From Bacteroides sp. 519 (lineage in GTDB: Bacteria > Bacteroidota > Bacteroidia > Bacteroidales > Bacteroidaceae), in the NCBI RefSeq assembly GCF_010500955.1, contig NZ_QVMJ01000021.1, forward strand, positions 1-64,000: DNA of 64,000 bases, read 5' to 3'. The position numbers and the translations under genes are program-made. How positions within the stretch are numbered: the first letter of the stretch is position 1; the number at the start of each line of letters is the position of its first letter. Shown in pieces: positions 1 to 64,000 of the stretch. The notes under the pieces are model-generated. The model was not told the origin of the DNA. It did not search any database and saw only the letters and a program-made list of their open reading frames with translations.

Positions 1-100
1 GTATCTAGGCACAATTGAGAGACTATTCTTTTCCGTATTAACTACGAATATACAACACTCGGAGAAATAACGGATCATTAATGATGCAAATATACGAGGT

Positions 101-189
101 ACGGAGACACAGAGTTTTTTAATCCATGCGGCATTGATATTAACTATTATTAGCTAATTAATATCTCTGTGACTCTGTGTCTCTGTGTT
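101..189. repeat. Intergenic inverted repeat with shared loop core (element 1)
   Basis: The left arm (about 101-115) and right arm (about 164-189) are built from the words CACAGAG and CTCTGTG and pair over about 11 bases. Between them ATGCGGCAT (126-134) sits in the context CCATGCGGCATTG, the core shared with the elements at 0.7, 20.3, 44.3 and 57.2 kb. It lies downstream of the RidA gene. The rest of 1-221 is AT-rich and I see no gene in it. Confidence 0.7.
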
Positions 190-221
190 CTATAATTAGA
201 AATAGGCACATTATATATATA

Positions 222-683
222 TTAATAAAGTTCAAAGATGGCTTCGATTTCTACTGGAATATTGTCGGGCAGTGATCCAAAACCTACTGCACTGCGTGTT
301 CCTACTCCATTATCTTCGCCCCATACAGCAGCAAATAGTTCGCTGCAACCATTAATAATATAGGGATGGCGTTCAAACTCGGGTGTGCAATTTACCATAC
401 CCAATACTTTTATTACCCGCTTAACTTTGTCGAGGCTACCCAGGTTTGCTTTAATTGTTGATAACATGGTTAATCCTACCTGACGGGCAGCGAGCTTTCC
501 TTCTTCCATAGTCATTTCTTTGCCAATTCTTCCGATTATCAGCGATTTATCGTCTTGCACCGGGCCATGACCAGAAAGATAAAGGTACTTACCATCTATT
601 AAACATGGTTTGTAAACACCCAACGGAGTTGGGGCAGGAGGGAGGTTTAATCCCAATTTCTCAAAATTTTTGTCTGCATTCAT
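222..683 (-). CDS. RidA/YjgF family protein (probable enamine/imine deaminase)
   Basis: This 153-residue protein belongs to the longer YjgF/Rid subgroup. Typical members hydrolyse reactive 2-aminoacrylate-type enamines in the cytosol. The C-terminal block with Arg followed by SAVGFGSLP and then VEIEAIFEL contains the arginine that binds the substrate carboxylate in RidA. An ATG at 681-683 is the only sensible start. It follows the GntP gene on the same strand, 91 bases downstream, with a long inverted repeat in the gap, and I see no TAnnTTTG box of its own, so the two are probably co-transcribed. The family is clear; the actual substrate is unknown. Confidence 0.88.
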   Translation of the reverse strand: MNADKNFEKLGLNLPPAPTPLGVYKPCLIDGKYLYLSGHGPVQDDKSLIIGRIGKEMTMEEGKLAARQVGLTMLSTIKANLGSLDKVKRVIKVLGMVNCTPEFERHPYIINGCSELFAAVWGEDNGVGTRSAVGFGSLPDNIPVEIEAIFELY

Positions 684-690
684 AATTTTA

Positions 691-776
691 GTAATTAGTA
701 GCTAGTAGTTAGTAGCTAGTAGTCAGTTGTGATGCCGCATGGCTACTAACTACTAGCTACTAACTACTAACTACTT
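691..776. repeat. Intergenic inverted repeat of TAGTAGY words with shared loop core (element 2)
   Basis: The left arm (691-727) is a run of the 7-mers TAGTAGC and TAGTAGT; the right arm (743-776) is its complement. The loop holds GATGCCGCATGG (731-742), the reverse complement of CCATGCGGCATC. The right arm runs into the GntP stop codon (775-777). The same arm family recurs at 39.81-39.92 kb without this loop. Confidence 0.85.
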
Positions 777-2094
777 AAATTAATATACTCAATATCAACA
801 CCCCCACTAATCCGACAATGGCAACAATTGCTTCCATAACCGACCATGATTTGAGGGTATCTTTCATACTTAGGTTGAAGTATTCTTTAAACATCCAGAA
901 ACCGGCATCGTTCACATGCGAGAACATTAAACTACCGGCACCTACTGCAAGAACCATTAAATTAGCATCGATACCCGATTGGGTAACTAATGGAATTAAT
1001 ACTCCGGCAGCAGTTAGGCCTGCAACCGTTGCCGAGCCAACACAACCACGAATAATGGCTGCAATTACCCAGCCGAGAATCAGCGGATGAACAGGTAACT
1101 GTAACAATGAAACAGCCAGTTCATGACTTACACCACTATCTTCCATAACCTGTTTAAATATTCCGGAGCCGGCAATAATTAATAAAATCATGGCAATATC
1201 TTTTACAGCTTCTTCGTAAATAGCCATAATTTCTTTTATACTTTTGCCTTGTTTGAGGCCTAATGTATAAGTTGCTACCAGAACGGCAATGAGCATAACC
1301 ACCGAAGGATCGCCAATGAAATGAATAATCTTCAGGGGAGTTTCGTGCAGATTGGGGAAACAGTAGGGTATTACAGTTACCAAAATAAGAAGTATAACAG
1401 GTAAGATGGCTGTGAATATACTACTGAATTTGCCAGGAATCTTTTGGTTTGTTGTTTGGGTGTTTTGTTTAAACAAAGTTACTTCGCCTGTCTTTATGTT
1501 TTTCAAGAAACGACAAAACACGGGTCCGGCCAGTATTATTGCTGGGATTGCAACTATTAAACCATAAATAAGTACCATGCCCAGATTTGCGTTAAATAAA
1601 GAGGTGAGTGCAACCGGAGATGGGTGTGGAGGTAAGAAACCATGGGTAACAGAAAGTGCAGCTAACATTGGAAGGCCAATGTATACAGCCGGCAATTTAT
1701 ATTGATAAGCCACCGAGAATATTAAAGGAACCAGCAAAACAAAGCCTATTCCATAAAACAGTGGGATGCCTACTATAAATCCGGTAACCATTAGTCCCCA
1801 TTGCACATATTTGGTGCCAAAAACACCAACCATAACAGACGCTATTTTGCCGGCAGCACCACTTTCGGCTACCAGTTTACCCAACATAGCACCAAGAACA
1901 ATAATAAGGGTTAAGCTTTTCATGATACTACCTATACCATTGTTAATGGATTGAGGCAGATTGTCGAGAGGTATTCCTAAGCCTAATCCTGCAATAATTG
2001 ATACCAGCAGGAATGCCAGGAAAGCGTTCACTTTGAAATAGGAAATAAGCACAATTAGCAGTGCTAAACTGAACAAAATAATAACAAAGGACAT
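775..2094 (-). CDS. GntP family transporter (gluconate or related organic acid permease)
   Basis: The protein has 439 residues and is almost entirely hydrophobic segments, with about 12 membrane helices. The GntP family imports gluconate, fructuronate, D-serine or similar small hydroxy acids by proton symport. The segment THGFLPPHPSP near residue 150 is typical of the family. No gluconate kinase or dehydratase lies next to it; the only partner is a RidA protein downstream. That makes an amino-acid-like substrate such as D-serine possible, but this is inference. A promoter box lies about 95 bases upstream. Length is normal for the family. Confidence 0.88.
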   Translation of the reverse strand: MSFVIILFSLALLIVLISYFKVNAFLAFLLVSIIAGLGLGIPLDNLPQSINNGIGSIMKSLTLIIVLGAMLGKLVAESGAAGKIASVMVGVFGTKYVQWGLMVTGFIVGIPLFYGIGFVLLVPLIFSVAYQYKLPAVYIGLPMLAALSVTHGFLPPHPSPVALTSLFNANLGMVLIYGLIVAIPAIILAGPVFCRFLKNIKTGEVTLFKQNTQTTNQKIPGKFSSIFTAILPVILLILVTVIPYCFPNLHETPLKIIHFIGDPSVVMLIAVLVATYTLGLKQGKSIKEIMAIYEEAVKDIAMILLIIAGSGIFKQVMEDSGVSHELAVSLLQLPVHPLILGWVIAAIIRGCVGSATVAGLTAAGVLIPLVTQSGIDANLMVLAVGAGSLMFSHVNDAGFWMFKEYFNLSMKDTLKSWSVMEAIVAIVGLVGVLILSILI

Positions 2095-2186
2095 TGTGTG
2101 TTAAGTATTAAAATTATATATATTAGCTATTTAGGAATTGAAAATGATAAACTCATTTTCGGGGGGTATTCCATAAATAACCAGCA

Positions 2187-2217
2187 CAAAGGTAAAAAAT
2201 AGAAAAGAACCAAACAA
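2187..2217 (-). promoter_or_regulatory. Promoter for the GntP-RidA operon
   Basis: On the minus strand TACCTTTG (2187-2194) matches the Bacteroidota -7 box TAnnTTTG, with TTG (2215-2217) 20 bases upstream as the -33 element. Confidence 0.6.
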
Positions 2218-2231
2218 CTAAAAGTTTCAAA

Positions 2232-2264
2232 TTTGCGTTATATCATAAAAATAGTATAAATTTG
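2232..2264 (+). promoter_or_regulatory. Promoter for the FemAB/GNAT-like gene
   Basis: TTTG (2232-2235), 21 bases, then TAAATTTG (2257-2264) matches the Bacteroidota promoter. The ATG follows at 2270, so the mRNA leader would be nearly absent. Confidence 0.65.
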
Positions 2265-2269
2265 CATTA

Positions 2270-3256
2270 ATGGCATTGAAGTTAACTTCATATTATAAAG
2301 GAAAGGATATACCGGATAATTTGCCGGGAGATAATATATTCCATTCTAAGGATCTGTTTTTGATGTACGAAGCAGCATCCGGATATGACCCGTTGTTAAT
2401 TGTAGCAACCATTAAAGACGAACCCGTTGCCAGACTGCTGGCTGTAGTTCGTCGCCAGGCTTTTCTTGTTCCGGCTTCATTGGGCCGAAGGTGCGAGATT
2501 GTTGGTATTGGTGAGTATTTTGGTGAAAATATTGATAAGGAAGCTATCTTTGGGGTGATGCTGGAGCACCTAACCAATGAGGCATTTCGCTCCTCGTACA
2601 TCATTGAATTCCGGAACCTGGAGCATGCTTTGGATGGGTATAAACATTTGCGTGCCAATAAATATTTTGCTATCAACTGGTTGCGGGTTCGAAATTCGCT
2701 TCATAGTGTTGAAGATGTAGAAGAACGATTTAGTCCATCGCGCTTAAGGCAGGTAAAGAACGGACTGAAAAATGGTGCTGTGGTAAAGGAGGCCGAAACA
2801 ATTGAAGAAATACAGGAGTTTTCGCACATGCTTCATAAAATATATTCGTTCAAAATACGCAAGTACTTTCCTACGCTTCAGTTTTTTAAACTGATGGATC
2901 AATGGCTTATCAGCAAGAACCTGGCAAAGATTTATGTTGTAAAATACAAAGGAAAGATTATTGGAGGATCTTCTTGTTTATATACCAAAGATAATGCTTA
3001 TCTCTGGTTTTCCGGCGGAATGACCAAATCGCTTTCCAAGCAAAATCCGGGTATATTGGCTATTTGGGCGGCTCTTAAAGATGCTAAAGCAAGAGGATGC
3101 CGACATTTAGAGTTTATGGATGTGGGTTTACCTTTCCAGAAACATGGTTTCCGTACATTTGTGCTTCATTTCGGCGGGAAGCAAAGTAGTACTCGCCGAT
3201 GGTTTAAAATACGTACTAATTTTTTAAATACTATATTTCGTAAGATCTATTCATAA
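2270..3256 (+). CDS. FemAB/GNAT-like acyltransferase (Acetyltransf_6 type)
   Basis: The 328-residue protein looks like a FemAB-related GNAT protein. The conserved half spans roughly residues 150-300, with RLRQVKNGLKNG, then a strand with KGKIIGGSSCLY, and the terminal GCRHLEFMDVG. Such proteins transfer acyl or aminoacyl groups to cell-envelope substrates. There is no signal peptide, so it should be cytosolic. The start is the ATG at 2270, six bases after the -7 box. It stands alone and converges on the PutA-like gene across a 31-bp inverted repeat that begins on the base after its stop codon. The substrate is unknown. Confidence 0.75.
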   Translation: MALKLTSYYKGKDIPDNLPGDNIFHSKDLFLMYEAASGYDPLLIVATIKDEPVARLLAVVRRQAFLVPASLGRRCEIVGIGEYFGENIDKEAIFGVMLEHLTNEAFRSSYIIEFRNLEHALDGYKHLRANKYFAINWLRVRNSLHSVEDVEERFSPSRLRQVKNGLKNGAVVKEAETIEEIQEFSHMLHKIYSFKIRKYFPTLQFFKLMDQWLISKNLAKIYVVKYKGKIIGGSSCLYTKDNAYLWFSGGMTKSLSKQNPGILAIWAALKDAKARGCRHLEFMDVGLPFQKHGFRTFVLHFGGKQSSTRRWFKIRTNFLNTIFRKIYS

Positions 3257-3361
3257 TTAGCCGCAGATTACACGGATTGCGCGGATTAAAGAAACACGGA
3301 TTATTTTTTATATTTTATCCGCGTATTTAAAATCCGCGCAATCCGTGTAATCTGCGGCTAA
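3257..3361. repeat. Perfect 31-bp inverted repeat between convergent genes
   Basis: Left arm 3257-3287 and right arm 3331-3361 are perfect reverse complements, built from words such as GCAGATTACACGGATTGCG. The loop is AT-rich and lacks the ATGCGGCAT core. It starts immediately after the stop of the gene on the left and ends 7 bases before the stop of the gene on the right, so it could act as a bidirectional terminator, though the arms are not followed by a strong U-run. Confidence 0.9.
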
Positions 3362-3368
3362 AACAATT

Positions 3369-6300
3369 TTATATCTTTGGTTCCTCTATTATACTACCAT
3401 ACCTGTGATACTCGTACGAGATGCTTTGTTCTTTCAGATAATGCAATATCTCGATACGACCTTCTGCAACAGGTTTTTCTGTGGCAATGTACATTCCCAG
3501 TTCTGCCGCTTTATCAAAAATGGCATCGGGTATATCGGCCGAGCAGGTACGAATGCGATCAAACTTCACCATATCTTCAATGAAATCTTCGTCATTATAT
3601 AAGCCAAGTTCAAAGTTGTTCGTCTTTTTGGCAATTGCTTTCAGAATTTCAATATGCGGATTTGTGGGCGATATTGCCAACAATACCTTTGTTTTTGTTT
3701 TACCAGCAGCATATAATGATAAAATAACATCGGTCAGATTATCGGTATCTTTCACATAAAAAGCAACCAGTTTTAATGGCAAATAGCGGAATGTATTTAG
3801 TTCGCCTACAATATGGCTGACATCACGCTCTACCGAAAACTCTTCTTTCCATGCTTTCTCGAATGTACCAAATGCGTATTTCAGTCTGTTAATTTCCTGG
3901 GGCGAAAGAATATCTTTCAATTCTTCTTTGAAAGGATACAACGCTTTTTCAGGCATTTCCTGAATTTCTTTCTCCGTAAATTTCACGAAGCAGGAAACAT
4001 AATTCGGTCCACCGGCTTTAATACCAGCACCAAAGGCCGACCGTTTCATACCCCCAAATGGCTGTCGGCGTACAATTGCCCCAGTGATGCCCCGGTTTAT
4101 ATAAAGGTTACCAGCTTCAATTTTATCTTTCCAAAGGGCAATTTCTCTTTCATCCAATGATTGCAGCCCCGAAGTTAATCCGTATTCTGTGGAGTTGGCA
4201 TATTCCAGTCCCTGTTCCAAATCGTCAATGCAAACAACAGATAGTAATGGTGCAAACAATTCGGTACGGAATGTGTAATTACCCGGTTTTACTCCCCATT
4301 TTACACAAGGCTTAAGTATGTATTTCTTTTCATCAAGGAATACGGGCGGCACTAACCAGAACTCTCCTTCTTCCAAGTGTTCTATTGCATGCAGCAACTT
4401 ATCATTGTCGTTGGTAATCATTGGGCCGATAATGTTATCGGTATTCCATACATTACCTGTATGCATACTGGTAACTGCATCTTTTAACTTCGACTGAAAT
4501 ACAGGATCATTGTATGCTTTTTTATCTAACAAGAGAAGCGAACAAGCCGAGCATTTTTGTCCGGCATTGCTGAATGCCGAGGATACAATATTCAGGATTG
4601 CATGATCCTGATCGGCACTTGCTGTTACAATAATTGCATTTTTACCACCCGTTTCGGCTGATAATGGAGTCTTAGGACTGTTCTTTTGTAACTTGAAGGC
4701 TGTATCTGTTCCTCCGGTTAAAATAATATGTTTTATACTTGGGTGTGCCGATAACCAGTTGAGCGAACTTCTGTCGGCGGGACATATTACCTGTAATGCA
4801 TCTTTGGGTACACCTGCATCCCAAAAACATTGGGCAAATTGCCAAGCTATAGGAAATGCAACTGTTGCAGGTTTCAGAATAACCGTATTGCCTCCGGCTA
4901 AACCAGCTACAACACCACCTACAGGTATAGCGAAAGGAAAGTTCCAAGGCGGAATCACAAGAATAATTCCTTTGGGAGCATAAGTAACAGACTCTAATTG
5001 CTCAAATGCCTGCATGGAAATCGGGTAGAAACGGCAGAAGTCTGTACCCTCGGACACTTCTATATCGCCTTCCATAAATGTTTTTCCGGTAATGGCAGAC
5101 ATACATGCAATCAGGTCACCACGACGCTCGCCAATCACTTCGGCTGTTTTATGGAGTATCTTGTTCCGATTTTCTAACGATGTTTTTCTCCATCCAGAAT
5201 CATCTTTTTCTGCTATCTGTACTATCTCTTCAATCTGTTCCTGAGTAGCCATGTTTACTTCGCAGAAACAAACTTCATCATTCCGGCTTCTGTCGTAGTA
5301 TTTCTTTTTCTTTTCGGTGATAACTTCTTTGTTGCCTATCTGAACCGGAATAATAAAGTTGGTGTCTCTTACTTCTGTTTCCCATTTCTTCAAGGCTTCT
5401 AAAGCCCACATCCTGTTTGGTTTTAAATCCAGATCGGTATCAGGCTCGTTTCTGAACACATTAATATCGGCAACAGGCTCCGGTTGTTGGGTTCTGTTTT
5501 GTGTGCGGAACTTGGTAGGCTTTACGTTGTCTTTCTGTGCATACGCTTCTGCAAATTGATTGGAAAGAAACTCCCATTCTTTGCTGTGTAATGTCAGGTT
5601 GAATGAATAAGTCAGGAAGTTATCTATGCCGGTATTCTCGTCTAAGCGACGAACCAGGTACGATACTGCATTCAGGAAATGTTCTTTCTTTACCACTGGT
5701 GTGTATAAAATAACCTGTTTGCCCAATTCTCTCATTGCACGGGGCAAATGGTTGGCCATTCCTTCGAGCATCTCAAAAGTAACATACTCTTCTACAGCGT
5801 TTGCTTTACTTAATAAATATGCGTATCCAATGGTAAAGAAGTTGTGCGAGGCAACTCCCATATGCACAACTTTGGCATTTTCAGGCTGTAAAGCTATGTC
5901 CAGAATGCGCATATAATTGGCGTCAACATCTACTTTGCTGGGTAAAATAGGGTTTGGCCATCCTTTTAACGAAGACTGAATGGTTTCCATTTGCAGGTTT
6001 GCCCCTTTCACTAAACGTACTTTGATTGGTGCTCCTCCGTTGGCAACACGCTTTTTTGCAAAATCCAGAAGTGTTTGATAAAAGAAGATAGCATCAGGCA
6101 AATAAGCCTGCACTACAATACCTGCTGTATAATTTTTGAATTGCGGCAGTGCCATTACTGTGGTGAATACATCGAGGGTTAATTCCGCGTCTTTGTATTC
6201 TTCCATATCCAGATTAACAAATTTGGGCGTTTGTATTCCTGCATGATCGGTATATGGGTGGTTTATAGCCTGCTGATAGATGTTGGTCATTAGTTTACAC

Positions 6301-6893
6301 AAATCTTCTTTGCTCTTGTCGTAACTTAGCGGATGAAGCTGTGCATAAATGCCCGATAGTTTTACGGAAATATAATTGATGTCGGGTTCGGAAAGCGCTT
6401 CCAGGTAGTGCTCGTAACGTTTTTGAGCTTCTCCGTCTCCCAGAACCACTTCGCCCAGTAGGTTCACATTCTGACCGATGTTGTCTTTCCAACGATTGTT
6501 TAAGTGTTTGGTCAGCGCAGGACGTTCTTCTTTGATTATAATCTTTCCGGTTTCCTTGCGCAGTACATTCTTGAAGATAGGAACTGCAATAAAATCGAAC
6601 AGATAACCGAACTCTTTAAACAGTATTCCCAGGTATTCGTATGTTTTTCCCATAAATGCAGGAACACCGTATTCGGTAAAGATAACCTTCATCCTTTCAG
6701 ACAAGGTTTTGGTGTCTCTTATCTGTGATGACTCATCCAGTAGTTTGGTTAGGATAACCTTGTTTTTGGGGTCTGTAACTAAAGATGCAAACATCTTTTG
6801 TTCTTTAATCTCGGCAGGGGATAGTTGTTTCTCTGCTTTTGCGAGAAAATCTTGTGCCCACAACAGCACTTCGCTCGATGTGACGTTTTTCAT
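3369..6893 (-). CDS. putA: Bifunctional proline dehydrogenase / P5C dehydrogenase (PutA-like)
   Basis: This 1174-residue enzyme would oxidise proline to glutamate in two steps. Residues of about 100-470 form the FAD-dependent proline dehydrogenase barrel (YISVKLSGIY, VRLVKGANLQ). About 540-1010 form the NAD-dependent aldehyde dehydrogenase, with PPWNFPFAIPVGG, the general base Glu in SAETGGKN and the catalytic Cys in AGQKCSAC. A C-terminal extension of about 150 residues follows. There is no N-terminal ribbon-helix-helix DNA-binding domain, so it is unlikely to repress its own gene as E. coli PutA does. Single gene, convergent with its left neighbour. Confidence 0.95.
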   Translation of the reverse strand: MKNVTSSEVLLWAQDFLAKAEKQLSPAEIKEQKMFASLVTDPKNKVILTKLLDESSQIRDTKTLSERMKVIFTEYGVPAFMGKTYEYLGILFKEFGYLFDFIAVPIFKNVLRKETGKIIIKEERPALTKHLNNRWKDNIGQNVNLLGEVVLGDGEAQKRYEHYLEALSEPDINYISVKLSGIYAQLHPLSYDKSKEDLCKLMTNIYQQAINHPYTDHAGIQTPKFVNLDMEEYKDAELTLDVFTTVMALPQFKNYTAGIVVQAYLPDAIFFYQTLLDFAKKRVANGGAPIKVRLVKGANLQMETIQSSLKGWPNPILPSKVDVDANYMRILDIALQPENAKVVHMGVASHNFFTIGYAYLLSKANAVEEYVTFEMLEGMANHLPRAMRELGKQVILYTPVVKKEHFLNAVSYLVRRLDENTGIDNFLTYSFNLTLHSKEWEFLSNQFAEAYAQKDNVKPTKFRTQNRTQQPEPVADINVFRNEPDTDLDLKPNRMWALEALKKWETEVRDTNFIIPVQIGNKEVITEKKKKYYDRSRNDEVCFCEVNMATQEQIEEIVQIAEKDDSGWRKTSLENRNKILHKTAEVIGERRGDLIACMSAITGKTFMEGDIEVSEGTDFCRFYPISMQAFEQLESVTYAPKGIILVIPPWNFPFAIPVGGVVAGLAGGNTVILKPATVAFPIAWQFAQCFWDAGVPKDALQVICPADRSSLNWLSAHPSIKHIILTGGTDTAFKLQKNSPKTPLSAETGGKNAIIVTASADQDHAILNIVSSAFSNAGQKCSACSLLLLDKKAYNDPVFQSKLKDAVTSMHTGNVWNTDNIIGPMITNDNDKLLHAIEHLEEGEFWLVPPVFLDEKKYILKPCVKWGVKPGNYTFRTELFAPLLSVVCIDDLEQGLEYANSTEYGLTSGLQSLDEREIALWKDKIEAGNLYINRGITGAIVRRQPFGGMKRSAFGAGIKAGGPNYVSCFVKFTEKEIQEMPEKALYPFKEELKDILSPQEINRLKYAFGTFEKAWKEEFSVERDVSHIVGELNTFRYLPLKLVAFYVKDTDNLTDVILSLYAAGKTKTKVLLAISPTNPHIEILKAIAKKTNNFELGLYNDEDFIEDMVKFDRIRTCSADIPDAIFDKAAELGMYIATEKPVAEGRIEILHYLKEQSISYEYHRYGSIIEEPKI

Positions 6894-7013
6894 ACAGATT
6901 AATTTTCCGCGAAAGATAGCTTTAATTCTTTATAAAAACAATATGGCTAGCTTTTTTTTCAGTGTCGAAATATACTTTATATGATAGACTCTAGTAATTT
7001 TATTCTATGAAGA

Positions 7014-7046
7014 TTGGGCAAAATCGGTTAGTTGATGTTATCTTTG
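7014..7046 (+). promoter_or_regulatory. Promoter for the aminotransferase gene
   Basis: TATCTTTG (7039-7046) matches TAnnTTTG; TTG (7014-7016) lies 22 bases upstream, one base beyond the usual spacing. Confidence 0.55.
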
Positions 7047-7076
7047 CAAAACTATTTAGTAAAATTTAGAATAACT

Positions 7077-8276
7077 ATGCCTGAAATTTCTATTCGTGGT
7101 AATGAGATGCCAGCATCTCCTATACGTAAATTAGCTCCATTAGCTGATGCTGCAAAGCAACGGGGAACTCATGTGTTCCATTTGAATATCGGTCAGCCCG
7201 ATTTGCCTACACCACAGACTGCGATTGATGCCATCCGCAATATCGATCGATCTGTATTAGAGTATAGTCCTAGTGCGGGTTACAGAAATTACAGGGAAAA
7301 ACTAACTAAATATTATGCGAAGTTCAATATCAATCTCGATGCAGATGATATTATCATAACTACTGGTGGGTCTGAGGCTGTTTTATTTGCTTTTATGTCT
7401 TGCCTTAATCCGGGTGATGAAATAATTGTTCCCGAACCGGCCTATGCTAACTATATGGCATTTGCAATTTCTGCCGGTGCTAAAATCCGTACCATAACTA
7501 CTACTATAGCCGAAGGCTTTTCACTACCCAAAGTAGAAAAGTTCGAAGAACTGATTAACGAACGTACCAAAGGTATTCTTATTTGTAATCCCAATAATCC
7601 TACCGGTTATTTGTATAGTCGGCGCGAGATGGACCAGATACGGGATTTGGTTAAGAAATACGATTTATTCCTTTTCTCGGACGAGGTGTACAGAGAATTT
7701 ATATATACCGGTTCGCCTTATATATCCGCATGTCATTTGGAAGGGATTGAGCAAAATGTGGTACTTATTGATTCGGTATCTAAACGTTATTCCGAATGTG
7801 GAATCCGTATTGGTATGCTGATTACAAAAAACAAGGAAGTTAAGAATGCTGTGATGAAATTCTGTCAGGCACGTTTAAGTCCTCCACTTATTGGGCAAAT
7901 AGCTGCCGAGGCATCTTTGGACGCTCCGGAAACCTATAGTCGTGAAACGTACGACGAATATGTTGAAAGACGTAAATGCCTGATTGATGGTTTGAATCGC
8001 ATCCCCGGTGTATATTCACCAATCCCTATGGGTGCTTTTTATACTGTGGCTAAATTGCCGGTCGATGATTCGGATAAATTCTGTGCATGGTGTCTTTCTG
8101 ATTTTGAGTACGAAGGACAAACTGTTTTTATGGCTCCTGCTTCCGGCTTCTATACTACTCCCGGTTTGGGACATAATGAGGTTCGTATTGCGTATGTTTT
8201 AAAGAAAGATGATTTAAAACGTGCGTTGGTAGTACTGCAAAAAGCGCTGGAAGCGTATCCGGGAAGAACTGAATGA
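7077..8276 (+). CDS. Fold-type I PLP aminotransferase (aspartate aminotransferase family)
   Basis: The 399-residue protein is a class I/II aminotransferase. Visible motifs are the N-terminal NIGQPDLPTP, the CNPNNPTGY block, the FSDEVYREF aspartate/tyrosine block and the PLP lysine in DSVSKRYSECGIRIG. The substrate amino acid cannot be read from sequence. An upstream in-frame start would begin inside the -7 promoter box, so I chose the ATG at 7077 (MPEISIRG). Next on the same strand is a LolC/E-like permease 34 bases downstream, separated by a small inverted repeat. Confidence 0.9.
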   Translation: MPEISIRGNEMPASPIRKLAPLADAAKQRGTHVFHLNIGQPDLPTPQTAIDAIRNIDRSVLEYSPSAGYRNYREKLTKYYAKFNINLDADDIIITTGGSEAVLFAFMSCLNPGDEIIVPEPAYANYMAFAISAGAKIRTITTTIAEGFSLPKVEKFEELINERTKGILICNPNNPTGYLYSRREMDQIRDLVKKYDLFLFSDEVYREFIYTGSPYISACHLEGIEQNVVLIDSVSKRYSECGIRIGMLITKNKEVKNAVMKFCQARLSPPLIGQIAAEASLDAPETYSRETYDEYVERRKCLIDGLNRIPGVYSPIPMGAFYTVAKLPVDDSDKFCAWCLSDFEYEGQTVFMAPASGFYTTPGLGHNEVRIAYVLKKDDLKRALVVLQKALEAYPGRTE

Positions 8277-8307
8277 TTTACGATTAGACGATCGTAAAAT
8301 CGTAAAT
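8276..8307. repeat. Small inverted repeat between aminotransferase and permease genes
   Basis: ATTTACGATT (8276-8285) and AATCGTAAAT (8298-8307) are perfect complements. The repeat starts at the last base of the aminotransferase stop codon and ends three bases before the next ATG. It is a minimal member of the word-repeat hairpins of this window. Confidence 0.6.
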
Positions 8308-8310
8308 ACA

Positions 8311-9549
8311 ATGGAACTATTTATAGCTAAAAGAATATATAGCGACAATAAGGGTGGGAGAGAAGTCTCGCGCCCTGCTGTTTTGATATCCATGATTGGT
8401 ATTGCTATTGGTTTGGCTGTAATGATTCTAGCTGTTGCCATTGTGATTGGCTTTAAAAACGAAGTGCAGCGAAAAGTGATAGGTTTTGGTTCTCATATCC
8501 AGATAACTAACTTTGATGCAGTACGTTCGTATGAAACACGCCCTATAGCCGTAACAGATAGTCTTACCCATGTGCTGTATAGATTTCCGGAGATAGCCCA
8601 TGTGCAACGTTTTTCAACCAAGCCCGGTATAATAAAAACCGACGATGCATTTCAAGGAGTTGTACTGAAAGGAGTTGGGCCAGAATTTGATCCTTCTTTT
8701 TTTCTTGAATATTTGATTGAAGGCGAAATACCAATGTTCAGTGATTCGGCTGCAACCAATCAGGTTGTAATTTCGCAAACTATTGCACAAAAACTTAACC
8801 TTAAACTGGAAGACCGTATCTTCACTTACTTTTTTGAAGAAGAAATCCGCACCCGGCGATTAACAGTTAAAGGAATCTACCAAACCAATTCGGCCGAATA
8901 TGATAATGCCTTTATCCTGACCGATATATATACCGTTAACCGATTGAATAATTGGAAAAGCGACCAGGTAACCGGATTGGAAATTCGGATTGACGACTAT
9001 TCGCGTTTGGAAGAGATGACAAGCGTTTTGATGTTCGAAATTGATAACCGACAAGATAAATATGGTGAATCTTACTATGTAAGAAACATACAACAAATTA
9101 ATCCACAGATATTTGACTGGTTAAGTTTGCTGGATTTTAATATCTGGCTGATTCTTATCATCATGGTTGGGGTGGCCGGCTTTACCATGATTTCGGGGTT
9201 GCTTATTATAATCATTGAACGTACCAATATGATTGGTTTGTTAAAGGCATTAGGTGCAACAGATTATTCGATACGGAAGATTTTTCTTTGGTTTTCAATT
9301 TTCCTTATTGGTAAAGGAATGCTTCTGGGAAATGCTATTGGATTGGGACTTTATTTCATTCAGAAATATTTCCGGATATTGAAATTAGACCCCGTTACTT
9401 ATTATGTAGATACTGTACCCGTATCTATAAATATCTGGATAATACTTCTTATCAATGTGGGTACATTATTAATCTCTGTATTAATGTTGCTGGGGCCATC
9501 GTATCTGATAACAAAGATAAATCCGGCTACTTCTATGCGATATGAATAA
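8311..9549 (+). CDS. FtsX-like ABC transporter permease (LolC/LolE type)
   Basis: The 412-residue protein has the LolC/E layout: one membrane helix near residues 25-48, a periplasmic domain of about 220 residues, then three helices between about 275 and 405, with ERTNMIGLLKALGA in the cytoplasmic coupling loop. Members extract lipoproteins from the inner membrane for delivery to the outer membrane. No LolD-type ATPase gene is adjacent, so its partner lies elsewhere. It ends at 9549 and the convergent glycosyltransferase ends at 9550, leaving no intergenic base. Confidence 0.85.
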   Translation: MELFIAKRIYSDNKGGREVSRPAVLISMIGIAIGLAVMILAVAIVIGFKNEVQRKVIGFGSHIQITNFDAVRSYETRPIAVTDSLTHVLYRFPEIAHVQRFSTKPGIIKTDDAFQGVVLKGVGPEFDPSFFLEYLIEGEIPMFSDSAATNQVVISQTIAQKLNLKLEDRIFTYFFEEEIRTRRLTVKGIYQTNSAEYDNAFILTDIYTVNRLNNWKSDQVTGLEIRIDDYSRLEEMTSVLMFEIDNRQDKYGESYYVRNIQQINPQIFDWLSLLDFNIWLILIIMVGVAGFTMISGLLIIIIERTNMIGLLKALGATDYSIRKIFLWFSIFLIGKGMLLGNAIGLGLYFIQKYFRILKLDPVTYYVDTVPVSINIWIILLINVGTLLISVLMLLGPSYLITKINPATSMRYE

Positions 9550-10713
9550 TTACTTTCTGGTAAAACTACGTTTGCCGCGTATAAGGCATTGAATTCTGAA
9601 CTTAACCGATTGTAGTGGCTGAATAAAATCGAAAACCGGCAACGATAAATAATATCTTTCCTGATCGCCAATACTTTTTGCTGTATTATTTATAATAGAT
9701 GCCTGAATGGCAAAACGGATACCCCATAGCAATATCGGTGCTCCGATTAAGATGTAATTCATCTGGATAATTCCATATACCATACACCCTATAAGTGCTA
9801 CGTAAAACAATAGGCGGGAAAAAGTTTCTGCTCCTAATAAATATTTCTGTATTCCTTTGTATAAGCCCGAGGTAACCACATAGTTCAGTTTGTCTTCTCT
9901 CCATGGTTTCTGATACTCCAACGGGTTCATCCATATCATTGCATCTGCACTGGTTTCTACTTTTGTGTTCGAACTTTTAGCTACCTGATTAATAAATAAA
10001 TCATCGTCGCCACGTTTCAAATTCAAATGATCACTAAAACCTTTGCTCTTATAAAATAATTCTTTCCGGTAAGCCATGTTTCGTCCGCATCCGGCATAAG
10101 GATCTCCGGCCAGTGCAAATCCTAATATGCGCATTGAAGAAAACAGTGTGTCGAAAGAAATTTTCTTGTTCATCCACCTCTTGCCTTTTTCATATCCATG
10201 GCATCCTAAAACAATATCGGTAGCAGGAGTAAAATTACGTGCAAGCAATCTGAGCCAGTTTGCTGAGGCAGGACGACAGTTGGCATCTGTAAAAACCAAC
10301 CAGTTGTACTTGCTTGCCTTAATACCCAACATTATGGCCAGCTTTTTATGACTGATATATAATGAACTGTCTGGCGTAAAGCTATTGTATAGATGAGGGT
10401 ATTTTTCTGCCAGCAATTTAAGGTAGTCATCGCTACCATCTGTTGGATTATCATTGATAACAATGACCTCGAATGTTGGATAATCTTGTTCAAGAACAGA
10501 AGGAAGAAATTTTCTTAAATTGGGAAGTTCATCTTTAGCATATATAATAACCGATACAGGAGGTAACTCTGTATTTGATGATGCATTGCCCGCCTTGTTC
10601 TTTTGATTAATGCGATTATAAAGCGATAAATAATAAGAAATTTGAATAATGAAAAGAATACTGATACTGGCTAAAAGAATCAGTTCTATATTGTTAAATT
10701 CAGGTAGTTCCAT
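9550..10713 (-). CDS. Family 2 glycosyltransferase, membrane-anchored
   Basis: This 387-residue protein has an N-terminal membrane helix (about 8-30), a GT-A domain (about 50-280) beginning PPVSVIIYAKDE, a DxD-like FTDANCR, the acceptor-loop residues GDDDLFINQ, and one or two C-terminal membrane helices (about 295-345). It probably transfers sugars to a lipid or envelope polymer on the cytoplasmic side. It is transcribed away from the AI-2E gene's direction of arrival, with a gap of 41 bases and its own TAnnTTTG box. Donor and acceptor sugars are unknown. Confidence 0.86.
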   Translation of the reverse strand: MELPEFNNIELILLASISILFIIQISYYLSLYNRINQKNKAGNASSNTELPPVSVIIYAKDELPNLRKFLPSVLEQDYPTFEVIVINDNPTDGSDDYLKLLAEKYPHLYNSFTPDSSLYISHKKLAIMLGIKASKYNWLVFTDANCRPASANWLRLLARNFTPATDIVLGCHGYEKGKRWMNKKISFDTLFSSMRILGFALAGDPYAGCGRNMAYRKELFYKSKGFSDHLNLKRGDDDLFINQVAKSSNTKVETSADAMIWMNPLEYQKPWREDKLNYVVTSGLYKGIQKYLLGAETFSRLLFYVALIGCMVYGIIQMNYILIGAPILLWGIRFAIQASIINNTAKSIGDQERYYLSLPVFDFIQPLQSVKFRIQCLIRGKRSFTRK

Positions 10714-10735
10714 TTAAGCATTGTTTTAGGCAGTG

Positions 10736-10743
10736 CAAAAGTA
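10736..10743 (-). promoter_or_regulatory. -7 promoter box for the glycosyltransferase gene
   Basis: On the minus strand TACTTTTG (10736-10743) matches TAnnTTTG, 22 bases before the start codon. I see no clear -33 element. Confidence 0.4.
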
Positions 10744-10754
10744 AACAATAGTTT

Positions 10755-11771
10755 TCAATTTAGTGGAGCCTTATCCAGATATTCTTTTTTGAAAATGTTG
10801 AAGCAAAGGAAAAACATGGATAGAAGCAGTGGACCGAAAATGACTCCCATAAATCCAAACAAAGAGAAACCTATCACTACTCCGAAAATAGTAATGAGCG
10901 GATGTATATCGGCCATCTTTTTTTGAAGAACAAACCGGATAAGGTTATCAATTTGTGTAATAATAAATAAACCATAAGCCAAAAGACCAATGGCGCTTCC
11001 CCACTCGCCGGTTATGGCCAGGTAGATAACCAGCGGTACCCACACAATGGCAGTTCCGATAACTGGTAGTATGGTAGCAATACAAGTAAGGAATCCAAAA
11101 AATATCGGACTGGGTGTACCAAATACTAAATAACCGGCCATGGCTATAAATCCTTGAATGATACCAAGTAGAGGAATACCTATTGCATTTGAGGTAACAA
11201 TAAGTTTACTTTCACGCAGCACCTCTTTTTTATTATTATCACTGAATGGCAAAATATCATAAACAAATTTTTCCATTCTGTGATTACCAGTCAGCATAAA
11301 ATAGAGAACAAAAAGCAACACAATAATATTCAGAAAGAAACTGCTTATGCCGTTCATTAAGGTTTGACCAATCCGGGGAATCTGGTTGATTAATCCGGTA
11401 ATATTTTCGATCTTTAATAGTTCGTATCCGGTTTTCTTTTCAAGATTAGTGGCAAATTCGGCAATGGGCTGAATAATTTGTTGCGGATTTATATTAATAT
11501 CACCTGCTTTGTCAACTACAACCAGCACAATAAGGGTTAATGGTATCAGGAAAAAAAGAATTGTTTCGGCAAGGATTACCGAGGCTGCTAGTGCTCTTTT
11601 CAGTTTCCGTTGTTCAACCAGAAAATTCATTTGCCCTCTCACTAAAACATATATAGTTAAAGCCCCCAGTAATCCACCCATAAAAGGTGTTATTTCTTTG
11701 AAAATAATAAAACCGGTTAGGAGAATAATGGCTATTAGTGAATACTTTCGATATCGACTGATGAAGTTCAT
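10755..11771 (-). CDS. AI-2E family transporter
   Basis: The 338-residue protein has about seven to eight membrane helices arranged as in the AI-2E (TqsA/YdiK) family, with two N-terminal helices, a long amphipathic stretch around residues 110-140, and the C-terminal region GFSLFGFMGVIFGPLLL. Family members are reported to export autoinducer-2 or to act as cation/proton antiporters, so the substrate here is open. The ATG at 11769-11771 gives a short basic N-terminus followed directly by a helix. Confidence 0.85.
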   Translation of the reverse strand: MNFISRYRKYSLIAIILLTGFIIFKEITPFMGGLLGALTIYVLVRGQMNFLVEQRKLKRALAASVILAETILFFLIPLTLIVLVVVDKAGDININPQQIIQPIAEFATNLEKKTGYELLKIENITGLINQIPRIGQTLMNGISSFFLNIIVLLFVLYFMLTGNHRMEKFVYDILPFSDNNKKEVLRESKLIVTSNAIGIPLLGIIQGFIAMAGYLVFGTPSPIFFGFLTCIATILPVIGTAIVWVPLVIYLAITGEWGSAIGLLAYGLFIITQIDNLIRFVLQKKMADIHPLITIFGVVIGFSLFGFMGVIFGPLLLSMFFLCFNIFKKEYLDKAPLN

Positions 11772-11866
11772 TGGCTTGTTTATTTATTGTAGTTATGCTA
11801 TAAAATAAACAAGAATAAGGTTAAAATGTTCTTCGGTAATGAAATGGATATTTAAGAATGGAAGGA

Positions 11867-11920
11867 GTTAATTGGAGTTATAGCTTTTCAGCCAATAGCC
11901 TTACTATAACTCCTTTTAAC
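11867..11920. repeat. Imperfect inverted repeat of GGAGTTA words
   Basis: Arms 11867-11883 and 11904-11920 pair at 15 of 17 positions. The lead-in GAATGGAAGGAGTTA (about 11856-11870) recurs at the right end of the window near 63.93 kb, where the second arm is outside the window. Confidence 0.6.
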
Positions 11921-11957
11921 TATCTAATTAAAACTTTGCGTAACTTAGCGTTTCAAT

Positions 11958-14147
11958 CTACTTTAAACCGATTTCCTTATTTACTACAGGTAATCTTTTT
12001 GCCGTAGTTGCTCCCGGAGAAGTTCCACCAACACTGATAACAGCTTTTCCTGGTTGGAAAACCGTATTTCCATACTCATCAATCACATTTAATTGTTCTG
12101 GATTGAGTTCTAAGGTTACGGTTTGTGTTTCGCCGGCTTTCAAATGAATGCGTTTGAATGCTTTTAGTGTGTACAAAGCTGTACGATAGCCAGCGTTTTT
12201 GTGAGTAATATATAATTGAACAACTTCGTCACCATTTATTTTGCTTTTGTTGGTAACATCAACTGTTACTTTAAGAGATTGTCCATTATTAACAACATCG
12301 GGCATTTGCAAAGATGAATATTCAAAATTGGCATAACTTAAACCATAACCAAACGGATAAGATACTTCGCCATTAAAATAACGGTATGTACGTTTTTCCA
12401 TATCATAGTTATTAAATGCCGGCAGGTCTTTGTCGTTTTTATAGAAGGTTACAGGTAAACGTCCGGAAGGATTATAATCACCAAACAAAACATCGGCAAT
12501 TGCTGTACCTGCATCTTGCCCGCCATACCATGCAGTAAGAATTGCAGGAAGATTGGCCGATTCCCATTCCATGCCGATGGCACTTCCCGACATATTTACA
12601 AATACCACCGGAATGTTTGCACTATGAAGTGCTTTCAATAATGCAGTTTGTACCCGCGGAAGTGCAATTGTAGTACGGTCGCCACGGGTGAATCCTTCAA
12701 TATTAACAGGCATTTCTTCCCCTTCGAGCTCGGGAGAGATACCGCCACACATAATTACTACATCCACACCTTTCATACGGTTAACAATATCTGCAATTGA
12801 ATCATTGTTGGGTTGTGCAACATAATCAATTGCTTTTTCATAAATAACCTGTGTTTTTTTATTCAGTTTGCGTTTAATCCCTGTTAATGGGGTTACGATT
12901 TCTGTGGGGAAACCATTGTAATTCCCTAGTACCGCTGTTGGGTTATCTGCATTGGGCCCGATAATCGCTATCTTTTTCAGATTCTTTTTTAAAGGAAGAA
13001 GGTTGTTTTCGTTCTTTAACAGTACCATAGATTCACGTGCCATTTTTAAGGATAGTGCTTTGTGCGCATCGCTCTCTAATACAGATAATGGTATGTCCGA
13101 GAAAGGAACCATTTCAGCAGGATCGAACATGCCGAGGCGGAACCGTATTCAGAATAACCGGCTCAAAGAAACATTTATTTGTTCTTCGGGAATCATGCCG
13201 CCTTTAACAGCTTCGACCAATGCTTTGTAGGCATAATTTCCACAATCAATATCTGTACCGCTGAATACAGCATCCGATGCTGCATGTGCCGCACTCTGAT
13301 GGGTTTTATGATGATTGAAGAAGTCGTCGATAGCACCACAATCGGAAGTTACATATCCACTGAAACCCCATTGAGCACGTAGAATTTCCTGCATCAACAT
13401 ATTATTACCACAGCAGGGTTCACCAGCATAAGCATTGTATGCACACATTACTCCCGAAACGTTGGCATCAACAACCAGATCGCGGAAGGCTGGTAAGTAA
13501 GTATCCCATAAATCATAGTCGGTAACACGGGTATTGAAACTGTGACGAGTGTTCTCTGGTCCGCTGTGTACGGCATAGTGCTTGGCACAGGCAGATGCTT
13601 TGAGGTATTTGGGATGGTTGCCTTGCAGTCCGCTTACAAATGCTTTTCCCATTGCTCCTGTTAAGTAAGGGTCTTCGCCGTAAGTTTCCTGTCCACGTCC
13701 CCAGCGCGGATCACGGAATATGTTGATATTGGGAGTCCAATATGTAAGACCATGGTAGATAGCACGGTTTCCTTTGGAAGATGCATCGTTGTAAATGGCG
13801 CGACCTTCTTCGGCAATAGCATCAGCTACTTGTTTGAAGGTTTCTACATCCCATGTGGCAGCCATACCAATGGCTTGCGGAAACACGGTTACTTTGTAGT
13901 CGGTCCGACCAATTCCATGTAGACATTCGTTCCACCAGTTGTACGAAGGAATTCCCAAACGTTCAATAGCAGGTGTGTTGTTCAGCATTTGTGCTACTTT
14001 CTCTTCAAGGGTTAAACGAGAAACCAGATCGGCCACACGCTCATCTACAGAGAGAGCAGGATTCATGAAAGGGTAACTTTGTTGTCCGTGTATTTTTCCT
14101 GTGATAAATAAACAAAGAATACATAAAGTAATAGAATAATGTTTCAT
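11958..14147 (-). pseudogene. GH3 family beta-glucosidase/xylosidase interrupted by an in-frame TGA
   Basis: Read through, the frame encodes about 729 residues of a secreted family 3 glycoside hydrolase. There is a signal peptide (1-21), the N-terminal barrel with the nucleophile Asp in GYVTSDCGAIDD, the C-terminal sandwich domain, and a fibronectin-III-like end. Codon 333 is TGA (13149-13151): residues SLSRLF are followed by the stop and then IRFRLGMFDP in the same frame, exactly as the family sequence would continue. There is no frameshift. The downstream part has an ATG at 13128-13130 but would lack the active-site domain. It follows an epimerase gene by 26 bases. It may be a real nonsense mutation or an assembly error. 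Confidence 0.85.
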
Positions 14148-14173
14148 GTAGGTAATTTTTCTAATTCTTACTC

Positions 14174-15007
14174 TTATTTTTTTGTTGTCTGAATAACTCC
14201 CCTGAAATAACCAATTGCTTCGGCAATTCCCAGAAATGGGTCTTTCATATTCTTCTCATGTTCCAAACTGCATACCCCGGTGTATCCTACTTTGCGGAGC
14301 ATTTTTACAAATGCAGGGAAATCAATTAGTCCACGACCAATTTCAACCGTATAACCCAGTTTGGTGTTTCCGGTTACATCTTTAATATGAATATCGAATA
14401 CGCGCGAATGGTATTTCTTTAAATCTTTTATCGGGTCTTTTCCGTTACGTAAATCATGGCCAATGTCGAGACACATACCGATACGCGGATCAAGATCTTT
14501 TGTATGGTTCCATACATCATCAGCATCAGGATAAAGGGCAATATCCGGTCCGTGTAGGTGTATAGCATATTTAAAATCGTATTCTTTCACTTTTTTATCT
14601 ACATAAGGAAGTAGTTCTACATTGGGTACACCAACAATGGTTTTTACTCCAACCCGTTTGGCGTATTCAAAAGCATTGTCTACTTCTTTTTCAGTCTTCA
14701 TGTAAATGGGTCCAACAGCATATCCGGTAACTCCTTTGGCTGCCAGTTTTTTGTGAAATGCAGCTATTTCCTGGTCGGTACTATTAAAAGGCAAGTGAAA
14801 GTCTTTAATACACAAGTATTTTACATTCACTTTCTCCATTGTTTCCAATGTTTTATCCAGATCGAAATTGACAAAGGTATACCCAGCCATTCCTATCTTG
14901 AACTTCTCGTTGGTTTCGGGTGGAGGTTGTTCGCCTGGCCTTTCTTGTGCTGATAGCATAAAAGAAAATTGTAGCAAAACAGACAAAAGGATTACAAATC
15001 TTTTCAT
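14174..15007 (-). CDS. Exported sugar phosphate isomerase/epimerase family protein (TIM barrel)
   Basis: The 277-residue protein has a signal peptide (about 1-20, ending LSAQE) and an AP-endonuclease-2-like TIM barrel. Candidate metal ligands are the Glu/His/Asp residues in MCLDIGHDLRNG, DIHIKD and SLEHEKN. Bacteroidota use many such exported enzymes in sugar or inositol conversion. It is the first gene of an operon with the GH3 gene, so a role in handling sugars released from a glycoside is a reasonable inference. The exact reaction is unknown. Confidence 0.82.
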   Translation of the reverse strand: MKRFVILLSVLLQFSFMLSAQERPGEQPPPETNEKFKIGMAGYTFVNFDLDKTLETMEKVNVKYLCIKDFHLPFNSTDQEIAAFHKKLAAKGVTGYAVGPIYMKTEKEVDNAFEYAKRVGVKTIVGVPNVELLPYVDKKVKEYDFKYAIHLHGPDIALYPDADDVWNHTKDLDPRIGMCLDIGHDLRNGKDPIKDLKKYHSRVFDIHIKDVTGNTKLGYTVEIGRGLIDFPAFVKMLRKVGYTGVCSLEHEKNMKDPFLGIAEAIGYFRGVIQTTKK

Positions 15008-15101
15008 TGTTGAGTGTTTTAAATGGGTTGATAATTATTGTAAATAGAACTCTTTAGCTAAGTTCCCGACCCTAAAGGTATAAATTCCTTTTGGAGTTGC
15101 A

Positions 15102-15132
15102 CAAAAATAGATACTGACAATTAATACATCAA
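15102..15132 (-). promoter_or_regulatory. Promoter for the epimerase-GH3 operon
   Basis: On the minus strand TATTTTTG (15102-15109) has TTG (15130-15132) 20 bases upstream, fitting the Bacteroidota consensus. Confidence 0.5.
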
Positions 15133-15164
15133 TTAAAAATGTATTAATATGACAATAAAGTTAG

Positions 15165-15172
15165 TACCTTTG
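15165..15172 (+). promoter_or_regulatory. -7 promoter box for the LrgA/LrgB operon
   Basis: TACCTTTG matches TAnnTTTG, 25 bases before the ATG at 15198. It is divergent from the epimerase promoter. Confidence 0.5.
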
Positions 15173-15197
15173 CCCAGTTTTTAATAGATATTTTATA

Positions 15198-15545
15198 ATG
15201 ATACGTCAATGCGCCATACTATTTGGCTGTTTAGCATTGGGTGAATTAATTGTTTATCTTACTGGAGTAAAGCTACCTTCCAGTATCATAGGGATGTTAC
15301 TCCTCACCCTCTTTCTTGAACTAGGCTGGGTAAAACTGCAATGGGTACAAGGTTTATCCGATTTTCTGGTAGCCAATCTGAGTTTTTTCTTTATACCTCC
15401 GGGTGTTGCCCTCATGCTCTATTTTGACTTAATTGCTGCCGAAATACTTCCTATTGCGGTAGCTACCATTGTCAGCACTATATTTGTATTATTAATAACC
15501 GGCTGGGTACATCAGATTGCCCGGAAAAAGACAAAGAAGAAATGA
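15198..15545 (+). CDS. LrgA/CidA family membrane protein
   Basis: The 115-residue protein has four predicted membrane helices and the family motif region GVKLPSSIIGMLLL near residues 24-37, followed by PPGVALM. LrgA/CidA proteins were described as holin-like factors affecting murein hydrolase activity; related pairs move pyruvate or glycolate. It overlaps the LrgB gene by four bases (ATGA), so translation of the two is coupled. Confidence 0.9.
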   Translation: MIRQCAILFGCLALGELIVYLTGVKLPSSIIGMLLLTLFLELGWVKLQWVQGLSDFLVANLSFFFIPPGVALMLYFDLIAAEILPIAVATIVSTIFVLLITGWVHQIARKKTKKK

Positions 15546-16237
15546 GTTACCTGGAAAATAAATACTTTCTGATATTTATAACATTTGGTGTTTTCTTTGT
15601 AGCTAAGCAAATACAGAAGAAAACCGGATATGCATTACTTAATCCTATTCTGATAACAATTGCTGTATTAATTGCATTTCTTAAGTTCACAGGAATTAGT
15701 TATGAAACATATAATGAAGGTGGAGAGTTAATTGAGTTCTGGCTGAAACCTGCTGTTGTAGCTTTAGGAGTTCCTTTATACCTTCAGCTGCGGCAGATAA
15801 AGAAACAATTAATACCTATTTTGCTCTCTCAACTGGCAGGATGTGTTATTGGTATTGTATCGGTAGTGCTTATTGCACATGTATTGGGGGCAAGTCGCGA
15901 AGTGGTTTTATCATTGGCACCCAAGTCTGTCACTACTCCTATTGCTATGGAAGTTTCGAAAACAATAGGTGGCATACCTGCGCTTACCACTGCCGTGGTT
16001 GTATGTGTTGGCTTGTTTGGAGGGATTGCCGGATTTCAATTAATGAAACTTTTGAAAGTTAACCGCCCTATCTCGCAGGGATTATCTATTGGTACGGCTG
16101 CTCATGCTTTGGGGGCTTCGACCGCAATGGAAATAAGTAGTAAGTATGGAGCGTATGCTGGTTTAGGGCTTACATTGAATGGAATATTAACTGCGTTGCT
16201 TACTCCCACTATTCTTAAGGTTTTGGGATTTGTGTAA
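15542..16237 (+). CDS. LrgB/CidB family membrane protein
   Basis: The 231-residue protein has about seven membrane helices. The conserved LAPKSVTTPIAMEVSKTIGG and the later GTAAHALGASTAMEIS blocks identify LrgB. With the upstream LrgA protein it should form an inner-membrane complex; an organic-acid transport role (pyruvate or glycolate) is as likely as an autolysis role. Its start overlaps the lrgA stop. A small RNA gene on the opposite strand ends about 25 bases beyond its stop codon. Confidence 0.9.
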   Translation: MSYLENKYFLIFITFGVFFVAKQIQKKTGYALLNPILITIAVLIAFLKFTGISYETYNEGGELIEFWLKPAVVALGVPLYLQLRQIKKQLIPILLSQLAGCVIGIVSVVLIAHVLGASREVVLSLAPKSVTTPIAMEVSKTIGGIPALTTAVVVCVGLFGGIAGFQLMKLLKVNRPISQGLSIGTAAHALGASTAMEISSKYGAYAGLGLTLNGILTALLTPTILKVLGFV

Positions 16238-16263
16238 AGGTGGTGTAGCTAATTTCAGCGCAT

Positions 16264-16291
16264 AAAAAAAGGCCACTTATCCCAAGCAGCC
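16264..16291 (-). terminator. Rho-independent terminator of the putative small RNA
   Basis: On the minus strand an 8-bp stem (16284-16291 with 16271-16278, including two G-U pairs) with a five-base loop is followed by seven U residues (16270-16264). Confidence 0.75.
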
Positions 16292-16330
16292 AATCTTTGT
16301 TAACCTTAAATCTAATACTATGAAAAACAC
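16264..16330 (-). ncRNA. Putative small RNA of about 65-70 nt
   Basis: No protein-coding frame explains this stretch, yet it has a consensus promoter (TTTG, 20 bases, TATATTTG at 16366-16335) and a strong terminator 45-70 bases downstream, all on the minus strand. The transcript would start near 16330, contain GTATTAGATTTAAGGTTAAC (16318-16299), and end in the U-run. I have the impression of having seen this internal sequence in other Bacteroidales genomes, but I cannot name a family. It might instead be the leader of the M20-side region, but no gene follows on that strand before the LrgB gene. Confidence 0.6.
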
Positions 16331-16334
16331 AGTG

Positions 16335-16366
16335 CAAATATATGGTCGTTTGCGTTAACAGCCAAA
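16335..16366 (-). promoter_or_regulatory. Consensus promoter for the small RNA
   Basis: TTTG (16366-16363), exactly 20 bases, then TATATTTG (16342-16335): a full match to the Bacteroidota vegetative promoter. Confidence 0.75.
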
Positions 16367-16422
16367 TATTGCGGCTTTAAACGGTGTTTTTATAACATTG
16401 CTTATGAATTCAAGGAATATTT

Positions 16423-18012
16423 TTAATTATTTTGATACGTTTCCATCAATTTCTTAAAATATGCTATCATCTTAGCATAGTTTTCAAGAGAAATATATTC
16501 GTTCTCATTATGAATGGTACGTTGTTCGTACTCATTGAGAAACGCAGGCATAAACCGATATACGTTGCGGCTAACCGATTCGTATTTATACGCATCAGTA
16601 GCAACAATCGAAATATAGGGTGTTGTTGATGCTTCCGGATAAATCTGTGGTACCAGGTTCCGAATCATAGTATAACCATACGTATCGGTAGACGAAATAG
16701 TAGACGGTTCGCGTGCGGCCAACACTTCAATGTCCACATCGTAATCTTTGCACACTTCGCGCACATGCTGCTCAACCATAGCTACAGTATTTCCGGTTAA
16801 TATACGGAAGTTAGCTGTAATCTCAGCAGTCGAAGCTAATACATTAGACACATCACTACCTTTTGCCATAGTTACAGCTGTAGTGGTACGTACCAATGCA
16901 TTAGTAGCAGGAGTTTTACTTAGCGTACTCAACAATACTTTTTCTAATGCCCATTTGTTAGCAATTGCTACACGAGCCGGAAATCCCATTGATGCACCTA
17001 CCTGATCAAGGAAAGAGGATATTGGCGATATCAACTTTGCCGGCATCTGCTTATCATTCAGCTTCTGAATAATTTCAGCCGCATATACCAAAGAACCTTT
17101 TGCCGGAGGCATAGAAGAATGCCCGCCCATACCACGAACAGTTATCCGGATGGTACATGAACCCTTTTCGGCAACACCAACCAATGCCAAAGATTGCTTT
17201 ATTCCGGCTTGTCCGGGTGCAATGATAACACTACCTTCATCATATACAGCATCGAAAGTTATATTCTGTTGCTTAAAGTATTCTGCTATCTTAACTGCTC
17301 CTTCGGTTCCTCCTATTTCTTCGTCAAAACCAAATGCAAACCAGATGTCTTGTTCGGGGTGAAACCCTTCTGCAATCAAGGTATCAGCGGCTTCGAGAAT
17401 AGAGAAAAGCATTCCTTTATCATCCAAAGTACCCCTGCCGTATATTCTGCCATCGGCAACAGCTCCGGAAAACGGAGGATAGGTCCAGTCTGTCTGGTAA
17501 TTGGTTATTGCTGTCTTTACCGGATCATTCATTCGGAAAACAAGATCACTGGGATCTGTTACGAATGGGTCGTAACCGGCAACAGGAACAACATCGTAAT
17601 GTGCCAGTAACAGAATTGGTTTACGATTTGTATCTTTTCCTTTCCAGCGGTACACCAAACCGTATTTATTGATGGTTAGTGTATCCATTGTAGCATAAAT
17701 ACCGGGAAATGCTTCCGGTAGGTATTTTTTGAATTGATCGAACGGGTTGTTTGCTGTTAAATGAACATATTCGCTAACTGTAGGTATACGCACTCCTCCA
17801 ACCAGTCTTTGAACTGATTTTTCGGATAGATCGTATGGTAGTGCAGCTACTTCTTCTATATTTTCTTTTTCAGCAAAAGGATAGATGAGAGTTTTTACTA
17901 CCAGTATAGAGGCAAATATGGCTAACAGTATAAAAAGAATAAGTATTATTCTTCCTAAATGTCTTTTCTTTTTCTTCTTCCTTCGATGATATTGATAGTA
18001 GTATTGTGACAT
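16423..18012 (-). CDS. M20 family metallopeptidase, membrane-anchored
   Basis: The 529-residue protein has a very basic N-terminus (HRRKKKKKR), one membrane helix (about 18-42) and an M20/M25/M40 zinc peptidase domain. Metal-site motifs are LLAHYDVVP, GRGTLDDKG and FGFDEEIGG. The layout resembles carboxypeptidase PM20D1/CPS1-like enzymes that act on N-acylated amino acids or dipeptides, outside the cytoplasm. It is the last gene of a four-gene minus-strand run with gaps of 17-27 bases. Confidence 0.88.
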   Translation of the reverse strand: MSQYYYQYHRRKKKKKRHLGRIILILFILLAIFASILVVKTLIYPFAEKENIEEVAALPYDLSEKSVQRLVGGVRIPTVSEYVHLTANNPFDQFKKYLPEAFPGIYATMDTLTINKYGLVYRWKGKDTNRKPILLLAHYDVVPVAGYDPFVTDPSDLVFRMNDPVKTAITNYQTDWTYPPFSGAVADGRIYGRGTLDDKGMLFSILEAADTLIAEGFHPEQDIWFAFGFDEEIGGTEGAVKIAEYFKQQNITFDAVYDEGSVIIAPGQAGIKQSLALVGVAEKGSCTIRITVRGMGGHSSMPPAKGSLVYAAEIIQKLNDKQMPAKLISPISSFLDQVGASMGFPARVAIANKWALEKVLLSTLSKTPATNALVRTTTAVTMAKGSDVSNVLASTAEITANFRILTGNTVAMVEQHVREVCKDYDVDIEVLAAREPSTISSTDTYGYTMIRNLVPQIYPEASTTPYISIVATDAYKYESVSRNVYRFMPAFLNEYEQRTIHNENEYISLENYAKMIAYFKKLMETYQNN

Positions 18013-18029
18013 AAGTATTGTTTTGCTAT

Positions 18030-18479
18030 TTACCAGTTAACTACCACTCTGAATTTACCAGTTGGAAGTTCAGGGTTTCCACTGCCACTATATCTATAAT
18101 AAATTCTAAAATCTCCAGTTGTATAATCAAACCATAAATTATCTATTTCAGTACCACCATTACTGTTATTCCAGTTATCCATATAAGGTAATGGCTGTTG
18201 TGATACAAAACCATCTTCATCTAAATATCTATAAATCAGCATAAAACCACAATCAAAAATATCCATTAGTTCTTCTGGATATAAATTATCATAGAAAGAA
18301 GGTGTTCTTTGATAATAATAGAAATTATCATCTATTACTTTCCAATCACTTTTTCTTATAGTAAATTCTTCCGAAAGTATAGTTACCCCCGGAGGGCCTT
18401 GTGGTCCTTGTTCTCCTTCACACGAAACCAGTGTTGTTGTGGCTATCACTACAAACAATAATGCAAATAATTTTTTCAT
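18030..18479 (-). CDS. Lipoprotein with a short collagen-like Gly-X-Y motif
   Basis: The 149-residue protein starts with a lipoprotein signal ending LVSC (Cys near residue 20), followed at once by EGEQGPQGPPG, a short collagen-like motif common at the N-terminus of Bacteroidota lipoproteins. The rest is rich in Tyr, Asp and Trp and should form a small secreted beta domain of unknown function. It lies 17 bases upstream of the M20 peptidase and 19 downstream of the DUF6263 gene. Confidence 0.7.
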   Translation of the reverse strand: MKKLFALLFVVIATTTLVSCEGEQGPQGPPGVTILSEEFTIRKSDWKVIDDNFYYYQRTPSFYDNLYPEELMDIFDCGFMLIYRYLDEDGFVSQQPLPYMDNWNNSNGGTEIDNLWFDYTTGDFRIYYRYSGSGNPELPTGKFRVVVNW

Positions 18480-18498
18480 TTTCTTTCTTTTTAGGTTA

Positions 18499-19377
18499 TT
18501 ATTTCACTTTCTTCACATATATATTTATGTTCGAAGTTATATCCATTGGAATCTCCATTCCGTTAGCAGAAACCTTGCCGCCTACTTTCTGCACCATTTT
18601 CGATGTCATAGGTAAACCCGATTTAATGTCGAACTCAATACTACCTTCCTGTGTACCAGTTAGTTGTCCGTTCAGCCCATTAATGGTCGATTTTACATCA
18701 GCAGGTGCAATATTACCGTTTGTTGATTTTAGAGTATAGGTAGTATTTAAATTCATGTCCATGCCACCTGTTCCTATTTGCTGTGCAATTGTCCATGAAT
18801 CTCCCGCTTTGATGGCCTTACCCGGATATATTTTAAATGCCTGTTCAAAGCTTGCTTTCATTGCTTCATCACCAAACTGTTGCGACATTTGTTGTCCCAT
18901 TTGTTGAGCTGCCATATCATTTCCCATAGCCTTCATCATGTCATCAATAATGGCCTGCATTCCTTCTACCGATTTAACACTACCATCGGCAGTTAATACC
19001 AATGTGAACTTTTTATTCAATAAGCAACTAAATATTTTAGCCATCATTTCATTCACATTGCCCGAAGGAGGAGTTGTACTCTTTGAGTCGTAACTTGCAT
19101 TAATCATTGCACTACCCAGATTATAAACAACATCTTTGTACATGAATTCAATTGTAGACTCGGTTGCACTTTTGGCAATAATATCCATATCATAGGTAAG
19201 AACCATTTTTTGATTCATATCCATTTTCTGGCCCATGATATCCTGACTTATCTTTTGGATCATCTCCATCTGATATTCATATTTGCTACCCTTTTCCGGG
19301 TTAAAATTCAGGGTGATTTGTGCCATTGCTGTAAGCCCAACACACACCCATAATACTACAAATAAAGCTTTTTTCAT
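18499..19377 (-). CDS. Secreted DUF6263-like protein
   Basis: The 292-residue protein has a signal peptide (1-19, ending AMAQ). The body opens with LNFNPEKGSKYEY and contains repeated mentions of MGQKMDMNQK-type segments, resembling Bacteroidota DUF6263 proteins of unknown function. Residues 145-170 are unusually rich in Met and Gln. It has its own TAnnTTTG box overlapping the end of the upstream lipoprotein gene. Confidence 0.72.
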   Translation of the reverse strand: MKKALFVVLWVCVGLTAMAQITLNFNPEKGSKYEYQMEMIQKISQDIMGQKMDMNQKMVLTYDMDIIAKSATESTIEFMYKDVVYNLGSAMINASYDSKSTTPPSGNVNEMMAKIFSCLLNKKFTLVLTADGSVKSVEGMQAIIDDMMKAMGNDMAAQQMGQQMSQQFGDEAMKASFEQAFKIYPGKAIKAGDSWTIAQQIGTGGMDMNLNTTYTLKSTNGNIAPADVKSTINGLNGQLTGTQEGSIEFDIKSGLPMTSKMVQKVGGKVSANGMEIPMDITSNINIYVKKVK

Positions 19378-19399
19378 TCTGTATAAATTAATATTGCTG

Positions 19400-19407
19400 C
19401 AAAGCTA
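19400..19407 (-). promoter_or_regulatory. -7 promoter box for the DUF6263-like gene
   Basis: TAGCTTTG on the minus strand, 22 bases before the start codon and overlapping the stop codon of the upstream gene; an internal operon promoter. Confidence 0.4.
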
Positions 19408-20019
19408 AGTAAAAATTTCTTTTGCAACTATTTCGCTGCTTATTATTTTAACCTGATGTGTTGCTATATCTTGATTTCTCCTTACAGAAACAACGAAATA
19501 AATCCGTTCTCCTTGCTTCAAGTCAGATAACTCGCAATTCAGCTTAACAGTAGTGGTTCCCATATCACTGCTGCTATTTGTCCACAATAAATCTTTAGCT
19601 GCAATGTTATTGCCCCTCATGAGTTTAATTGTTGCAATGGATGACGAAGCCGAGAACTCAAAGTTTATATCAAGTGATATAGAACAATCATTCAAAATTC
19701 TTATCATGCTGTTTGCATCTTTGTTTTTTGAAACTTCCCATAAAGCCTGATGGTTTACAGCATAATTAAGATTCAGCCCTTTGTTCATAGCTGTTAACCT
19801 CATAGGCAGAATGTAGTCTACACCTCCTTCCATATCAAAATTAAATTTCTCTATAGATCCGGGCTGTTCGTCTGCTATCATCCAGCTGGCCATAATACTG
19901 TTGTTTTCTTTAACTTCGGATAGGTCTTCATAAAAATTCCCTTCCGGTTCCGAGTCACTGCACGAAGTGTATATCCAAACAGATATACATACTAAAAACA
20001 AATACAAAATACGTCTCAT
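19405..20019 (-). CDS. Hypothetical lipoprotein
   Basis: The 204-residue protein has a lipoprotein signal ending YTSC (Cys near 20). I do not recognise a domain. The middle is predicted beta-rich (VDYILPMRLTAM; KLNCELSDLKQGERIYFVVSV). It is the first gene of the operon that ends with the M20 peptidase, with a TAnnTTTG box 27 bases upstream. Confidence 0.7.
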   Translation of the reverse strand: MRRILYLFLVCISVWIYTSCSDSEPEGNFYEDLSEVKENNSIMASWMIADEQPGSIEKFNFDMEGGVDYILPMRLTAMNKGLNLNYAVNHQALWEVSKNKDANSMIRILNDCSISLDINFEFSASSSIATIKLMRGNNIAAKDLLWTNSSSDMGTTTVKLNCELSDLKQGERIYFVVSVRRNQDIATHQVKIISSEIVAKEIFT

Positions 20020-20045
20020 AAATTAATCCTTGTTTACATTTACTG

Positions 20046-20053
20046 CAAATATA
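20046..20053 (-). promoter_or_regulatory. -7 promoter box for the lipoprotein/M20 operon
   Basis: TATATTTG on the minus strand, 27 bases before the start codon at 20019. No good -33 element seen. Confidence 0.45.
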
Positions 20054-20161
20054 AGCATGAATTAAGAATTATTATTCGGAAAAGCATAAAAATACCCTGT
20101 GATGCAAAGATTCTTGTATGTATAGGGCAATTTGTTTCAAATCAGAATGAGAATGAATAAA

Positions 20162-20264
20162 AAATGCAGTTCATTTGCACCTCAAATGCAGTTCATTTAC
20201 ACCTCAAATGCAGTTCATTTAGCATGCAAATGCAGTTCATTTAGGGTGCAAATGCAGTTCATTT
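20162..20264. repeat. Five-copy array of AAATGCAGTTCATTT at an exact 22-bp period
   Basis: Five identical copies start at 20162, 20184, 20206, 20228 and 20250. Each 15-mer is a partial palindrome (AAATG/CATTT). The 7-base spacers are GCACCTC, ACACCTC, AGCATGC and AGGGTGC; the first and last are nearly complementary. The array is followed directly by element 3. The gap 20020-20705 otherwise holds only a doubtful small frame and promoters. Confidence 0.95.
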
Positions 20265-20343
20265 GAGTTGAGAGTTGAGAATTGAGAGTTGAGAGTTACG
20301 ATGCCGCATGGAACTCTCAACTCTCAATTCTCAACTCTCAACT
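20265..20343. repeat. Near-perfect inverted repeat of GAGTTGA words with shared loop core (element 3)
   Basis: The left arm 20265-20297 is made of GAGTTGA/GAATTGA 7-mers and pairs with 20312-20343 over 32 consecutive bases. The loop is ACGATGCCGCATGG, containing the shared core (ATGCCGCAT at 20301-20309). It lies between divergent genes, so a simple terminator role is unlikely. Confidence 0.95.
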
Positions 20344-20420
20344 AGAGTATCAGCAGCAGTTTCTTTTCTATCTTTTTCTACTGATGTTTTCTTTTCTTTT
20401 CTTTTCTTTTCTGTTGCCAT
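20331..20420 (-). CDS. Doubtful small Lys-rich frame ending in a hairpin arm
   Basis: A 29-codon frame (MATEKKRKEKKTSVEKDRKE and nine more) contains the TTTTC tandem run in its coding sequence and takes its TGA stop from the right arm of element 3. A weak AAGGA lies about 16 bases upstream. It may be only a by-product of the low-complexity DNA. Confidence 0.2.
   Translation of the reverse strand: MATEKKRKEKKTSVEKDRKETAADTLVES
20387..20413. repeat. (TTTTC)n microsatellite
   Basis: About five tandem TTTTC units. The 5-bp unit would shift the reading frame of the small minus-strand frame on slippage. Confidence 0.7.
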
Positions 20421-20675
20421 GGTATTACCATTTTCCTTCTGCCAGCATTTGTTCGCGTTTTTCTTTCCGACTATACTGTGTTTAACTATCGTGTCATTGT
20501 AATTTTGCATAACCCGTGTAACATATTCAGACGAGATCAAGGGTTGCCATTTTCCATTCTATCTACAGTGAATAAACTGTGGTTGTACAACACATCATCA
20601 ATCTATTTACAACGAATGTTATACTTATGTGCAATCAATATCTACTTACATAATGGTTGTTATAAAATAATTATG

Positions 20676-20683
20676 TAGATTTG
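20676..20683 (+). promoter_or_regulatory. -7 promoter box for the acyltransferase gene
   Basis: TAGATTTG matches TAnnTTTG, 22 bases before the ATG at 20706; TTG (20657-20659) lies 16 bases upstream, closer than usual. Confidence 0.5.
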
Positions 20684-20705
20684 CATAGCCCAAAATTTAA
20701 GAATA

Positions 20706-21467
20706 ATGAGGATACTTTATTACATTTACCAAATTTGTATAGCTTTACCTATTTTATTAGTTCTTACTATTTTAACAGCTCTGGTAACTATAATCGGTTC
20801 ACTAATTGGCGGGGCACATATTTGGGGATACTATCCCGGTAAAATATGGTCGCAATTGATTTGTTTTTTTCTATTGATTCCTGTTAAGGTGAAAGGAAGA
20901 GAAAAAGTGAAGAAAAAAACATCGTATGTATTTGTTGCCAACCATCAGGGCGCTTTTGATATCTTTTTAATATATGGTTTCCTTGGACGTAACTTTAAAT
21001 GGATGATGAAAAAAAGTCTTCGCAAGATACCTTTTGTGGGCAAAGCCTGTGAAAGCGCCGGACATATATTTGTAGACCGTTCTGGGCCAAAGAAGATACT
21101 CGAAACAATAAAACAAGCCAGAGGATCGCTGAAAGATGGTATTTCGCTGGTTGTATTTCCTGAAGGTGCCCGCACTTTTACCGGACACATGGGCTATTTT
21201 AAAAAAGGAGCCTTTCAGCTGGCCGATGATTTGCAACTTACCGTTGTTCCTCTTACCATTGACGGATCATTTGAAATACTTCCCCGAACAGGTAAATGGA
21301 TACATCCTCATAAAATGGTTCTTACCATTCATGACCCTATCACACCCAAAGGAAAAGGTATTGAAAACATAAAAGCAACCATGGCCGAAGCATATAAAGC
21401 GGTTGAAAGTTCCTTGCCCGAGAAGAACAAAGGAATGATACTGAATGATGATCAGGAAGTAGAATAA
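20706..21467 (+). CDS. PlsC-like 1-acylglycerol-3-phosphate acyltransferase
   Basis: The 253-residue protein has an N-terminal membrane helix (about 8-35) and a PlsC domain. The catalytic block is NHQGAFD, a variant of the NHxxxxD motif, and the acyl-acceptor block is VFPEGAR; a third motif is VPLTIDGS. It should acylate lysophosphatidic acid in the inner membrane to make phosphatidic acid. Single gene with its own promoter. A perfect 19-bp palindrome sits 23 bases after its stop. Confidence 0.88.
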   Translation: MRILYYIYQICIALPILLVLTILTALVTIIGSLIGGAHIWGYYPGKIWSQLICFFLLIPVKVKGREKVKKKTSYVFVANHQGAFDIFLIYGFLGRNFKWMMKKSLRKIPFVGKACESAGHIFVDRSGPKKILETIKQARGSLKDGISLVVFPEGARTFTGHMGYFKKGAFQLADDLQLTVVPLTIDGSFEILPRTGKWIHPHKMVLTIHDPITPKGKGIENIKATMAEAYKAVESSLPEKNKGMILNDDQEVE

Positions 21468-21490
21468 AGTTCCCTTTTATTGGTATTTCT

Positions 21491-21509
21491 AATCGTTTTT
21501 AAAACGATT
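21491..21509. promoter_or_regulatory. Perfect 19-bp palindrome upstream of the ECF sigma gene
   Basis: AATCGTTTTTAAAACGATT is an exact odd palindrome between the acyltransferase stop and the tandem sigma-gene promoter boxes. It could be an operator or a weak terminator. Confidence 0.45.
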
Positions 21510-21522
21510 ATCATTTATTATA

Positions 21523-21551
21523 TTGCATTATGCTTATATTTGCTATATTTG
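21523..21551 (+). promoter_or_regulatory. Tandem -7 boxes for the ECF sigma gene
   Basis: TATATTTG occurs twice, at 21535-21542 and 21544-21551, one base apart. TTG at 21523-21525 lies 18 bases before the second copy. Confidence 0.5.
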
Positions 21552-21579
21552 CAATGTTGACATAGATCGAAATACTAAA

Positions 21580-22137
21580 GTGAATTCAACTAACGCCATT
21601 AGCATAAATTTAACTAACGATAACGAGTATCGAAAGGTATTCGATGGTTTCTACGTTTCTTTATGTTTGTTTGCCAATAAATATGTTGAAAATGAAGCTA
21701 TGTCGGCTGACATAGTACAAGATTGTTTTGTGAAATTATGGCAGATCCGAAGAGAATTTTTCTTTCTTCATCAGGTAAAATCCTTCCTCTATACTTCTGT
21801 ACGCAATCGGGCTTTGAACGAAATAGAACATTCTAAGATTGTGAATGAATATGCAGAGAAAATAATAAAGAAAAGCAAAGACGGTTTCTTTCATGATAAT
21901 ATTATTGAAGAAGAAACATATAGAACACTCACAAAAGCAATTGATCAACTTCCCAACCAGATGCGTGCCATTATGTACCTGGCTTTGGAAGGTAATTCAA
22001 ACAACGAAATTGCCGAAAAACTAACTGTATCTATAGATACTGTTAAATCACTAAAAAAGATAGCCTACAAAAAGCTTAGAATATTACTAAAAGATTACTA
22101 CTACCTTTTACCGCTTATTATTGATGGATTCCGTTGA
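21580..22137 (+). CDS. ECF-type RNA polymerase sigma factor (FecI-like, SusCD-linked)
   Basis: About 185 residues with sigma region 2 (YVENEAMSADIVQDCFVKLW) and region 4 (QLPNQMRAIMYLALEGNSNNEIAEKL...). It would direct transcription of the FecR/SusC/SusD genes that follow. Upstream in-frame codons fall within the tandem promoter boxes, and no ATG exists before mid-domain, so I place the start at the GTG at 21580. It is 104 bases upstream of fecR. Confidence 0.85.
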   Translation: MNSTNAISINLTNDNEYRKVFDGFYVSLCLFANKYVENEAMSADIVQDCFVKLWQIRREFFFLHQVKSFLYTSVRNRALNEIEHSKIVNEYAEKIIKKSKDGFFHDNIIEEETYRTLTKAIDQLPNQMRAIMYLALEGNSNNEIAEKLTVSIDTVKSLKKIAYKKLRILLKDYYYLLPLIIDGFR

Positions 22138-22241
22138 TAAATAGTTTTCCCTATATTTAAGAAAAAACAAAGATTGATTCACCCTCTTTTTTCACTCACC
22201 TGTTATCATAATAAACAAGGAAATTAAAAACCTTACATATT

Positions 22242-23420
22242 ATGATGAAACAACAATTCCGTATAGCCGAATTAATTTCAAAATACTTATCTGGACTTCT
22301 CACTGAGGAGGAACAGCAAGATTTGAATACATGGCGGGAAATCTCCCCGGATAATGAAAAGCTTTTCCATAAATTATGTAATTCGGAAAACTTTAAGGCT
22401 CATTATAAACAAACTCTTGATTTTGATAAAACTCAGGGATGGGAGTTTCTCAATAAAAAAATGAAAACTTACCACCGGCGGAATATCATTCTGAAAATAA
22501 GTCGTTATGCGGCCATATTGATTCTTCCGTTAATAGTCGGTATCTGGGCATGGCGGGATGCTTCTTATAATAATTCCATAACAGGACAGCTGGAAAACCA
22601 GTTGGTAGAAATTCTTCCAGGCGAAAAAAAAGCCACCTTAACAATGGACAATGGCGAAATTATCGACCTCAAAAATATAACAGCCACCTTTATGAAGGAA
22701 AAAGACGGAACATCTATTCTTATTGATTCTACCCAATTGAATTATCAGTTAGCCGAAAATGTTTCTCAAAAAAAAGAGATTATTTATAATAAAATAGATG
22801 TACCCCAAGGGGGTGAATACACCTTGACTTTGAGTGATGGTACAAAAGTTTACCTGAATTCAATGACATCTTTGCGATTTCCGGTGAGATTTACAGAAAA
22901 CGTTCGTGAAGTGGAGCTGAATGGTGAAGGATATTTTGAAGTAACTCCCGATAGTAAACCTTTTATTGTTAAATACAACAACGTGGCGGTAGAAGTTCTT
23001 GGAACATCCTTTAACATATCAGCATATACTGGTGAAGAATCTCACACCACACTGGTAAACGGTTCGGTGAAAGTATCTTTGGGAACAGGAGAAAACTGTG
23101 TGTTAGAGCCTTCTCAACAGGCATATATCAAGCCGGGCTCCAACTTAATGAATGTGCGTACAGTAGATACTTCACTTTATACCTCATGGATACATGGAAA
23201 AATCCATTTCAAAGACGAAAGACTTGAAGACATAATGGACTATCTGGCTAAATGGTATGATATGACTGTTTTTTATGCCGATCCCAGCATAAAAAACATC
23301 CGGTTTGGATGTAATGTAAACCGGTATAAAGATATAACACCGTTCCTGGAATTACTGGAACAAACCGAAAAAGTAAAAATAGTTATAAATGGTAAAACAA
23401 TAACCTTCAAACATAATTAA
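22242..23420 (+). CDS. FecR family anti-sigma factor
   Basis: The 392-residue protein has a cytoplasmic N-terminal anti-sigma part (1-80), one membrane helix (about 84-102), and a periplasmic FecR domain (about 185-285; PQGGEYTLTLSDGTKVYLNS is the hallmark), then a DUF4974-like C-terminal domain (about 318-392). It holds the ECF sigma factor inactive until the N-terminal signalling domain of the SusC-like receptor contacts it in the periplasm. ATG-ATG at the start; either is possible. Confidence 0.93.
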   Translation: MMKQQFRIAELISKYLSGLLTEEEQQDLNTWREISPDNEKLFHKLCNSENFKAHYKQTLDFDKTQGWEFLNKKMKTYHRRNIILKISRYAAILILPLIVGIWAWRDASYNNSITGQLENQLVEILPGEKKATLTMDNGEIIDLKNITATFMKEKDGTSILIDSTQLNYQLAENVSQKKEIIYNKIDVPQGGEYTLTLSDGTKVYLNSMTSLRFPVRFTENVREVELNGEGYFEVTPDSKPFIVKYNNVAVEVLGTSFNISAYTGEESHTTLVNGSVKVSLGTGENCVLEPSQQAYIKPGSNLMNVRTVDTSLYTSWIHGKIHFKDERLEDIMDYLAKWYDMTVFYADPSIKNIRFGCNVNRYKDITPFLELLEQTEKVKIVINGKTITFKHN

Positions 23421-23436
23421 TTAAAAATCAATAGTT

Positions 23437-26400
23437 ATGAAGAAAAACACAGTTAAAGTTAAATCGCACAAGTGTAGGAAGATCCTCACTTCATGCTTTA
23501 TTTTTCTATTTGTTTTTTCAACAACAGTGAAGGCAATAAACATTGATGTTGCTACCCAAAATGTCACTGCTAAATTTACAGATGTTTCGCTTAAAGATGT
23601 GATTTGGGAATTACAGAAGCAAACAGATTTTACTTTCATCTATAGCACAAACGATGTTAAAGGTGTAGTTGTTAAGAATGTAAGCGTTAATAACGAAATT
23701 GTAACTCAGGTATTAGATAAATGTCTGAAAGATTCGGGATTAACATACAGTATTCACAATGGTGTAATTGCTATTAAAAAGGTTGAATCTCCTGTAATAA
23801 CAACTGCACAACAACAAAAATCAGCTGTTGCCGGACAGGTTGTGGATAACATTGGCGATCCGATGCCGGGTGTAAATGTGTTGGTTAAGGAAACCAAACA
23901 AGGATCTATTACCGACCTGGATGGACGTTTTTCTATTGATGTAACACAGGGTCAAAAAGTTACATTAGTATTCTCATTTATAGGATTTGCAACGCAAGAA
24001 GTGGTAGCAACCGCAGGAAAAGCAATCCGTATTGTTATGGAAGATGATGCAAATGTACTGGACGAAGTTATTGTAACAGGTTATGGTACATTCAAGAAGT
24101 CAGCATTTGCAGGATCGGCATCTACAGTAAAAATGACGGAGAAAGAAGATGTGCCTGCGGTAGATTTTAAAAATCTATTGCAAGGTAGTGCTTCGGGAGT
24201 ACAAGTAAATGCCTCCTCGGGCGCTCTTGGTGGAACATCGAGTGTTACTATTCGCGGACTAGGTTCGTTTAATGCTTCTACAAGTCCGTTGTATGTAATT
24301 GATGGCGTACCGGTAATGACAAGTATTTCTTCAAATCTTGATGCAGGTACCGATATTATGTCTACCCTTAACACATCGGATATTGAAAATATCACTGTAA
24401 TTAAAGATGCAGCAGCAGCTTCTTTATACGGTTCGCGTGCAGCAAATGGTGTGATTATTATTACAACCAAATCGGGCAAAGAAGGAAAAGCATCTTTCAA
24501 TTTGAAAGCCGACTGGGGATTTTCTAAATATTCAACTCCGTTTCGTGAAGTTATGGATGGTGCTGAAAGACGAGAAACTTTTTGGGAAGGATTATATAAT
24601 CAAGGTATCTATTTAAAAAGTATGTCGGAAGCTCAGGCAAAAGAGTATGCTGATAAAAATATAGATTTATGGGCGCCTGCACCTAAAGCAGGTACAGCAC
24701 TTACAGAATGGGCAGATTGGGAAGACGCCTTATATCGTTCGAGTGCTCCTTATCAAAATTATGAATTCTCCGCTTCCGGTGGTGATAAAAGAACCAGTTA
24801 TTATGCCTCTCTTTCATACAACAATCAGGATGGTATTGTTAGGCAACAAACACTGGAGCGTTATACGGGTCGTTTGAATGTAAAATATATGATGACGGAT
24901 AAGCTACAACTTGGCGCAAATATTTTGTATTCCCGCATGACTCAACAAGCTAGTTCCGAAGGTTTACAATACACATCTCCTATGTATGCAACCCGCCATA
25001 AGGTTTCGGCCTCCGATCATATTTATGAATTAGATGGATCGTATAATGTTAATTTACTCGAAAACGGCAAGCGTAATCCAGTTTCTCAAATGGAACTAAA
25101 TTACAGACGAAATATTGTTGATCGTTCATTCAACACCATTTACGCAAATTATACATTTATACCCGGATTAGTGTTTAATACTACCTTCAGCCTTGACCAT
25201 ACTAATACTGCATACAAATCGTGGACAGATCCACGTTCAACTGATGGTAGTAGCGATAATGGTTCAATGGGCAGCAATATGTATCAGTTTGACCAAATGG
25301 TTTGGAAAAATAATTTAACCTACGATACCAAAGTAGCTGATAAACATAATCTCGACTTCTTGCTAGGTTATGAAACGCACGAGTACAAACGCCAATATCT
25401 ATCAGGTGGAATTAAAGACTTTGCAACTGTGGAAAAGCACAACATTTCTAATGGTGCAAATATTACCGGATTATCAGGCTATACAGATAAGGGTTGGAGA
25501 CTTGTTTCTTATTTAGGACGCGTAAATTACAACTTTGATAGTAAATATTATTTAGGAGCAAGTGTGCGTACCGATGGTAGTTCGCGTTTACATAAAGATA
25601 GTCGTTGGGGTACATTCTGGTCGGCATCCGGAGCATGGCGAATATCTTCCGAATCATTTATGGATGCTGTGAGTTCAGTATTAAGCGATGTTCGTCTACG
25701 TGTATCTTATGGTAGTAATGGTACATTACCAAGTAATTATTATGATTATATGGATTTGGTAAAGTTTGGCTATAAATATAATACGAAGCCTGGAATCCTA
25801 GAATCTCAAGTTGGTAACAAAAATTTAAAATGGGAGAAGAACTACAACTTAAACCTAGGTTTGGATTTTAAATTATTTGATAGGTTAAATGTTACTGTTG
25901 AGTATTATAATCGTAAAACATCTGATTTGTTAATGGATATGCCATTATCCAGAACAACAGGTTTCAGTGATATTCTAACCAATATCGGTAGTGTACGTAA
26001 TCAAGGGGTAGAAGCCGAAATATTTGCTGATATTGTTCATTCAAAAAACTTCTCCTGGACATCTTCCTTAAATTTAGGTCATAACAAAAACAAAATTTTG
26101 AATTTAGGTGGTGAAGAAGAAATCATTGGTTCATATTATATCAGGAAAGTTGGTCAGCCGTATTATCGTTATTATGTGAAAGAGTTTGCTGGAATAAATC
26201 CGGAAAACGGTTATCCTACCTATTATATAAATAATCCGGAAAATCTGGAAGATAGAACAACAACTGAAGACGCTTCTAAAGCTAATTATATAATGTATAA
26301 AGGTGCAGATCCCAAATTAAATGGAGGATGGACCAATACATTAAAATATAAATGGTTCGATTTAGGATTTACATGGACATTTACACTGGGTGGATATTCA

Positions 26401-26799
26401 TACGATCAGGGAGCTGCTAAACTGGAACATGCAGGGAAGTCGGAAAAAGGTGCTGTTCAGCAGTTGTATCGTAACAGATGGAAAAAACCGGGTGACAATA
26501 CCAACATTGAAATGTTTATGGTAGGTAATTCGTACAGTATGGCCAGTGTGGTAAATTCCAGACGTATTCACTCTACTGATCATCTTCGTTTGAAAAGCTT
26601 AACATTTGGTTTTTCATTGCCTAAAGATTTAGTTAGAAAAGCATCTTTACAGAATGTACGTTTATATTTCTCAGGGATGAATTTATTAACCTTTGTGGGA
26701 TATGATAATTACGACCCGGAAGTTCCCAGAAGCGGTGTTGTTGATTTCGAAGCTCCAAAAATGAAAACATTAACTTTTGGTATTGATATTAAGTTCTAA
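23437..26799 (+). CDS. SusC/RagA family TonB-linked outer membrane protein with STN domain
   Basis: The 1120-residue receptor has a signal region (1-33), an STN domain (about 48-115; FTDVSLKDVIWELQKQ), a carboxypeptidase-like domain (about 130-208; GDPMPGVNVLVKETKQGSITDLDG), a plug beginning DEVIVTGYG and a 22-strand barrel. The STN domain couples it to the FecR protein. With the SusD-like protein it should import a glycan, peptide or other large ligand across the outer membrane. No glycoside hydrolase accompanies the locus; the only enzyme is a phosphoesterase. Confidence 0.95.
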   Translation: MKKNTVKVKSHKCRKILTSCFIFLFVFSTTVKAINIDVATQNVTAKFTDVSLKDVIWELQKQTDFTFIYSTNDVKGVVVKNVSVNNEIVTQVLDKCLKDSGLTYSIHNGVIAIKKVESPVITTAQQQKSAVAGQVVDNIGDPMPGVNVLVKETKQGSITDLDGRFSIDVTQGQKVTLVFSFIGFATQEVVATAGKAIRIVMEDDANVLDEVIVTGYGTFKKSAFAGSASTVKMTEKEDVPAVDFKNLLQGSASGVQVNASSGALGGTSSVTIRGLGSFNASTSPLYVIDGVPVMTSISSNLDAGTDIMSTLNTSDIENITVIKDAAAASLYGSRAANGVIIITTKSGKEGKASFNLKADWGFSKYSTPFREVMDGAERRETFWEGLYNQGIYLKSMSEAQAKEYADKNIDLWAPAPKAGTALTEWADWEDALYRSSAPYQNYEFSASGGDKRTSYYASLSYNNQDGIVRQQTLERYTGRLNVKYMMTDKLQLGANILYSRMTQQASSEGLQYTSPMYATRHKVSASDHIYELDGSYNVNLLENGKRNPVSQMELNYRRNIVDRSFNTIYANYTFIPGLVFNTTFSLDHTNTAYKSWTDPRSTDGSSDNGSMGSNMYQFDQMVWKNNLTYDTKVADKHNLDFLLGYETHEYKRQYLSGGIKDFATVEKHNISNGANITGLSGYTDKGWRLVSYLGRVNYNFDSKYYLGASVRTDGSSRLHKDSRWGTFWSASGAWRISSESFMDAVSSVLSDVRLRVSYGSNGTLPSNYYDYMDLVKFGYKYNTKPGILESQVGNKNLKWEKNYNLNLGLDFKLFDRLNVTVEYYNRKTSDLLMDMPLSRTTGFSDILTNIGSVRNQGVEAEIFADIVHSKNFSWTSSLNLGHNKNKILNLGGEEEIIGSYYIRKVGQPYYRYYVKEFAGINPENGYPTYYINNPENLEDRTTTEDASKANYIMYKGADPKLNGGWTNTLKYKWFDLGFTWTFTLGGYSYDQGAAKLEHAGKSEKGAVQQLYRNRWKKPGDNTNIEMFMVGNSYSMASVVNSRRIHSTDHLRLKSLTFGFSLPKDLVRKASLQNVRLYFSGMNLLTFVGYDNYDPEVPRSGVVDFEAPKMKTLTFGIDIKF

Positions 26800-26818
26800 C
26801 CTATAAAACAATAACACA

Positions 26819-28252
26819 ATGAAACAAATATATTTATTCTCGATTATAGCAGGTATATTGCTCCTGTTTTCGTCATGTGGGAATGGCTGGCTAGATGAAA
26901 TGGTACCTCAGGAAGAAGTTGAAACAGAAAAAAGTTTAAATACTGCTACCGAAGCCGATTATATGCTAAATGGTATTTACACAGTTTTCCGTAATTATCA
27001 ATATTACGGAGCACGATACACTTACTATGGTGATGCGAAAGGTGAAGATATGCAAGCACGTGGCGATTCTAAACGGGTTGCCAGATACTATTTGTTAACA
27101 TGGAATGCAGTAAATGCTCCAAGTAATTTCTGGTCATATCCGTATACAGTTATCAGAAATGCGAATAATGTTATTAAATTCACCAATAAGTTTGATGGGG
27201 ACGAATTAACCAATGAACTTAAAAATATAAAAGGTGTAGCATTAACAATGCGCGCTATGGCTCACTTTGATTTAGTTAAAGTACATGGCATGCCATACAC
27301 TAAAGATAATGGTGCCTCTCTTGGTGTACCTGTTATTACTGAGATTTTACCTAATAATGCAAAACCAGCAAGAAATACTGTTGCCGAAGTATATACACAA
27401 GTTATTAAAGACCTGGAAGATGCATCTACATTAATTTCAAAATCAAAGAGCGATGGAAAGTTAAATTGGTTTGCTACACGTTTATTGTTATCACGTGCTT
27501 ATTTATATAAAGGAGATAATACAAAAGCCTATGAAATATCTACCGAGTTGATTGCAGAAGCTACTAAAGGCAATACATACCGTCTTTTTACGAATAAGGA
27601 ATATGGTGATGCCTGGAAACAACAAACCGGTTCGGAATATTTCTTTGTTATCATGAATGATGCAGCCGAGATTAGTGATTCTAAGGAGTTTATTAGCTAT
27701 CTGATGCATCGTTCGGGTTACGATGATATAAGTTTAAGTTCGGATTTTATGAAGATTATGGACGAGGACCCAGATGATGTACGACATAAAATAATTGATC
27801 GTTACAGCGAATCCAATAGCAGATGGTATTTGGGTAAATATCTATCTCCCAGCTATAGTGTATCTAATATTCCGGTACTTCGCATTTCCGAAGCTTATCT
27901 AATTGCGGCCGAAGCAGCAATTAAGCTTAACGATAAAACTGCTGCTACCGAATACCTGAATGCTATAGTAACCCGTGCTAATCCGGAGAAATCAGTGTCG
28001 GAAGATGAAGTAGATCTTGATAGAATACTGCTGGAACGCAGAAAAGAATTAGTAGGTGAGGGACATCGTTTGTTCGATGCTATGCGCAACAACAAGAAGA
28101 TTATTCGTGCCGGCAAATCGCACAGTTCTTCATTGTTAACATCTCAAACAAAAGAATTTGATTGGGATTTCCCATTAATTTTAATGCCAATACCAAGAAC
28201 AGAAATGAATGTGAATTCAAATCTTGTTCAGAATCCGGGATTTGGTAACTAA
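26819..28252 (+). CDS. SusD/RagB family outer membrane lipoprotein
   Basis: The 477-residue lipoprotein has a signal ending FSSC (Cys near 20) and a SusD fold: N-terminal TPR-like helices (YMLNGIYTVFRNYQYY) and the C-terminal RagB block LLERRKELVGEGHRLFDAMRN. It should cap the SusC-like receptor on the cell surface and capture the ligand. It lies 19 bases after susC and is followed by a strong terminator hairpin. Confidence 0.95.
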   Translation: MKQIYLFSIIAGILLLFSSCGNGWLDEMVPQEEVETEKSLNTATEADYMLNGIYTVFRNYQYYGARYTYYGDAKGEDMQARGDSKRVARYYLLTWNAVNAPSNFWSYPYTVIRNANNVIKFTNKFDGDELTNELKNIKGVALTMRAMAHFDLVKVHGMPYTKDNGASLGVPVITEILPNNAKPARNTVAEVYTQVIKDLEDASTLISKSKSDGKLNWFATRLLLSRAYLYKGDNTKAYEISTELIAEATKGNTYRLFTNKEYGDAWKQQTGSEYFFVIMNDAAEISDSKEFISYLMHRSGYDDISLSSDFMKIMDEDPDDVRHKIIDRYSESNSRWYLGKYLSPSYSVSNIPVLRISEAYLIAAEAAIKLNDKTAATEYLNAIVTRANPEKSVSEDEVDLDRILLERRKELVGEGHRLFDAMRNNKKIIRAGKSHSSSLLTSQTKEFDWDFPLILMPIPRTEMNVNSNLVQNPGFGN

Positions 28253-28278
28253 GTTTTTACTCAACAAATTTTCTTTTG

Positions 28279-28317
28279 GGGGTGTCAAATGAATGATCAT
28301 ACTTTTGACACCCCTTT
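28279..28317 (+). terminator. Terminator after the SusCD genes
   Basis: An 11-bp perfect stem, GGGGTGTCAAA (28279-28289) with TTTGACACCCC (28304-28314), is followed by TTT. It would separate most SusCD transcripts from the phosphoesterase gene. Confidence 0.7.
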
Positions 28318-28346
28318 CTCTAAATTAAACGTTTCTAAATAAGACT

Positions 28347-29471
28347 ATGAATATTTGTAGTAAACTAATTTTGTTTCTTATTATTACCGGTTTGGGTACA
28401 ATAAATAGTAGTGCTATAACCAAAGAAGAGCCAAAAGAAAAAAATGCCGACGGACCATATTTGTTTTACTTACCAGATGGTAACAAACGTATTATATCTG
28501 TAGATACAAATGGCTGCATAAAAGATACAATATTTGCATCTACAAATTTTATATTGCCAGTAACGTCCCATTCCGGCAAACACAAATTTGAAGTACAATT
28601 ACACCCAATTACCCGACAATCTTGTAAATCCCCTAAATCAAAAAAGCTATTTGTTATCTCCGATCCACACGGTAATCTTGATTGCTTTGTAAGTGTATTA
28701 CGTAGCAACAATATAATTGACGAAAGTTATAACTGGATTTATGGTAAAAACCATTTGATAATTCTGGGCGATGTATTCGATCGTGGAAAAGATGTTCTCC
28801 CCATATTCTGGTTAATCTATAAACTCGAAAAGGAAGCACAGGATGCAGGCGGACAATTATCTTTCCTTTTAGGCAATCATGAACCAATGGTATTAGCCGG
28901 AGATTACCGGTATATGGATAAAACTTATAAGGAACTAGCAGAAAAACTAAATATAGATTATAGGGATATGTTTGGCCCTGATACGGAGTTGGGTTGTTGG
29001 CTAGCTACCCGGAATGCGATGCAGATTATAGGAAACGATCTATTTGTTCATGCAGGTTTGAGCAAAGCTTTTTTAGAAAAAAATCTGTCTGTAGAACAAG
29101 TAAACGAAGAATTGAGTAGAGGACTATTTATGTCGAAACAGGAAAGAAAGGAACTATCACCATTAACCGAATTCCTCTATGGAAGCGAAGGACCAATATG
29201 GTACAGAGGTATGGTACGTAACGATGAAAAGTACAATCCTTTACATATAAACGATTTGCAATTAATCCTGAACAGGTATAAAGTGAAACGAATTATTGTT
29301 GGTCATACCATATTCCCAGATATTAAAACACTATATGGCAGACGGGTTATAACAGTAAATGTGGATAATAAAAAGAACTTTGAGTCTGTTACAGGAAGGG
29401 GAATACTGATTAAAAACAGCAAAACTTTTGTAATCAGTGACAAGGGAATTTTAAAAGAACTATATTTGTAA
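28347..29471 (+). CDS. Secreted PPP-type metallophosphoesterase (calcineurin-like)
   Basis: The 374-residue protein has a signal peptide (about 1-23) and a metallophosphoesterase domain with all five metal motifs: SDPHG (about residue 102), GDVFDRG, GNHEP, HAG and GHT. This pattern is that of the bacterial Shewanella-like Ser/Thr phosphatase group within the PPP family, whose members act on protein or small phosphoesters. The signal peptide puts it in the periplasm or beyond. Position directly after SusCD suggests the ligand of that system carries phosphate; this is inference. Confidence 0.86.
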   Translation: MNICSKLILFLIITGLGTINSSAITKEEPKEKNADGPYLFYLPDGNKRIISVDTNGCIKDTIFASTNFILPVTSHSGKHKFEVQLHPITRQSCKSPKSKKLFVISDPHGNLDCFVSVLRSNNIIDESYNWIYGKNHLIILGDVFDRGKDVLPIFWLIYKLEKEAQDAGGQLSFLLGNHEPMVLAGDYRYMDKTYKELAEKLNIDYRDMFGPDTELGCWLATRNAMQIIGNDLFVHAGLSKAFLEKNLSVEQVNEELSRGLFMSKQERKELSPLTEFLYGSEGPIWYRGMVRNDEKYNPLHINDLQLILNRYKVKRIIVGHTIFPDIKTLYGRRVITVNVDNKKNFESVTGRGILIKNSKTFVISDKGILKELYL

Positions 29472-29512
29472 AATTGATGATATGAAGAGGTTGATAAAAT
29501 TTTGGTTTTCGG

Positions 29513-29542
29513 AACCCTGGGATTGTGAAATTCCAGGGTTTT
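29513..29542. terminator. Terminator between convergent phosphoesterase and bacterioferritin genes
   Basis: AACCCTGG (29513-29520) and CCAGGGTT (29533-29540) form an 8-bp stem extendable with one mismatch, followed by T residues on the plus strand. Confidence 0.6.
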
Positions 29543-29557
29543 ACCGTTTTAACCAAA

Positions 29558-30070
29558 TTAAGCCTTATCAGCTCCTTTACTTCCCATAGCAACATTTTTA
29601 CTACGCTCAATAGATTGAAGGGCCAGGTAATTATCGCCAAAATTATCCATGTTATCAATTTCGGTATCAAACTGATCCTGATGATTTTCTTCCTCAATAA
29701 CCAATTGCTCAAAAACAGCTTTGGTGGCCGAGTCGGCCAATTCAGCACATTCGCGTGCCCATTGGTTATAATGGTCAATAGAATCGGTTTCCATTTGTTC
29801 GGCCTTTTTCAGCATGCCTTCAACATCATGTATTTTTTCAACATGAGCAGAAGTTACCATTTCAACCTCACCTTTGAGAAATAAAATACGTTCGGCTAGT
29901 CTTTCCACATGCATCATTTCAACAATTGCAATGCGTTTAAACTGGTTAGATAGGAAATCGTACCCCATATCGTCGAGCCGGAAGTGAAAATACATATACT
30001 GATGCACAGCTGTTAATTCCTCAGAAACGGCTTTATTGAGCAGTTCAATGCTTCTTTCTCTTTTAATCAT
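29558..30070 (-). CDS. bfr: Bacterioferritin
   Basis: The 170-residue four-helix protein carries the ferroxidase ligands in the expected places: EELTAVHQY on helix A, EMMHVERLAER with the ExxH pair on helix B, ECAEL on helix C and EEENHQDQF on helix D. It would oxidise and store iron in a 24-subunit shell. I chose the ATG at 30068-30070 (MIKRERSIELLNKA), which matches the family N-terminus, over an upstream in-frame start. Single gene, divergent from the AbiE-like pair. Confidence 0.9.
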   Translation of the reverse strand: MIKRERSIELLNKAVSEELTAVHQYMYFHFRLDDMGYDFLSNQFKRIAIVEMMHVERLAERILFLKGEVEMVTSAHVEKIHDVEGMLKKAEQMETDSIDHYNQWARECAELADSATKAVFEQLVIEEENHQDQFDTEIDNMDNFGDNYLALQSIERSKNVAMGSKGADKA

Positions 30071-30194
30071 AGTGTTTGAATTTTTATTTGTTACTGTTTT
30101 GATAGTAAACAAATAGATTAAAAGAATTGTTTGGAAAGCAAGGTGAAAACAGAGAAAAAAAACCTTATCTTTACATTACAAAAATATAAATAGC

Positions 30195-30512
30195 ATGTTT
30201 TTCGATAATTATAATCAGCATAAAGATGCGAAAGTCCGTCCATCATTACTCTGGGAATATGATATGGAGGGTTTTGATTGGCAAGAAATGCGAACTGTAG
30301 TTGTACAGCGTGTAATAGAACGTGGACGAATGGACGATTTCTATGCTATACTTAATATGTATGGTTTAGAAGGGGTTAAAATTGCTATAAAGGAAATACC
30401 TTATTTGAACCCCAAAGATAAAGCTTTCGTTTGTAACATATTTGAAATTAAGAAAGAAGAATTGAAATGTTATATAAAGAAACAGTTTTCCCATCAACAT
30501 TGGAACTCCTGA
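30195..30512 (+). CDS. DUF6922-like putative antitoxin
   Basis: The 105-residue protein resembles the DUF6922 family found in Bacteroidota next to AbiEii-type nucleotidyltransferases (PSLLWEYDMEGFDWQEMRTVVVQRVIERG). It overlaps the next gene by 46 bases in another frame, which ties their expression. It probably antagonises the downstream toxin, as antitoxin of a type IV-like AbiE system. Confidence 0.75.
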   Translation: MFFDNYNQHKDAKVRPSLLWEYDMEGFDWQEMRTVVVQRVIERGRMDDFYAILNMYGLEGVKIAIKEIPYLNPKDKAFVCNIFEIKKEELKCYIKKQFSHQHWNS

Positions 30513-31102
30513 AAAGGATAATGAATGATAGCGCATTGAATGAATTTGTATTGGTAGGTGGAACCGCATTGTCATTACAAATTGGTCACCGTATAAGTGT
30601 CGATTTGGATTTATTCTCCAATACATCTTTTGATGAGGAAGAATTATCTGCGTATCTTTTATCTGCGTACGATTTGGAACTGGATTTTATTTCTAAAAGA
30701 ACAGTTAAAGGTGAAATTCAGGGAGTTCAAATTGATTGCATAGCTCATCAATATCCATGGGTTTCTTCATTTAATATTCTTGAGGGGATTCGATTAGCTA
30801 GCTTATTGGATATTGCCGCAATGAAGTTAAATGCGGTTTCGGGTAATGGTACTCGTGTTAAGGATTTTATTGATCTTGCTTATCTGTCTGGTTATATGTC
30901 TTTTACTGAGATGTTGAAAGCGTATACAAAAAAATATAATGCAAATCCTGTTATAGCTGTAAAATCTATTACATTCTTTGATGATATTAATTTTGATGAG
31001 CCAATAAAAATGATTAATGGTGGGAGATTGAGTTGGAAGAAGATAGAAAAGAGACTGTTGGATATGCAGAGGAATGCTGATAAAGTCTTTGAGTTAATAT
31101 GA
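30467..31102 (+). CDS. AbiEii/AbiGii-type nucleotidyltransferase toxin
   Basis: The 211-residue protein has the nucleotidyltransferase signature LVGGTALSLQIGHRISVDLDLFS at about residues 27-49, including GGTAL, the Arg of GHR, and the DLD metal pair. AbiEii toxins transfer nucleotides and stop growth, often as a response to phage. It overlaps its putative antitoxin gene by 46 bases; the ATG at 30467 (MLYKETVFPST) fits the family N-terminus. A long two-part inverted repeat follows. Confidence 0.85.
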   Translation: MLYKETVFPSTLELLKRIMNDSALNEFVLVGGTALSLQIGHRISVDLDLFSNTSFDEEELSAYLLSAYDLELDFISKRTVKGEIQGVQIDCIAHQYPWVSSFNILEGIRLASLLDIAAMKLNAVSGNGTRVKDFIDLAYLSGYMSFTEMLKAYTKKYNANPVIAVKSITFFDDINFDEPIKMINGGRLSWKKIEKRLLDMQRNADKVFELI

Positions 31103-31107
31103 AAGAT

Positions 31108-31228
31108 GTGGGTAACTCTTTCAGAGTTATAGTAGCTTTATCTAGGACCTACCCCGGACAAGCTTTCACAAAGCGCAGTCCGGGGTAGGCCCTGAAATAA
31201 ACTATTATAACTCTGAAAGAGTTTCCCC
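31108..31228. repeat. Nested two-part inverted repeat between convergent genes
   Basis: Outer arms (about 31108-31134 and 31203-31228) share ACTCTTTCAGAGTTATA. Inner arms (31144-31159 and 31178-31193) are GGACCTACCCCGGAC-like and pair at 15 of 16 positions. It begins six bases after the toxin stop codon. Confidence 0.85.
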
Positions 31229-31250
31229 ATGTTTAGTTAAAGAAAATACC

Positions 31251-31258
31251 TATCTTTG
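31251..31258 (+). promoter_or_regulatory. Orphan -7 promoter box
   Basis: TATCTTTG matches TAnnTTTG but only a 13-codon frame follows. Confidence 0.35.
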
Positions 31259-31265
31259 GCAAATA

Positions 31266-31307
31266 ATGAACCTTTTGTTTATGTCAAACTACCGCCAAAT
31301 TCTATAG
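31266..31307 (+). pseudogene. Possible truncated start of an IS200/REP-associated transposase
   Basis: Downstream of a -7 box a frame reads MNLLFMSNYRQIL then TAG. MSNYRQIL resembles the first residues of Bacteroidota Y1 (IS200-like/REP-associated) transposases as I remember them, where Tyr would follow at the stop position. Nothing recognisable continues beyond it. With only eight informative residues this may be chance. Confidence 0.25.
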
Positions 31308-31340
31308 TATGAATAATGTAGGCTAAATAAGCTCGGTGTA

Positions 31341-32093
31341 TTATCTTTCTTCTAATGTAATTCCATCCATACAGAAATAAGCAGGAGTGTTCATATATCC
31401 ATAATCTTCATCATTATCAGTAGAACTCAGCTCAAATTTAATAACTTCAGCATTTGCAATAGGAGAGAAGTCTACCCATGTCCAGTCTTTGATAATTGTA
31501 TTTTTTCCATCTCTATAGTCAGCCAAGTAAAAATCAATGGAACCGATTTTTTTATCATTAACATCGTATCCAATGATGGTAAGTTTGAACCAATCTCCAT
31601 CTTCGAATTTTGTTTTATTTTGGTAACCATCATTACCATCTTTAATAGCAAGGTATGCATAAGTGCTGTTGGTAATCCAAGCCCCTTTAATAGTATAAAG
31701 ATCTGATTTAAGTAAATTGATTTGTGGAGGATTTGCCATACAAACAGTTAAATAGGTTGTGCCATTTTTCCCTTTACCAGCTATTGCACTATTATTGCTA
31801 TATCCTGGCGTTGTAACATCTGTTTTGTTGGTATAAGTAAAACCTCCTCCAAAGCCACCTGCCGAATAATAATGACTGAATTCTAAATTATTGGAAGGGT
31901 CATTAAATTTACTTTTGTAATATCCCCAATCTAATGGCGGAATAGGTTCTCCATTATCAGTTGTAAACTCACTATTGGCCTCCGTCAATTTACCTTCAAA
32001 ACTAATAACAACCTGAGCTTTGTCGTCATCACTATCGCACCCAACAAAAATAAACGCTACTGTAAATAACAGTAAGAGAGATAATTTTTTCAT
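31341..32093 (-). CDS. DUF4465-like lipoprotein of the B12 locus
   Basis: The 250-residue lipoprotein has a signal ending IFVGC (Cys near 19). The body resembles DUF4465: [24 protein letters not shown], a Gly-rich [11 protein letters not shown], and the C-terminal [11 protein letters not shown]. It is third in an operon under a cobalamin riboswitch, 22 bases after the BtuG-like gene, so a role in surface capture of B12 is likely. Some accessory lipoproteins in such loci (BtuH) bind B12; whether this one is of that type I cannot tell. The start chosen is the ATG at 32091-32093, giving the signal peptide. Confidence 0.82.
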
Positions 32094-32115
32094 AATAAAT
32101 ACTTTAATGTTTATG

Positions 32116-34089
32116 TTAATTATTAAAATGTAAATCCTCAATTGTAGAAATCTCTGTTGATGATTCTCCCATCCAGCCGCAAACCTGATTAACGGCTGTA
32201 TAGATCCTGATGAAATCAATACCATCCAGTTTCACAGGCTTGCCCTCTTTATCCACTGCCCAATCAATCTTAAACTGGCAATGTTCTGTATTATTGGCTT
32301 GATTATCAGCATAACCCCAAGCGTATGGATATTGCACCCAGTTACTTCCTTCCTGAACCCCATTATCAGGCAATCGGGTACCACGGAAAGTCAATTGATC
32401 TTCTTCAATCCAGGCAGGATAATAGGAGTTATCTTTATGAAATGAATTTCTGGGAATGGTACCTTCGTTTCCTTTATTATCAGTCCATTGGATAGCATCC
32501 AGAGATGAGGCCGGACGATAATAAGTTATCTCATAATCCCGGATTGCTTTATCCGATGCATATTCGCTTCCGGCAATTTCGTACCATTCATCATCGGGGA
32601 GTCCATTGCTGTTACTGTCTTTAGAAACAAACACTATACCTGGTTCGGAACTTCCATTGCCTTGAGAACTCCAACTGGCATTTCCATATATCTTGAAATC
32701 ATATTCACCCTCAATGTTGCGAATGGTTTGATTGAAGCCAATGGTAATAGATCCGCCATAGGCTCCCAATGTAAGTAAAGAGCGTTTTTTGATCTGTTCG
32801 CTCGCAAGTTCCAGAACCTTATCATAACCGAAGCCTTCACGATAAGCAGTAGTAATAGTATTCATAAATTGACTTGGCGCGGGCCTATATTCCAGTACTT
32901 TTGTTGCAAAAGCAGTTGGAGCGTTCGGGTTTTCGGGTGCATCATCAATTATACTTTGCGAAAGTTTATCGCTGAACACTATTGTGTTAGGATTTAAACC
33001 AACATTGTTTAGCCGGAATTGTAACTGCCCCTGTGGATTGAAACAAAGTACATCTCCTTTCACCTTATAATCATAAGCATCTGTAATATATACATTGCTG
33101 CTATATGGGTTAACTGTAATACTGAAAGGTGTTTGAATAACTGTTCCATCCGTTATAAAGTTTTCCTGTTCGGTTTGGCCGGTCGATAGATTGAAAACCT
33201 GAATGGTTGATTGTTTTGTTTGATGGTTATAGTTGAACAGATAAGCAAATTCATCGCTGATAGTAAAATCAAGTACTTCTTTGTTCCAGCTTTGATGTAC
33301 TTCATCTGTTTGGCTATCTATCTGAATAAACTTTTTGTTGCCATAAGCAGTAAGGTCGCCCCTTACGGCTACATACACATATCCATAATTGTCTGATAGA
33401 ATTTTTCCAGGATTGCTACCTACTGTTATTTTCTTTATTTCGGAAAAGGTGGGAATGTCTATAACCGATACTGTATTGTCGTAATCAGGATTATCCAATC
33501 CGCCTGAGTTAGATACATATAGTTTATTATTCTGCACACAAATACCATCGGGATTTCGTCCAACAGAAACATATTTGTCAATAGATAGGGTGGTGGTATC
33601 AATCCGGGCTACTGTTCCATCGAATGAGCATACATAGGCTTTACCTTTGTGGAATGCAATGTTACGTGGCTGGCGCGAACTTCCGTTTTCGGTTAATAAT
33701 GGGATACGTTTTAAAGATATACCACTATGGATGTCGATAACCTCTATCTGGCTGGATACATTGACAACAATGTAGAGCTTGGAACCATATATATCCATAT
33801 TGTTTGCAGTATCTCCCAAGCTCCGGCGATTAATATTAAGAAAATAATCGGATACAATCTTATTATCATGAAATGTATAACGGGCCAGTGTGCTGTTATT
33901 CAGGTTAAACAATCCTTCGGAAAGGATGTAAAACTCTGCTGTTCCGGTTTCCGGTGAGATGGAACCGGTATCGGGGACTTCGTTGATATCGTGCATATCA
34001 TCGCAAGAATACAGGAATGTGATGCCAATAAATAGAGCAAACACAGAGACACAGAGACACAGAGCTTTTAAACGTTCAAACAAAATCAT
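32116..34089 (-). CDS. BtuG-like YncE-type beta-propeller surface lipoprotein with C-terminal extension
   Basis: The 657-residue lipoprotein has a signal ending LYSC (Cys near 29). Residues of about 50-390 are a YncE-like seven-bladed propeller ([22 protein letters not shown]; repeated KLYVSN-type strands), as in BtuG proteins that bind B12 on the cell surface and cap BtuB. About 410-657 is a further domain ([51 protein letters not shown]) seen in Bacteroidota surface proteins. Its start overlaps the btuB stop by four bases (ATGA). Codons for the signal peptide core ([12 protein letters not shown]) are a CTCTGTGT repeat identical in kind to intergenic element 1. Confidence 0.86.
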
Positions 34090-36122
34090 AATTTAACCTT
34101 TATCGTTGCCCTTACCGAACGTCCCGGCATGGGGAAGTACCGTACAATTTCATAATTCTTATCCAGTATATTTAGCATCTCCACACTAATAGAGGTATCT
34201 GCCTTTTTAACTTTGATATTCTTGCTCAAGGATATGCTATGGTCGCTATAACCTTTCAATCTGTTATCGGTTAAATTCTGTCCCAGCGCATACCGTTTTC
34301 CCGAATGAAGAAAAGAGTAGGAAAGGGTTACCCACGGCGTTTCAACCGTTGCCTGTCCCGAACCAGATGCCCGGGGCGTGTAAGCTATCTGATGTTTGTA
34401 GGTTTTTCCTTCCGGGTCGGTAACATCCAATGCCCGTTGATACGTATGATTACCCGATAAATGGATTTGTACATCCTTATGTGGATTCAAGCTGATGCTT
34501 CCGGCAATATCTATTCCTTTGATATCTACTTTGCCCAGATTAACCATGCTCCACACAAATATGTTTTTAGTGGGGATGGCCATGATTTTATTGGTTACCT
34601 TATTGTAATAAGCATCGACTGTTGCCGATATGTATGGAATAAACTTATTGATTTCTTTTGCATAAGTTACCCCTACATTGAACTGGCGGGTGTTTTCGGG
34701 TAACAAATCGGTATTACCTACCTCCGAATAATATAGATCATTAAAGTTAGGTAATCTGAATATGTCTTTATAGAAAGCCCTGATGCGCAACTCTTCATTT
34801 ACGAATGGTTTGATGGCCACAGTGGCATAAGGAGTTAATTTCCTGTGATTTCCTGCGGCTGCACCCAGATCGGTTTTTTCATTCATAACAGTGGCAAGTA
34901 GCGATGCAGATGCCGTTAACCATTCGTTTACATACTTTCCGGCAAGAACCGTAAGCCATGAATAGCGTGTAGGATCAGCAAAATTATTGGTGTTTGCTCT
35001 TAACGTGTTTATACTGCCATCGGTCGAAGCAGAGAATGATAAATTATCAAGTATTCTATATAAGAGAGAGGCCGACAAGTAGTATTCCTGTTGGTAGTAG
35101 CTATTGTCTGTTTTACCATCCGAACCTTTATAGTCCGGATCGAGATAACGTTGATAACTCCAATTCCATCTGGCAGACGTTTGGAAAACCCACTGTCGGC
35201 AAAACTCTTTCTTATACTGAACTTGAGAGAATGTATTTTTATCCCACAAATGTTGTGAGGCATAATCGTAATAAAGGGTGGTTGCTCCCGGTAATCCTCT
35301 GGATGATTGATAATAATAGGTTTTAACCCTGAGCTGTTCCTTCTCCGAAAGATTTCCGAATAATCCGGCTTCGGCACGGAATGTTTGTACATCTGTATTT
35401 TTTCGTTTTTCGCGCGATGTACTGTCGTTTGCATTGCCGTAGTGCAAGGTATAGGGATATTTGCCATCGGCCGACATCCATTCGCCATTCACCGATAAAG
35501 CCCATTTTGTATTTATTTTCTGTTCAACAGATACAGATGGGTTAACCATACCCCACGAACCGGTTTTAAAAGAAACATGTATATTTGTTTTCTTCCCATT
35601 TGCAAAATAGGGAGCTAAGGTTTGTATATTCAGAACCCCGGCAGAGGCAAAGAAACGGGCCGGCAGAAAAATATTATCCGATTGTCCGTTGCTAAGTGTT
35701 AGCCGGTCAACATTGTCGAGCGAGAATCGACCGATATCTATTTGTCCGGTTTGAGCATTTGTTAATGTAATTCCATCATAACCAACAGCAGTATGCTCGG
35801 CCCCTAAGCTACGTAAGGAAACTGTTTTCAGTCCACCAATACCACCATAATCTTTTATGGTGACACCTGCAAAATGCTTCACGGCATCCGATAGTTGAAG
35901 GGCATTTAATCCGGTTAATTGCTCTTTTGTTAATATCTGGGTAGGGGCTGCTGCCCGTACTTCACGGGTTTGCAAATGGTTGGAAATAATAACTTCGGGA
36001 ATGTTGTATATACGTGCAGTATCTACCTGTGCTGTTTGTGCAGATACAGATGAAGAAGCAATAAGCATGCAAATGCTTATAATGCTATACAAAAACCTTG
36101 TTGATGCGTTGTTTTTATTCAT
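34086..36122 (-). CDS. btuB: BtuB-like TonB-dependent cobalamin receptor
   Basis: The 678-residue receptor has a signal peptide ending SSSVSAQ, a plug (about 40-150) with LSDAVKHFAGVTIKDYGGIGGLKTVSLRSLG..., and a 22-strand barrel ending in VRATIKVKL. The cobalamin riboswitch 40 bases upstream identifies the ligand as B12. The frame is open further upstream through the riboswitch itself, so I chose the ATG at 36120-36122 (MNKNNAS). It overlaps the BtuG-like gene by four bases. Confidence 0.93.
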   Translation of the reverse strand: MNKNNASTRFLYSIISICMLIASSSVSAQTAQVDTARIYNIPEVIISNHLQTREVRAAAPTQILTKEQLTGLNALQLSDAVKHFAGVTIKDYGGIGGLKTVSLRSLGAEHTAVGYDGITLTNAQTGQIDIGRFSLDNVDRLTLSNGQSDNIFLPARFFASAGVLNIQTLAPYFANGKKTNIHVSFKTGSWGMVNPSVSVEQKINTKWALSVNGEWMSADGKYPYTLHYGNANDSTSREKRKNTDVQTFRAEAGLFGNLSEKEQLRVKTYYYQSSRGLPGATTLYYDYASQHLWDKNTFSQVQYKKEFCRQWVFQTSARWNWSYQRYLDPDYKGSDGKTDNSYYQQEYYLSASLLYRILDNLSFSASTDGSINTLRANTNNFADPTRYSWLTVLAGKYVNEWLTASASLLATVMNEKTDLGAAAGNHRKLTPYATVAIKPFVNEELRIRAFYKDIFRLPNFNDLYYSEVGNTDLLPENTRQFNVGVTYAKEINKFIPYISATVDAYYNKVTNKIMAIPTKNIFVWSMVNLGKVDIKGIDIAGSISLNPHKDVQIHLSGNHTYQRALDVTDPEGKTYKHQIAYTPRASGSGQATVETPWVTLSYSFLHSGKRYALGQNLTDNRLKGYSDHSISLSKNIKVKKADTSISVEMLNILDKNYEIVRYFPMPGRSVRATIKVKL

Positions 36123-36161
36123 AACCCAGATGCTCTTTCCTCGAAAGCATTTGATTAATAA

Positions 36162-36340
36162 TAGCGCATGGCAGGTCTTCTGACTTGTTTCTGTTGGTAA
36201 GCACCTTCCCGGTTTAAACCAGTGGTAATAGTGTTTGCTTACAACATTAATGAAACTTACAGCAGCGGGACTGTTCGGGATTTTCACCCGATTCCCTTTT
36301 AATCACAACCCTGTACAGGGTTTGGTGAACCAATGCGCCG
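36162..36340 (-). promoter_or_regulatory. Cobalamin riboswitch
   Basis: Read on the minus strand, the closing stem GCGCATTGG (36338-36330) pairs with CCATGCGC (36170-36163). Inside are GGTTCACCAAACC, the GGGTGAAAATCCC and AGTCCCGCTGCTGTAA core of the class, CCGGGAAGGTGC, and the B12 box GTCAGAAGACCTGCC. B12 binding would shut off expression of the three-gene operon. Confidence 0.95.
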
Positions 36341-36348
36341 CAAAGGTA
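36341..36348 (-). promoter_or_regulatory. -7 promoter box for the B12 operon
   Basis: TACCTTTG on the minus strand directly precedes the riboswitch and lies within 20 bases of the upstream gene's stop codon. Confidence 0.6.
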
Positions 36349-36358
36349 GAAAGTTTTT

Positions 36359-37309
36359 TTAATTGTCCGATACAATTTGGTTTAAATATTTTTCTACCGC
36401 TTCAATAACTGCGTCTTTTAATAAAACGTTTTTGTTTTTATCTAATAAATAAAGTGTTGGAATGGCTTTTAAATCATATGAGTTTTTAATCATAAGTTCC
36501 TGTTCTTTATCGTATCCATTAATCCAACTACTTGACAGTTCGGGCAAATGGGCTTTCCATTCATCAACTTCCTCGTCGGGATAAATAGATAGAATAGTAA
36601 GTTTCTTTTGATCTAAAAGGTGATTGATTAACATGGAGTTTTTCATTATTCTGGTGTACTCTCCACAAGTATGGCATCCGGGGTTATGGAAATAAAGCAA
36701 TATGTAATCGCTTTTTAAACTGTGCATTTTTGCCTGTTTGCCATTAGCAAGCGTATAAGTAAAATCTAACGCTTTTGTTCCAAGACGGTTTTTAAGTGCC
36801 AGTTGTAGTCTGTCTTTGGGACGTATCTTTTCCATATCCAATAGCGAGTCCGAAGCAATCATTGTTTCGAGCACAGGGATGTAGTATTCCTCGTTCCGGA
36901 CAGGCGAATTGGGGTCACGCAAGTATTTCTCGGCTAGCTCGGTGAAATAATTGAATGTGATTCTTTTTTGTTCGGCTTTCTTATACATGCTTTTAACTGC
37001 ATTCTGCGCCTCGTTTAATTGTATAAAGTTTAATAGCTGAATAAAATCGACCCATGCTTGTTCGGTTATATCTTTATTAAGATAGCAGGTGTCGGTAAAA
37101 TCGTAGTTGTCCCAGTAGTGGTTAGCCAGATATTCGGCCCGTTGTTCGGGAGTGCCGTACATGGGTGGAACATCCGGAATTTGGAATTTCAAACTATCTG
37201 TTTGGGTTTCGGTAGTTTCTGATTGTGAGTTAGCGCTTGAAGCATTGCTGTTTTTACAAGCACAAAATGATACAAAGCAAATAAATAAATAGCTAATTAT
37301 ATTCTTCAT
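36359..37309 (-). CDS. DUF5106 and thioredoxin-like domain lipoprotein
   Basis: The 316-residue lipoprotein has a signal ending FCAC, a helical DUF5106-like part (about 45-165) and a thioredoxin-like domain (about 170-316) with the active-site CxxC in NPGCHTCGEY and the cis-Pro in KAIPTLYL. It probably reduces or isomerises disulfides in the periplasm. It is last in a minus-strand run after a response regulator and histidine kinase (24 bases from the kinase), so that system may respond to envelope or redox stress. Confidence 0.83.
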   Translation of the reverse strand: MKNIISYLFICFVSFCACKNSNASSANSQSETTETQTDSLKFQIPDVPPMYGTPEQRAEYLANHYWDNYDFTDTCYLNKDITEQAWVDFIQLLNFIQLNEAQNAVKSMYKKAEQKRITFNYFTELAEKYLRDPNSPVRNEEYYIPVLETMIASDSLLDMEKIRPKDRLQLALKNRLGTKALDFTYTLANGKQAKMHSLKSDYILLYFHNPGCHTCGEYTRIMKNSMLINHLLDQKKLTILSIYPDEEVDEWKAHLPELSSSWINGYDKEQELMIKNSYDLKAIPTLYLLDKNKNVLLKDAVIEAVEKYLNQIVSDN

Positions 37310-37333
37310 AATAATGTTGAATTGAATTTTAAA

Positions 37334-39097
37334 TTATCTGTCTTTACTGAGGGTGAAAATAAATTCTAAACCACCACTTTGACTTTTCTTTGCAGATATG
37401 TTGCCTCCATGAATAAGCACTGCATTCTTTACAATTGCCAATCCCAACCCGGTGCCGCCAAGTTTGCGCGAACGCCCTTTATCAATTCTGTAAAAGCGTT
37501 CAAAGATCCTTTGAAGATGTTCTGCATCAACACCAACACCTGTATCCACAAAGCGAAAGTAATAATAATTTTCATCTTCACGGAAATTATTAATTATAAT
37601 TTGGATATTATTACCTGCGTAAGCAATTGAGTTATCCATCAGATTCCTGAAAATAGAATAGAGAAGAGAATAATTCCCCCTGATTACCAGCTTCTTACTA
37701 AGATGATTAATAATGGTTATTTGTTTTTTCTCTAAATCCAGTGCTACTTCGTTAATGATAGTGGCTACCAGCACTGAAATGTCTACTTTTTCCATTTCAA
37801 TCATATCGGTAGCTTCGTCCATACGTGTTAATACAGATATATCCCTTAGCAAGCGCGCGAGGCGGTTACTTTGCTCATAACAACGATCCAGAAACATCTT
37901 AGCTTTTTCTGGTGGAATATCGGGATTGCTTACAATTGTTTCGAGATAAGCCTGAATGCTACTGACAGGTGTTTTAAGTTCGTGAGCAATGTTTTGTGTA
38001 AGTTGCCGTTTAACCAAACTTTGTTGTTCTTCCTGTGTAACATCATTTATTGAAACTTCAATACTCATGTCCTGAAAGATTATGCAACGGATTAAAAATA
38101 TCCGGCCGTTTTTTTGTACACTGATCTTTCTTCGTAATTCGCTTTTCCTTGCTCTCTTCAGTGCTTTTTGAATAAAATTGGTAATTGGCTGAAACTCGGG
38201 TATATCAAAAACCTCTTCTGCTTTCTCTAAAGGTTTGTCCGAAATAATATTAACGTATTGGTTAAAAAGAGAGTTAACCAATATCTCTGTTTTATCTTTT
38301 TCAAAAACGCCAAGTCCTTCTTGCGATGTTCGTAAGTGAGCAATAAGTTTTTCGCGCTCAATGTACAATGCCTCCTTGGTGTCGTGCAATCGTTGATAAA
38401 TGCGGATGATATGTTGCGAAATCTCACCTAATTCATCATCGTCCGAGATGTTTTTCAGTATGTCATCATACGGTTCGTTCTTATCAATATGGATAGCGAA
38501 CTGCCTTAACTGATTAATTGAAATTCCTAACTTATTAGTAACCCGATAGAAGATGCAAATAAGAATTATTGCTAATAGCATGGCATACCACAAATAATGA
38601 TATTCGGCTTTTAATGTTTCAACTAATTTATCGGAATAAGGAACAGCCGTTCTGATTATGTAATCATTATATTTTGTTGCAGAAAAAAAGTAGTCAACAT
38701 CTAAGAATTGGGATGCTCTTCTTACATCGGTTCCTCGTCCGTCTTTAAGGGCTTCTTGTATTTCATGCCGGTCCGATAAATTAATAACCGAATCGGTGTA
38801 ATTCAAAATATTATCATATAATATATCACCATCCGGATTTAATATTGTCAGGCGTAATTCACTCGAGCAAACCAATTTAAGATAATGCTTAAGATCTGCA
38901 TCGGGCATAGTTTGGATTCTGATGTTTATATTCTCATTGAGATTTTGCAACTTATTGGCAAGCAGTTCTATTTTATGATCTTTCTCGGTGAAGTGCAGAA
39001 ACAGAAAAAAACTTGCTACAAATACAAGAAACAGCCCTAATATAGAGACGAACAGCTTTTTTCCAAAAGTCAAAGTGCATTTCTTGTATTCTTGCAT
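37334..39097 (-). CDS. Membrane sensor histidine kinase
   Basis: The 587-residue kinase has membrane helices near 14-32 and 170-188 enclosing a periplasmic sensor of about 135 residues, a PAS-like linker (about 255-345), the H-box NIAHELKTPVSSIQ, the N-box NLMDNSIAYAG, DTGVGVD and GGTGLGLAIVK. All catalytic motifs are intact. It lies 10 bases after the response regulator gene, its obvious partner. The pair resembles PhoR/PhoB and RprX/RprY-like systems of Bacteroides; the signal is unknown. Confidence 0.92.
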   Translation of the reverse strand: MQEYKKCTLTFGKKLFVSILGLFLVFVASFFLFLHFTEKDHKIELLANKLQNLNENINIRIQTMPDADLKHYLKLVCSSELRLTILNPDGDILYDNILNYTDSVINLSDRHEIQEALKDGRGTDVRRASQFLDVDYFFSATKYNDYIIRTAVPYSDKLVETLKAEYHYLWYAMLLAIILICIFYRVTNKLGISINQLRQFAIHIDKNEPYDDILKNISDDDELGEISQHIIRIYQRLHDTKEALYIEREKLIAHLRTSQEGLGVFEKDKTEILVNSLFNQYVNIISDKPLEKAEEVFDIPEFQPITNFIQKALKRARKSELRRKISVQKNGRIFLIRCIIFQDMSIEVSINDVTQEEQQSLVKRQLTQNIAHELKTPVSSIQAYLETIVSNPDIPPEKAKMFLDRCYEQSNRLARLLRDISVLTRMDEATDMIEMEKVDISVLVATIINEVALDLEKKQITIINHLSKKLVIRGNYSLLYSIFRNLMDNSIAYAGNNIQIIINNFREDENYYYFRFVDTGVGVDAEHLQRIFERFYRIDKGRSRKLGGTGLGLAIVKNAVLIHGGNISAKKSQSGGLEFIFTLSKDR

Positions 39098-39107
39098 ATC
39101 AATGCTT

Positions 39108-39797
39108 TTATTTAGCTTCGAAACAATATCCGTACCCTAATCTGGTTACTATGCATTTACCATATTTACCAATCTTCTTTCGTAAGCGGGTAATATTTAC
39201 ATCAATGGTTCTGTCTAAAACATATACCTCGTCTGGCCACACATTGCTGAGTATATCTTCGCGAGAGAATACTCTTCCTTTATGTTTAAGAAGTAGAAAT
39301 AAAATTTCAAATTCTTTTTTGGTTAAAGCCACCTCTTCATTATCAATGTCAACCTTCTTTTTGCCTATATCAATAACAAGGTTTTCGTGAATAAGTTGTT
39401 CGGGTAGCTTTTCATTCTTTTCTTTGGTTGTACGTTTCAATACAGCTTTAACCCGTGCAATAACTTCGCGTAACGAGAATGGTTTCGATATATAATCGTC
39501 GGCTCCTACATTAAAACCGGTAACAGTATCGTTCTCGGTATCTTTGGCAGTTATAAAGATAATAGGAATATGGGCGGTTTTTTTATCTTTTTTCAGCATG
39601 CTTGCCATGCGAAAGCCGGATATCTCGCCCATCATAACATCGAGCAGTAATAGATCGTAGCTAACAAGATCCATTTTTAAAGCTTCCTCTGCCGAGTTAG
39701 CAGTATCTACTGCATATCCTTCATTCTCAAGATTAAATTTCAGAATCTCGGTAAGATCCTCTTCATCGTCAACAACAAGAATTTTGTAATCGTTCAT
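39108..39797 (-). CDS. OmpR/PhoB-family response regulator
   Basis: The 229-residue regulator has a receiver (1-120) with VVDDEED, the phosphoacceptor Asp in LLLDVMMGE and Lys in ISKPFSLRE, then a winged-helix DNA-binding domain (about 130-229; VYVLDRTIDVNITRLRKKIG). It is first in the operon with the kinase and the thioredoxin-like lipoprotein. An inverted repeat fills the gap upstream, and I see no TAnnTTTG box in it. Confidence 0.93.
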   Translation of the reverse strand: MNDYKILVVDDEEDLTEILKFNLENEGYAVDTANSAEEALKMDLVSYDLLLLDVMMGEISGFRMASMLKKDKKTAHIPIIFITAKDTENDTVTGFNVGADDYISKPFSLREVIARVKAVLKRTTKEKNEKLPEQLIHENLVIDIGKKKVDIDNEEVALTKKEFEILFLLLKHKGRVFSREDILSNVWPDEVYVLDRTIDVNITRLRKKIGKYGKCIVTRLGYGYCFEAK

Positions 39798-39808
39798 TGG
39801 TTTGGTAG

Positions 39809-39913
39809 TTAGTAGCTAGTAGTTAGTAGCTAGTAGTTAGTAGTGGCTAGTTAGTGACTAGTAGTGTTAGATTCTGTTTAGCAACCTACTAGCTACTAAC
39901 TACTAGCTACTAA
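39809..39913. repeat. Inverted repeat of TAGTAGY words (same arm family as element 2)
   Basis: Arms 39809-39836 and 39886-39913 match perfectly over 28 bases and continue imperfectly on both sides. The unit words are TAGTAGC and TAGTAGT, as at 0.69-0.78 kb, but the loop lacks the ATGCGGCAT core. The right side reaches into the end of the FucI-like gene and supplies its stop codon. Confidence 0.92.
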
Positions 39914-41148
39914 CTACTAACTTGTTTACAAGAGTTCATTTGCAGAAATTCATGTAATACCTCTACATGATTTCCCATAAGTAGAATATGATGATTTCCT
40001 AAAGGGCTTTTCAGGAAATAATCTACAGGAGAATCCAGCCTTACACGTACTTGGGTACGACACATATCTATATAGCTGGTGTTTTCGTTGAGGAAACCGG
40101 AAGATACAAAATACTCGTCTAACGATTCGCCACCACATTTCAAAACAGTAACCTCTCCAATAGGTAACAATCCCTGAATGGCTATTCCCATTTCGGTTTC
40201 AAAGTGATTGCGGATAATATATTGGTTGGTTTGTTTTGTACCAATTGTGCAATGAGCTAATACAATATCATTATTAATAGTGTTTACCGAAGATGGGTTT
40301 GCCATGAATCCTGTTTCGGCAGTTACTGCTTTTGCTATTAATAGTGTAAATATAGATTGAAGATCGCCTTCGCATCCGGCCAGGATACCTTCGTCGTTCA
40401 GCAGTGAAAGAGCAAGACAGCCAGTGCTTCCTGTGCGTTCAATCAGTTTAAAACAGCTTAAGGTTATGGCTTTCAGGTTCTCTTCGTCGCATATCCTGCG
40501 TAAAGCTCTGTACAAACGCATGGCTTTTAATATATCTTCCGGCGATCCTTCTTTACAGGCTTTTGCTTTTGCTGCAAATTCGGCACAGGCTTCGCCTACT
40601 TCATCGTCGGTTATCTGATCGAAGTATTCGTATACACGATCTAAAGAGATATCTACATATTCAATACCCCAACGTCTTTTTGCCAGAAGATAATCTACAT
40701 TGCTTGCAATAAGCCAGGAAGAGGGTGCGCCGATAACGCCAATGCGGGTTCCTTCAAGTGCTCTTTGTGCTAAAAATGAATTAACCAGTAAGTCGATACG
40801 TTTTAGTACGGTTTCAGGATCACCGTGAAGGATTTCACTTTTCATACCTCTCGACCGAAACCATGCTGATGTTTCAAGGGCAGCAGCTAATGAGTTTTTA
40901 TTCCCGTCGGCCAGCAGAACTACCGGTTTGGGCAGGGATTCAAAACATTTCATCACTTTTCTTTCAACACCTCCGGTAGCAATAAATACCAGGCTGAAGT
41001 CATCCTTACTAAGCTTATCTATGTCCTTGTAATTGACTAGGTTTACACTATAATGTTTCTTTAATTCATTTAAAATGGTTTCATGACCTGCTGTTACATC
41101 GTCATTGTTGTTTAGAATAGAACTAAAAGTAATGAGATTTATAATCAT
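39910..41148 (-). CDS. L-fucose/arabinose isomerase-like protein
   Basis: The 412-residue protein resembles the FucI/AraA fold: an N-terminal Rossmann-like part (HETILNELKK, ATGGVERKVM) and the C-terminal half with GCEGDLQSIFT and HCTIGTK. It is shorter than classical FucI (about 590 residues) and has no sugar-catabolic neighbours, so its reaction is uncertain. An upstream TTG lies within the promoter box TACATTTG, so I chose the ATG at 41146-41148 (MIINLITFSS). The last codons, encoding VSS and the TAG stop, are made from a TAGTAG hairpin arm. Confidence 0.75.
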   Translation of the reverse strand: MIINLITFSSILNNNDDVTAGHETILNELKKHYSVNLVNYKDIDKLSKDDFSLVFIATGGVERKVMKCFESLPKPVVLLADGNKNSLAAALETSAWFRSRGMKSEILHGDPETVLKRIDLLVNSFLAQRALEGTRIGVIGAPSSWLIASNVDYLLAKRRWGIEYVDISLDRVYEYFDQITDDEVGEACAEFAAKAKACKEGSPEDILKAMRLYRALRRICDEENLKAITLSCFKLIERTGSTGCLALSLLNDEGILAGCEGDLQSIFTLLIAKAVTAETGFMANPSSVNTINNDIVLAHCTIGTKQTNQYIIRNHFETEMGIAIQGLLPIGEVTVLKCGGESLDEYFVSSGFLNENTSYIDMCRTQVRVRLDSPVDYFLKSPLGNHHILLMGNHVEVLHEFLQMNSCKQVSS

Positions 41149-41181
41149 CTTTGATCGCGATAATTTAAATTGTTTACAAGG

Positions 41182-41189
41182 CAAATGTA
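41182..41189 (-). promoter_or_regulatory. -7 promoter box for the FucI-like gene
   Basis: TACATTTG on the minus strand, 33 bases before the chosen ATG; it decides against the upstream TTG start. Confidence 0.5.
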
Positions 41190-41269
41190 TTATTTTTCTT
41201 TTAGATATTTATTTAAACAACGTTAATAATCTTACATGCGACTTATAACAACAGCGGTTTCTGCGCAAG

Positions 41270-41369
41270 CTATATAGAAGAGCAGTCTCGGTCTATATAG
41301 CACGGCCCTCTTGTTCTATATAGCACAGCCCCCTCGAGCTATATAGCTTCGACCCCTTGAACTATATAG
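41270..41369. repeat. Five-copy array of CTATATAG at an exact 23-bp period
   Basis: The palindrome CTATATAG starts at 41270, 41293, 41316, 41339 and 41362. The 15-base spacers differ but the middle ones are C-rich (GCACGGCCCTC, GCACAGCCCCC). It lies between the FucI-like and NigD-like genes and is not coding. Confidence 0.95.
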
Positions 41370-41411
41370 CGAATTTTGTAATTGCAATAGAATAAAAAGA
41401 GAAATACATAT

Positions 41412-41443
41412 AAAAAAGCGGATCAAGCCAAAGCCTGATCCGC
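41412..41443 (-). terminator. Terminator of the NigD-like gene
   Basis: On the minus strand GCGGATCA (41443-41436) pairs with TGATCCGC (41425-41418), followed by six T residues. Confidence 0.75.
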
Positions 41444-41472
41444 GCCATAGATATAAATAATATGTTGGGGGA

Positions 41473-42240
41473 TTATTGCACTTCGGACATATTAGTTTGA
41501 GTGCCCGACATTTGATTTATATTTAATTTATCAAAAGAACAGATGTCGTATTGTATTCCGTTATAAATAGAATTTGTACGAACCTTTATTCCTTTATATT
41601 TTTCAAGTTCTTCGTTTGTTAATGCTAACTTGAACGAAACAATACCATTAAGTATTTCCTGAGGATAATCATCGTATGCATTGTGCCTTAACTCAAGTAC
41701 GATATAATTATCGTCTTCAACTGCCTTACTTGTTTCGTTACGTACCAAATTAACCATGTGCAATTCTTTAGGGTTCCGGGTTCCTTGAAATTGGAATTCA
41801 AAATTCAAATAATTCCCTCCAAACCAAGCTCTGGTTAAATTAATCTTATCATCACCAATACTATCGGCAGTTGCTTCTGTTAATGGAATAATATCTTTGG
41901 TAAGCACATTACTTATAAATATAAGCTCGGCATTGTAATCGTATCCGGTTATTTCTTCTTCAAACAGATTAAAGAATATAATAGCTCTTTGACCCACTTC
42001 CCACTTATAGGTGCTACTTATTCTTGAAATATCACTTGGGTATAGTTTTTGTCCGCCATCAAGTAAAAAATAATATTTATCATCATTTTCAATGGAATGG
42101 ATCGTTGCAATGGAATATCCTTCGGCATCTATCCAGGGATAACTGGAATAATCCGAATCAAGATCACTACACGACTGTGTAAACGGAATCAGGATTAAAG
42201 CTAAAACAAAACCAATCCAACTATTTTTCATCTTTTTCAT
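41473..42240 (-). CDS. NigD-like lipoprotein
   Basis: The 255-residue lipoprotein has a signal ending TQSC (Cys near 24) and the two NigD domains: an N-terminal OB-like part (GYSIATIHSIENDDKYYFLLDGGQKLYPSD) and a C-terminal beta domain (LVRNETSKAVEDDNYIVLELRHNAYDDYP). NigD proteins are Bacteroidota surface or periplasmic lipoproteins of unknown role, first noted near bacteriocin genes. Single gene with its own terminator, divergent from the ECF sigma gene. Confidence 0.82.
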   Translation of the reverse strand: MKKMKNSWIGFVLALILIPFTQSCSDLDSDYSSYPWIDAEGYSIATIHSIENDDKYYFLLDGGQKLYPSDISRISSTYKWEVGQRAIIFFNLFEEEITGYDYNAELIFISNVLTKDIIPLTEATADSIGDDKINLTRAWFGGNYLNFEFQFQGTRNPKELHMVNLVRNETSKAVEDDNYIVLELRHNAYDDYPQEILNGIVSFKLALTNEELEKYKGIKVRTNSIYNGIQYDICSFDKLNINQMSGTQTNMSEVQ

Positions 42241-42366
42241 CTTATCAATCTAAATTTTACACTATATACGTTTGTTCAATACTCATTAAACACTACGATA
42301 GTTTAAATACTGCATACCTCTGTGTTAAATAATGAAAAAGCAGAAAAAAGCTATAACAACATGCAG

Positions 42367-42374
42367 TATTTTTG
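42367..42374 (+). promoter_or_regulatory. -7 promoter box for the ECF sigma/anti-sigma pair
   Basis: TATTTTTG, 40 bases before the ATG at 42414; it makes an upstream in-frame TTG within the box an unlikely start. Confidence 0.5.
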
Positions 42375-42413
42375 TTGCTGATGTATTTAAGTAATAAACA
42401 CGTGTATAGAGGA

Positions 42414-42956
42414 ATGGAAGAATTCGAGCTATCTAATCTTTGTAGGGCAGGCGACAACCGGGCCCGCAAAGAACTATATGAGCGGTTTTCCGGATGTATG
42501 TTTGGGATATGCCTCCGATATACAGGTGATAGAGATACTGCACAAGACATGCTACACGATGGATTTCTCAAAATGTACTCCTCGTTTGATAAATTTACAT
42601 GGAGAGGCGAAGGCTCTCTGCGGGCATGGATGGAAAGAGTACTTATAAATTCGATATTGCAAACGTTGCGGAAAAACGATGTACTGAAAAGCACTATCGA
42701 AATAGAAGAGGTTTCGGATATATATGAACCCGACGCATCGGATGTTGAAACAATACCTCAGGACACTTTGCTGAAATTTATAAGTGAACTTCCGGAAGGT
42801 TATCGTACCGTATTCAATCTATACACTTTCGAAGATAAATCACACAAAGAAATAGCGCAAATGTTGGGTATAAATGAGAAATCATCGGCATCCCAATTGT
42901 TTCGTGCAAAAACGGCATTGGCTAAGAAAATAAAAGAGTATATGGCAAACGCCTAA
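42414..42956 (+). CDS. ECF RNA polymerase sigma factor
   Basis: The 180-residue sigma factor has region 2 (YTGDRDTAQDMLHDGFLKMYSSFDKF) and region 4 (ELPEGYRTVFNLYTFEDKSHKEIAQMLGINEKSSASQL). The start at 42414 (MEEFELSNL) has AGAGGA just before it. The gene 38 bases downstream encodes a probable anti-sigma factor that spans both membranes, so this sigma factor likely reports on the outer membrane. Confidence 0.92.
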   Translation: MEEFELSNLCRAGDNRARKELYERFSGCMFGICLRYTGDRDTAQDMLHDGFLKMYSSFDKFTWRGEGSLRAWMERVLINSILQTLRKNDVLKSTIEIEEVSDIYEPDASDVETIPQDTLLKFISELPEGYRTVFNLYTFEDKSHKEIAQMLGINEKSSASQLFRAKTALAKKIKEYMANA

Positions 42957-42994
42957 TTGTTGATATTGATAATGAAACATAAATATAATGTAAT

Positions 42995-44242
42995 ATGAAA
43001 CAGGATGATGAATTGTGGATGAAGAAGATGAAAGAGATGCTTCAGGATTACAATGAACCTGCTCCACCCGGAGTTTGGAACAGAATAGATAAGGAGCTAT
43101 CACCTCCGGTTGAACGCAAAATCCAGCCATACAGATGGTGGGGAGTTGCTGCTGCGGTTTTATTACTGGCCGTATCCGGAGTAAGTTATTATTTTCTGCA
43201 TACCCCTGTTGCCGATAATGTTCGTTTAACAGATGTTCCTGTGGTAACATCCATACCCGATGTAATACCAGTAACCCCTCAACAAGAGAGTGTTGCAGAG
43301 CAGTTAACACCAGCAAAAGAAACAACGCCCAAACAATATATTGCTTTGGCAAATAAGTTGTCCAGGGTTATTGGTGAGGAAGAAAATAGAATAACCGAAC
43401 CCCAAATTGATGGCGATGAAAAAGATGAAACGGGGAATCGGGAACCCCAAACCCCAGACAACGATAGCAATAACCTTGCAGCTGAAAAAGATAACAGCAA
43501 AAGAAATACAGGCAAGAGAACGGATTTAGAAAATCATACGCCTATTGTAAATCAAAGCACTTCACGAAAGAAGTGGGCCATAGGATTGTCTGTTAATTCG
43601 GGAACAACTTCATTGTTAGATAACGACCAGAACAGTCCGATTATAAGATCAACATCGTCATTATCGGTCGAGGCACTTTCTACTGTTTCAACCAATTCAA
43701 CAGGTTATGTTGATTTGTCGGATAAAAACCTGGTTTATAAGGAAGGAACTGCCCAGATTGCCGAATCCGAGAGACAAAAAAATCATATCCCTATAACCGT
43801 AGGACTCTCTTTGCGTAAAGAAATAACAAATGCTTTTTCTGTTGAAACCGGGTTAACTTATACATTCTTAAAATCGGATATTTACCAAAACGGACAGCAA
43901 GGCGAAACCAAAGGTGAGCAAAAATTGCATTATATTGGAATACCACTACGCGGAAACTGGGATTTTGTGAAGTCGAAGAACTTTACAGTCTATTTATCGG
44001 CCGGGGGCATGATTGAAAAATGTGTTTATGGCAAAAGGCTTGATAAAGATATTGATGATAAACCGCTTCAATTTTCGTTGAATGGAAGTGTAGGTGCACA
44101 ATACAACCTTAGTAAGCAAATAGGTTTATATGTAGAACCGGGTGTTTCTTATTTCTTTGACGATGGAACCGACATAGAAACAATACGTAAAGAAACTCCA
44201 TTCAATTTTAATCTGCAAGCAGGTATCCGATTTACGTATTGA
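42995..44242 (+). CDS. Probable dual-membrane-spanning anti-sigma factor with outer membrane barrel
   Basis: The 415-residue protein starts with a cytoplasmic helical segment (1-45; MKEMLQDYNEPAPPGVWNRID), then one inner-membrane helix (about 48-67), a long polar, probably disordered linker (about 70-190, rich in Asn, Lys, Glu, Thr), and a C-terminal outer-membrane beta-barrel-like domain (about 190-415; alternating strands ending GIRFTY). This layout and its place after an ECF sigma gene fit the Dma class described in Bacteroides thetaiotaomicron, which links outer membrane state to sigma release and vesicle formation. Confidence 0.8.
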   Translation: MKQDDELWMKKMKEMLQDYNEPAPPGVWNRIDKELSPPVERKIQPYRWWGVAAAVLLLAVSGVSYYFLHTPVADNVRLTDVPVVTSIPDVIPVTPQQESVAEQLTPAKETTPKQYIALANKLSRVIGEEENRITEPQIDGDEKDETGNREPQTPDNDSNNLAAEKDNSKRNTGKRTDLENHTPIVNQSTSRKKWAIGLSVNSGTTSLLDNDQNSPIIRSTSSLSVEALSTVSTNSTGYVDLSDKNLVYKEGTAQIAESERQKNHIPITVGLSLRKEITNAFSVETGLTYTFLKSDIYQNGQQGETKGEQKLHYIGIPLRGNWDFVKSKNFTVYLSAGGMIEKCVYGKRLDKDIDDKPLQFSLNGSVGAQYNLSKQIGLYVEPGVSYFFDDGTDIETIRKETPFNFNLQAGIRFTY

Positions 44243-44243
44243 G

Positions 44244-44345
44244 ATTTTGAACCGCAGAGTTACGCAAGTAACGCGGAGTTTTAAGTTTTCCTGCGGCATC
44301 GTAATAAAAACTCTGCGTAACTCGCGTAACTCTGCGGTTCAAAAT
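44244..44345. repeat. Inverted repeat with shared loop core between convergent genes (element 4)
   Basis: Arms 44244-44282 and 44307-44345 match at 36 of 39 positions and contain CGCAGAGTTACGC words. The loop holds CCTGCGGCATCG (CTGCGGCAT at 44291-44299), one base different from the shared core. It begins one base after the stop of the anti-sigma gene. Confidence 0.93.
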
Positions 44346-44350
44346 TTTAT

Positions 44351-45175
44351 TTAAAAGAGGGTAGAATAGAAATATTCCATGCCCTCTTTTTTTATTTCCG
44401 GTATATTGAATCCGGGACTGTAAATGCCGTAGACCGAAGAACCCGACCCACTCATTGAGGCATATATAGCCCCACTATCGTAGAACATTTGTTTAATGGT
44501 TGCTATCTCCGGATATTTTGAAAACACGCTGAACTCAAAATCGTTCACCAAACAATCTTTCCATGTTTCGACTGGTTGTTTTATGATATCTTTAATAGAG
44601 CACAATGGCTTTTGAACTTTAATATTTGAAAAAGCATCTTTGGTAGATACAAAGATATCCGGTTTTATAATAACAATCTGATACCCCTTCATACTCAGTG
44701 TAATAGGAGTGAAGATATTTCCAATTCCCTCGGCATATACGGGTTGGTTCTTAATAAAAAAGGCACAATCCGCACCCAGTTGAGCAGCATGGTTTTCGAG
44801 TTGCTCGTCGGATAGGTTGAGGTTAAATGTGGTATTGAGTGTTTTGAGCATAAACGCAGCATCGGCCGATCCTCCACCCAACCCGGCTCCCAGGGGAATA
44901 TTTTTATATAAATAGATATCGATATTAGGTAGATTGAAATCTTTATCAAGAAGATTATAGGCTTTTACAACCAGGTTTTCCTGAGAATCGGGTATTACCT
45001 TACCCGAAAGCGTTAATACACATTTTGAAGTACGACTGTGTGGGTTTTCAACTATTTCCAATGCATCTTCCCATGGAATGGGATAAAATACAGTTTCCAG
45101 GTTATGATATCCGTCCTGACGTTTTTCTACAATATTAAGCCCCAGATTGATTTTTGCATTTGGAAAAGTAATCAT
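44351..45175 (-). CDS. ispE: 4-diphosphocytidyl-2-C-methyl-D-erythritol kinase
   Basis: The 274-residue GHMP kinase phosphorylates CDP-methylerythritol in the non-mevalonate isoprenoid pathway. It begins [29 protein letters not shown] and has the ATP loop [17 protein letters not shown] and the C-terminal [12 protein letters not shown], all diagnostic of IspE. Length is normal. Divergent from dnaB, with its own -7 box. Confidence 0.96.
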
Positions 45176-45210
45176 CGCAACTATTTAATTATGAATTTAT
45201 TTTCTTGCTA

Positions 45211-45218
45211 CAAAGTTA
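45211..45218 (-). promoter_or_regulatory. -7 promoter box for ispE
   Basis: TAACTTTG on the minus strand, 36 bases before the start codon. Confidence 0.45.
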
Positions 45219-45308
45219 GAATAAAAAAAGCAATTAATAAACAGTGAACTGTTCATACTCAATTGATAAATATGTAGCGAATCTCCTTTTAAATAGAGTT
45301 GGTAATAC

Positions 45309-45316
45309 TATCTTTG
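45309..45316 (+). promoter_or_regulatory. -7 promoter box for dnaB
   Basis: TATCTTTG, 33 bases before the ATG at 45349; an upstream in-frame start would precede this box. Confidence 0.55.
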
Positions 45317-45348
45317 CACTCCCTAAAAGAAATAACAGAAACCCCAAT

Positions 45349-46878
45349 ATGGCAGACAGAAAAAGAAATCCAAGAAACTACAGAAACAAACCACAATCTG
45401 TGAATGATTACGGACGAGTTCAACCGCAAGCCAGAGAACTTGAAGAAGCCGTTCTTGGTGCTTTAATGATTGAAAAAGATGCGTATGCACAGATTAGTGA
45501 AATATTAAGAGCCGAATCTTTTTACGAACACCATCACCAATTGATATATGCTGCAATAACCGATTTGGCAGTTAAACAGGAACCTGTTGATATACTTACT
45601 GTTACCGAACAACTTCGGAAAAGAGGCGATCTGGAAGAAGTAGGTGGCCCTTTCTACATAACCCAGCTTAGTAGCAGGGTGGCATCTTCTGCACATATTG
45701 AATACCATGCACGTATTATTGCTCAGAAACATCTGGCACGCGAGTTGATTTCATTCACCAGCAACATTCAAACCAAAGCGTTTGATGAAACACTCGATGT
45801 GGACGATTTAATGCAGGAGGCCGAAGGTAATCTATTCGAAATCTCTCAGCAGAATATGAAGAAGGATTACACGCAAATCAATCCGGTTATTAACGAAGCT
45901 TATGCTTTACTGCAAAAAGCAGCCGCCCGTACCGATGGTTTAAGTGGTTTGGAAAGTGGATTTACCGGTCTGGATAAAATGACTTCAGGATGGCAAAACT
46001 CCGACTTGATAATCATTGCCGCCCGTCCGGCGATGGGTAAAACCGCATTTGTGTTATCTATGGCACGTAATATAGCTGTTGATTTTAAAAATCCGGTAGC
46101 AGTATTCTCTCTCGAAATGAGTAACGTTCAGCTAGTAAACCGTTTGATAGTGAACGTTTGTGAGATTCCGGGGGAGAAAATTAAAAGCGGACAATTAGCA
46201 CCTTATGAGTGGCAACAGCTGGATTACAAATTAAAAGATTTGATTGATGCCCCCTTGTATGTTGACGATACCCCGTCTTTATCTGTATTTGAATTAAGAA
46301 CAAAGGCACGCCGTTTGGTTCGCGAACATGGGGTAAGGATGATTATTATCGACTACCTTCAGCTAATGAATGCCAGTGGTATGTCTTTTGGTAGCCGCCA
46401 AGAAGAGGTAAGTACCATTTCGCGTTCATTAAAAGGGTTGGCTAAAGAACTAAACATTCCTATCATAGCATTGTCGCAGTTAAATCGTGGGGTAGAAAGT
46501 CGCGAAGGTATCGAAGGTAAACGTCCGCAGTTAAGTGACTTACGCGAATCGGGAGCCATTGAACAGGATGCCGATATGGTTTGCTTTATTCACCGTCCCG
46601 AATATTACAAGATATTTCAGACCGAGGACGGAAAAGATTTACGTGGAATGGCAGAAATTATCATTGCCAAGCATCGTAATGGTGCTACCGGCGATGTTTT
46701 ACTGCGATTTAAAGGCGAGTTTGCCCGTTTCCAGAATCCGGATCAGGACCTGGTTGTGCCATCGCCGGATGAAGGTGCCATTCTTGGTTCAAGAATGAAT
46801 AGTATACCTCCGGTACCGCCACCTATGCCAGCTGATAATCCTTTTGGGGCAGCTAATGAAGACCCCTTGCCTTTTTAA
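45349..46878 (+). CDS. dnaB: Replicative DNA helicase
   Basis: The 509-residue helicase has the N-terminal primase-interaction domain (about 20-125; ARELEEAVLGALMIEKDAY) and the RecA-like motor with Walker A AARPAMGKTAF, Walker B IIIDYLQLM and the SQLNRGVE and DLRESGAIEQDAD blocks. It unwinds DNA at the replication fork as a hexamer. I chose the ATG at 45349 (MADRKRNPRN) because it follows the promoter box. There is no intein. The C-terminus is Pro-rich. Confidence 0.97.
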   Translation: MADRKRNPRNYRNKPQSVNDYGRVQPQARELEEAVLGALMIEKDAYAQISEILRAESFYEHHHQLIYAAITDLAVKQEPVDILTVTEQLRKRGDLEEVGGPFYITQLSSRVASSAHIEYHARIIAQKHLARELISFTSNIQTKAFDETLDVDDLMQEAEGNLFEISQQNMKKDYTQINPVINEAYALLQKAAARTDGLSGLESGFTGLDKMTSGWQNSDLIIIAARPAMGKTAFVLSMARNIAVDFKNPVAVFSLEMSNVQLVNRLIVNVCEIPGEKIKSGQLAPYEWQQLDYKLKDLIDAPLYVDDTPSLSVFELRTKARRLVREHGVRMIIIDYLQLMNASGMSFGSRQEEVSTISRSLKGLAKELNIPIIALSQLNRGVESREGIEGKRPQLSDLRESGAIEQDADMVCFIHRPEYYKIFQTEDGKDLRGMAEIIIAKHRNGATGDVLLRFKGEFARFQNPDQDLVVPSPDEGAILGSRMNSIPPVPPPMPADNPFGAANEDPLPF

Positions 46879-46884
46879 CTTCTT

Positions 46885-49800
46885 CTATACTTCCTCTTCT
46901 GCCGGACTTTGCCGCTGATGACTTTTGGGTGTTGTACCAAAACGTGCGGTAAACTCCCGGTGGAAATAAGACCGACTCAGGAAACCAACCTCAGTCATAA
47001 CCTTTTGAATGGTCCAATCTGTTGTTTGCAGTAAACGGGCAGCTTTCTCTAATCGGTAATTCTTAATAAAATCGCTGGGCGACAAATCGGATATTTCTTT
47101 AAAACGACGATAAAACTGGCGGGGGCTAATCGACATCTGATTAGAAATATAGGGAACTCCAAACTCCTCGTTCGAGAGGTTGTTTTCAAATAAACGTATT
47201 AACTCATTGGCAAATCCGGCTTGTTCGGGTGTTTTACATATAAACCCGTTATCCATTTCGCCCGCAGTATCTGTAATAATCTTTGTTTTTTGCGATCCGC
47301 GCTCTATGGCCATATACAGAATCTCTTTGATAAAAAGTATATTGTAGGGCATTATCACAAATCCATCTATTAATTGGTGAAAGTCGTTTTTGGTAACCAA
47401 CGCAGCTTTCCAGGTAATCATAGGTATGAATGCTGTTTTAAGCAAGAGGCCTTTATTGGTTTGTACATACTGAATAAATTTGTGTTCTCCTTCCAGGTAA
47501 ATCTGCGTGTCGGCCAAGAAAACATCGGGTGTGTTTTTGCTCAGGTAATTGAAGGCTGCCTGAGTTGTTTGTACATGAATAATGGTATAATCGTTTCCCA
47601 GTATATCACCAATCAACCATCTCATTTCGTCTTTATCTTCGAGTAATAAAATCGTTTTCTTGTTTTCGTTGGTGGCTAAAGGTTGCTCTTTGGGCAAATG
47701 TATGGGCAGTTCAATATTCAGGCCAGTATCGGTAAAGGCAATGGTTCCTTTCATTTTTTTGATGGCGTTGCGGCATAACAAGAAAAATAATGTGTTGTTA
47801 AAGTCATTGTTATACCTTGAAACATCATCGTTACTGCCAGTTAAATTTTGTACTAACCTTTGCGCAACCTGCGAGGGTAAAACCAGTTCCAGATTGAATT
47901 TGCTATCAATTTTCCGGCCTTTTAATTGCAACGGGAAGCGTGTTTTGTGATTCATAGCCTCCGAATATATATGGTACAATATATATTGAAGTCCGGTTTG
48001 CGATAAGTATACAGGCGTATCGTCTATGTTTATGTCATTATCAGATAAATCATTAAACCCACGTTGAATTAACAACCGTATGATGTGTGTGGATGTTTCT
48101 TCCGGATTAATTTCTCCGTAAACAGGGAATTCAACAAGAAGATTCTCTATCGGAGGAAGGTTGTTTGCCATTCCTCCGTTATTAAATGCAAAAGCGATTG
48201 TTTTTTCGTGAATGATATCCAGCATTTTATAATATTCGGAAGGCATGTCTTTAAAGCGGTAAAGCTGTCCGCACATACGGTAAATGGTTGCAAATGAATT
48301 GGATGAGTCATGGAATTGCGCAGATGTATTACCAGGAGTGGTGTTTGAATTTTCGTGCTTCATCAATTCCTTTATTAACCGTTCCCGGCTATAGTATTTT
48401 TTTCCTAACCGGATCAGATAAATTGCAATAACAACAGCTGTGAGTATATAAATAACGATGGCCCAGAACGACAGATACCAGGGAGGGAGGATGCTGATAT
48501 TGAGTGCATACGTTTTGTACTCCTTATCGAATACATCTTTTTTGTATCTTACCTTTAAAATGTATTCGCCTGGGGTTATGGACTGGAATATAGGATTGTT
48601 GTCCGAACTAAAAGCCGACCATTCTCCTTTTCCTTTCTTTTCTAAACAATGAGAATACTCAAAGTTGTTGCCTTCTATATAATCGGGGGCAATGAAAGAC
48701 AGGGAAAAGGTAACGCTTTTGCCTTTCAGTGAAAGCCGGTTGTTTTTTTCGTTATAATAATCGTAGAAGTTTACGGTTTCCATACCCAGAACTAAATCGC
48801 GGAAACGTACTTCGGGAAAGTATTCCATTTCGTTCATGCGCTCTTGTTCAAGGTACAGTAATCCGTTAACCCCACCAAAAAACAGATTGTCTGTATAAGG
48901 ACATTGATAATAGGCATCGTCGCTGAACTCACCAATCTGCAAGCCATTGGTATAATAAAAGGCATGACAAGCATTGTTGGTAGGGCTGTACTTTACCAAA
49001 CCCTTGTTTGTGCTTAGCCAAAGATAACCATTATCGTCTTCTAAAATGCCATGTATCATGTCGTTAAGCAATCCATTCTGACGATCTATGCAGAATGTAA
49101 TTGGATTCCCTTTTTTATCAAAACTCAACTTTACTAATCCGGCAGATGTTCCGAGGTAAAAGAAATCCTCTTTTTTATGTATGGAAAGAATATCATTGAG
49201 AGCAGGCTTTTCTTTGTTGCTGATTTCGTAAACTTTGTATTCCCAGGTTCGAGTATTAAAACGCACAAGTCCCATGCCTCGGCTTCCAAGCCACAAAATA
49301 GAATCGCCTTGGTTTACCATTGGGAAAAAGTCGTTGATTTCTTTACCATTGGTTTTGAAAAGTGATTGCCGTACATGCAATACTTCGATATTGTTCCCTG
49401 TTGTTTTAATTACAGCTTTGCACAAACCTCCGCCGGCAGTAGCAGCCCATAGGGTTGAATCATTTTCCTCGTATACTTGGTGTATTCTTTTTAATGATTC
49501 TGTGTTTCCGGTTACAGGTATAACTTCATCTTTATTGTACGAATAATAGAATAGTCCCGGTTTATCTGCTGTGGCTAGCCAAAAGCCATTCATGTATTGG
49601 CTGGGAATTATTCTAAATATCTGAAATTCGTTTAAATCTCTGTTGTATTGAGCAATATTTTGCTTTAATCCCGGGAGATATACGTGTACTTCCTGTGATT
49701 TCTGTTCGGGTTGAAAAGTGGCATAGTTTTGAATACGAATCAGTCCGTCGCCCTTTGTGCCAAACCATAGATCACCGTTTTTATCAGTATAGATGGAGCG

Positions 49801-50829
49801 AACCTGGCGGGTTAACTTGGGTTGCAGGTCGCGTAGCATAATGTGCGTTGCCAGCGAATGCTTTTTAGAATAGGTCATAACGCCTTGTCCATCTGTTCCA
49901 AACCATATTATATCTTGCACCGGATCACGATACACAGAAAATATTCGAAGGCTGCGGTCTATTATTGTTTCGTTATAGTGAGATGCGGCTTCGAGTTTTA
50001 CCAATCCGTTTTGTACAAATGCAATGATAATGTCCTCAAAGAAGGAAACAATACCTATAATTGTACCATACTTGCGGGTTAGTTCGGCTACATTACGTAT
50101 GTATATTTTTGTGTTACGCTCAAGGTCGAAAAGAAAGAGATTATTGTCTTCATCAATAAAATTCAGGTTGCCTCGTTGAAAGAAGGTATATATAATCCTT
50201 TTTTGGTGTATATTGGTTCGGATGGATGAAAAAGAGGGGTTTTCGACATTAAAATTATCAATCCGATATTTGTAAACAGTATTATCGGTGGGAGAGAACA
50301 GCCATAGATTACCACTTTCGTCAACAAAAGACAGATTGCCGGCAAATGTAATATTGTCCTTACCGTGCACTTGTTCAAAGCTTTGCAACAGTGTATTAAA
50401 ATAATAGATTTTTTGTTTATCAATTACCCAGGTATTTCCCTGGCGGTTTGAACATAACCTGAACTCTGTTTCAAAGTTTTTATAAGAACCCGTAATCCGG
50501 CGTTCTTTTATAGAATAGCGATTGATACCTACAGTGGTAGAAATCCATACACATCCATCATCGGCACCATTTACCGAATATATTGAATTGTTTAACAGCC
50601 CTTGTTTAGAGTCGGTACGGTATACATACATGTTTTTACCATCGAAGTGGTTAAGCCCATCGTATGTTCCAAACCACATAAAACCTTCGTTGTCTTGATA
50701 GATGGAAATTACAGCACTGCTAGACAAACCTTGGGGATAGCTTATGTTTGAAAGAGTATATTCGTCTCTAGCAAATGTGTGTTGAGGTATGATAATATAT
50801 AGTAAGAAAAGCAGTAATATTGTTTTCAT
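46885..50829 (-). CDS. Hybrid two-component-like sensor with degenerate kinase core and AraC DNA-binding domain
   Basis: The 1314-residue protein has the HTCS plan: signal peptide (1-20), two periplasmic seven-bladed Reg_prop propellers (about 25-670; repeats such as DNEGFMWFGTYDGL), a Y_Y_Y domain (about 700-780), one membrane helix (about 786-808), a kinase-like region (about 835-1050), a receiver (about 1055-1185) and an AraC HTH (about 1205-1314). The kinase region has no recognisable HELRTP H-box, N-box or GxGxGL. The receiver keeps Asp in LADTQIY but has Met-Pro where Lys-Pro is expected. It probably senses a glycan and binds DNA without phosphotransfer. No polysaccharide locus is adjacent. 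Confidence 0.88.
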   Translation of the reverse strand: MKTILLLFLLYIIIPQHTFARDEYTLSNISYPQGLSSSAVISIYQDNEGFMWFGTYDGLNHFDGKNMYVYRTDSKQGLLNNSIYSVNGADDGCVWISTTVGINRYSIKERRITGSYKNFETEFRLCSNRQGNTWVIDKQKIYYFNTLLQSFEQVHGKDNITFAGNLSFVDESGNLWLFSPTDNTVYKYRIDNFNVENPSFSSIRTNIHQKRIIYTFFQRGNLNFIDEDNNLFLFDLERNTKIYIRNVAELTRKYGTIIGIVSFFEDIIIAFVQNGLVKLEAASHYNETIIDRSLRIFSVYRDPVQDIIWFGTDGQGVMTYSKKHSLATHIMLRDLQPKLTRQVRSIYTDKNGDLWFGTKGDGLIRIQNYATFQPEQKSQEVHVYLPGLKQNIAQYNRDLNEFQIFRIIPSQYMNGFWLATADKPGLFYYSYNKDEVIPVTGNTESLKRIHQVYEENDSTLWAATAGGGLCKAVIKTTGNNIEVLHVRQSLFKTNGKEINDFFPMVNQGDSILWLGSRGMGLVRFNTRTWEYKVYEISNKEKPALNDILSIHKKEDFFYLGTSAGLVKLSFDKKGNPITFCIDRQNGLLNDMIHGILEDDNGYLWLSTNKGLVKYSPTNNACHAFYYTNGLQIGEFSDDAYYQCPYTDNLFFGGVNGLLYLEQERMNEMEYFPEVRFRDLVLGMETVNFYDYYNEKNNRLSLKGKSVTFSLSFIAPDYIEGNNFEYSHCLEKKGKGEWSAFSSDNNPIFQSITPGEYILKVRYKKDVFDKEYKTYALNISILPPWYLSFWAIVIYILTAVVIAIYLIRLGKKYYSRERLIKELMKHENSNTTPGNTSAQFHDSSNSFATIYRMCGQLYRFKDMPSEYYKMLDIIHEKTIAFAFNNGGMANNLPPIENLLVEFPVYGEINPEETSTHIIRLLIQRGFNDLSDNDINIDDTPVYLSQTGLQYILYHIYSEAMNHKTRFPLQLKGRKIDSKFNLELVLPSQVAQRLVQNLTGSNDDVSRYNNDFNNTLFFLLCRNAIKKMKGTIAFTDTGLNIELPIHLPKEQPLATNENKKTILLLEDKDEMRWLIGDILGNDYTIIHVQTTQAAFNYLSKNTPDVFLADTQIYLEGEHKFIQYVQTNKGLLLKTAFIPMITWKAALVTKNDFHQLIDGFVIMPYNILFIKEILYMAIERGSQKTKIITDTAGEMDNGFICKTPEQAGFANELIRLFENNLSNEEFGVPYISNQMSISPRQFYRRFKEISDLSPSDFIKNYRLEKAARLLQTTDWTIQKVMTEVGFLSRSYFHREFTARFGTTPKSHQRQSPAEEEV

Positions 50830-51019
50830 AATGTATTAAATTCTATCGGTTACTTAGAATTTCGATGCTATAAACAAAATGCTTTGCGAATATCGGTATT
50901 TATATTTCGATTTGCAAATGGCTTGGCACAAAATGGTGATTCATTTGTTTCTTTTCCAACTTTCGTATCATAAATCATGTGTTTGGTATATTTTCCAAAT
51001 TGCGGTTTAATAAATTACC

Positions 51020-51027
51020 TACCTTTG
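51020..51027 (+). promoter_or_regulatory. -7 promoter box for the repeat-protein/LytS operon
   Basis: TACCTTTG, 54 bases before the ATG at 51081; ATTG lies 17 bases upstream. An upstream in-frame GTG precedes the box. The rest of 50830-51080 shows nothing else. Confidence 0.5.
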
Positions 51028-51080
51028 CAGCATCCGGATTAAAAACAAACTCAGTTTCAAACAAACTAATAAACTCAATA

Positions 51081-52121
51081 ATGAAGAAATCTATTTTGGC
51101 AGCGATACTGTGCTGCTTTACTTTAGCTTCTGCTCTGGCACAAACCAACGAAAAAACATCGGCAGTTCATGTTAGCTTTATTCCTCCTTTAAGCACACAT
51201 GGTTCGCAAGCAGCCGAATACACCAATGGCGTTTCATTTAATATACTTGCAGGTGTTTCTAAAAATGAAAAGTATTTCACTTTTGGTGGACTGGCTAACA
51301 TTATTCATAACAATGCATCTGGTGTTCAGTTTGCTGGGCTTTTAAACACCATTGGTAATGACGCCAACGGATTTCAATTTGCAGGATTGTTTAACAGAAC
51401 CGGCAACACTACCCGTGGAATTCAATTTGCAGGACTGTATAATCTGGCAGACAATGGTTATGGATTTCAGTTTGGCGGACTGGCCAATACTATAAAAAAA
51501 GAGTATAGTGGTATCCAGTTTGCTGGTTTATTTAACTCGGCAAAAGATTTTCAAGGATTCCAGTTTGCCGGATTGGTAAATATTGCAAAGAATGTAAAAG
51601 GCGTTCAGTTTGCCGGATTGGTTAACATTGCCGAAAACAGTGACTATCCCATCGGCTTGATAAACATTATTAAGAACGGTGAAATGAGTGTAGGGGTTAC
51701 GTACGACGAAACCGGAAGTGTAATCGCTTCTTTCCGGTCGGGTGGTAGAGTATTATATGGTATCCTGGGAGTTGGTTACAATCATAAATCCAATCATAAA
51801 CACTATGTTGCTGAAGGTGGTTTTGGTGCACACATCCCTGTTGTAAACCGTTTCAGGATTAATGCTGAACTTAAAAGCCAATTTATGAATATGTCTTCCT
51901 CGGACGAATTCTTAAATAAATCATCTTTCAGTATTCTTCCTGCTTTCAAGTTTACGCCAAATCTGGAAATATTTGCAGGACCAAGTATCAATTATATGAA
52001 TACAGATGATGTTTCTAATAAGAATATGTTTCCTGGTGGTGATATCTGGACAAAGTTTAAGGACGACAGATTGCAACAATTACATATAGGTTATACAGCA
52101 GGCATTCAGTGGATATTTTAA
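51081..52121 (+). CDS. Secreted LA_2272-like surface repeat protein
   Basis: The 346-residue protein has a signal peptide (1-20, ending ALAQ) and, from about residue 60 to 185, at least seven repeats of the pattern G-[VFI]-Q-F-[AG]-G-L-x-N at about 20-residue spacing, then a C-terminal part that looks like beta strands of an outer membrane domain (about 200-346). The repeats resemble LA_2272 surface repeats and may form a solenoid. Its stop overlaps the next gene's start (TAATG), tying it to a LytS/LytTR-type signalling module. Function unknown. Confidence 0.78.
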   Translation: MKKSILAAILCCFTLASALAQTNEKTSAVHVSFIPPLSTHGSQAAEYTNGVSFNILAGVSKNEKYFTFGGLANIIHNNASGVQFAGLLNTIGNDANGFQFAGLFNRTGNTTRGIQFAGLYNLADNGYGFQFGGLANTIKKEYSGIQFAGLFNSAKDFQGFQFAGLVNIAKNVKGVQFAGLVNIAENSDYPIGLINIIKNGEMSVGVTYDETGSVIASFRSGGRVLYGILGVGYNHKSNHKHYVAEGGFGAHIPVVNRFRINAELKSQFMNMSSSDEFLNKSSFSILPAFKFTPNLEIFAGPSINYMNTDDVSNKNMFPGGDIWTKFKDDRLQQLHIGYTAGIQWIF

Positions 52122-53200
52122 TGAACCAAACATTATTATATAAATTTCTTGTTGACAAGCATTACAGGGTATTTCGACATTTGTTACTGATAGTAATAGT
52201 GTCGTTCATTACCCTGAACTATGCTTTGCCATTTGATCATTTTGAGGTCTTGGGAACAGGTGTATTTACAATTTATGCATTCTTTTTGTTGCTAACATAC
52301 CTCATTCCGGTTTATTTTAATATGTATTACCTGATGCCCAGGTATATGTTTACCCACAAATACTTCAGTTATTTTTTTGTGTTATCCCTTCTTATTCTCT
52401 GTATGCTGGCTTCGCAATCTATCCTGGAAGATACAGCCTACGAAATGATGGGAATATCTGTAGAACCAACCTATAACTTTAACAATAACTATATATTTAT
52501 ACTCGATTTATTAGGTAACTATTTCCTTACCTACATAGCTTTTGCCGGTTGTACAGCAACACTGTTGTTGCGAAACTGGATAAACGACAATCAGCGGGCC
52601 GGACAACTGGAAAAAGAACATTTGCAAACACAAGTAGAACGTGTGAAACAGCAGGTTAACTCCGGTTTCTTGTTCAATACCCTAAATCGTATAGCCTTTA
52701 TAGGCGAAACAAACCCTGTTGAAGCATCGGCTGTATTGATAAAATTCAGCAAGCTGTTGCGGTATCAGCTTTACGACAGTAACCGCAATGAGGTGTTCCT
52801 TACATCCGAGATACAGTTTCTCACCGATTATTTGCAGCTGGAACAGTTGTATTATGAAAAACTGAAATTCGAAATCCGGATAGAAGGTAACTCCTCGTTA
52901 ATCCTTGTTCCGCCTATACTCTTTATCCCCTTTGTAAGACAACTTATAGGTGGAATAAAAAACCGTATGGACCATGCAAATCTCTTACTGTCATTCAATA
53001 TTCAGAAGGGAGATAATCTTATATTTACCTGTACAGGCGATATGAAAGCCGACACCAATGGCGAAGAATTTAACTCCATCAGGCAACGGTTAAATGTTCT
53101 GTTTGGCAATGGTTATTCAATCGAGATGTTACCGCCGCCTTTCATTATTCCCGAAGGTCATAAAATATCTCTAACCCTCAAACAGGACGAATGGATATGA
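52121..53200 (+). CDS. LytS-family sensor lacking the catalytic residues (pseudokinase)
   Basis: The 359-residue protein has four N-terminal membrane helices (about 18-160) and a LytS/YpdA-type His_kinase domain (about 185-355). Where active members have NPHFLFN it reads NSGFLFN, so the phosphoacceptor His is missing. The N-box ENAVKH is replaced by RQLIGG and the GGIGLKN box by EFNSIRQ. It cannot be a normal kinase and probably regulates the intact paralogue encoded next, with which it overlaps by four bases (ATGA). Start at 52121 from the TAATG overlap. Confidence 0.85.
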   Translation: MNQTLLYKFLVDKHYRVFRHLLLIVIVSFITLNYALPFDHFEVLGTGVFTIYAFFLLLTYLIPVYFNMYYLMPRYMFTHKYFSYFFVLSLLILCMLASQSILEDTAYEMMGISVEPTYNFNNNYIFILDLLGNYFLTYIAFAGCTATLLLRNWINDNQRAGQLEKEHLQTQVERVKQQVNSGFLFNTLNRIAFIGETNPVEASAVLIKFSKLLRYQLYDSNRNEVFLTSEIQFLTDYLQLEQLYYEKLKFEIRIEGNSSLILVPPILFIPFVRQLIGGIKNRMDHANLLLSFNIQKGDNLIFTCTGDMKADTNGEEFNSIRQRLNVLFGNGYSIEMLPPPFIIPEGHKISLTLKQDEWI

Positions 53201-54252
53201 AAAAAGTAGAACGTTTATTTATCAACTTTATACTCTCGCCCCGTTACAGGGTACAGCGACATTTGGCTTTTATTTTGGTGTTAGCTATCTTATCTACCGA
53301 TCTTGTTGTAAATATACCCAATTTCGGGAGTGAGTTAACAATATCAATAATAAGCATAGCGCTTTACAATATTTTTATTATCGGAACACAATATCTCAAT
53401 GCTATGGTTGCTGTTCCGCATTTATTGTTAAAGAATAAATATCTCTATTATATACTTTTTATTGCTGCCATGATATTGCTTATCATAGGCGTACTGATTT
53501 TTATCCAAGCTAATTATTATTCTCTTTTCGACGGAATCAGTAAAATAGCTAACCGCTTTTTACTAATCAATATATTGTCCTCCATTTCTATTATAAGCTT
53601 GCTCTTTGCTGGTATTACCACAATGATGCTGTTTCGCTATTGGCTGATATCCTCTCACCGCATCACAGAGTTGGAATCGGCCACACTACAATCGGAATTA
53701 AAATATCTCAGGAACCAGATAAATCCTCATTTCCTTTTCAATACCCTGAACAATGCACATGCTTTGTTTAAAGACAAGAAGAAAGAAGCTTCGTCTATGC
53801 TTTATAAACTGGAAGATTTACTACGGTATCAGATAAACGAGAGTTCGAAGGATGCAATTTATCTGGCATCGGATATTCAATTTCTTACTGATTACCTGAA
53901 TCTGGAAAAGGTTCGCCGAGACCGTTTTACCTTTACCATTCAGGTTGATGGAGAGATAGCTAATATTCAACTGCCTCCGTTGCTATTTATTCCTTTTGTT
54001 GAGAATGCAGTGAAACACAGTCAGGATAGTGAACATCCCTCGTTTGTACATTTACAGTTTACTATAAAAGAGAATCAACTGCATTTTCAGTGTGAGAATT
54101 CCAGACCTTCTGATTTCTCCCTGCAAATAAAACCCGGTGGGATAGGACTAAAGAATATTCGTCGGCGTTTGGAATTACTCTTTCCCGGCAAATATGATTT
54201 GCAGTTAAGCGAGGAGGAAACAAAATATGTTGTAAATTTGCTGATATTCTAA
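53197..54252 (+). CDS. LytS-family sensor histidine kinase
   Basis: The 351-residue kinase has four membrane helices (about 17-150) and an intact kinase domain: NQINPHFLFNTLNN with the His, FVENAVKHSQD and GGIGLKNIRRRLELLF. It is a paralogue of the preceding protein (shared PPLLFIPFV, LLRYQ and FLTDYL segments). The start chosen is the ATG in the ATGA overlap at 53197. The LytTR regulator 200 bases downstream is its likely partner; the gap is filled with word repeats. Confidence 0.9.
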   Translation: MKKVERLFINFILSPRYRVQRHLAFILVLAILSTDLVVNIPNFGSELTISIISIALYNIFIIGTQYLNAMVAVPHLLLKNKYLYYILFIAAMILLIIGVLIFIQANYYSLFDGISKIANRFLLINILSSISIISLLFAGITTMMLFRYWLISSHRITELESATLQSELKYLRNQINPHFLFNTLNNAHALFKDKKKEASSMLYKLEDLLRYQINESSKDAIYLASDIQFLTDYLNLEKVRRDRFTFTIQVDGEIANIQLPPLLFIPFVENAVKHSQDSEHPSFVHLQFTIKENQLHFQCENSRPSDFSLQIKPGGIGLKNIRRRLELLFPGKYDLQLSEEETKYVVNLLIF

Positions 54253-54448
54253 TGTGCCAATATGCCAATGTGAATAATGTGCCAATTGGCTGCGCATACA
54301 TTAGCATATTATTCACATTAGCACATTATTCCCATTAGCATATTGGCACATTAGCATATTGGCACATTGGCACATTAGCATATTGGCACATTAAAATTCA
54401 CATTAAAACATTGTCACATTGGCATATTGTCACATTGGCATATTAGAA
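54253..54448. repeat. Long cluster of CATTAGCATATTGGCA words
   Basis: About 195 bases consist almost only of variants of GTGCCAAT, ATGCCAAT, TTCACATT and TTAGCATATTGGCACA, in one orientation on the left (to about 54285) and the complement on the right, so one large and several nested hairpins are possible. The turn contains GGCTGCGCATAC, perhaps a decayed form of the shared core. It begins right after the kinase stop codon. Confidence 0.9.
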
Positions 54449-54451
54449 AAC

Positions 54452-55162
54452 ATGAACTGTATTATAGTAGATGACGAACCTCTTGCACGACGTGCTATTG
54501 AGATACTGATTGAAGAAACGGGCGGATTAACCCTGTTGGGAATGTTTAACAGTGCCCTGTCGGCCTCCCGGTTTATGGAAGACAATCCGGTTGATCTGGT
54601 TTTTCTTGATATACAGATGCCCAAAATGACCGGACTGGAGTTTGCCCGTTCGCTCTCGGCAAACACTTTAGTTGTTTTTACTACTGCTTACACCGAGTAT
54701 GCAGTTGAAAGTTATGATATAGATGCTATAGACTATCTTGTAAAACCGATAGAATTACCCCGTTTTCAGAAGGCGGTAAGCAAGGCTCTTTCGTATCATG
54801 CTCTTTTACAGGGAGATTTCAACACCGCATTGGTAGAGGATGATTATTTATTTATAAAATCGGACAGGAAGTTCTTTAAAGTTGAATACAAGGATATACT
54901 ATTTATTGAGGGCCTGAAAGATTACTCCATTATTCAATGCGAAAACCAACGCCTTATTACCCGAATGAATTTAAAAAACATCTTCGAGGAATTACCTGCC
55001 GGAAGCTTCTTCAGGGTGAGCAAGTCGTATATAATCAACATGTTACATATACATGCATTCGATAACAATCATGTACACATAAAAGGGAACGAGATAATGA
55101 TTGGTAACAATTATAGAGATGAATTTATGGAGAGGGTGCTGAGGAAAAAGAAGAGTTTGTAA
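54452..55162 (+). CDS. LytTR family response regulator
   Basis: The 236-residue regulator has a receiver (1-118) with VDDEPLARR, the phosphoacceptor Asp in VFLDIQMPKMTGLEF and Lys in YLVKPIEL, then a LytTR DNA-binding domain (about 135-236; DYLFIKSDRKFFKVEYKDILFIEGLKDYS). It should act with the LytS-type kinase upstream. I chose the ATG at 54452 because it matches the receiver start; upstream codons are word-repeat DNA. Confidence 0.93.
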   Translation: MNCIIVDDEPLARRAIEILIEETGGLTLLGMFNSALSASRFMEDNPVDLVFLDIQMPKMTGLEFARSLSANTLVVFTTAYTEYAVESYDIDAIDYLVKPIELPRFQKAVSKALSYHALLQGDFNTALVEDDYLFIKSDRKFFKVEYKDILFIEGLKDYSIIQCENQRLITRMNLKNIFEELPAGSFFRVSKSYIINMLHIHAFDNNHVHIKGNEIMIGNNYRDEFMERVLRKKKSL

Positions 55163-55171
55163 AATTGGTTT

Positions 55172-55978
55172 TCATTTCTTCTTACTAAAGAACTTCTCAA
55201 AGAATAGAATCTGATAATCTACTGCATTCTTCCAATAAGGACCATCGTGGTCTCCCGGGCGAACAATAAAGTCGTGCTGAATTTTATATTTCAATAATTT
55301 CTTATGAAAGTCATTGTTAACTTCAAAGAAGAAGTCGGCATAACCACAGTCAATAATAATGGCCAGATCACCATCGTTTATGTTATCTATCTGATTAATG
55401 ACTGTATGTGCGTCCCATATTTCCCTGTTTTCGGATTCCTTTCCTAATTGTTTAGACATTTCCCAGTTGTTGGGGAATGGTCGAATATCAAGACCTCCAC
55501 TCATACTGCCAACAGCACCAAACACATTTTTGTTACGTAAGGATAGCCACATGGCACCATGCCCTCCCATGCTAAGTCCGGCAATGGCTCTTTTGCTACG
55601 ATCTGCAATTGTGGGATAATTGGCATCTATATAACTTATCAGTTCTTTGGCTACAAATGTTTCGTAACGGTATGAAGAGTTTTTGGGGCTATCCCAATAC
55701 CAACTGTTTTTGCCATCGGGACAAACAAATATAATACCTTTTTCATCGGCTATTTTCTTCAATTCCGGTTTTAAACCTATCCATGATTTAGCATTGCCGC
55801 CATAACCGTGCAGCAAATAAATAACCGGATAAGTTCCTTTTTTATCGGGAACAACAGTTACTACCTGTATATCTTTATTCATAGAGGTGCTTCTAACCAA
55901 TATGGTATCTACTTTCGAGGCATTGGCTACTATGGCCAACAGAAGTACAAACGATAATATAAATGTTTTCTTTTTCAT
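55172..55978 (-). CDS. Secreted esterase (esterase D/antigen 85-like alpha/beta hydrolase)
   Basis: The 268-residue protein has a signal peptide (1-20) and a PF00756-type esterase fold: the oxyanion region LLHGYGGNAKSW, the nucleophile Ser in AGLSMGGHGAM, Asp around IIDCGYADFFFE and the His in RPGDHDGPYW. Such enzymes remove acetyl or feruloyl groups from glycans or hydrolyse small esters. Its start overlaps the stop of the preceding gene by four bases (ATGA). Confidence 0.9.
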   Translation of the reverse strand: MKKKTFILSFVLLLAIVANASKVDTILVRSTSMNKDIQVVTVVPDKKGTYPVIYLLHGYGGNAKSWIGLKPELKKIADEKGIIFVCPDGKNSWYWDSPKNSSYRYETFVAKELISYIDANYPTIADRSKRAIAGLSMGGHGAMWLSLRNKNVFGAVGSMSGGLDIRPFPNNWEMSKQLGKESENREIWDAHTVINQIDNINDGDLAIIIDCGYADFFFEVNNDFHKKLLKYKIQHDFIVRPGDHDGPYWKNAVDYQILFFEKFFSKKK

Positions 55979-56310
55979 GATTTGGATAATAATGATTTAA
56001 TATGTTGGTTAGTCTTTACTTTGATATAACGATGAGGGTTTTTAATATCAAAATACAATGTACTAAACAAGATATTATATGAGTGATATTGTGGTTCTAA
56101 AGGGATAATAGAGTTAATCCAGACATTTTTTATTCTAGTTTTTGGAAATATAAGGAAAAGCTTATTAATATCTTGAATATCCAGATGAAGTAATACTTTT
56201 TCTATAAGCAGTTCGTCTGATATTTCAGAAAGCTTTGGTTTTTCAAAAGACCATAAAGCATGGTTCTTTTTCAAACTATCAAATAATTCTCTTTTTATAT
56301 CTCTTTTCAT
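55975..56310 (-). CDS. Small DUF6922-like protein coupled to an esterase gene
   Basis: The 111-residue protein (MKRDIKRELFDSLKKNHALWSF...) shares a general pattern with DUF6922: a Leu-Trp near the start, ELLIEKVLLHLDIQDINKLF and a Trp-Ile block. No nucleotidyltransferase toxin follows; the next gene is a secreted esterase with a four-base overlap. It may be an orphan antitoxin. An upstream alternative start would add 15 residues. The assignment is tentative. Confidence 0.6.
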   Translation of the reverse strand: MKRDIKRELFDSLKKNHALWSFEKPKLSEISDELLIEKVLLHLDIQDINKLFLIFPKTRIKNVWINSIIPLEPQYHSYNILFSTLYFDIKNPHRYIKVKTNQHIKSLLSKS

Positions 56311-56355
56311 ACTCAAAATTACATCCTTTTTTCTAATTGACAAATTAATAAACAC

Positions 56356-56408
56356 GAAAGCGCGAAGACATAAAGGAAAAACCAGTCCCTTTGTGCCTTC
56401 GCGCTTTC
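56356..56408. repeat. Inverted repeat of GCGAAGACAYAAAGG words
   Basis: Arms 56356-56377 and 56387-56408 pair at about 18-20 of 22 positions (GAAAGCGCGAAG with CTTCGCGCTTTC). A nine-base loop joins them. It sits between the Zn peptidase and the DUF6922-like gene on the same strand. Confidence 0.8.
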
Positions 56409-56431
56409 ATTTCTTTGCTTTTGTATCTTTA

Positions 56432-57112
56432 TCAATCTCTTCTTCCCATAAAAATCATAATATAGTAAATTAGTGTAGCCAATGAACCCAAAGCAGCCAC
56501 TACATACGTGTACGCAGCAGAGCGCAAAGCATCTTCGGCCTGTGCATGATTGCGCGAATCTGATATGCCTGCACCATTTAGCCATACCAATGCCCTTTTA
56601 CTTGCATTTATTTCAACCGGCAAGGTTATGAAACTGAATAGGGTTGTTGATGCATACAGAATGATACCAACTAAAAGCAATTGGGGAAATGACTCAAGAA
56701 AAATAATTCCGGCCAACAACACCCAACTCATATATTGCGACGCATACGAAACAAAAGGTACCAATGCACTACGCATCTTTAAAGGCGCATAAGCCCGAGC
56801 ATGCTGAACTGCATGACCGCACTCGTGTGCTGCTACTGCCGCTGCCATAATACTATTGCTGTTGTACACGCCATCACTGAGGTTTACAGTTTTGTTCTGC
56901 GGATTATAATGGTCGGTTAATTGGCCAGAGGTACTAATTACCTGAACATCATAGATTCCATTATCGCGTAGCATTTTCATAGCCACATCACGCCCCGTCA
57001 TTCCATTTGAAACAGGTACTTTAGAATACTTTTTAAATTTATTCTGTAAATTGAGCTGCACCAGAAAGCTAGCTACTGCAATTCCAATAAAGATGATCCA
57101 TACACTTGTCAT
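56432..57112 (-). CDS. Membrane zinc metallopeptidase (YugP type)
   Basis: The 226-residue protein has an N-terminal membrane helix (1-20), a metallopeptidase core with the zinc motif AAHECGHAVQHA (about residues 110-121), and two or three further helices. This is the neutral zinc metallopeptidase family PF04298, of unknown substrate. The ATG at 57110-57112 (MTSVWIIFIGI) gives the family N-terminus; an upstream in-frame extension would run into the inverted repeat. Confidence 0.9.
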   Translation of the reverse strand: MTSVWIIFIGIAVASFLVQLNLQNKFKKYSKVPVSNGMTGRDVAMKMLRDNGIYDVQVISTSGQLTDHYNPQNKTVNLSDGVYNSNSIMAAAVAAHECGHAVQHARAYAPLKMRSALVPFVSYASQYMSWVLLAGIIFLESFPQLLLVGIILYASTTLFSFITLPVEINASKRALVWLNGAGISDSRNHAQAEDALRSAAYTYVVAALGSLATLIYYIMIFMGRRD

Positions 57113-57166
57113 ACTCTTTAGTTTTATAGTTATACAAATTAAGCATGCAAATTGTTTGCCAAAAAT

Positions 57167-57267
57167 AAAGTGAGGTAAAGGAGATAAAGGAAATAAAGGA
57201 GATAAAGTTTCCATGCGGCATCGTTACTTTATCTCCTTTACCTACTCTACCTCCTTTACCTCACTTT
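57167..57267. repeat. Inverted repeat of GGAGATAAA words with shared loop core (element 5)
   Basis: Arms 57167-57208 and 57226-57267 match at 37 of 42 positions, made of GGAGATAAA 9-mers. The loop is TTCCATGCGGCATCGTT, with ATGCGGCAT at 57213-57221. It lies between purA and the Zn peptidase gene, on the same strand. Confidence 0.93.
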
Positions 57268-57281
57268 ACCTCCTCCTTCTA

Positions 57282-58541
57282 CTAACGTTCTATTGTCTGT
57301 GCTCTGTCAGGTCCGATAGATACAATGGTGATTGGGGTTCCCAGTTGCTCTTCCAGGAAAGAAAGATACGCATTGAACTCTTCGGGGAATTCATTTTCGC
57401 TTCTCATAGAAGTCATATCTGTTTTCCATCCGTCCAGTTCTACATATACGGGTTCTATACCTTCGGTAATATCGTAAGGGAAATAATCTATTTCTTCACC
57501 GTTTACTTTGTAAGCCACACATGCTTTGATGGTATCGAAGGTATCCAACACATCGCTTTTCATCATTATCAGTTTGGTTGCTCCATTCAGCATGATAGCA
57601 TATCTAAGGGCAACAAGATCAATCCAACCGCAGCGACGTTTGCGTCCTGTTACCGATCCGAACTCATGGCCGAGGGTACAAATCTTGTCACCTGTTTCAT
57701 CGAACAATTCGGTAGGGAAAGGTCCGGCACCTACACGGGTACAGTATGCTTTAAAAATACCATATACATCACCAATTTTGTTTGGGGCTACACCAAGTCC
57801 GGTACAAGCTCCTGCACATATCGTATTCGAAGATGTTACAAAAGGATAAGAACCGAAATCAATATCCAACATGGTTCCTTGTGCGCCTTCGCAAAGTACC
57901 TTTTTATCGTTAACAAGCAGGTTGTTAATTTCGTGCTCACTGTCTACCAATGTAAACTGTTTGAGGAATTCAACTGCGGCAAGCCATTCTTTTTCCAGTT
58001 CGGTTAAATCATATTGGTAATTCAATGATTTAAGAATCTCTTCATGACGGGCTTTGGTTTGCGCATATTTCTCTTCGAAATTATGAAGAATATCTCCTAC
58101 CCTCAATCCGTTACGGCTCACCTTGTCTGTATAAGTAGGCCCAATACCTTTACCTGTGGTTCCTACCTTGGCATCGCCTTTGGCTGCTTCGTAAGCTGCA
58201 TCGAGTATACGGTGAGTAGGTAAAATGAGGTGTGCTTTTTTCGAGATATGGAGTCTTTCTTTCAGGTTATGGCCGGATGCTTCCAGTGCTTCGGCTTCGG
58301 CTTTAAACAAAGCAGGATCCAAAACTACTCCATTACCAATGATATTTACTTTATCTCCCTGGAAGATTCCTGATGGAATAGAACGAAGCACATATTTTTG
58401 TCCTTCAAATTCAAGGGTGTGGCCTGCATTGGGGCCTCCTTGAAAACGTGCTATCACATCGTATCGTGGAGTAAGCACATCTACAACTTTGCCCTTACCT
58501 TCGTCTCCCCATTGCAATCCTAATAGAACATCAACTTTCAT
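57282..58541 (-). CDS. purA: Adenylosuccinate synthetase
   Basis: The 419-residue enzyme joins IMP and aspartate with GTP hydrolysis in AMP synthesis. It has the N-terminal [16 protein letters not shown] with the P-loop and catalytic Asp, the GGPNAGHT loop, [15 protein letters not shown] and the C-terminal [14 protein letters not shown]. Length is normal. Its start overlaps the end of the Fur-family gene by 11 bases. Confidence 0.97.
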
Positions 58542-59019
58542 CTTTCTTTTTATTTTTTAATTGTTTTCTTTTGTTCTTTCTGGCACAATTGCTGCACATT
58601 CCGTAAATATACAGGGAATAATGCGACAATTGAAAGCGTTTTAGTTTTGTTGTTTCAATAACATTCTGCAATGCATCATTCTGAAACTCCGTAACTTTCC
58701 CACATTGCATACATATTTGATGATGGTGTGTATCTCTGTTATATGATTTTTCGTATTGGGAAGAGTTAGAGAACTGGTGCTTGATTACCAGTTTAGCATT
58801 GATCAGTAAAATTATAGTGTTGTATAGTGTTGCTCTGCTCACCCTGAATTTATCGTGATTCATCATGCGTGAGTAAAGCATGTCAATATCGAAATGGCCG
58901 TCGATAGAGTAGATTGTATCAAGTATAGCATAGCGCTCGGGAGTCTTTCGATGCCCGTTTGCTTTGAGATATTCGGTGAATATCTGCTTTACTGTTTCTT
59001 TCACATTCTGCGTTTCCAT
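58531..59019 (-). CDS. Fur family transcriptional regulator
   Basis: The 162-residue regulator has the winged helix ([41 protein letters not shown]) and the metal-binding dimer half ([16 protein letters not shown], then MCSNCARKN, giving two CxxC zinc pairs). It could be Fur or PerR; I cannot tell which from sequence. It is first in an operon with purA, overlapping by 11 bases. The C-terminal tail is Lys-rich. Confidence 0.92.
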
Positions 59020-59041
59020 CGCGTTTGTTTATTACGGCCAA

Positions 59042-59070
59042 CAAAGTTAAGCTTTTTTGTGGAAACACAA
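59042..59070 (-). promoter_or_regulatory. Promoter for the fur-purA operon
   Basis: On the minus strand TAACTTTG (59042-59049) has TTG (59068-59070) 18 bases upstream, 22 bases before the Fur start. Confidence 0.5.
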
Positions 59071-59076
59071 GATGAG

Positions 59077-59152
59077 AAACGCAGATTAACGCAGATTTTC
59101 GCAGATTATGTTTTAATTATTAATCTGTGTCAATCTGCGTTAATCTGCGTTT
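59077..59152. repeat. Inverted repeat of CGCAGATTAA words
   Basis: Arms 59077-59108 and 59121-59152 pair at about 28 of 32 positions; the unit is AACGCAGATT (10-mer). The short loop is AT-rich and lacks the shared core. It lies between the AlkD-like and Fur-family genes. Confidence 0.88.
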
Positions 59153-59159
59153 TAAGATA

Positions 59160-59813
59160 TTAATCAACTACCTCTTTTACAGCATTGTAAAGTAATTGCT
59201 CCGATTCGGAAGAAGAATCCGCATAGCCCTCTACCAGCCGACAAGCGGCAAAAGCATTTTCTTCGCTATGTTCCATAAACCGACGCATTGCAGTAAGGGC
59301 AGCATTGCGTACATGATATGAACCTGATAAAATGGCAGTAATGGTTTGATCAAGAAATTCGCCTGCCGCACGCTCGTCCATATCGCCTTTTTTCATTAAT
59401 AAACGGGCAATGGTAAGGAAACCACATACCTGAATGTATTCGCGTTCGTCGGCAATCCACTGGAAAGATTTGGCTGGAGCATAAGGCAGGTGTTGGAAGA
59501 GGGTCATACTGGTAATCTCGGCTATTTCGATGTTTTGGATATCTTCAGCCCAGATATCTGCTATTTCGGGATAGAAAGTATCTACCGGTTGTAGCAAGCC
59601 TGCCAGTATTTTGCATTCGCGGATATTTTCTTTCCACAATGCTTGCGCCAGTTGATGATCTTTTTCATAACCGGCAGCTATTTCTTTAATGCGGGGAAGC
59701 TCAACTCCGAAATTCAATTTGTAGTTAAGCCCTTTTTCGCGCATGCTTTGAGACACAACTCCATTCATAAATAAGCGGAGTTGTGCCTTTATGTTTTTAA
59801 TCTGTTCGTTCAT
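59160..59813 (-). CDS. AlkD-like DNA alkylation repair family protein
   Basis: The 217-residue all-helical protein fits the DNA_alkylation HEAT-like family (PF08713). AlkD homologues remove bulky N3/N7-alkylated bases without base flipping. I do not see the full set of catalytic aromatic and Asp residues of AlkD with confidence (candidates lie in WKENIRECK and FQWIADEREY), so it may be a structural relative only. Its -7 box lies in the loop of the upstream inverted repeat. Confidence 0.72.
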   Translation of the reverse strand: MNEQIKNIKAQLRLFMNGVVSQSMREKGLNYKLNFGVELPRIKEIAAGYEKDHQLAQALWKENIRECKILAGLLQPVDTFYPEIADIWAEDIQNIEIAEITSMTLFQHLPYAPAKSFQWIADEREYIQVCGFLTIARLLMKKGDMDERAAGEFLDQTITAILSGSYHVRNAALTAMRRFMEHSEENAFAACRLVEGYADSSSESEQLLYNAVKEVVD

Positions 59814-59959
59814 ATGAGTATGAGTTATGAGTTATGAGTTATGAGTATTGAGTTATGAGTATTGAGCTACAAAGTTAACAAATAAACCTGTAATTCATTA
59901 CTCAATACTCATTACTCACAACTCATTACTCACAACTCATTACTCACAACTCAATACTC
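59814..59959. repeat. Inverted repeat of ATGAGTT words enclosing a promoter box
   Basis: The left side (59814-59866) is ATGAGTT/ATGAGTA/TTGAGTT 7-mers; the right side (59896-59959) is CTCATTA/CTCACAA words. The 29-base loop contains a minus-strand -7 box (59870-59877). The right side provides the last codons and TGA stop of the DPP III gene. Confidence 0.92.
59870..59877 (-). promoter_or_regulatory. -7 promoter box for the AlkD-like gene, within a hairpin loop
   Basis: TAACTTTG on the minus strand, in the loop of the ATGAGTT inverted repeat, 56 bases before the start codon; the left arm would form the mRNA leader. Confidence 0.45.
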
Positions 59960-61984
59960 TTTGCTGTATCGTAACATCTGTTCGGTGTACCCTTCGGTAT
60001 AGGTAACTTTTACATCGGTTATTTTTCCATCAGCATTGGTTACAGCTTCATATACCGGATTAACAAAACCTTTGTATGGAGATAGGTTTAATTTTTTGTA
60101 TCGTTCAAGCACTTCATTGTGCAATGCCGGATCTACTTTCACTGCATATTGTTCTACAATATCACGAGCGGCTTCAAAATCTCCAGTCGACTTAATCTTC
60201 TGGATTATTCTCAATAAATCACCAAACAGGGTACGTAGTTTTTGGTAATCGTTAATAACCACATAAGTTTTATTGTTTTTCTTTACTAACTCAACAACTT
60301 TGTCGGCTGCACCTTTTTCGTATACCCAACGGGCAATTAGCTGACGGTTACGCATGTGCGATTCTTCAATATTGTTACCCGGCTCAATACGTACCAGTTG
60401 AGTCATTAAGCCATTCATCAAGTACGAATAATATTCTGATTTATAGGCATCCATATTTGGAGTTAATCCCAACTCAACCAACTTAGGATCGGCCACATAA
60501 TATAAACCAAATAAATCGGCACGGGTTTCTTCAATGGTCGATCCATAAGCTCTCAAAGCATCTGGATCAACTCCGGGAAGTAGTTTCCCCGATCCATGTC
60601 CCAGACATTCGTGCAGGTCGGTATGCAGGTTTCCGGTAAGATCACCATATTTTTCCAGCAGTTCTTTTTCAGTATCGCTGTAAACAAACTCTTCGTTGAA
60701 TCCGTTTCCGTGGGCGGCTTTATTGTAGGCATCGGTAATATTGCCAATGGTTACAGATTTAGAACCATGTACGCTTCTAATCCAGTTTGAGTTAGGAAGA
60801 TTGATACCAATGGCTGTTGCCGGATAAAGATCGCCTGCCAAAATAGCAGCTGTAATAACTTTGGCCGAAACCCCTTTTACTTCTTCCTTTTTAAATTGCT
60901 TATCGGCCGGCGAGTGATCTTCGAACCATTGTGCATTATTGCTGATAAGTTCGGTGCGGCGGGTAGCTTCAAGATCTTTGAAGTTTACCAACGATTCCCA
61001 ACTGGCTTTCATCCCCAACGGATCGCCATAACTTTCAATAAATCCGTTAACAAAATCAATTCTTGAGTCCAGGTCTTTTACCCATAGAATAGAGTAGTCA
61101 TCAAATGTTTTAAGATCGCCTGTTTGATAAAACTCTATCAGTTTACTAATAACAGCTTTCTGGCTATTGTTTTCGGCCACGGTTTCGGCTTTCTGCAACC
61201 ACGAAATAATCTTTTTAATAGTTGGCCCGTATAGTCCATCGGCTCTCCATACCTGCTCATATATTTTAGATCCTTCTTTTACCAAACGGCTGTTTAGTCC
61301 GTAAGATACCGGGGTGGCGTTTGTGGTATCTTTCATGGCTAAATAAAACTCTTCGGCTTCAGTTTGGGTTACCCCATCGTAATAATTACATGCCGAGGTT
61401 TTTACCAAATCTTCTCCATCTGCCTGGTTTACCCGTTTAGGCATTACGGTTGGGTCAAAAATCACCGGAAAAATAAGATCGCAAAACTGTTCAGTAGTTT
61501 GTCCTTCCAACAAGGGTAACTCCGATTGGTCGGCCTTTCGGATTTCTTCTCTTAAAAACTCTTCCGAGAAACCGGGAACAAATTTATCCATTCCGTAGTG
61601 ATGATGAATGCCACTCGAAAACCATACACGTTTCAGATACGTGGTTAGTGCCACAAAGTCGGCATTGTTTTTATCACCTTTATAGTTAGTATATACGGTT
61701 TCCAGCAATTTTCTTATTGCCAGATTGTATTTGCCGTTTTGATCGAAAAGAATATCTCTTCCTTGTAATGCTGCCTCGGTAAGATAGTATATTAATTCTT
61801 TTTGTTGAAGAGTCAATTCTTCAAAGCCGGGTACTTTATAACGCAATATCTGTAAATCGGCAAACTGTTCTACAGTGTAGCTAAATTCATTATTCATTTC
61901 CTGAGTCTCTTTATTATTACAACCAATTAAGCCGGAAAACGCTGTTACTCCGGCTATTAATTTAACGAATAAATGCTTGTTCAT
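59951..61984 (-). CDS. Dipeptidyl-peptidase III family lipoprotein (M49)
   Basis: The 677-residue zinc exopeptidase removes dipeptides from the N-terminus of short peptides. The M49 zinc motifs are HECLGHGSG (about residue 450) and EETRADLFGLYY. A lipoprotein signal ending LIGC (Cys near 23) places it outside the cytoplasm. I chose the ATG at 61982-61984 (MNKHLFVK), which begins the signal peptide. The final Glu-Tyr codons and TGA lie in a word-repeat arm. An AraC-type regulator gene lies 98 bases upstream on the same strand. Confidence 0.93.
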   Translation of the reverse strand: MNKHLFVKLIAGVTAFSGLIGCNNKETQEMNNEFSYTVEQFADLQILRYKVPGFEELTLQQKELIYYLTEAALQGRDILFDQNGKYNLAIRKLLETVYTNYKGDKNNADFVALTTYLKRVWFSSGIHHHYGMDKFVPGFSEEFLREEIRKADQSELPLLEGQTTEQFCDLIFPVIFDPTVMPKRVNQADGEDLVKTSACNYYDGVTQTEAEEFYLAMKDTTNATPVSYGLNSRLVKEGSKIYEQVWRADGLYGPTIKKIISWLQKAETVAENNSQKAVISKLIEFYQTGDLKTFDDYSILWVKDLDSRIDFVNGFIESYGDPLGMKASWESLVNFKDLEATRRTELISNNAQWFEDHSPADKQFKKEEVKGVSAKVITAAILAGDLYPATAIGINLPNSNWIRSVHGSKSVTIGNITDAYNKAAHGNGFNEEFVYSDTEKELLEKYGDLTGNLHTDLHECLGHGSGKLLPGVDPDALRAYGSTIEETRADLFGLYYVADPKLVELGLTPNMDAYKSEYYSYLMNGLMTQLVRIEPGNNIEESHMRNRQLIARWVYEKGAADKVVELVKKNNKTYVVINDYQKLRTLFGDLLRIIQKIKSTGDFEAARDIVEQYAVKVDPALHNEVLERYKKLNLSPYKGFVNPVYEAVTNADGKITDVKVTYTEGYTEQMLRYSKEY

Positions 61985-62082
61985 GCTTTTTTGTTTTCGG
62001 GATGGAGTATAAAAAGAAAAAGGAAATACTATGAAATTCCTTTCGCAGTAGTTCCTTTTCACTGTCTCGAATTGTGCAATTC

Positions 62083-62541
62083 TTATTTCTTGCTTGCGTG
62101 TTTTTTACGATATCCGTTAGGAGTTTCGCCTACATTTTTGTAGAAAGCAGCATAGAAAGACTGGCGGTTGGCAAATCCAACCATTGCACTAATTTCTTCT
62201 ACATTTTTATCAGCATATCTCTTATCTGTTAATAAATGCAGAGCATCCTTAACTCTGTATTCGTTTAACAGGCACGAGTAGTTCATTCCAAAACGTGAAT
62301 TTACTACTGCCGATAAATAACGTGTGTTGGTTTTGAGCTCCTTTGCTAAATCTTTAGCAGAATAGTTGGGGTCTCTGTACTTCTTTTCAACAACTACAAT
62401 GTTCAAGATTTTGTCGTACAATTCGTCTGCCAATTCTGGTCTGATTAAAGATCTGTAAGCAGCTTTTTTCTCCTTCTTCTCCCTTAAATTGTAAGGGCGT
62501 TTTTTTGGAGCATCCTGGTTTTTGTTTTCTAAATCACTCAT
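62083..62541 (-). CDS. AraC-type helix-turn-helix regulator
   Basis: The 152-residue protein consists of a Lys-rich N-terminus and an AraC DNA-binding domain (about 60-150) with two HTH units (YSAKDLAKELKTNTRYLSAVVNSRFG; NVEEISAMVGFANRQSFYAAFYKNVGETPNGYR). There is no ligand-binding domain. It lies upstream of the DPP III gene on the same strand; whether it controls that gene is open. Confidence 0.9.
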   Translation of the reverse strand: MSDLENKNQDAPKKRPYNLREKKEKKAAYRSLIRPELADELYDKILNIVVVEKKYRDPNYSAKDLAKELKTNTRYLSAVVNSRFGMNYSCLLNEYRVKDALHLLTDKRYADKNVEEISAMVGFANRQSFYAAFYKNVGETPNGYRKKHASKK

Positions 62542-62694
62542 TGAATAATTAACTGGTTAGTATAAAATAATACTCGTAAATACTCTGTTTCTTTTATGAA
62601 TTATTTAATGATACAAACTTCGTGTATTTTTTTTTAATGTGCAACTTTTTGGTGTGTTTTTTTTCTTAACGATCGATAAAAAAAACTTTGAACA

Positions 62695-62790
62695 ATGAAC
62701 AAAACAATAATTGAAGCGTTTTATTGGGTTATTCCAAAAACATTGTTACATCTTGCAGGTGCTATTATCTTCCTCTTAAATGCCTTATAA
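62695..62790 (+). CDS. Putative 31-residue membrane peptide
   Basis: The frame reads MNKTIIEAFYWVIPKTLLHL then AGAIIFLLNAL, a polar start followed by a continuous hydrophobic segment long enough to cross a membrane once. There is no clear Shine-Dalgarno sequence, and a TTTG ten bases upstream is not a full -7 box. It is the only frame I can see in the 423-base gap 62542-62964. Confidence 0.4.
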   Translation: MNKTIIEAFYWVIPKTLLHLAGAIIFLLNAL

Positions 62791-62964
62791 CAGGATAAAC
62801 AGTTAAGACGAACGAGGTTAAAATAATCTTTTGAAGACTAATGTGTTAGGGGTAACTTCGCTTATTTTTATATCTATATTTTAGTTGAGCCGAAGCCTGT
62901 TTTAATAATAAGCGGGCATTTAATCGTACACACAGGTAAGGCAAATTTATCCTTTAGCTATTCG

Positions 62965-63798
62965 TTAACGACATTTCTGTAGTTGTTCGCTTAATTCTGA
63001 TTTTGGAATACCTAAAGAAATTGCCCGTTCAAAATCTTGTTTCGCTAATTTCTTTTTGTTTTGATGAAGATATAATTCGCCACGGTAGATGTATGCATCG
63101 GGCGATTCGGGATTTATACGGATGGCTTCTTCTAAATCAATCAAAGCTACATCTAATAGTTCCATGTCTATTTCAATTCCGGCCTTCATCATATATAAGG
63201 TAGCATCTTGAGGAAATTCAATTAGCATTCTATTTAATATATCGAGTGCCTCGGTGTACTTTTTTTCTTTTTGATTGAGCGATACCAACCCCAATCTTCC
63301 TGAATAATGAAGAGGGGCTTCTTTTAATAAACGGTCGTAATCTAAACGGGCAGCATTAAAATCTCTGCGTGTAATGTAGATATAAGCACGCATAAGTAGG
63401 GCTTCGACATTTGTTTTTTCCAGGTCGAGCACCTGGCAGTAGTCAATGTATGCTTTGTTGTTTTTTCCCAACTCCATATTTACTGTAGCACGGTTTAGTA
63501 ATATAGGTATGGTGAAGGGGGCAATATTTAAAGCATAAGTAAATGATTCTTCGGCAGCTTCGTATTTACCCATTCGCTGCTGAATGATTCCGATATTAGA
63601 AAAAAGCATTGCATTGTGCGGGTCGGTTGGCCGAAGCTTCATGGCTTCCCTAAATGCTTCTTCGGCTTGTAAAAGGCTATCTTTTTCCATTAAATCTATG
63701 CCGCGTTCCGATAGTTCCTGATAGGTTTGTGCAAAAACCGACAACGATAATGATGCAACTGCCAACAATGTAAATACCAGTTTTTTTATTGATTGCAT
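62965..63798 (-). CDS. Secreted TPR repeat protein
   Basis: The 277-residue protein has a signal peptide (1-23, ending VFAQ) and about seven tetratricopeptide repeats across residues 30-270 (for example AEEAFREAMKLRPTDPHNAM, ALIDLEEAIRINPESPDAYIYRGELYL). It is probably a periplasmic scaffold for protein-protein contacts; no enzymatic domain. It has its own -7 box and no operon partner in the window. Confidence 0.9.
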   Translation of the reverse strand: MQSIKKLVFTLLAVASLSLSVFAQTYQELSERGIDLMEKDSLLQAEEAFREAMKLRPTDPHNAMLFSNIGIIQQRMGKYEAAEESFTYALNIAPFTIPILLNRATVNMELGKNNKAYIDYCQVLDLEKTNVEALLMRAYIYITRRDFNAARLDYDRLLKEAPLHYSGRLGLVSLNQKEKKYTEALDILNRMLIEFPQDATLYMMKAGIEIDMELLDVALIDLEEAIRINPESPDAYIYRGELYLHQNKKKLAKQDFERAISLGIPKSELSEQLQKCR

Positions 63799-63822
63799 GG
63801 TTTGTAAATATTATAATTGCGG

Positions 63823-63830
63823 CAAATATA
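63823..63830 (-). promoter_or_regulatory. -7 promoter box for the TPR gene
   Basis: TATATTTG on the minus strand, 24 bases before the start codon. Confidence 0.5.
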
Positions 63831-63933
63831 GAAAAAATGCGTATTTAAACTAGCACAATGCCATTATATTTGTATTAATATAGAAGTTTTTTTGCATTTT
63901 ATCTATCATTAATCATCTGTTACAGTAGTATAG

Positions 63934-64000
63934 AATGGAAGGAGTTATCGCTTCGCTAGGAGTTAAAGGAGTTAAAGTTTTAGATGCTCTGAAGTAATCC
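63934..64000. repeat. Start of a GGAGTTA word repeat, cut by the window edge
   Basis: GAATGGAAGGAGTTA followed by AGGAGTTAAAGGAGTTAAAG repeats the arm words seen at 11.86 kb. The complementary arm would lie beyond the window. Confidence 0.55.

Follow-up and report, generated by a model that had tools for sequence, protein, structure and literature searches.

The replisome organizers and O-like initiators of phages such as lambda (protein O) and SPP1 have origin repeats within or beside their own genes, and R6K is an iteron plasmid with 22-bp repeats. DnaA boxes are not required in all iteron origins. REP and BIME are interspersed palindromic repeats, and REP palindromes are mobilised by the RAYT transposase. 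The RepA_N systems also belong to a mobile-element setting, and one RepA_N initiator is described as binding a semi-palindromic iteron (PMC7145576). The locus described below lies in a 64,000-nucleotide stretch of Bacteroides sp. 519 DNA (hereafter the window) and contains an array of 22-bp period beside the remnant of an initiator-like gene. Its intact relatives have the order gene, array, and primase-helicase gene and keep a constant pitch while the motif changes, and in the Bacteroides sp. 519 genome the arrays are dispersed and constrained in sequence.

The Array in the Window

The array (20162–20264, plus strand) consists of five identical copies of the 15-mer AAATGCAGTTCATTT starting at 20162, 20184, 20206, 20228, and 20250, with spacings of 22, 22, 22, and 22 bp both in the sequence and according to TRF, just as an earlier note on this DNA had described it. 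Each unit is a near-palindrome with 5-bp arms (AAATG and CATTT) and a 5-bp centre (CAGTT). The spacers are, in order, GCACCTC, ACACCTC, AGCATGC, and AGGGTGC. That they differ, as the note had stated, is correct within one array but not between arrays, where they are conserved by position (see below); the near-complementarity that it had seen between the first and the last spacer applies to 5 of 7 positions. It had also proposed that all copies face one side of the DNA, which is only roughly the case: with a helix of 10.5 bp per turn, 22 bp correspond to ~2.1 turns and successive units drift by ~34 degrees.

At its gene-side end (20264) the array directly adjoins a heptamer element, as previously noted, with the heptamer repeats beginning at the next base (20265–20297 in TRF). 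This element is a GAGTTGA/CTCAACT inverted repeat (20265–20343) whose 32-bp arms (20266–20297 and 20312–20343) are 100% complementary and enclose the loop ACGATGCCGCATGG; in the intact copy described below, the C-terminal half of the initiator gene takes up this position. It is followed by the remnant of a broken Lin1244_N-DUF7833 initiator gene (20338–20638, minus strand), which has its 3′ side towards the array and an 87.8% nucleotide match to the intact gene. Protein matches of the remnant on the minus strand (20298–20540 and 20540–20638) are in two frames with stops present and together cover amino acids 56–88 and 89–170 of 302. The flanking open frames encode 204 aa (19405–20019, minus strand) and 253 aa (20706–21467, plus strand).

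Further hairpins and repeats were observed in the surroundings. The loop ACGATGCCGCATGG, its reverse complement, or a version with one mismatch is found in hairpins with different short-repeat stems, in the window at 20298–20311, 730–742, and 57211–57223 and elsewhere at loci L010–L027; beside the 22-bp arrays it has one orientation in 6 and the other in 7 of 13 copies, as if hairpins had been flipped. More long inverted repeats made from short tandem repeats (TTAGTAG, ATAAAGGAG, TATGAGT, and others) are located at 688–775, 39802–39922, 57166–57268, and 59821–59946 of the window, which also contains a degenerate ACATTAGC/ACATTGGC array with periods of 8 and 52 (54298–54446). MITE-like elements with ends resembling TTTGGTTCAAATCAG...CTGAACCAAA, recognised by eye, lie near or adjoin the arrays of L010, L012, L014, L018, L019, and L022, and several of them have hairpin interiors.

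Dispersal in the Genome

The genome searched comprises 5.56 Mb in 180 contigs and is 99.9% complete. It contains 97 exact matches to AAATGCAGTTCATTT (64 forward, 33 reverse) compared to none for the reversed control, and the repetition thus is not a product of chance. The genome-wide search that the earlier note had suggested revealed recurrent 22-bp arrays, 21 in total, and instead of the scattered copies without fixed spacing that the note had named as contrary evidence, all 97 exact copies were found inside these arrays, with a period of exactly 22 bp. Five units are present in 18 arrays, six in 2, and four in 1. These 106 units include 95 that are exact in array sense, 2 with a flipped centre, and 9 with mismatches. 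In L017 and L027, the central 5 bp of the fifth unit are inverted (AAATGAACTGCATTT) and the arms unchanged. The spacers are largely conserved by position across arrays (GCACCTC, ACACCTC or ATACCTC, AGCATGC, and AGGGTGC), which indicates that the array spread as one block.

By predicted genes all 21 arrays are intergenic, 10 between divergent and 11, the intact module included, between co-oriented genes. Preferential insertion near promoters was considered and rejected, as the array sites resemble the local background with respect to both convergent gaps (0/20 array sites versus 6/74; p = 0.34) and divergent gaps (10/20 versus 21/74; p = 0.11).

A strict two-unit AAATGCAGTTCATTT pattern had no match in 60 relatives, and a relaxed two-unit pattern matched a single isolated pair across 98 further genomes of the genus (partly the same genomes as the 60) and seven isolated sites in the collection of named genomes. 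This near-absence suggests that, as far as searched, the motif is private to Bacteroides sp. 519 or its close kin.

The Intact Module and Its Decayed Copies

A piece of the initiator gene is located beside the array in 15 of the 21 copies, always on the same side and on the opposite strand, its 3′ side facing the array; the remaining six arrays had no gene piece at E ≤ 1e-3. One copy is intact (L009 on contig C54). Its gene (3694–4602) encodes a protein of 302 aa with Pfam matches to Lin1244_N (PF14297; E = 1e-9; 39.4 bits, above the curated cut-off of 25) and DUF7833 (E = 1.2e-12), and its array (4602–4704) begins with the last base of the stop codon (4602). The array is followed on its 3′ side by a Toprim/DnaB_C primase-helicase gene and then by DUF4248 and HU-HIG genes, and the initiator gene is preceded on its 5′ side by a gene whose HTH and S24-peptidase matches are weak and fall below their cut-offs. 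Two intact paralogues on contigs C127 and C32 encode proteins with 61% and 56% identity to that of C54 and are followed by arrays of CTATATAG or near-CTATATAG palindromes at 22–23 bp, which start 33 and 29 bp past the stop.

The gene is broken in 14 of the 15 copies. Thirteen of these, including the window copy, retain a piece from approximately nucleotide 140–240 to 450–470, after which the heptamer hairpin replaces the C-terminal half; the fourteenth (L022) has a shorter gene piece and a TATATAG array in the hairpin's place. The remnants end between approximately aa 46 and aa 62, with this end inverted in L025, and L021, L024, L025, and L026 have up to ~190 bp of extra common sequence on the array side. 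The window copy is a deletion derivative whose initiator gene is broken and whose array has been kept.

The Initiator-Like Protein

The gene product consists of a Lin1244_N domain resembling a winged helix-turn-helix (wHTH), a linker, a DUF7833 domain, and a tail that is conserved in the homologue alignment. Its AlphaFold model (mean pLDDT 82.6, pTM 0.44) predicts a winged-helix-like N-terminal half, a low-confidence linker (125–164), a helical DUF7833 domain, and the tail. The PHROG family phrog_2562 (“replication initiation protein”) was matched by 31 of 43 aligned homologues, and fewer matched families named primosomal protein, O-like, or replisome organizer. Viral structures gave 11 matches at E ≤ 0.001, including Lin1244/Lin1753-like and replisome organizer proteins. 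Foldseek found none in the PDB at this threshold, and the PDB entries in VIA-align were middling wHTH matches with Z scores of 7.1 and below; 4pql (Z 6.3), which we take to be a RepA structure, and 4pt7 (Z 6.0) tied with many other wHTH proteins. The latter is one of the staphylococcal RepA structures according to the part of PMC7145576 used here; the RepA_N family treated there (PF06970) was not listed at E ≤ 0.001 in Pfam, which lists Lin1244_N and DUF7833. NCBIfam had no family for the three initiators of Bacteroides sp. 519 at E ≤ 0.001. A likeness to calmodulin in the sequences of solved structures (the best 60 of 96 matches at E ≤ 1 were calmodulins or their fusions; best E 0.0038) was rejected as spurious since these matches align one short stretch. 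As judged by homology (Lin1244_N, DUF7833, and phrog_2562), the gene adjacent to the arrays is likely to encode a replication initiator, as would be expected if the arrays are iterons.

Arrays Behind Homologous Genes

Of the 149 genomes of the genus, 57, including Bacteroides sp. 519, contain homologues of the initiator. A set of 52 genes, consisting of the 3 from this genome and 49 from relatives (29 with loci and 20 more, which are part of all matches), was analysed for tandem periodicities of 12–60 bp in the 230 bp past the stop by comparison with order-1 resampled sequences (200 each). A periodic array at p < 0.01 was found in 39 of the 52 (lag 22, n = 29; lag 44, n = 7; lag 23, n = 2; lag 45, n = 1), compared to 2 of 50 upstream 230-bp controls (lags 12 and 14; two genes had no usable upstream region) and 8 of 143 regions behind other open frames of at least 130 codons in these loci (100 resamples per region); 1 of the 8 was at lag 22. 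The remaining 13 homologues fail this threshold; some of them show a short array by eye, and 6 have a primase start close by. Constant-period direct repeats close to the initiator gene, a hallmark of iterons, are thus present in this family, with the window copy adjoining a gene remnant only. The 36 clearest arrays start at a median of 10.5 bp past the stop, have a median length of 5.5 units, and differ in motif between genes; under a loose criterion, 10 of their 36 unit consensuses lack a palindrome. A profile search placed a primase start at most 700 bp away for 37 of the 52 genes and for 31 of the 39 with arrays, compared to 21 of 52 with a stricter primase pattern. Taken together, the arrays past the stop in 39 of 52 homologues, their changing motif, and the near-empty controls suggest that they are iteron-like binding arrays of the initiator.

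One named case is a plasmid of Bacteroides ovatus BFG-107 (L183, NZ_CP081918.1), which has an array at lag 22 (p = 0.005). Its module encodes a Lin1244 protein, a primase/helicase, DUF4248, an ATP-binding protein, HU, and an amidase and lies between capsule-type glycosyltransferase genes. In the public annotation, this 22-bp array is covered by a short “hypothetical protein” (5780–5935 of L183, NZ_CP081918.1 184457–184612), which probably is not a gene. A phage collection contributed three unannotated contigs from faecal samples, two of which cover >80% of the query; the array test was positive at lag 22 for L185 (p = 0.005) and failed for L184 (p = 0.08). The viral contigs searched contained no relative. 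No array follows the full-length homologues outside the genus in G059 (three copies; another family) and G430 (two copies; a different genus of the same family), nor does one follow a related gene of G255. Among loci retrieved with the DUF7833 model, 0 of 14 passed (10 from other genera, 1 from the genus, and 3 other genes of Bacteroides sp. 519; stops were located by a crude script).

Motif similarity follows protein similarity over 32 arrays for both domains (Spearman 0.24–0.25). The proteins of C127 and C32 have a common motif and share 85% of DUF7833 and 68% of the wHTH, and the three proteins of this genome thus gave a hint that DUF7833 reads the motif. This candidate was not retained, as the domain-specific partial correlations over the 32 arrays (0.17 and 0.16; Mantel p 0.023 and 0.003) separate neither domain. 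The 60 bp past the array are richer in A + T in 32 of 36 cases (mean 0.62 versus 0.47), which would agree with strand opening but could also reflect the leader of the next gene. DnaA boxes (TTWTNCACA) are not in excess: 1 was found in 36 regions, each at most 500 bp long, where 0.96 would be expected.

Further Motif Families

The window contains a second orphan array (41270–41369; no strand assigned) of five exact CTATATAG units at exactly 23 bp, the motif found behind the paralogous initiator genes (L082, L083). Neighbouring exact CTATATAG pairs at 23 bp occur 194 times in the genome, equivalent to ~50 arrays, provided that most consist of five units. The pattern TATATAGC N14–15 TATATAGC was found 155 times in this genome, 11 times in G166, and 1–4 times in seven others among 149 genomes. 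Its reversed control had no match in Bacteroides sp. 519 and matched in some relatives, with as many as 15 matches in one of them, and single matches in the latter therefore mean little.

A third motif, GTGTGGCATT, is repeated at 22 bp behind the initiator genes of seven relatives (e.g., L104 and L107). Each of the seven has 19–44 neighbouring pairs (at most 2 mismatches), compared to 0, 0, 0, 0, and 1 in five genomes whose initiators have other motifs; the reversed control was 0 in all 12. The listed GTGTGGCATT places are scattered in G066, G081, G097, and G142 and, among the matches listed for it, in G071; G103 and G111 are represented by counts only. Of 20 stretches in G097 and G081, which represent 21 of the 25 places listed for both genomes (two known initiator arrays and two G081 places, one of them beside a Lin1244_N frame by coordinates, were left out), 19 have no initiator-like frame within ~2.4 kb and 1 overlaps a Lin1244_N frame. 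Six positions appear orthologous between G097 and G081, one of them between genes with domains read as TrpD and TrpG. In these six arrays the core is slightly better kept than the spacers (19/307 versus 31/297 mismatches; p = 0.076). When the two pairs that do not look orthologous are included, all eight pairs have 34/387 core and 63/371 spacer mismatches (p = 7e-4), with the core not below the flanks (436/5312, genes included). Dispersal seems to be a wider habit of such arrays, judging from the second family in this genome and the third motif found in several relatives.

Conservation of Orphan Arrays Beside Decayed Genes

In the 12 five-unit arrays beside a decayed gene, the 15-mers have 4/870 mismatches compared to 14/336 in the interleaved spacers (p = 1.3e-5) and 292/3152 in the gene remnants of 13 such copies (gene nucleotides only). 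The 15-mers thus are ~9 times less diverged than the spacers and ~20 times less than the remnants. The terminal branches of the remnant tree alone predict ~68 mismatches in the 15-mers, or 46 if the two longest branches are left out, and 26 in the spacers; the 15-mers have 4. These gene-only values replace an earlier remnant set that included hairpin arms and perhaps some flank (504/4106 in 13 copies, 70 changes expected). A larger set of 17 five-unit arrays, which leaves out L009, L015, L022, and L023 and skips two flipped units, gave 8/1245 mismatches in the 15-mers versus 23/476 in the spacers (p = 7e-8). Homogenisation of whole units does not explain the invariant 15-mers, since the spacers keep their positions. 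The simplest reading of near-invariant 15-mers beside decayed genes is that the sites of the orphan arrays seem to be still bound.

The earlier note had interpreted the array as the target of a cooperative DNA-binding protein, and this interpretation fits well with a period of 22 that is conserved behind dozens of homologous genes despite motif change and with 15-mers that are constrained while spacers and gene remnants drift. The one-face placement in that proposal is approximate, and the link to an initiator gene was not visible from the window.

Discussion

The window array probably is an orphan copy of the iteron-like binding array of a replication-initiator gene, and this assessment extends to the following mechanism and to binding in trans. 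Initiator dimers would bind each 15-bp near-palindrome and stack cooperatively along the array at 22 bp; they would then open the A + T-rich DNA beside it and load the neighbouring primase-helicase. The array of the intact module would thereby be a replication origin. Orphan arrays would, most simply, bind the initiator in trans as secondary origins or titration sites, and such binding would explain why their 15-mers do not decay. For these arrays we favour continued binding coupled to titration or secondary initiation, with no preference for either of the two. Counted against the explanation as a whole are the lack of a DnaA-box excess, the array-less homologues outside the genus, the 13 of 52 genes that failed the array test, the negative result for the 14 DUF7833-model loci (crude script), the much weaker constraint in the third family, and the chance that the A + T-rich stretch is simply the leader of the next gene.

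Other functions could also be envisaged for arrays that sit between an initiator and a primase gene. As an operator with an autoregulatory or operon-control role, the array would be bound by the Lin1244_N-DUF7833 protein or the upstream HTH/S24-like protein and control transcription into the primase-helicase gene, with the orphans regulating other genes. The location of the arrays between the initiator and primase genes, the intergenic position of 21/21 arrays (10 divergent, 11 co-oriented), and the array between the genes read as TrpD and TrpG in another species would agree with such a role. However, the sites are not enriched relative to the local background (convergent 0/20 versus 6/74, divergent 10/20 versus 21/74), of 19 arrays in two other species 6 are flanked by convergent genes and 2 overlap an open frame, and five to eight sites past a stop codon would be unusual for an operator, which makes this role unlikely. 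Proposing that the array acts as folded 3′ untranslated RNA draws on the stability of the window array in gene sense (−37.4 kcal/mol, z = −3.55; other strand z = −1.7), but z is below −2 in only 10 of 36 family arrays (median −0.9) and an RNA fold was therefore rejected as the conserved feature. What the family has in common is the 22-bp period and not a fold, and with 10 of 36 unit consensuses without a palindrome (loose criterion) we consider an RNA function highly improbable.

The initiator module might also have given rise to a MITE-like element of which the dispersed arrays are relics without present function. Their common deletion structure in 13 of 21 copies, the fourteenth with its shorter piece and TATATAG array, and the other repeat families adjoining several copies are what such an origin would leave behind. 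It is the conservation of the 15-mers, ~9 times below the spacers (p = 1.3e-5) and ~20 times below the remnants with 68 changes predicted and 4 seen, that renders a lack of function quite improbable, and gene conversion of whole units would have made the spacers uniform too.

If the arrays are indeed bound by the initiator, the chromosomes of the genus could harbour a trans-acting network in which the initiators of a few integrated modules bind dozens of orphan arrays maintained by selection, with lineage-specific motifs at a 22–23 bp pitch, and in which the replication machinery of mobile elements would have turned into a chromosome-wide means of secondary-origin firing, initiator titration, or gene regulation; we put this forward as a tentative possibility only. 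The results offer a function-linked reading for repeats that seem anonymous, propose a binding site for a protein with DUF7833 (function unknown according to Pfam), and predict replication origins for the primase-helicase/HU-HIG cluster that a named Bacteroides plasmid carries amid glycosyltransferase genes. With dozens of orphan copies whose core is conserved, the action of element initiators on the host chromosome in trans becomes testable. Among the matches listed from the open, non-subscription literature (titles and starts of abstracts), no description of such arrays was found.

Comparison with Known Systems

The RepA_N systems of staphylococcal plasmids and of the PLE satellite of Vibrio cholerae resemble the locus in the DNA-binding N-terminal domain of the initiator, in near-palindromic direct repeats as sites (predicted here), and in the mobile-element setting, as far as the part of PMC7145576 used here describes them. 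They differ from it in the protein families, which here are Lin1244_N and DUF7833 without a RepA_N match, and, relative to that same part of the source (PMC7145576), in that a primase-helicase gene is adjacent and a single chromosome carries dozens of orphan arrays. The replisome organizers and O-like initiators of phages are similar in the PHROG and viral-structure matches and in repeats adjoining the initiator gene, whereas here the cluster resides in bacterial chromosomes, with a plasmid as the named case and capsule-type glycosyltransferase genes around it, and keeps a strict 22-bp period while the motif changes. Iteron plasmids of the R6K type likewise have tandem repeats of one length beside an initiator gene that are likely read by the initiator, but the arrays described here are not known to be a plasmid origin and show no DnaA-box excess. 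With REP and BIME the arrays have in common short intergenic palindromes, many dispersed copies, and mosaic neighbours; they are distinguished by a source gene and array that can be traced to an intact module and by a near-fixed unit number and period.
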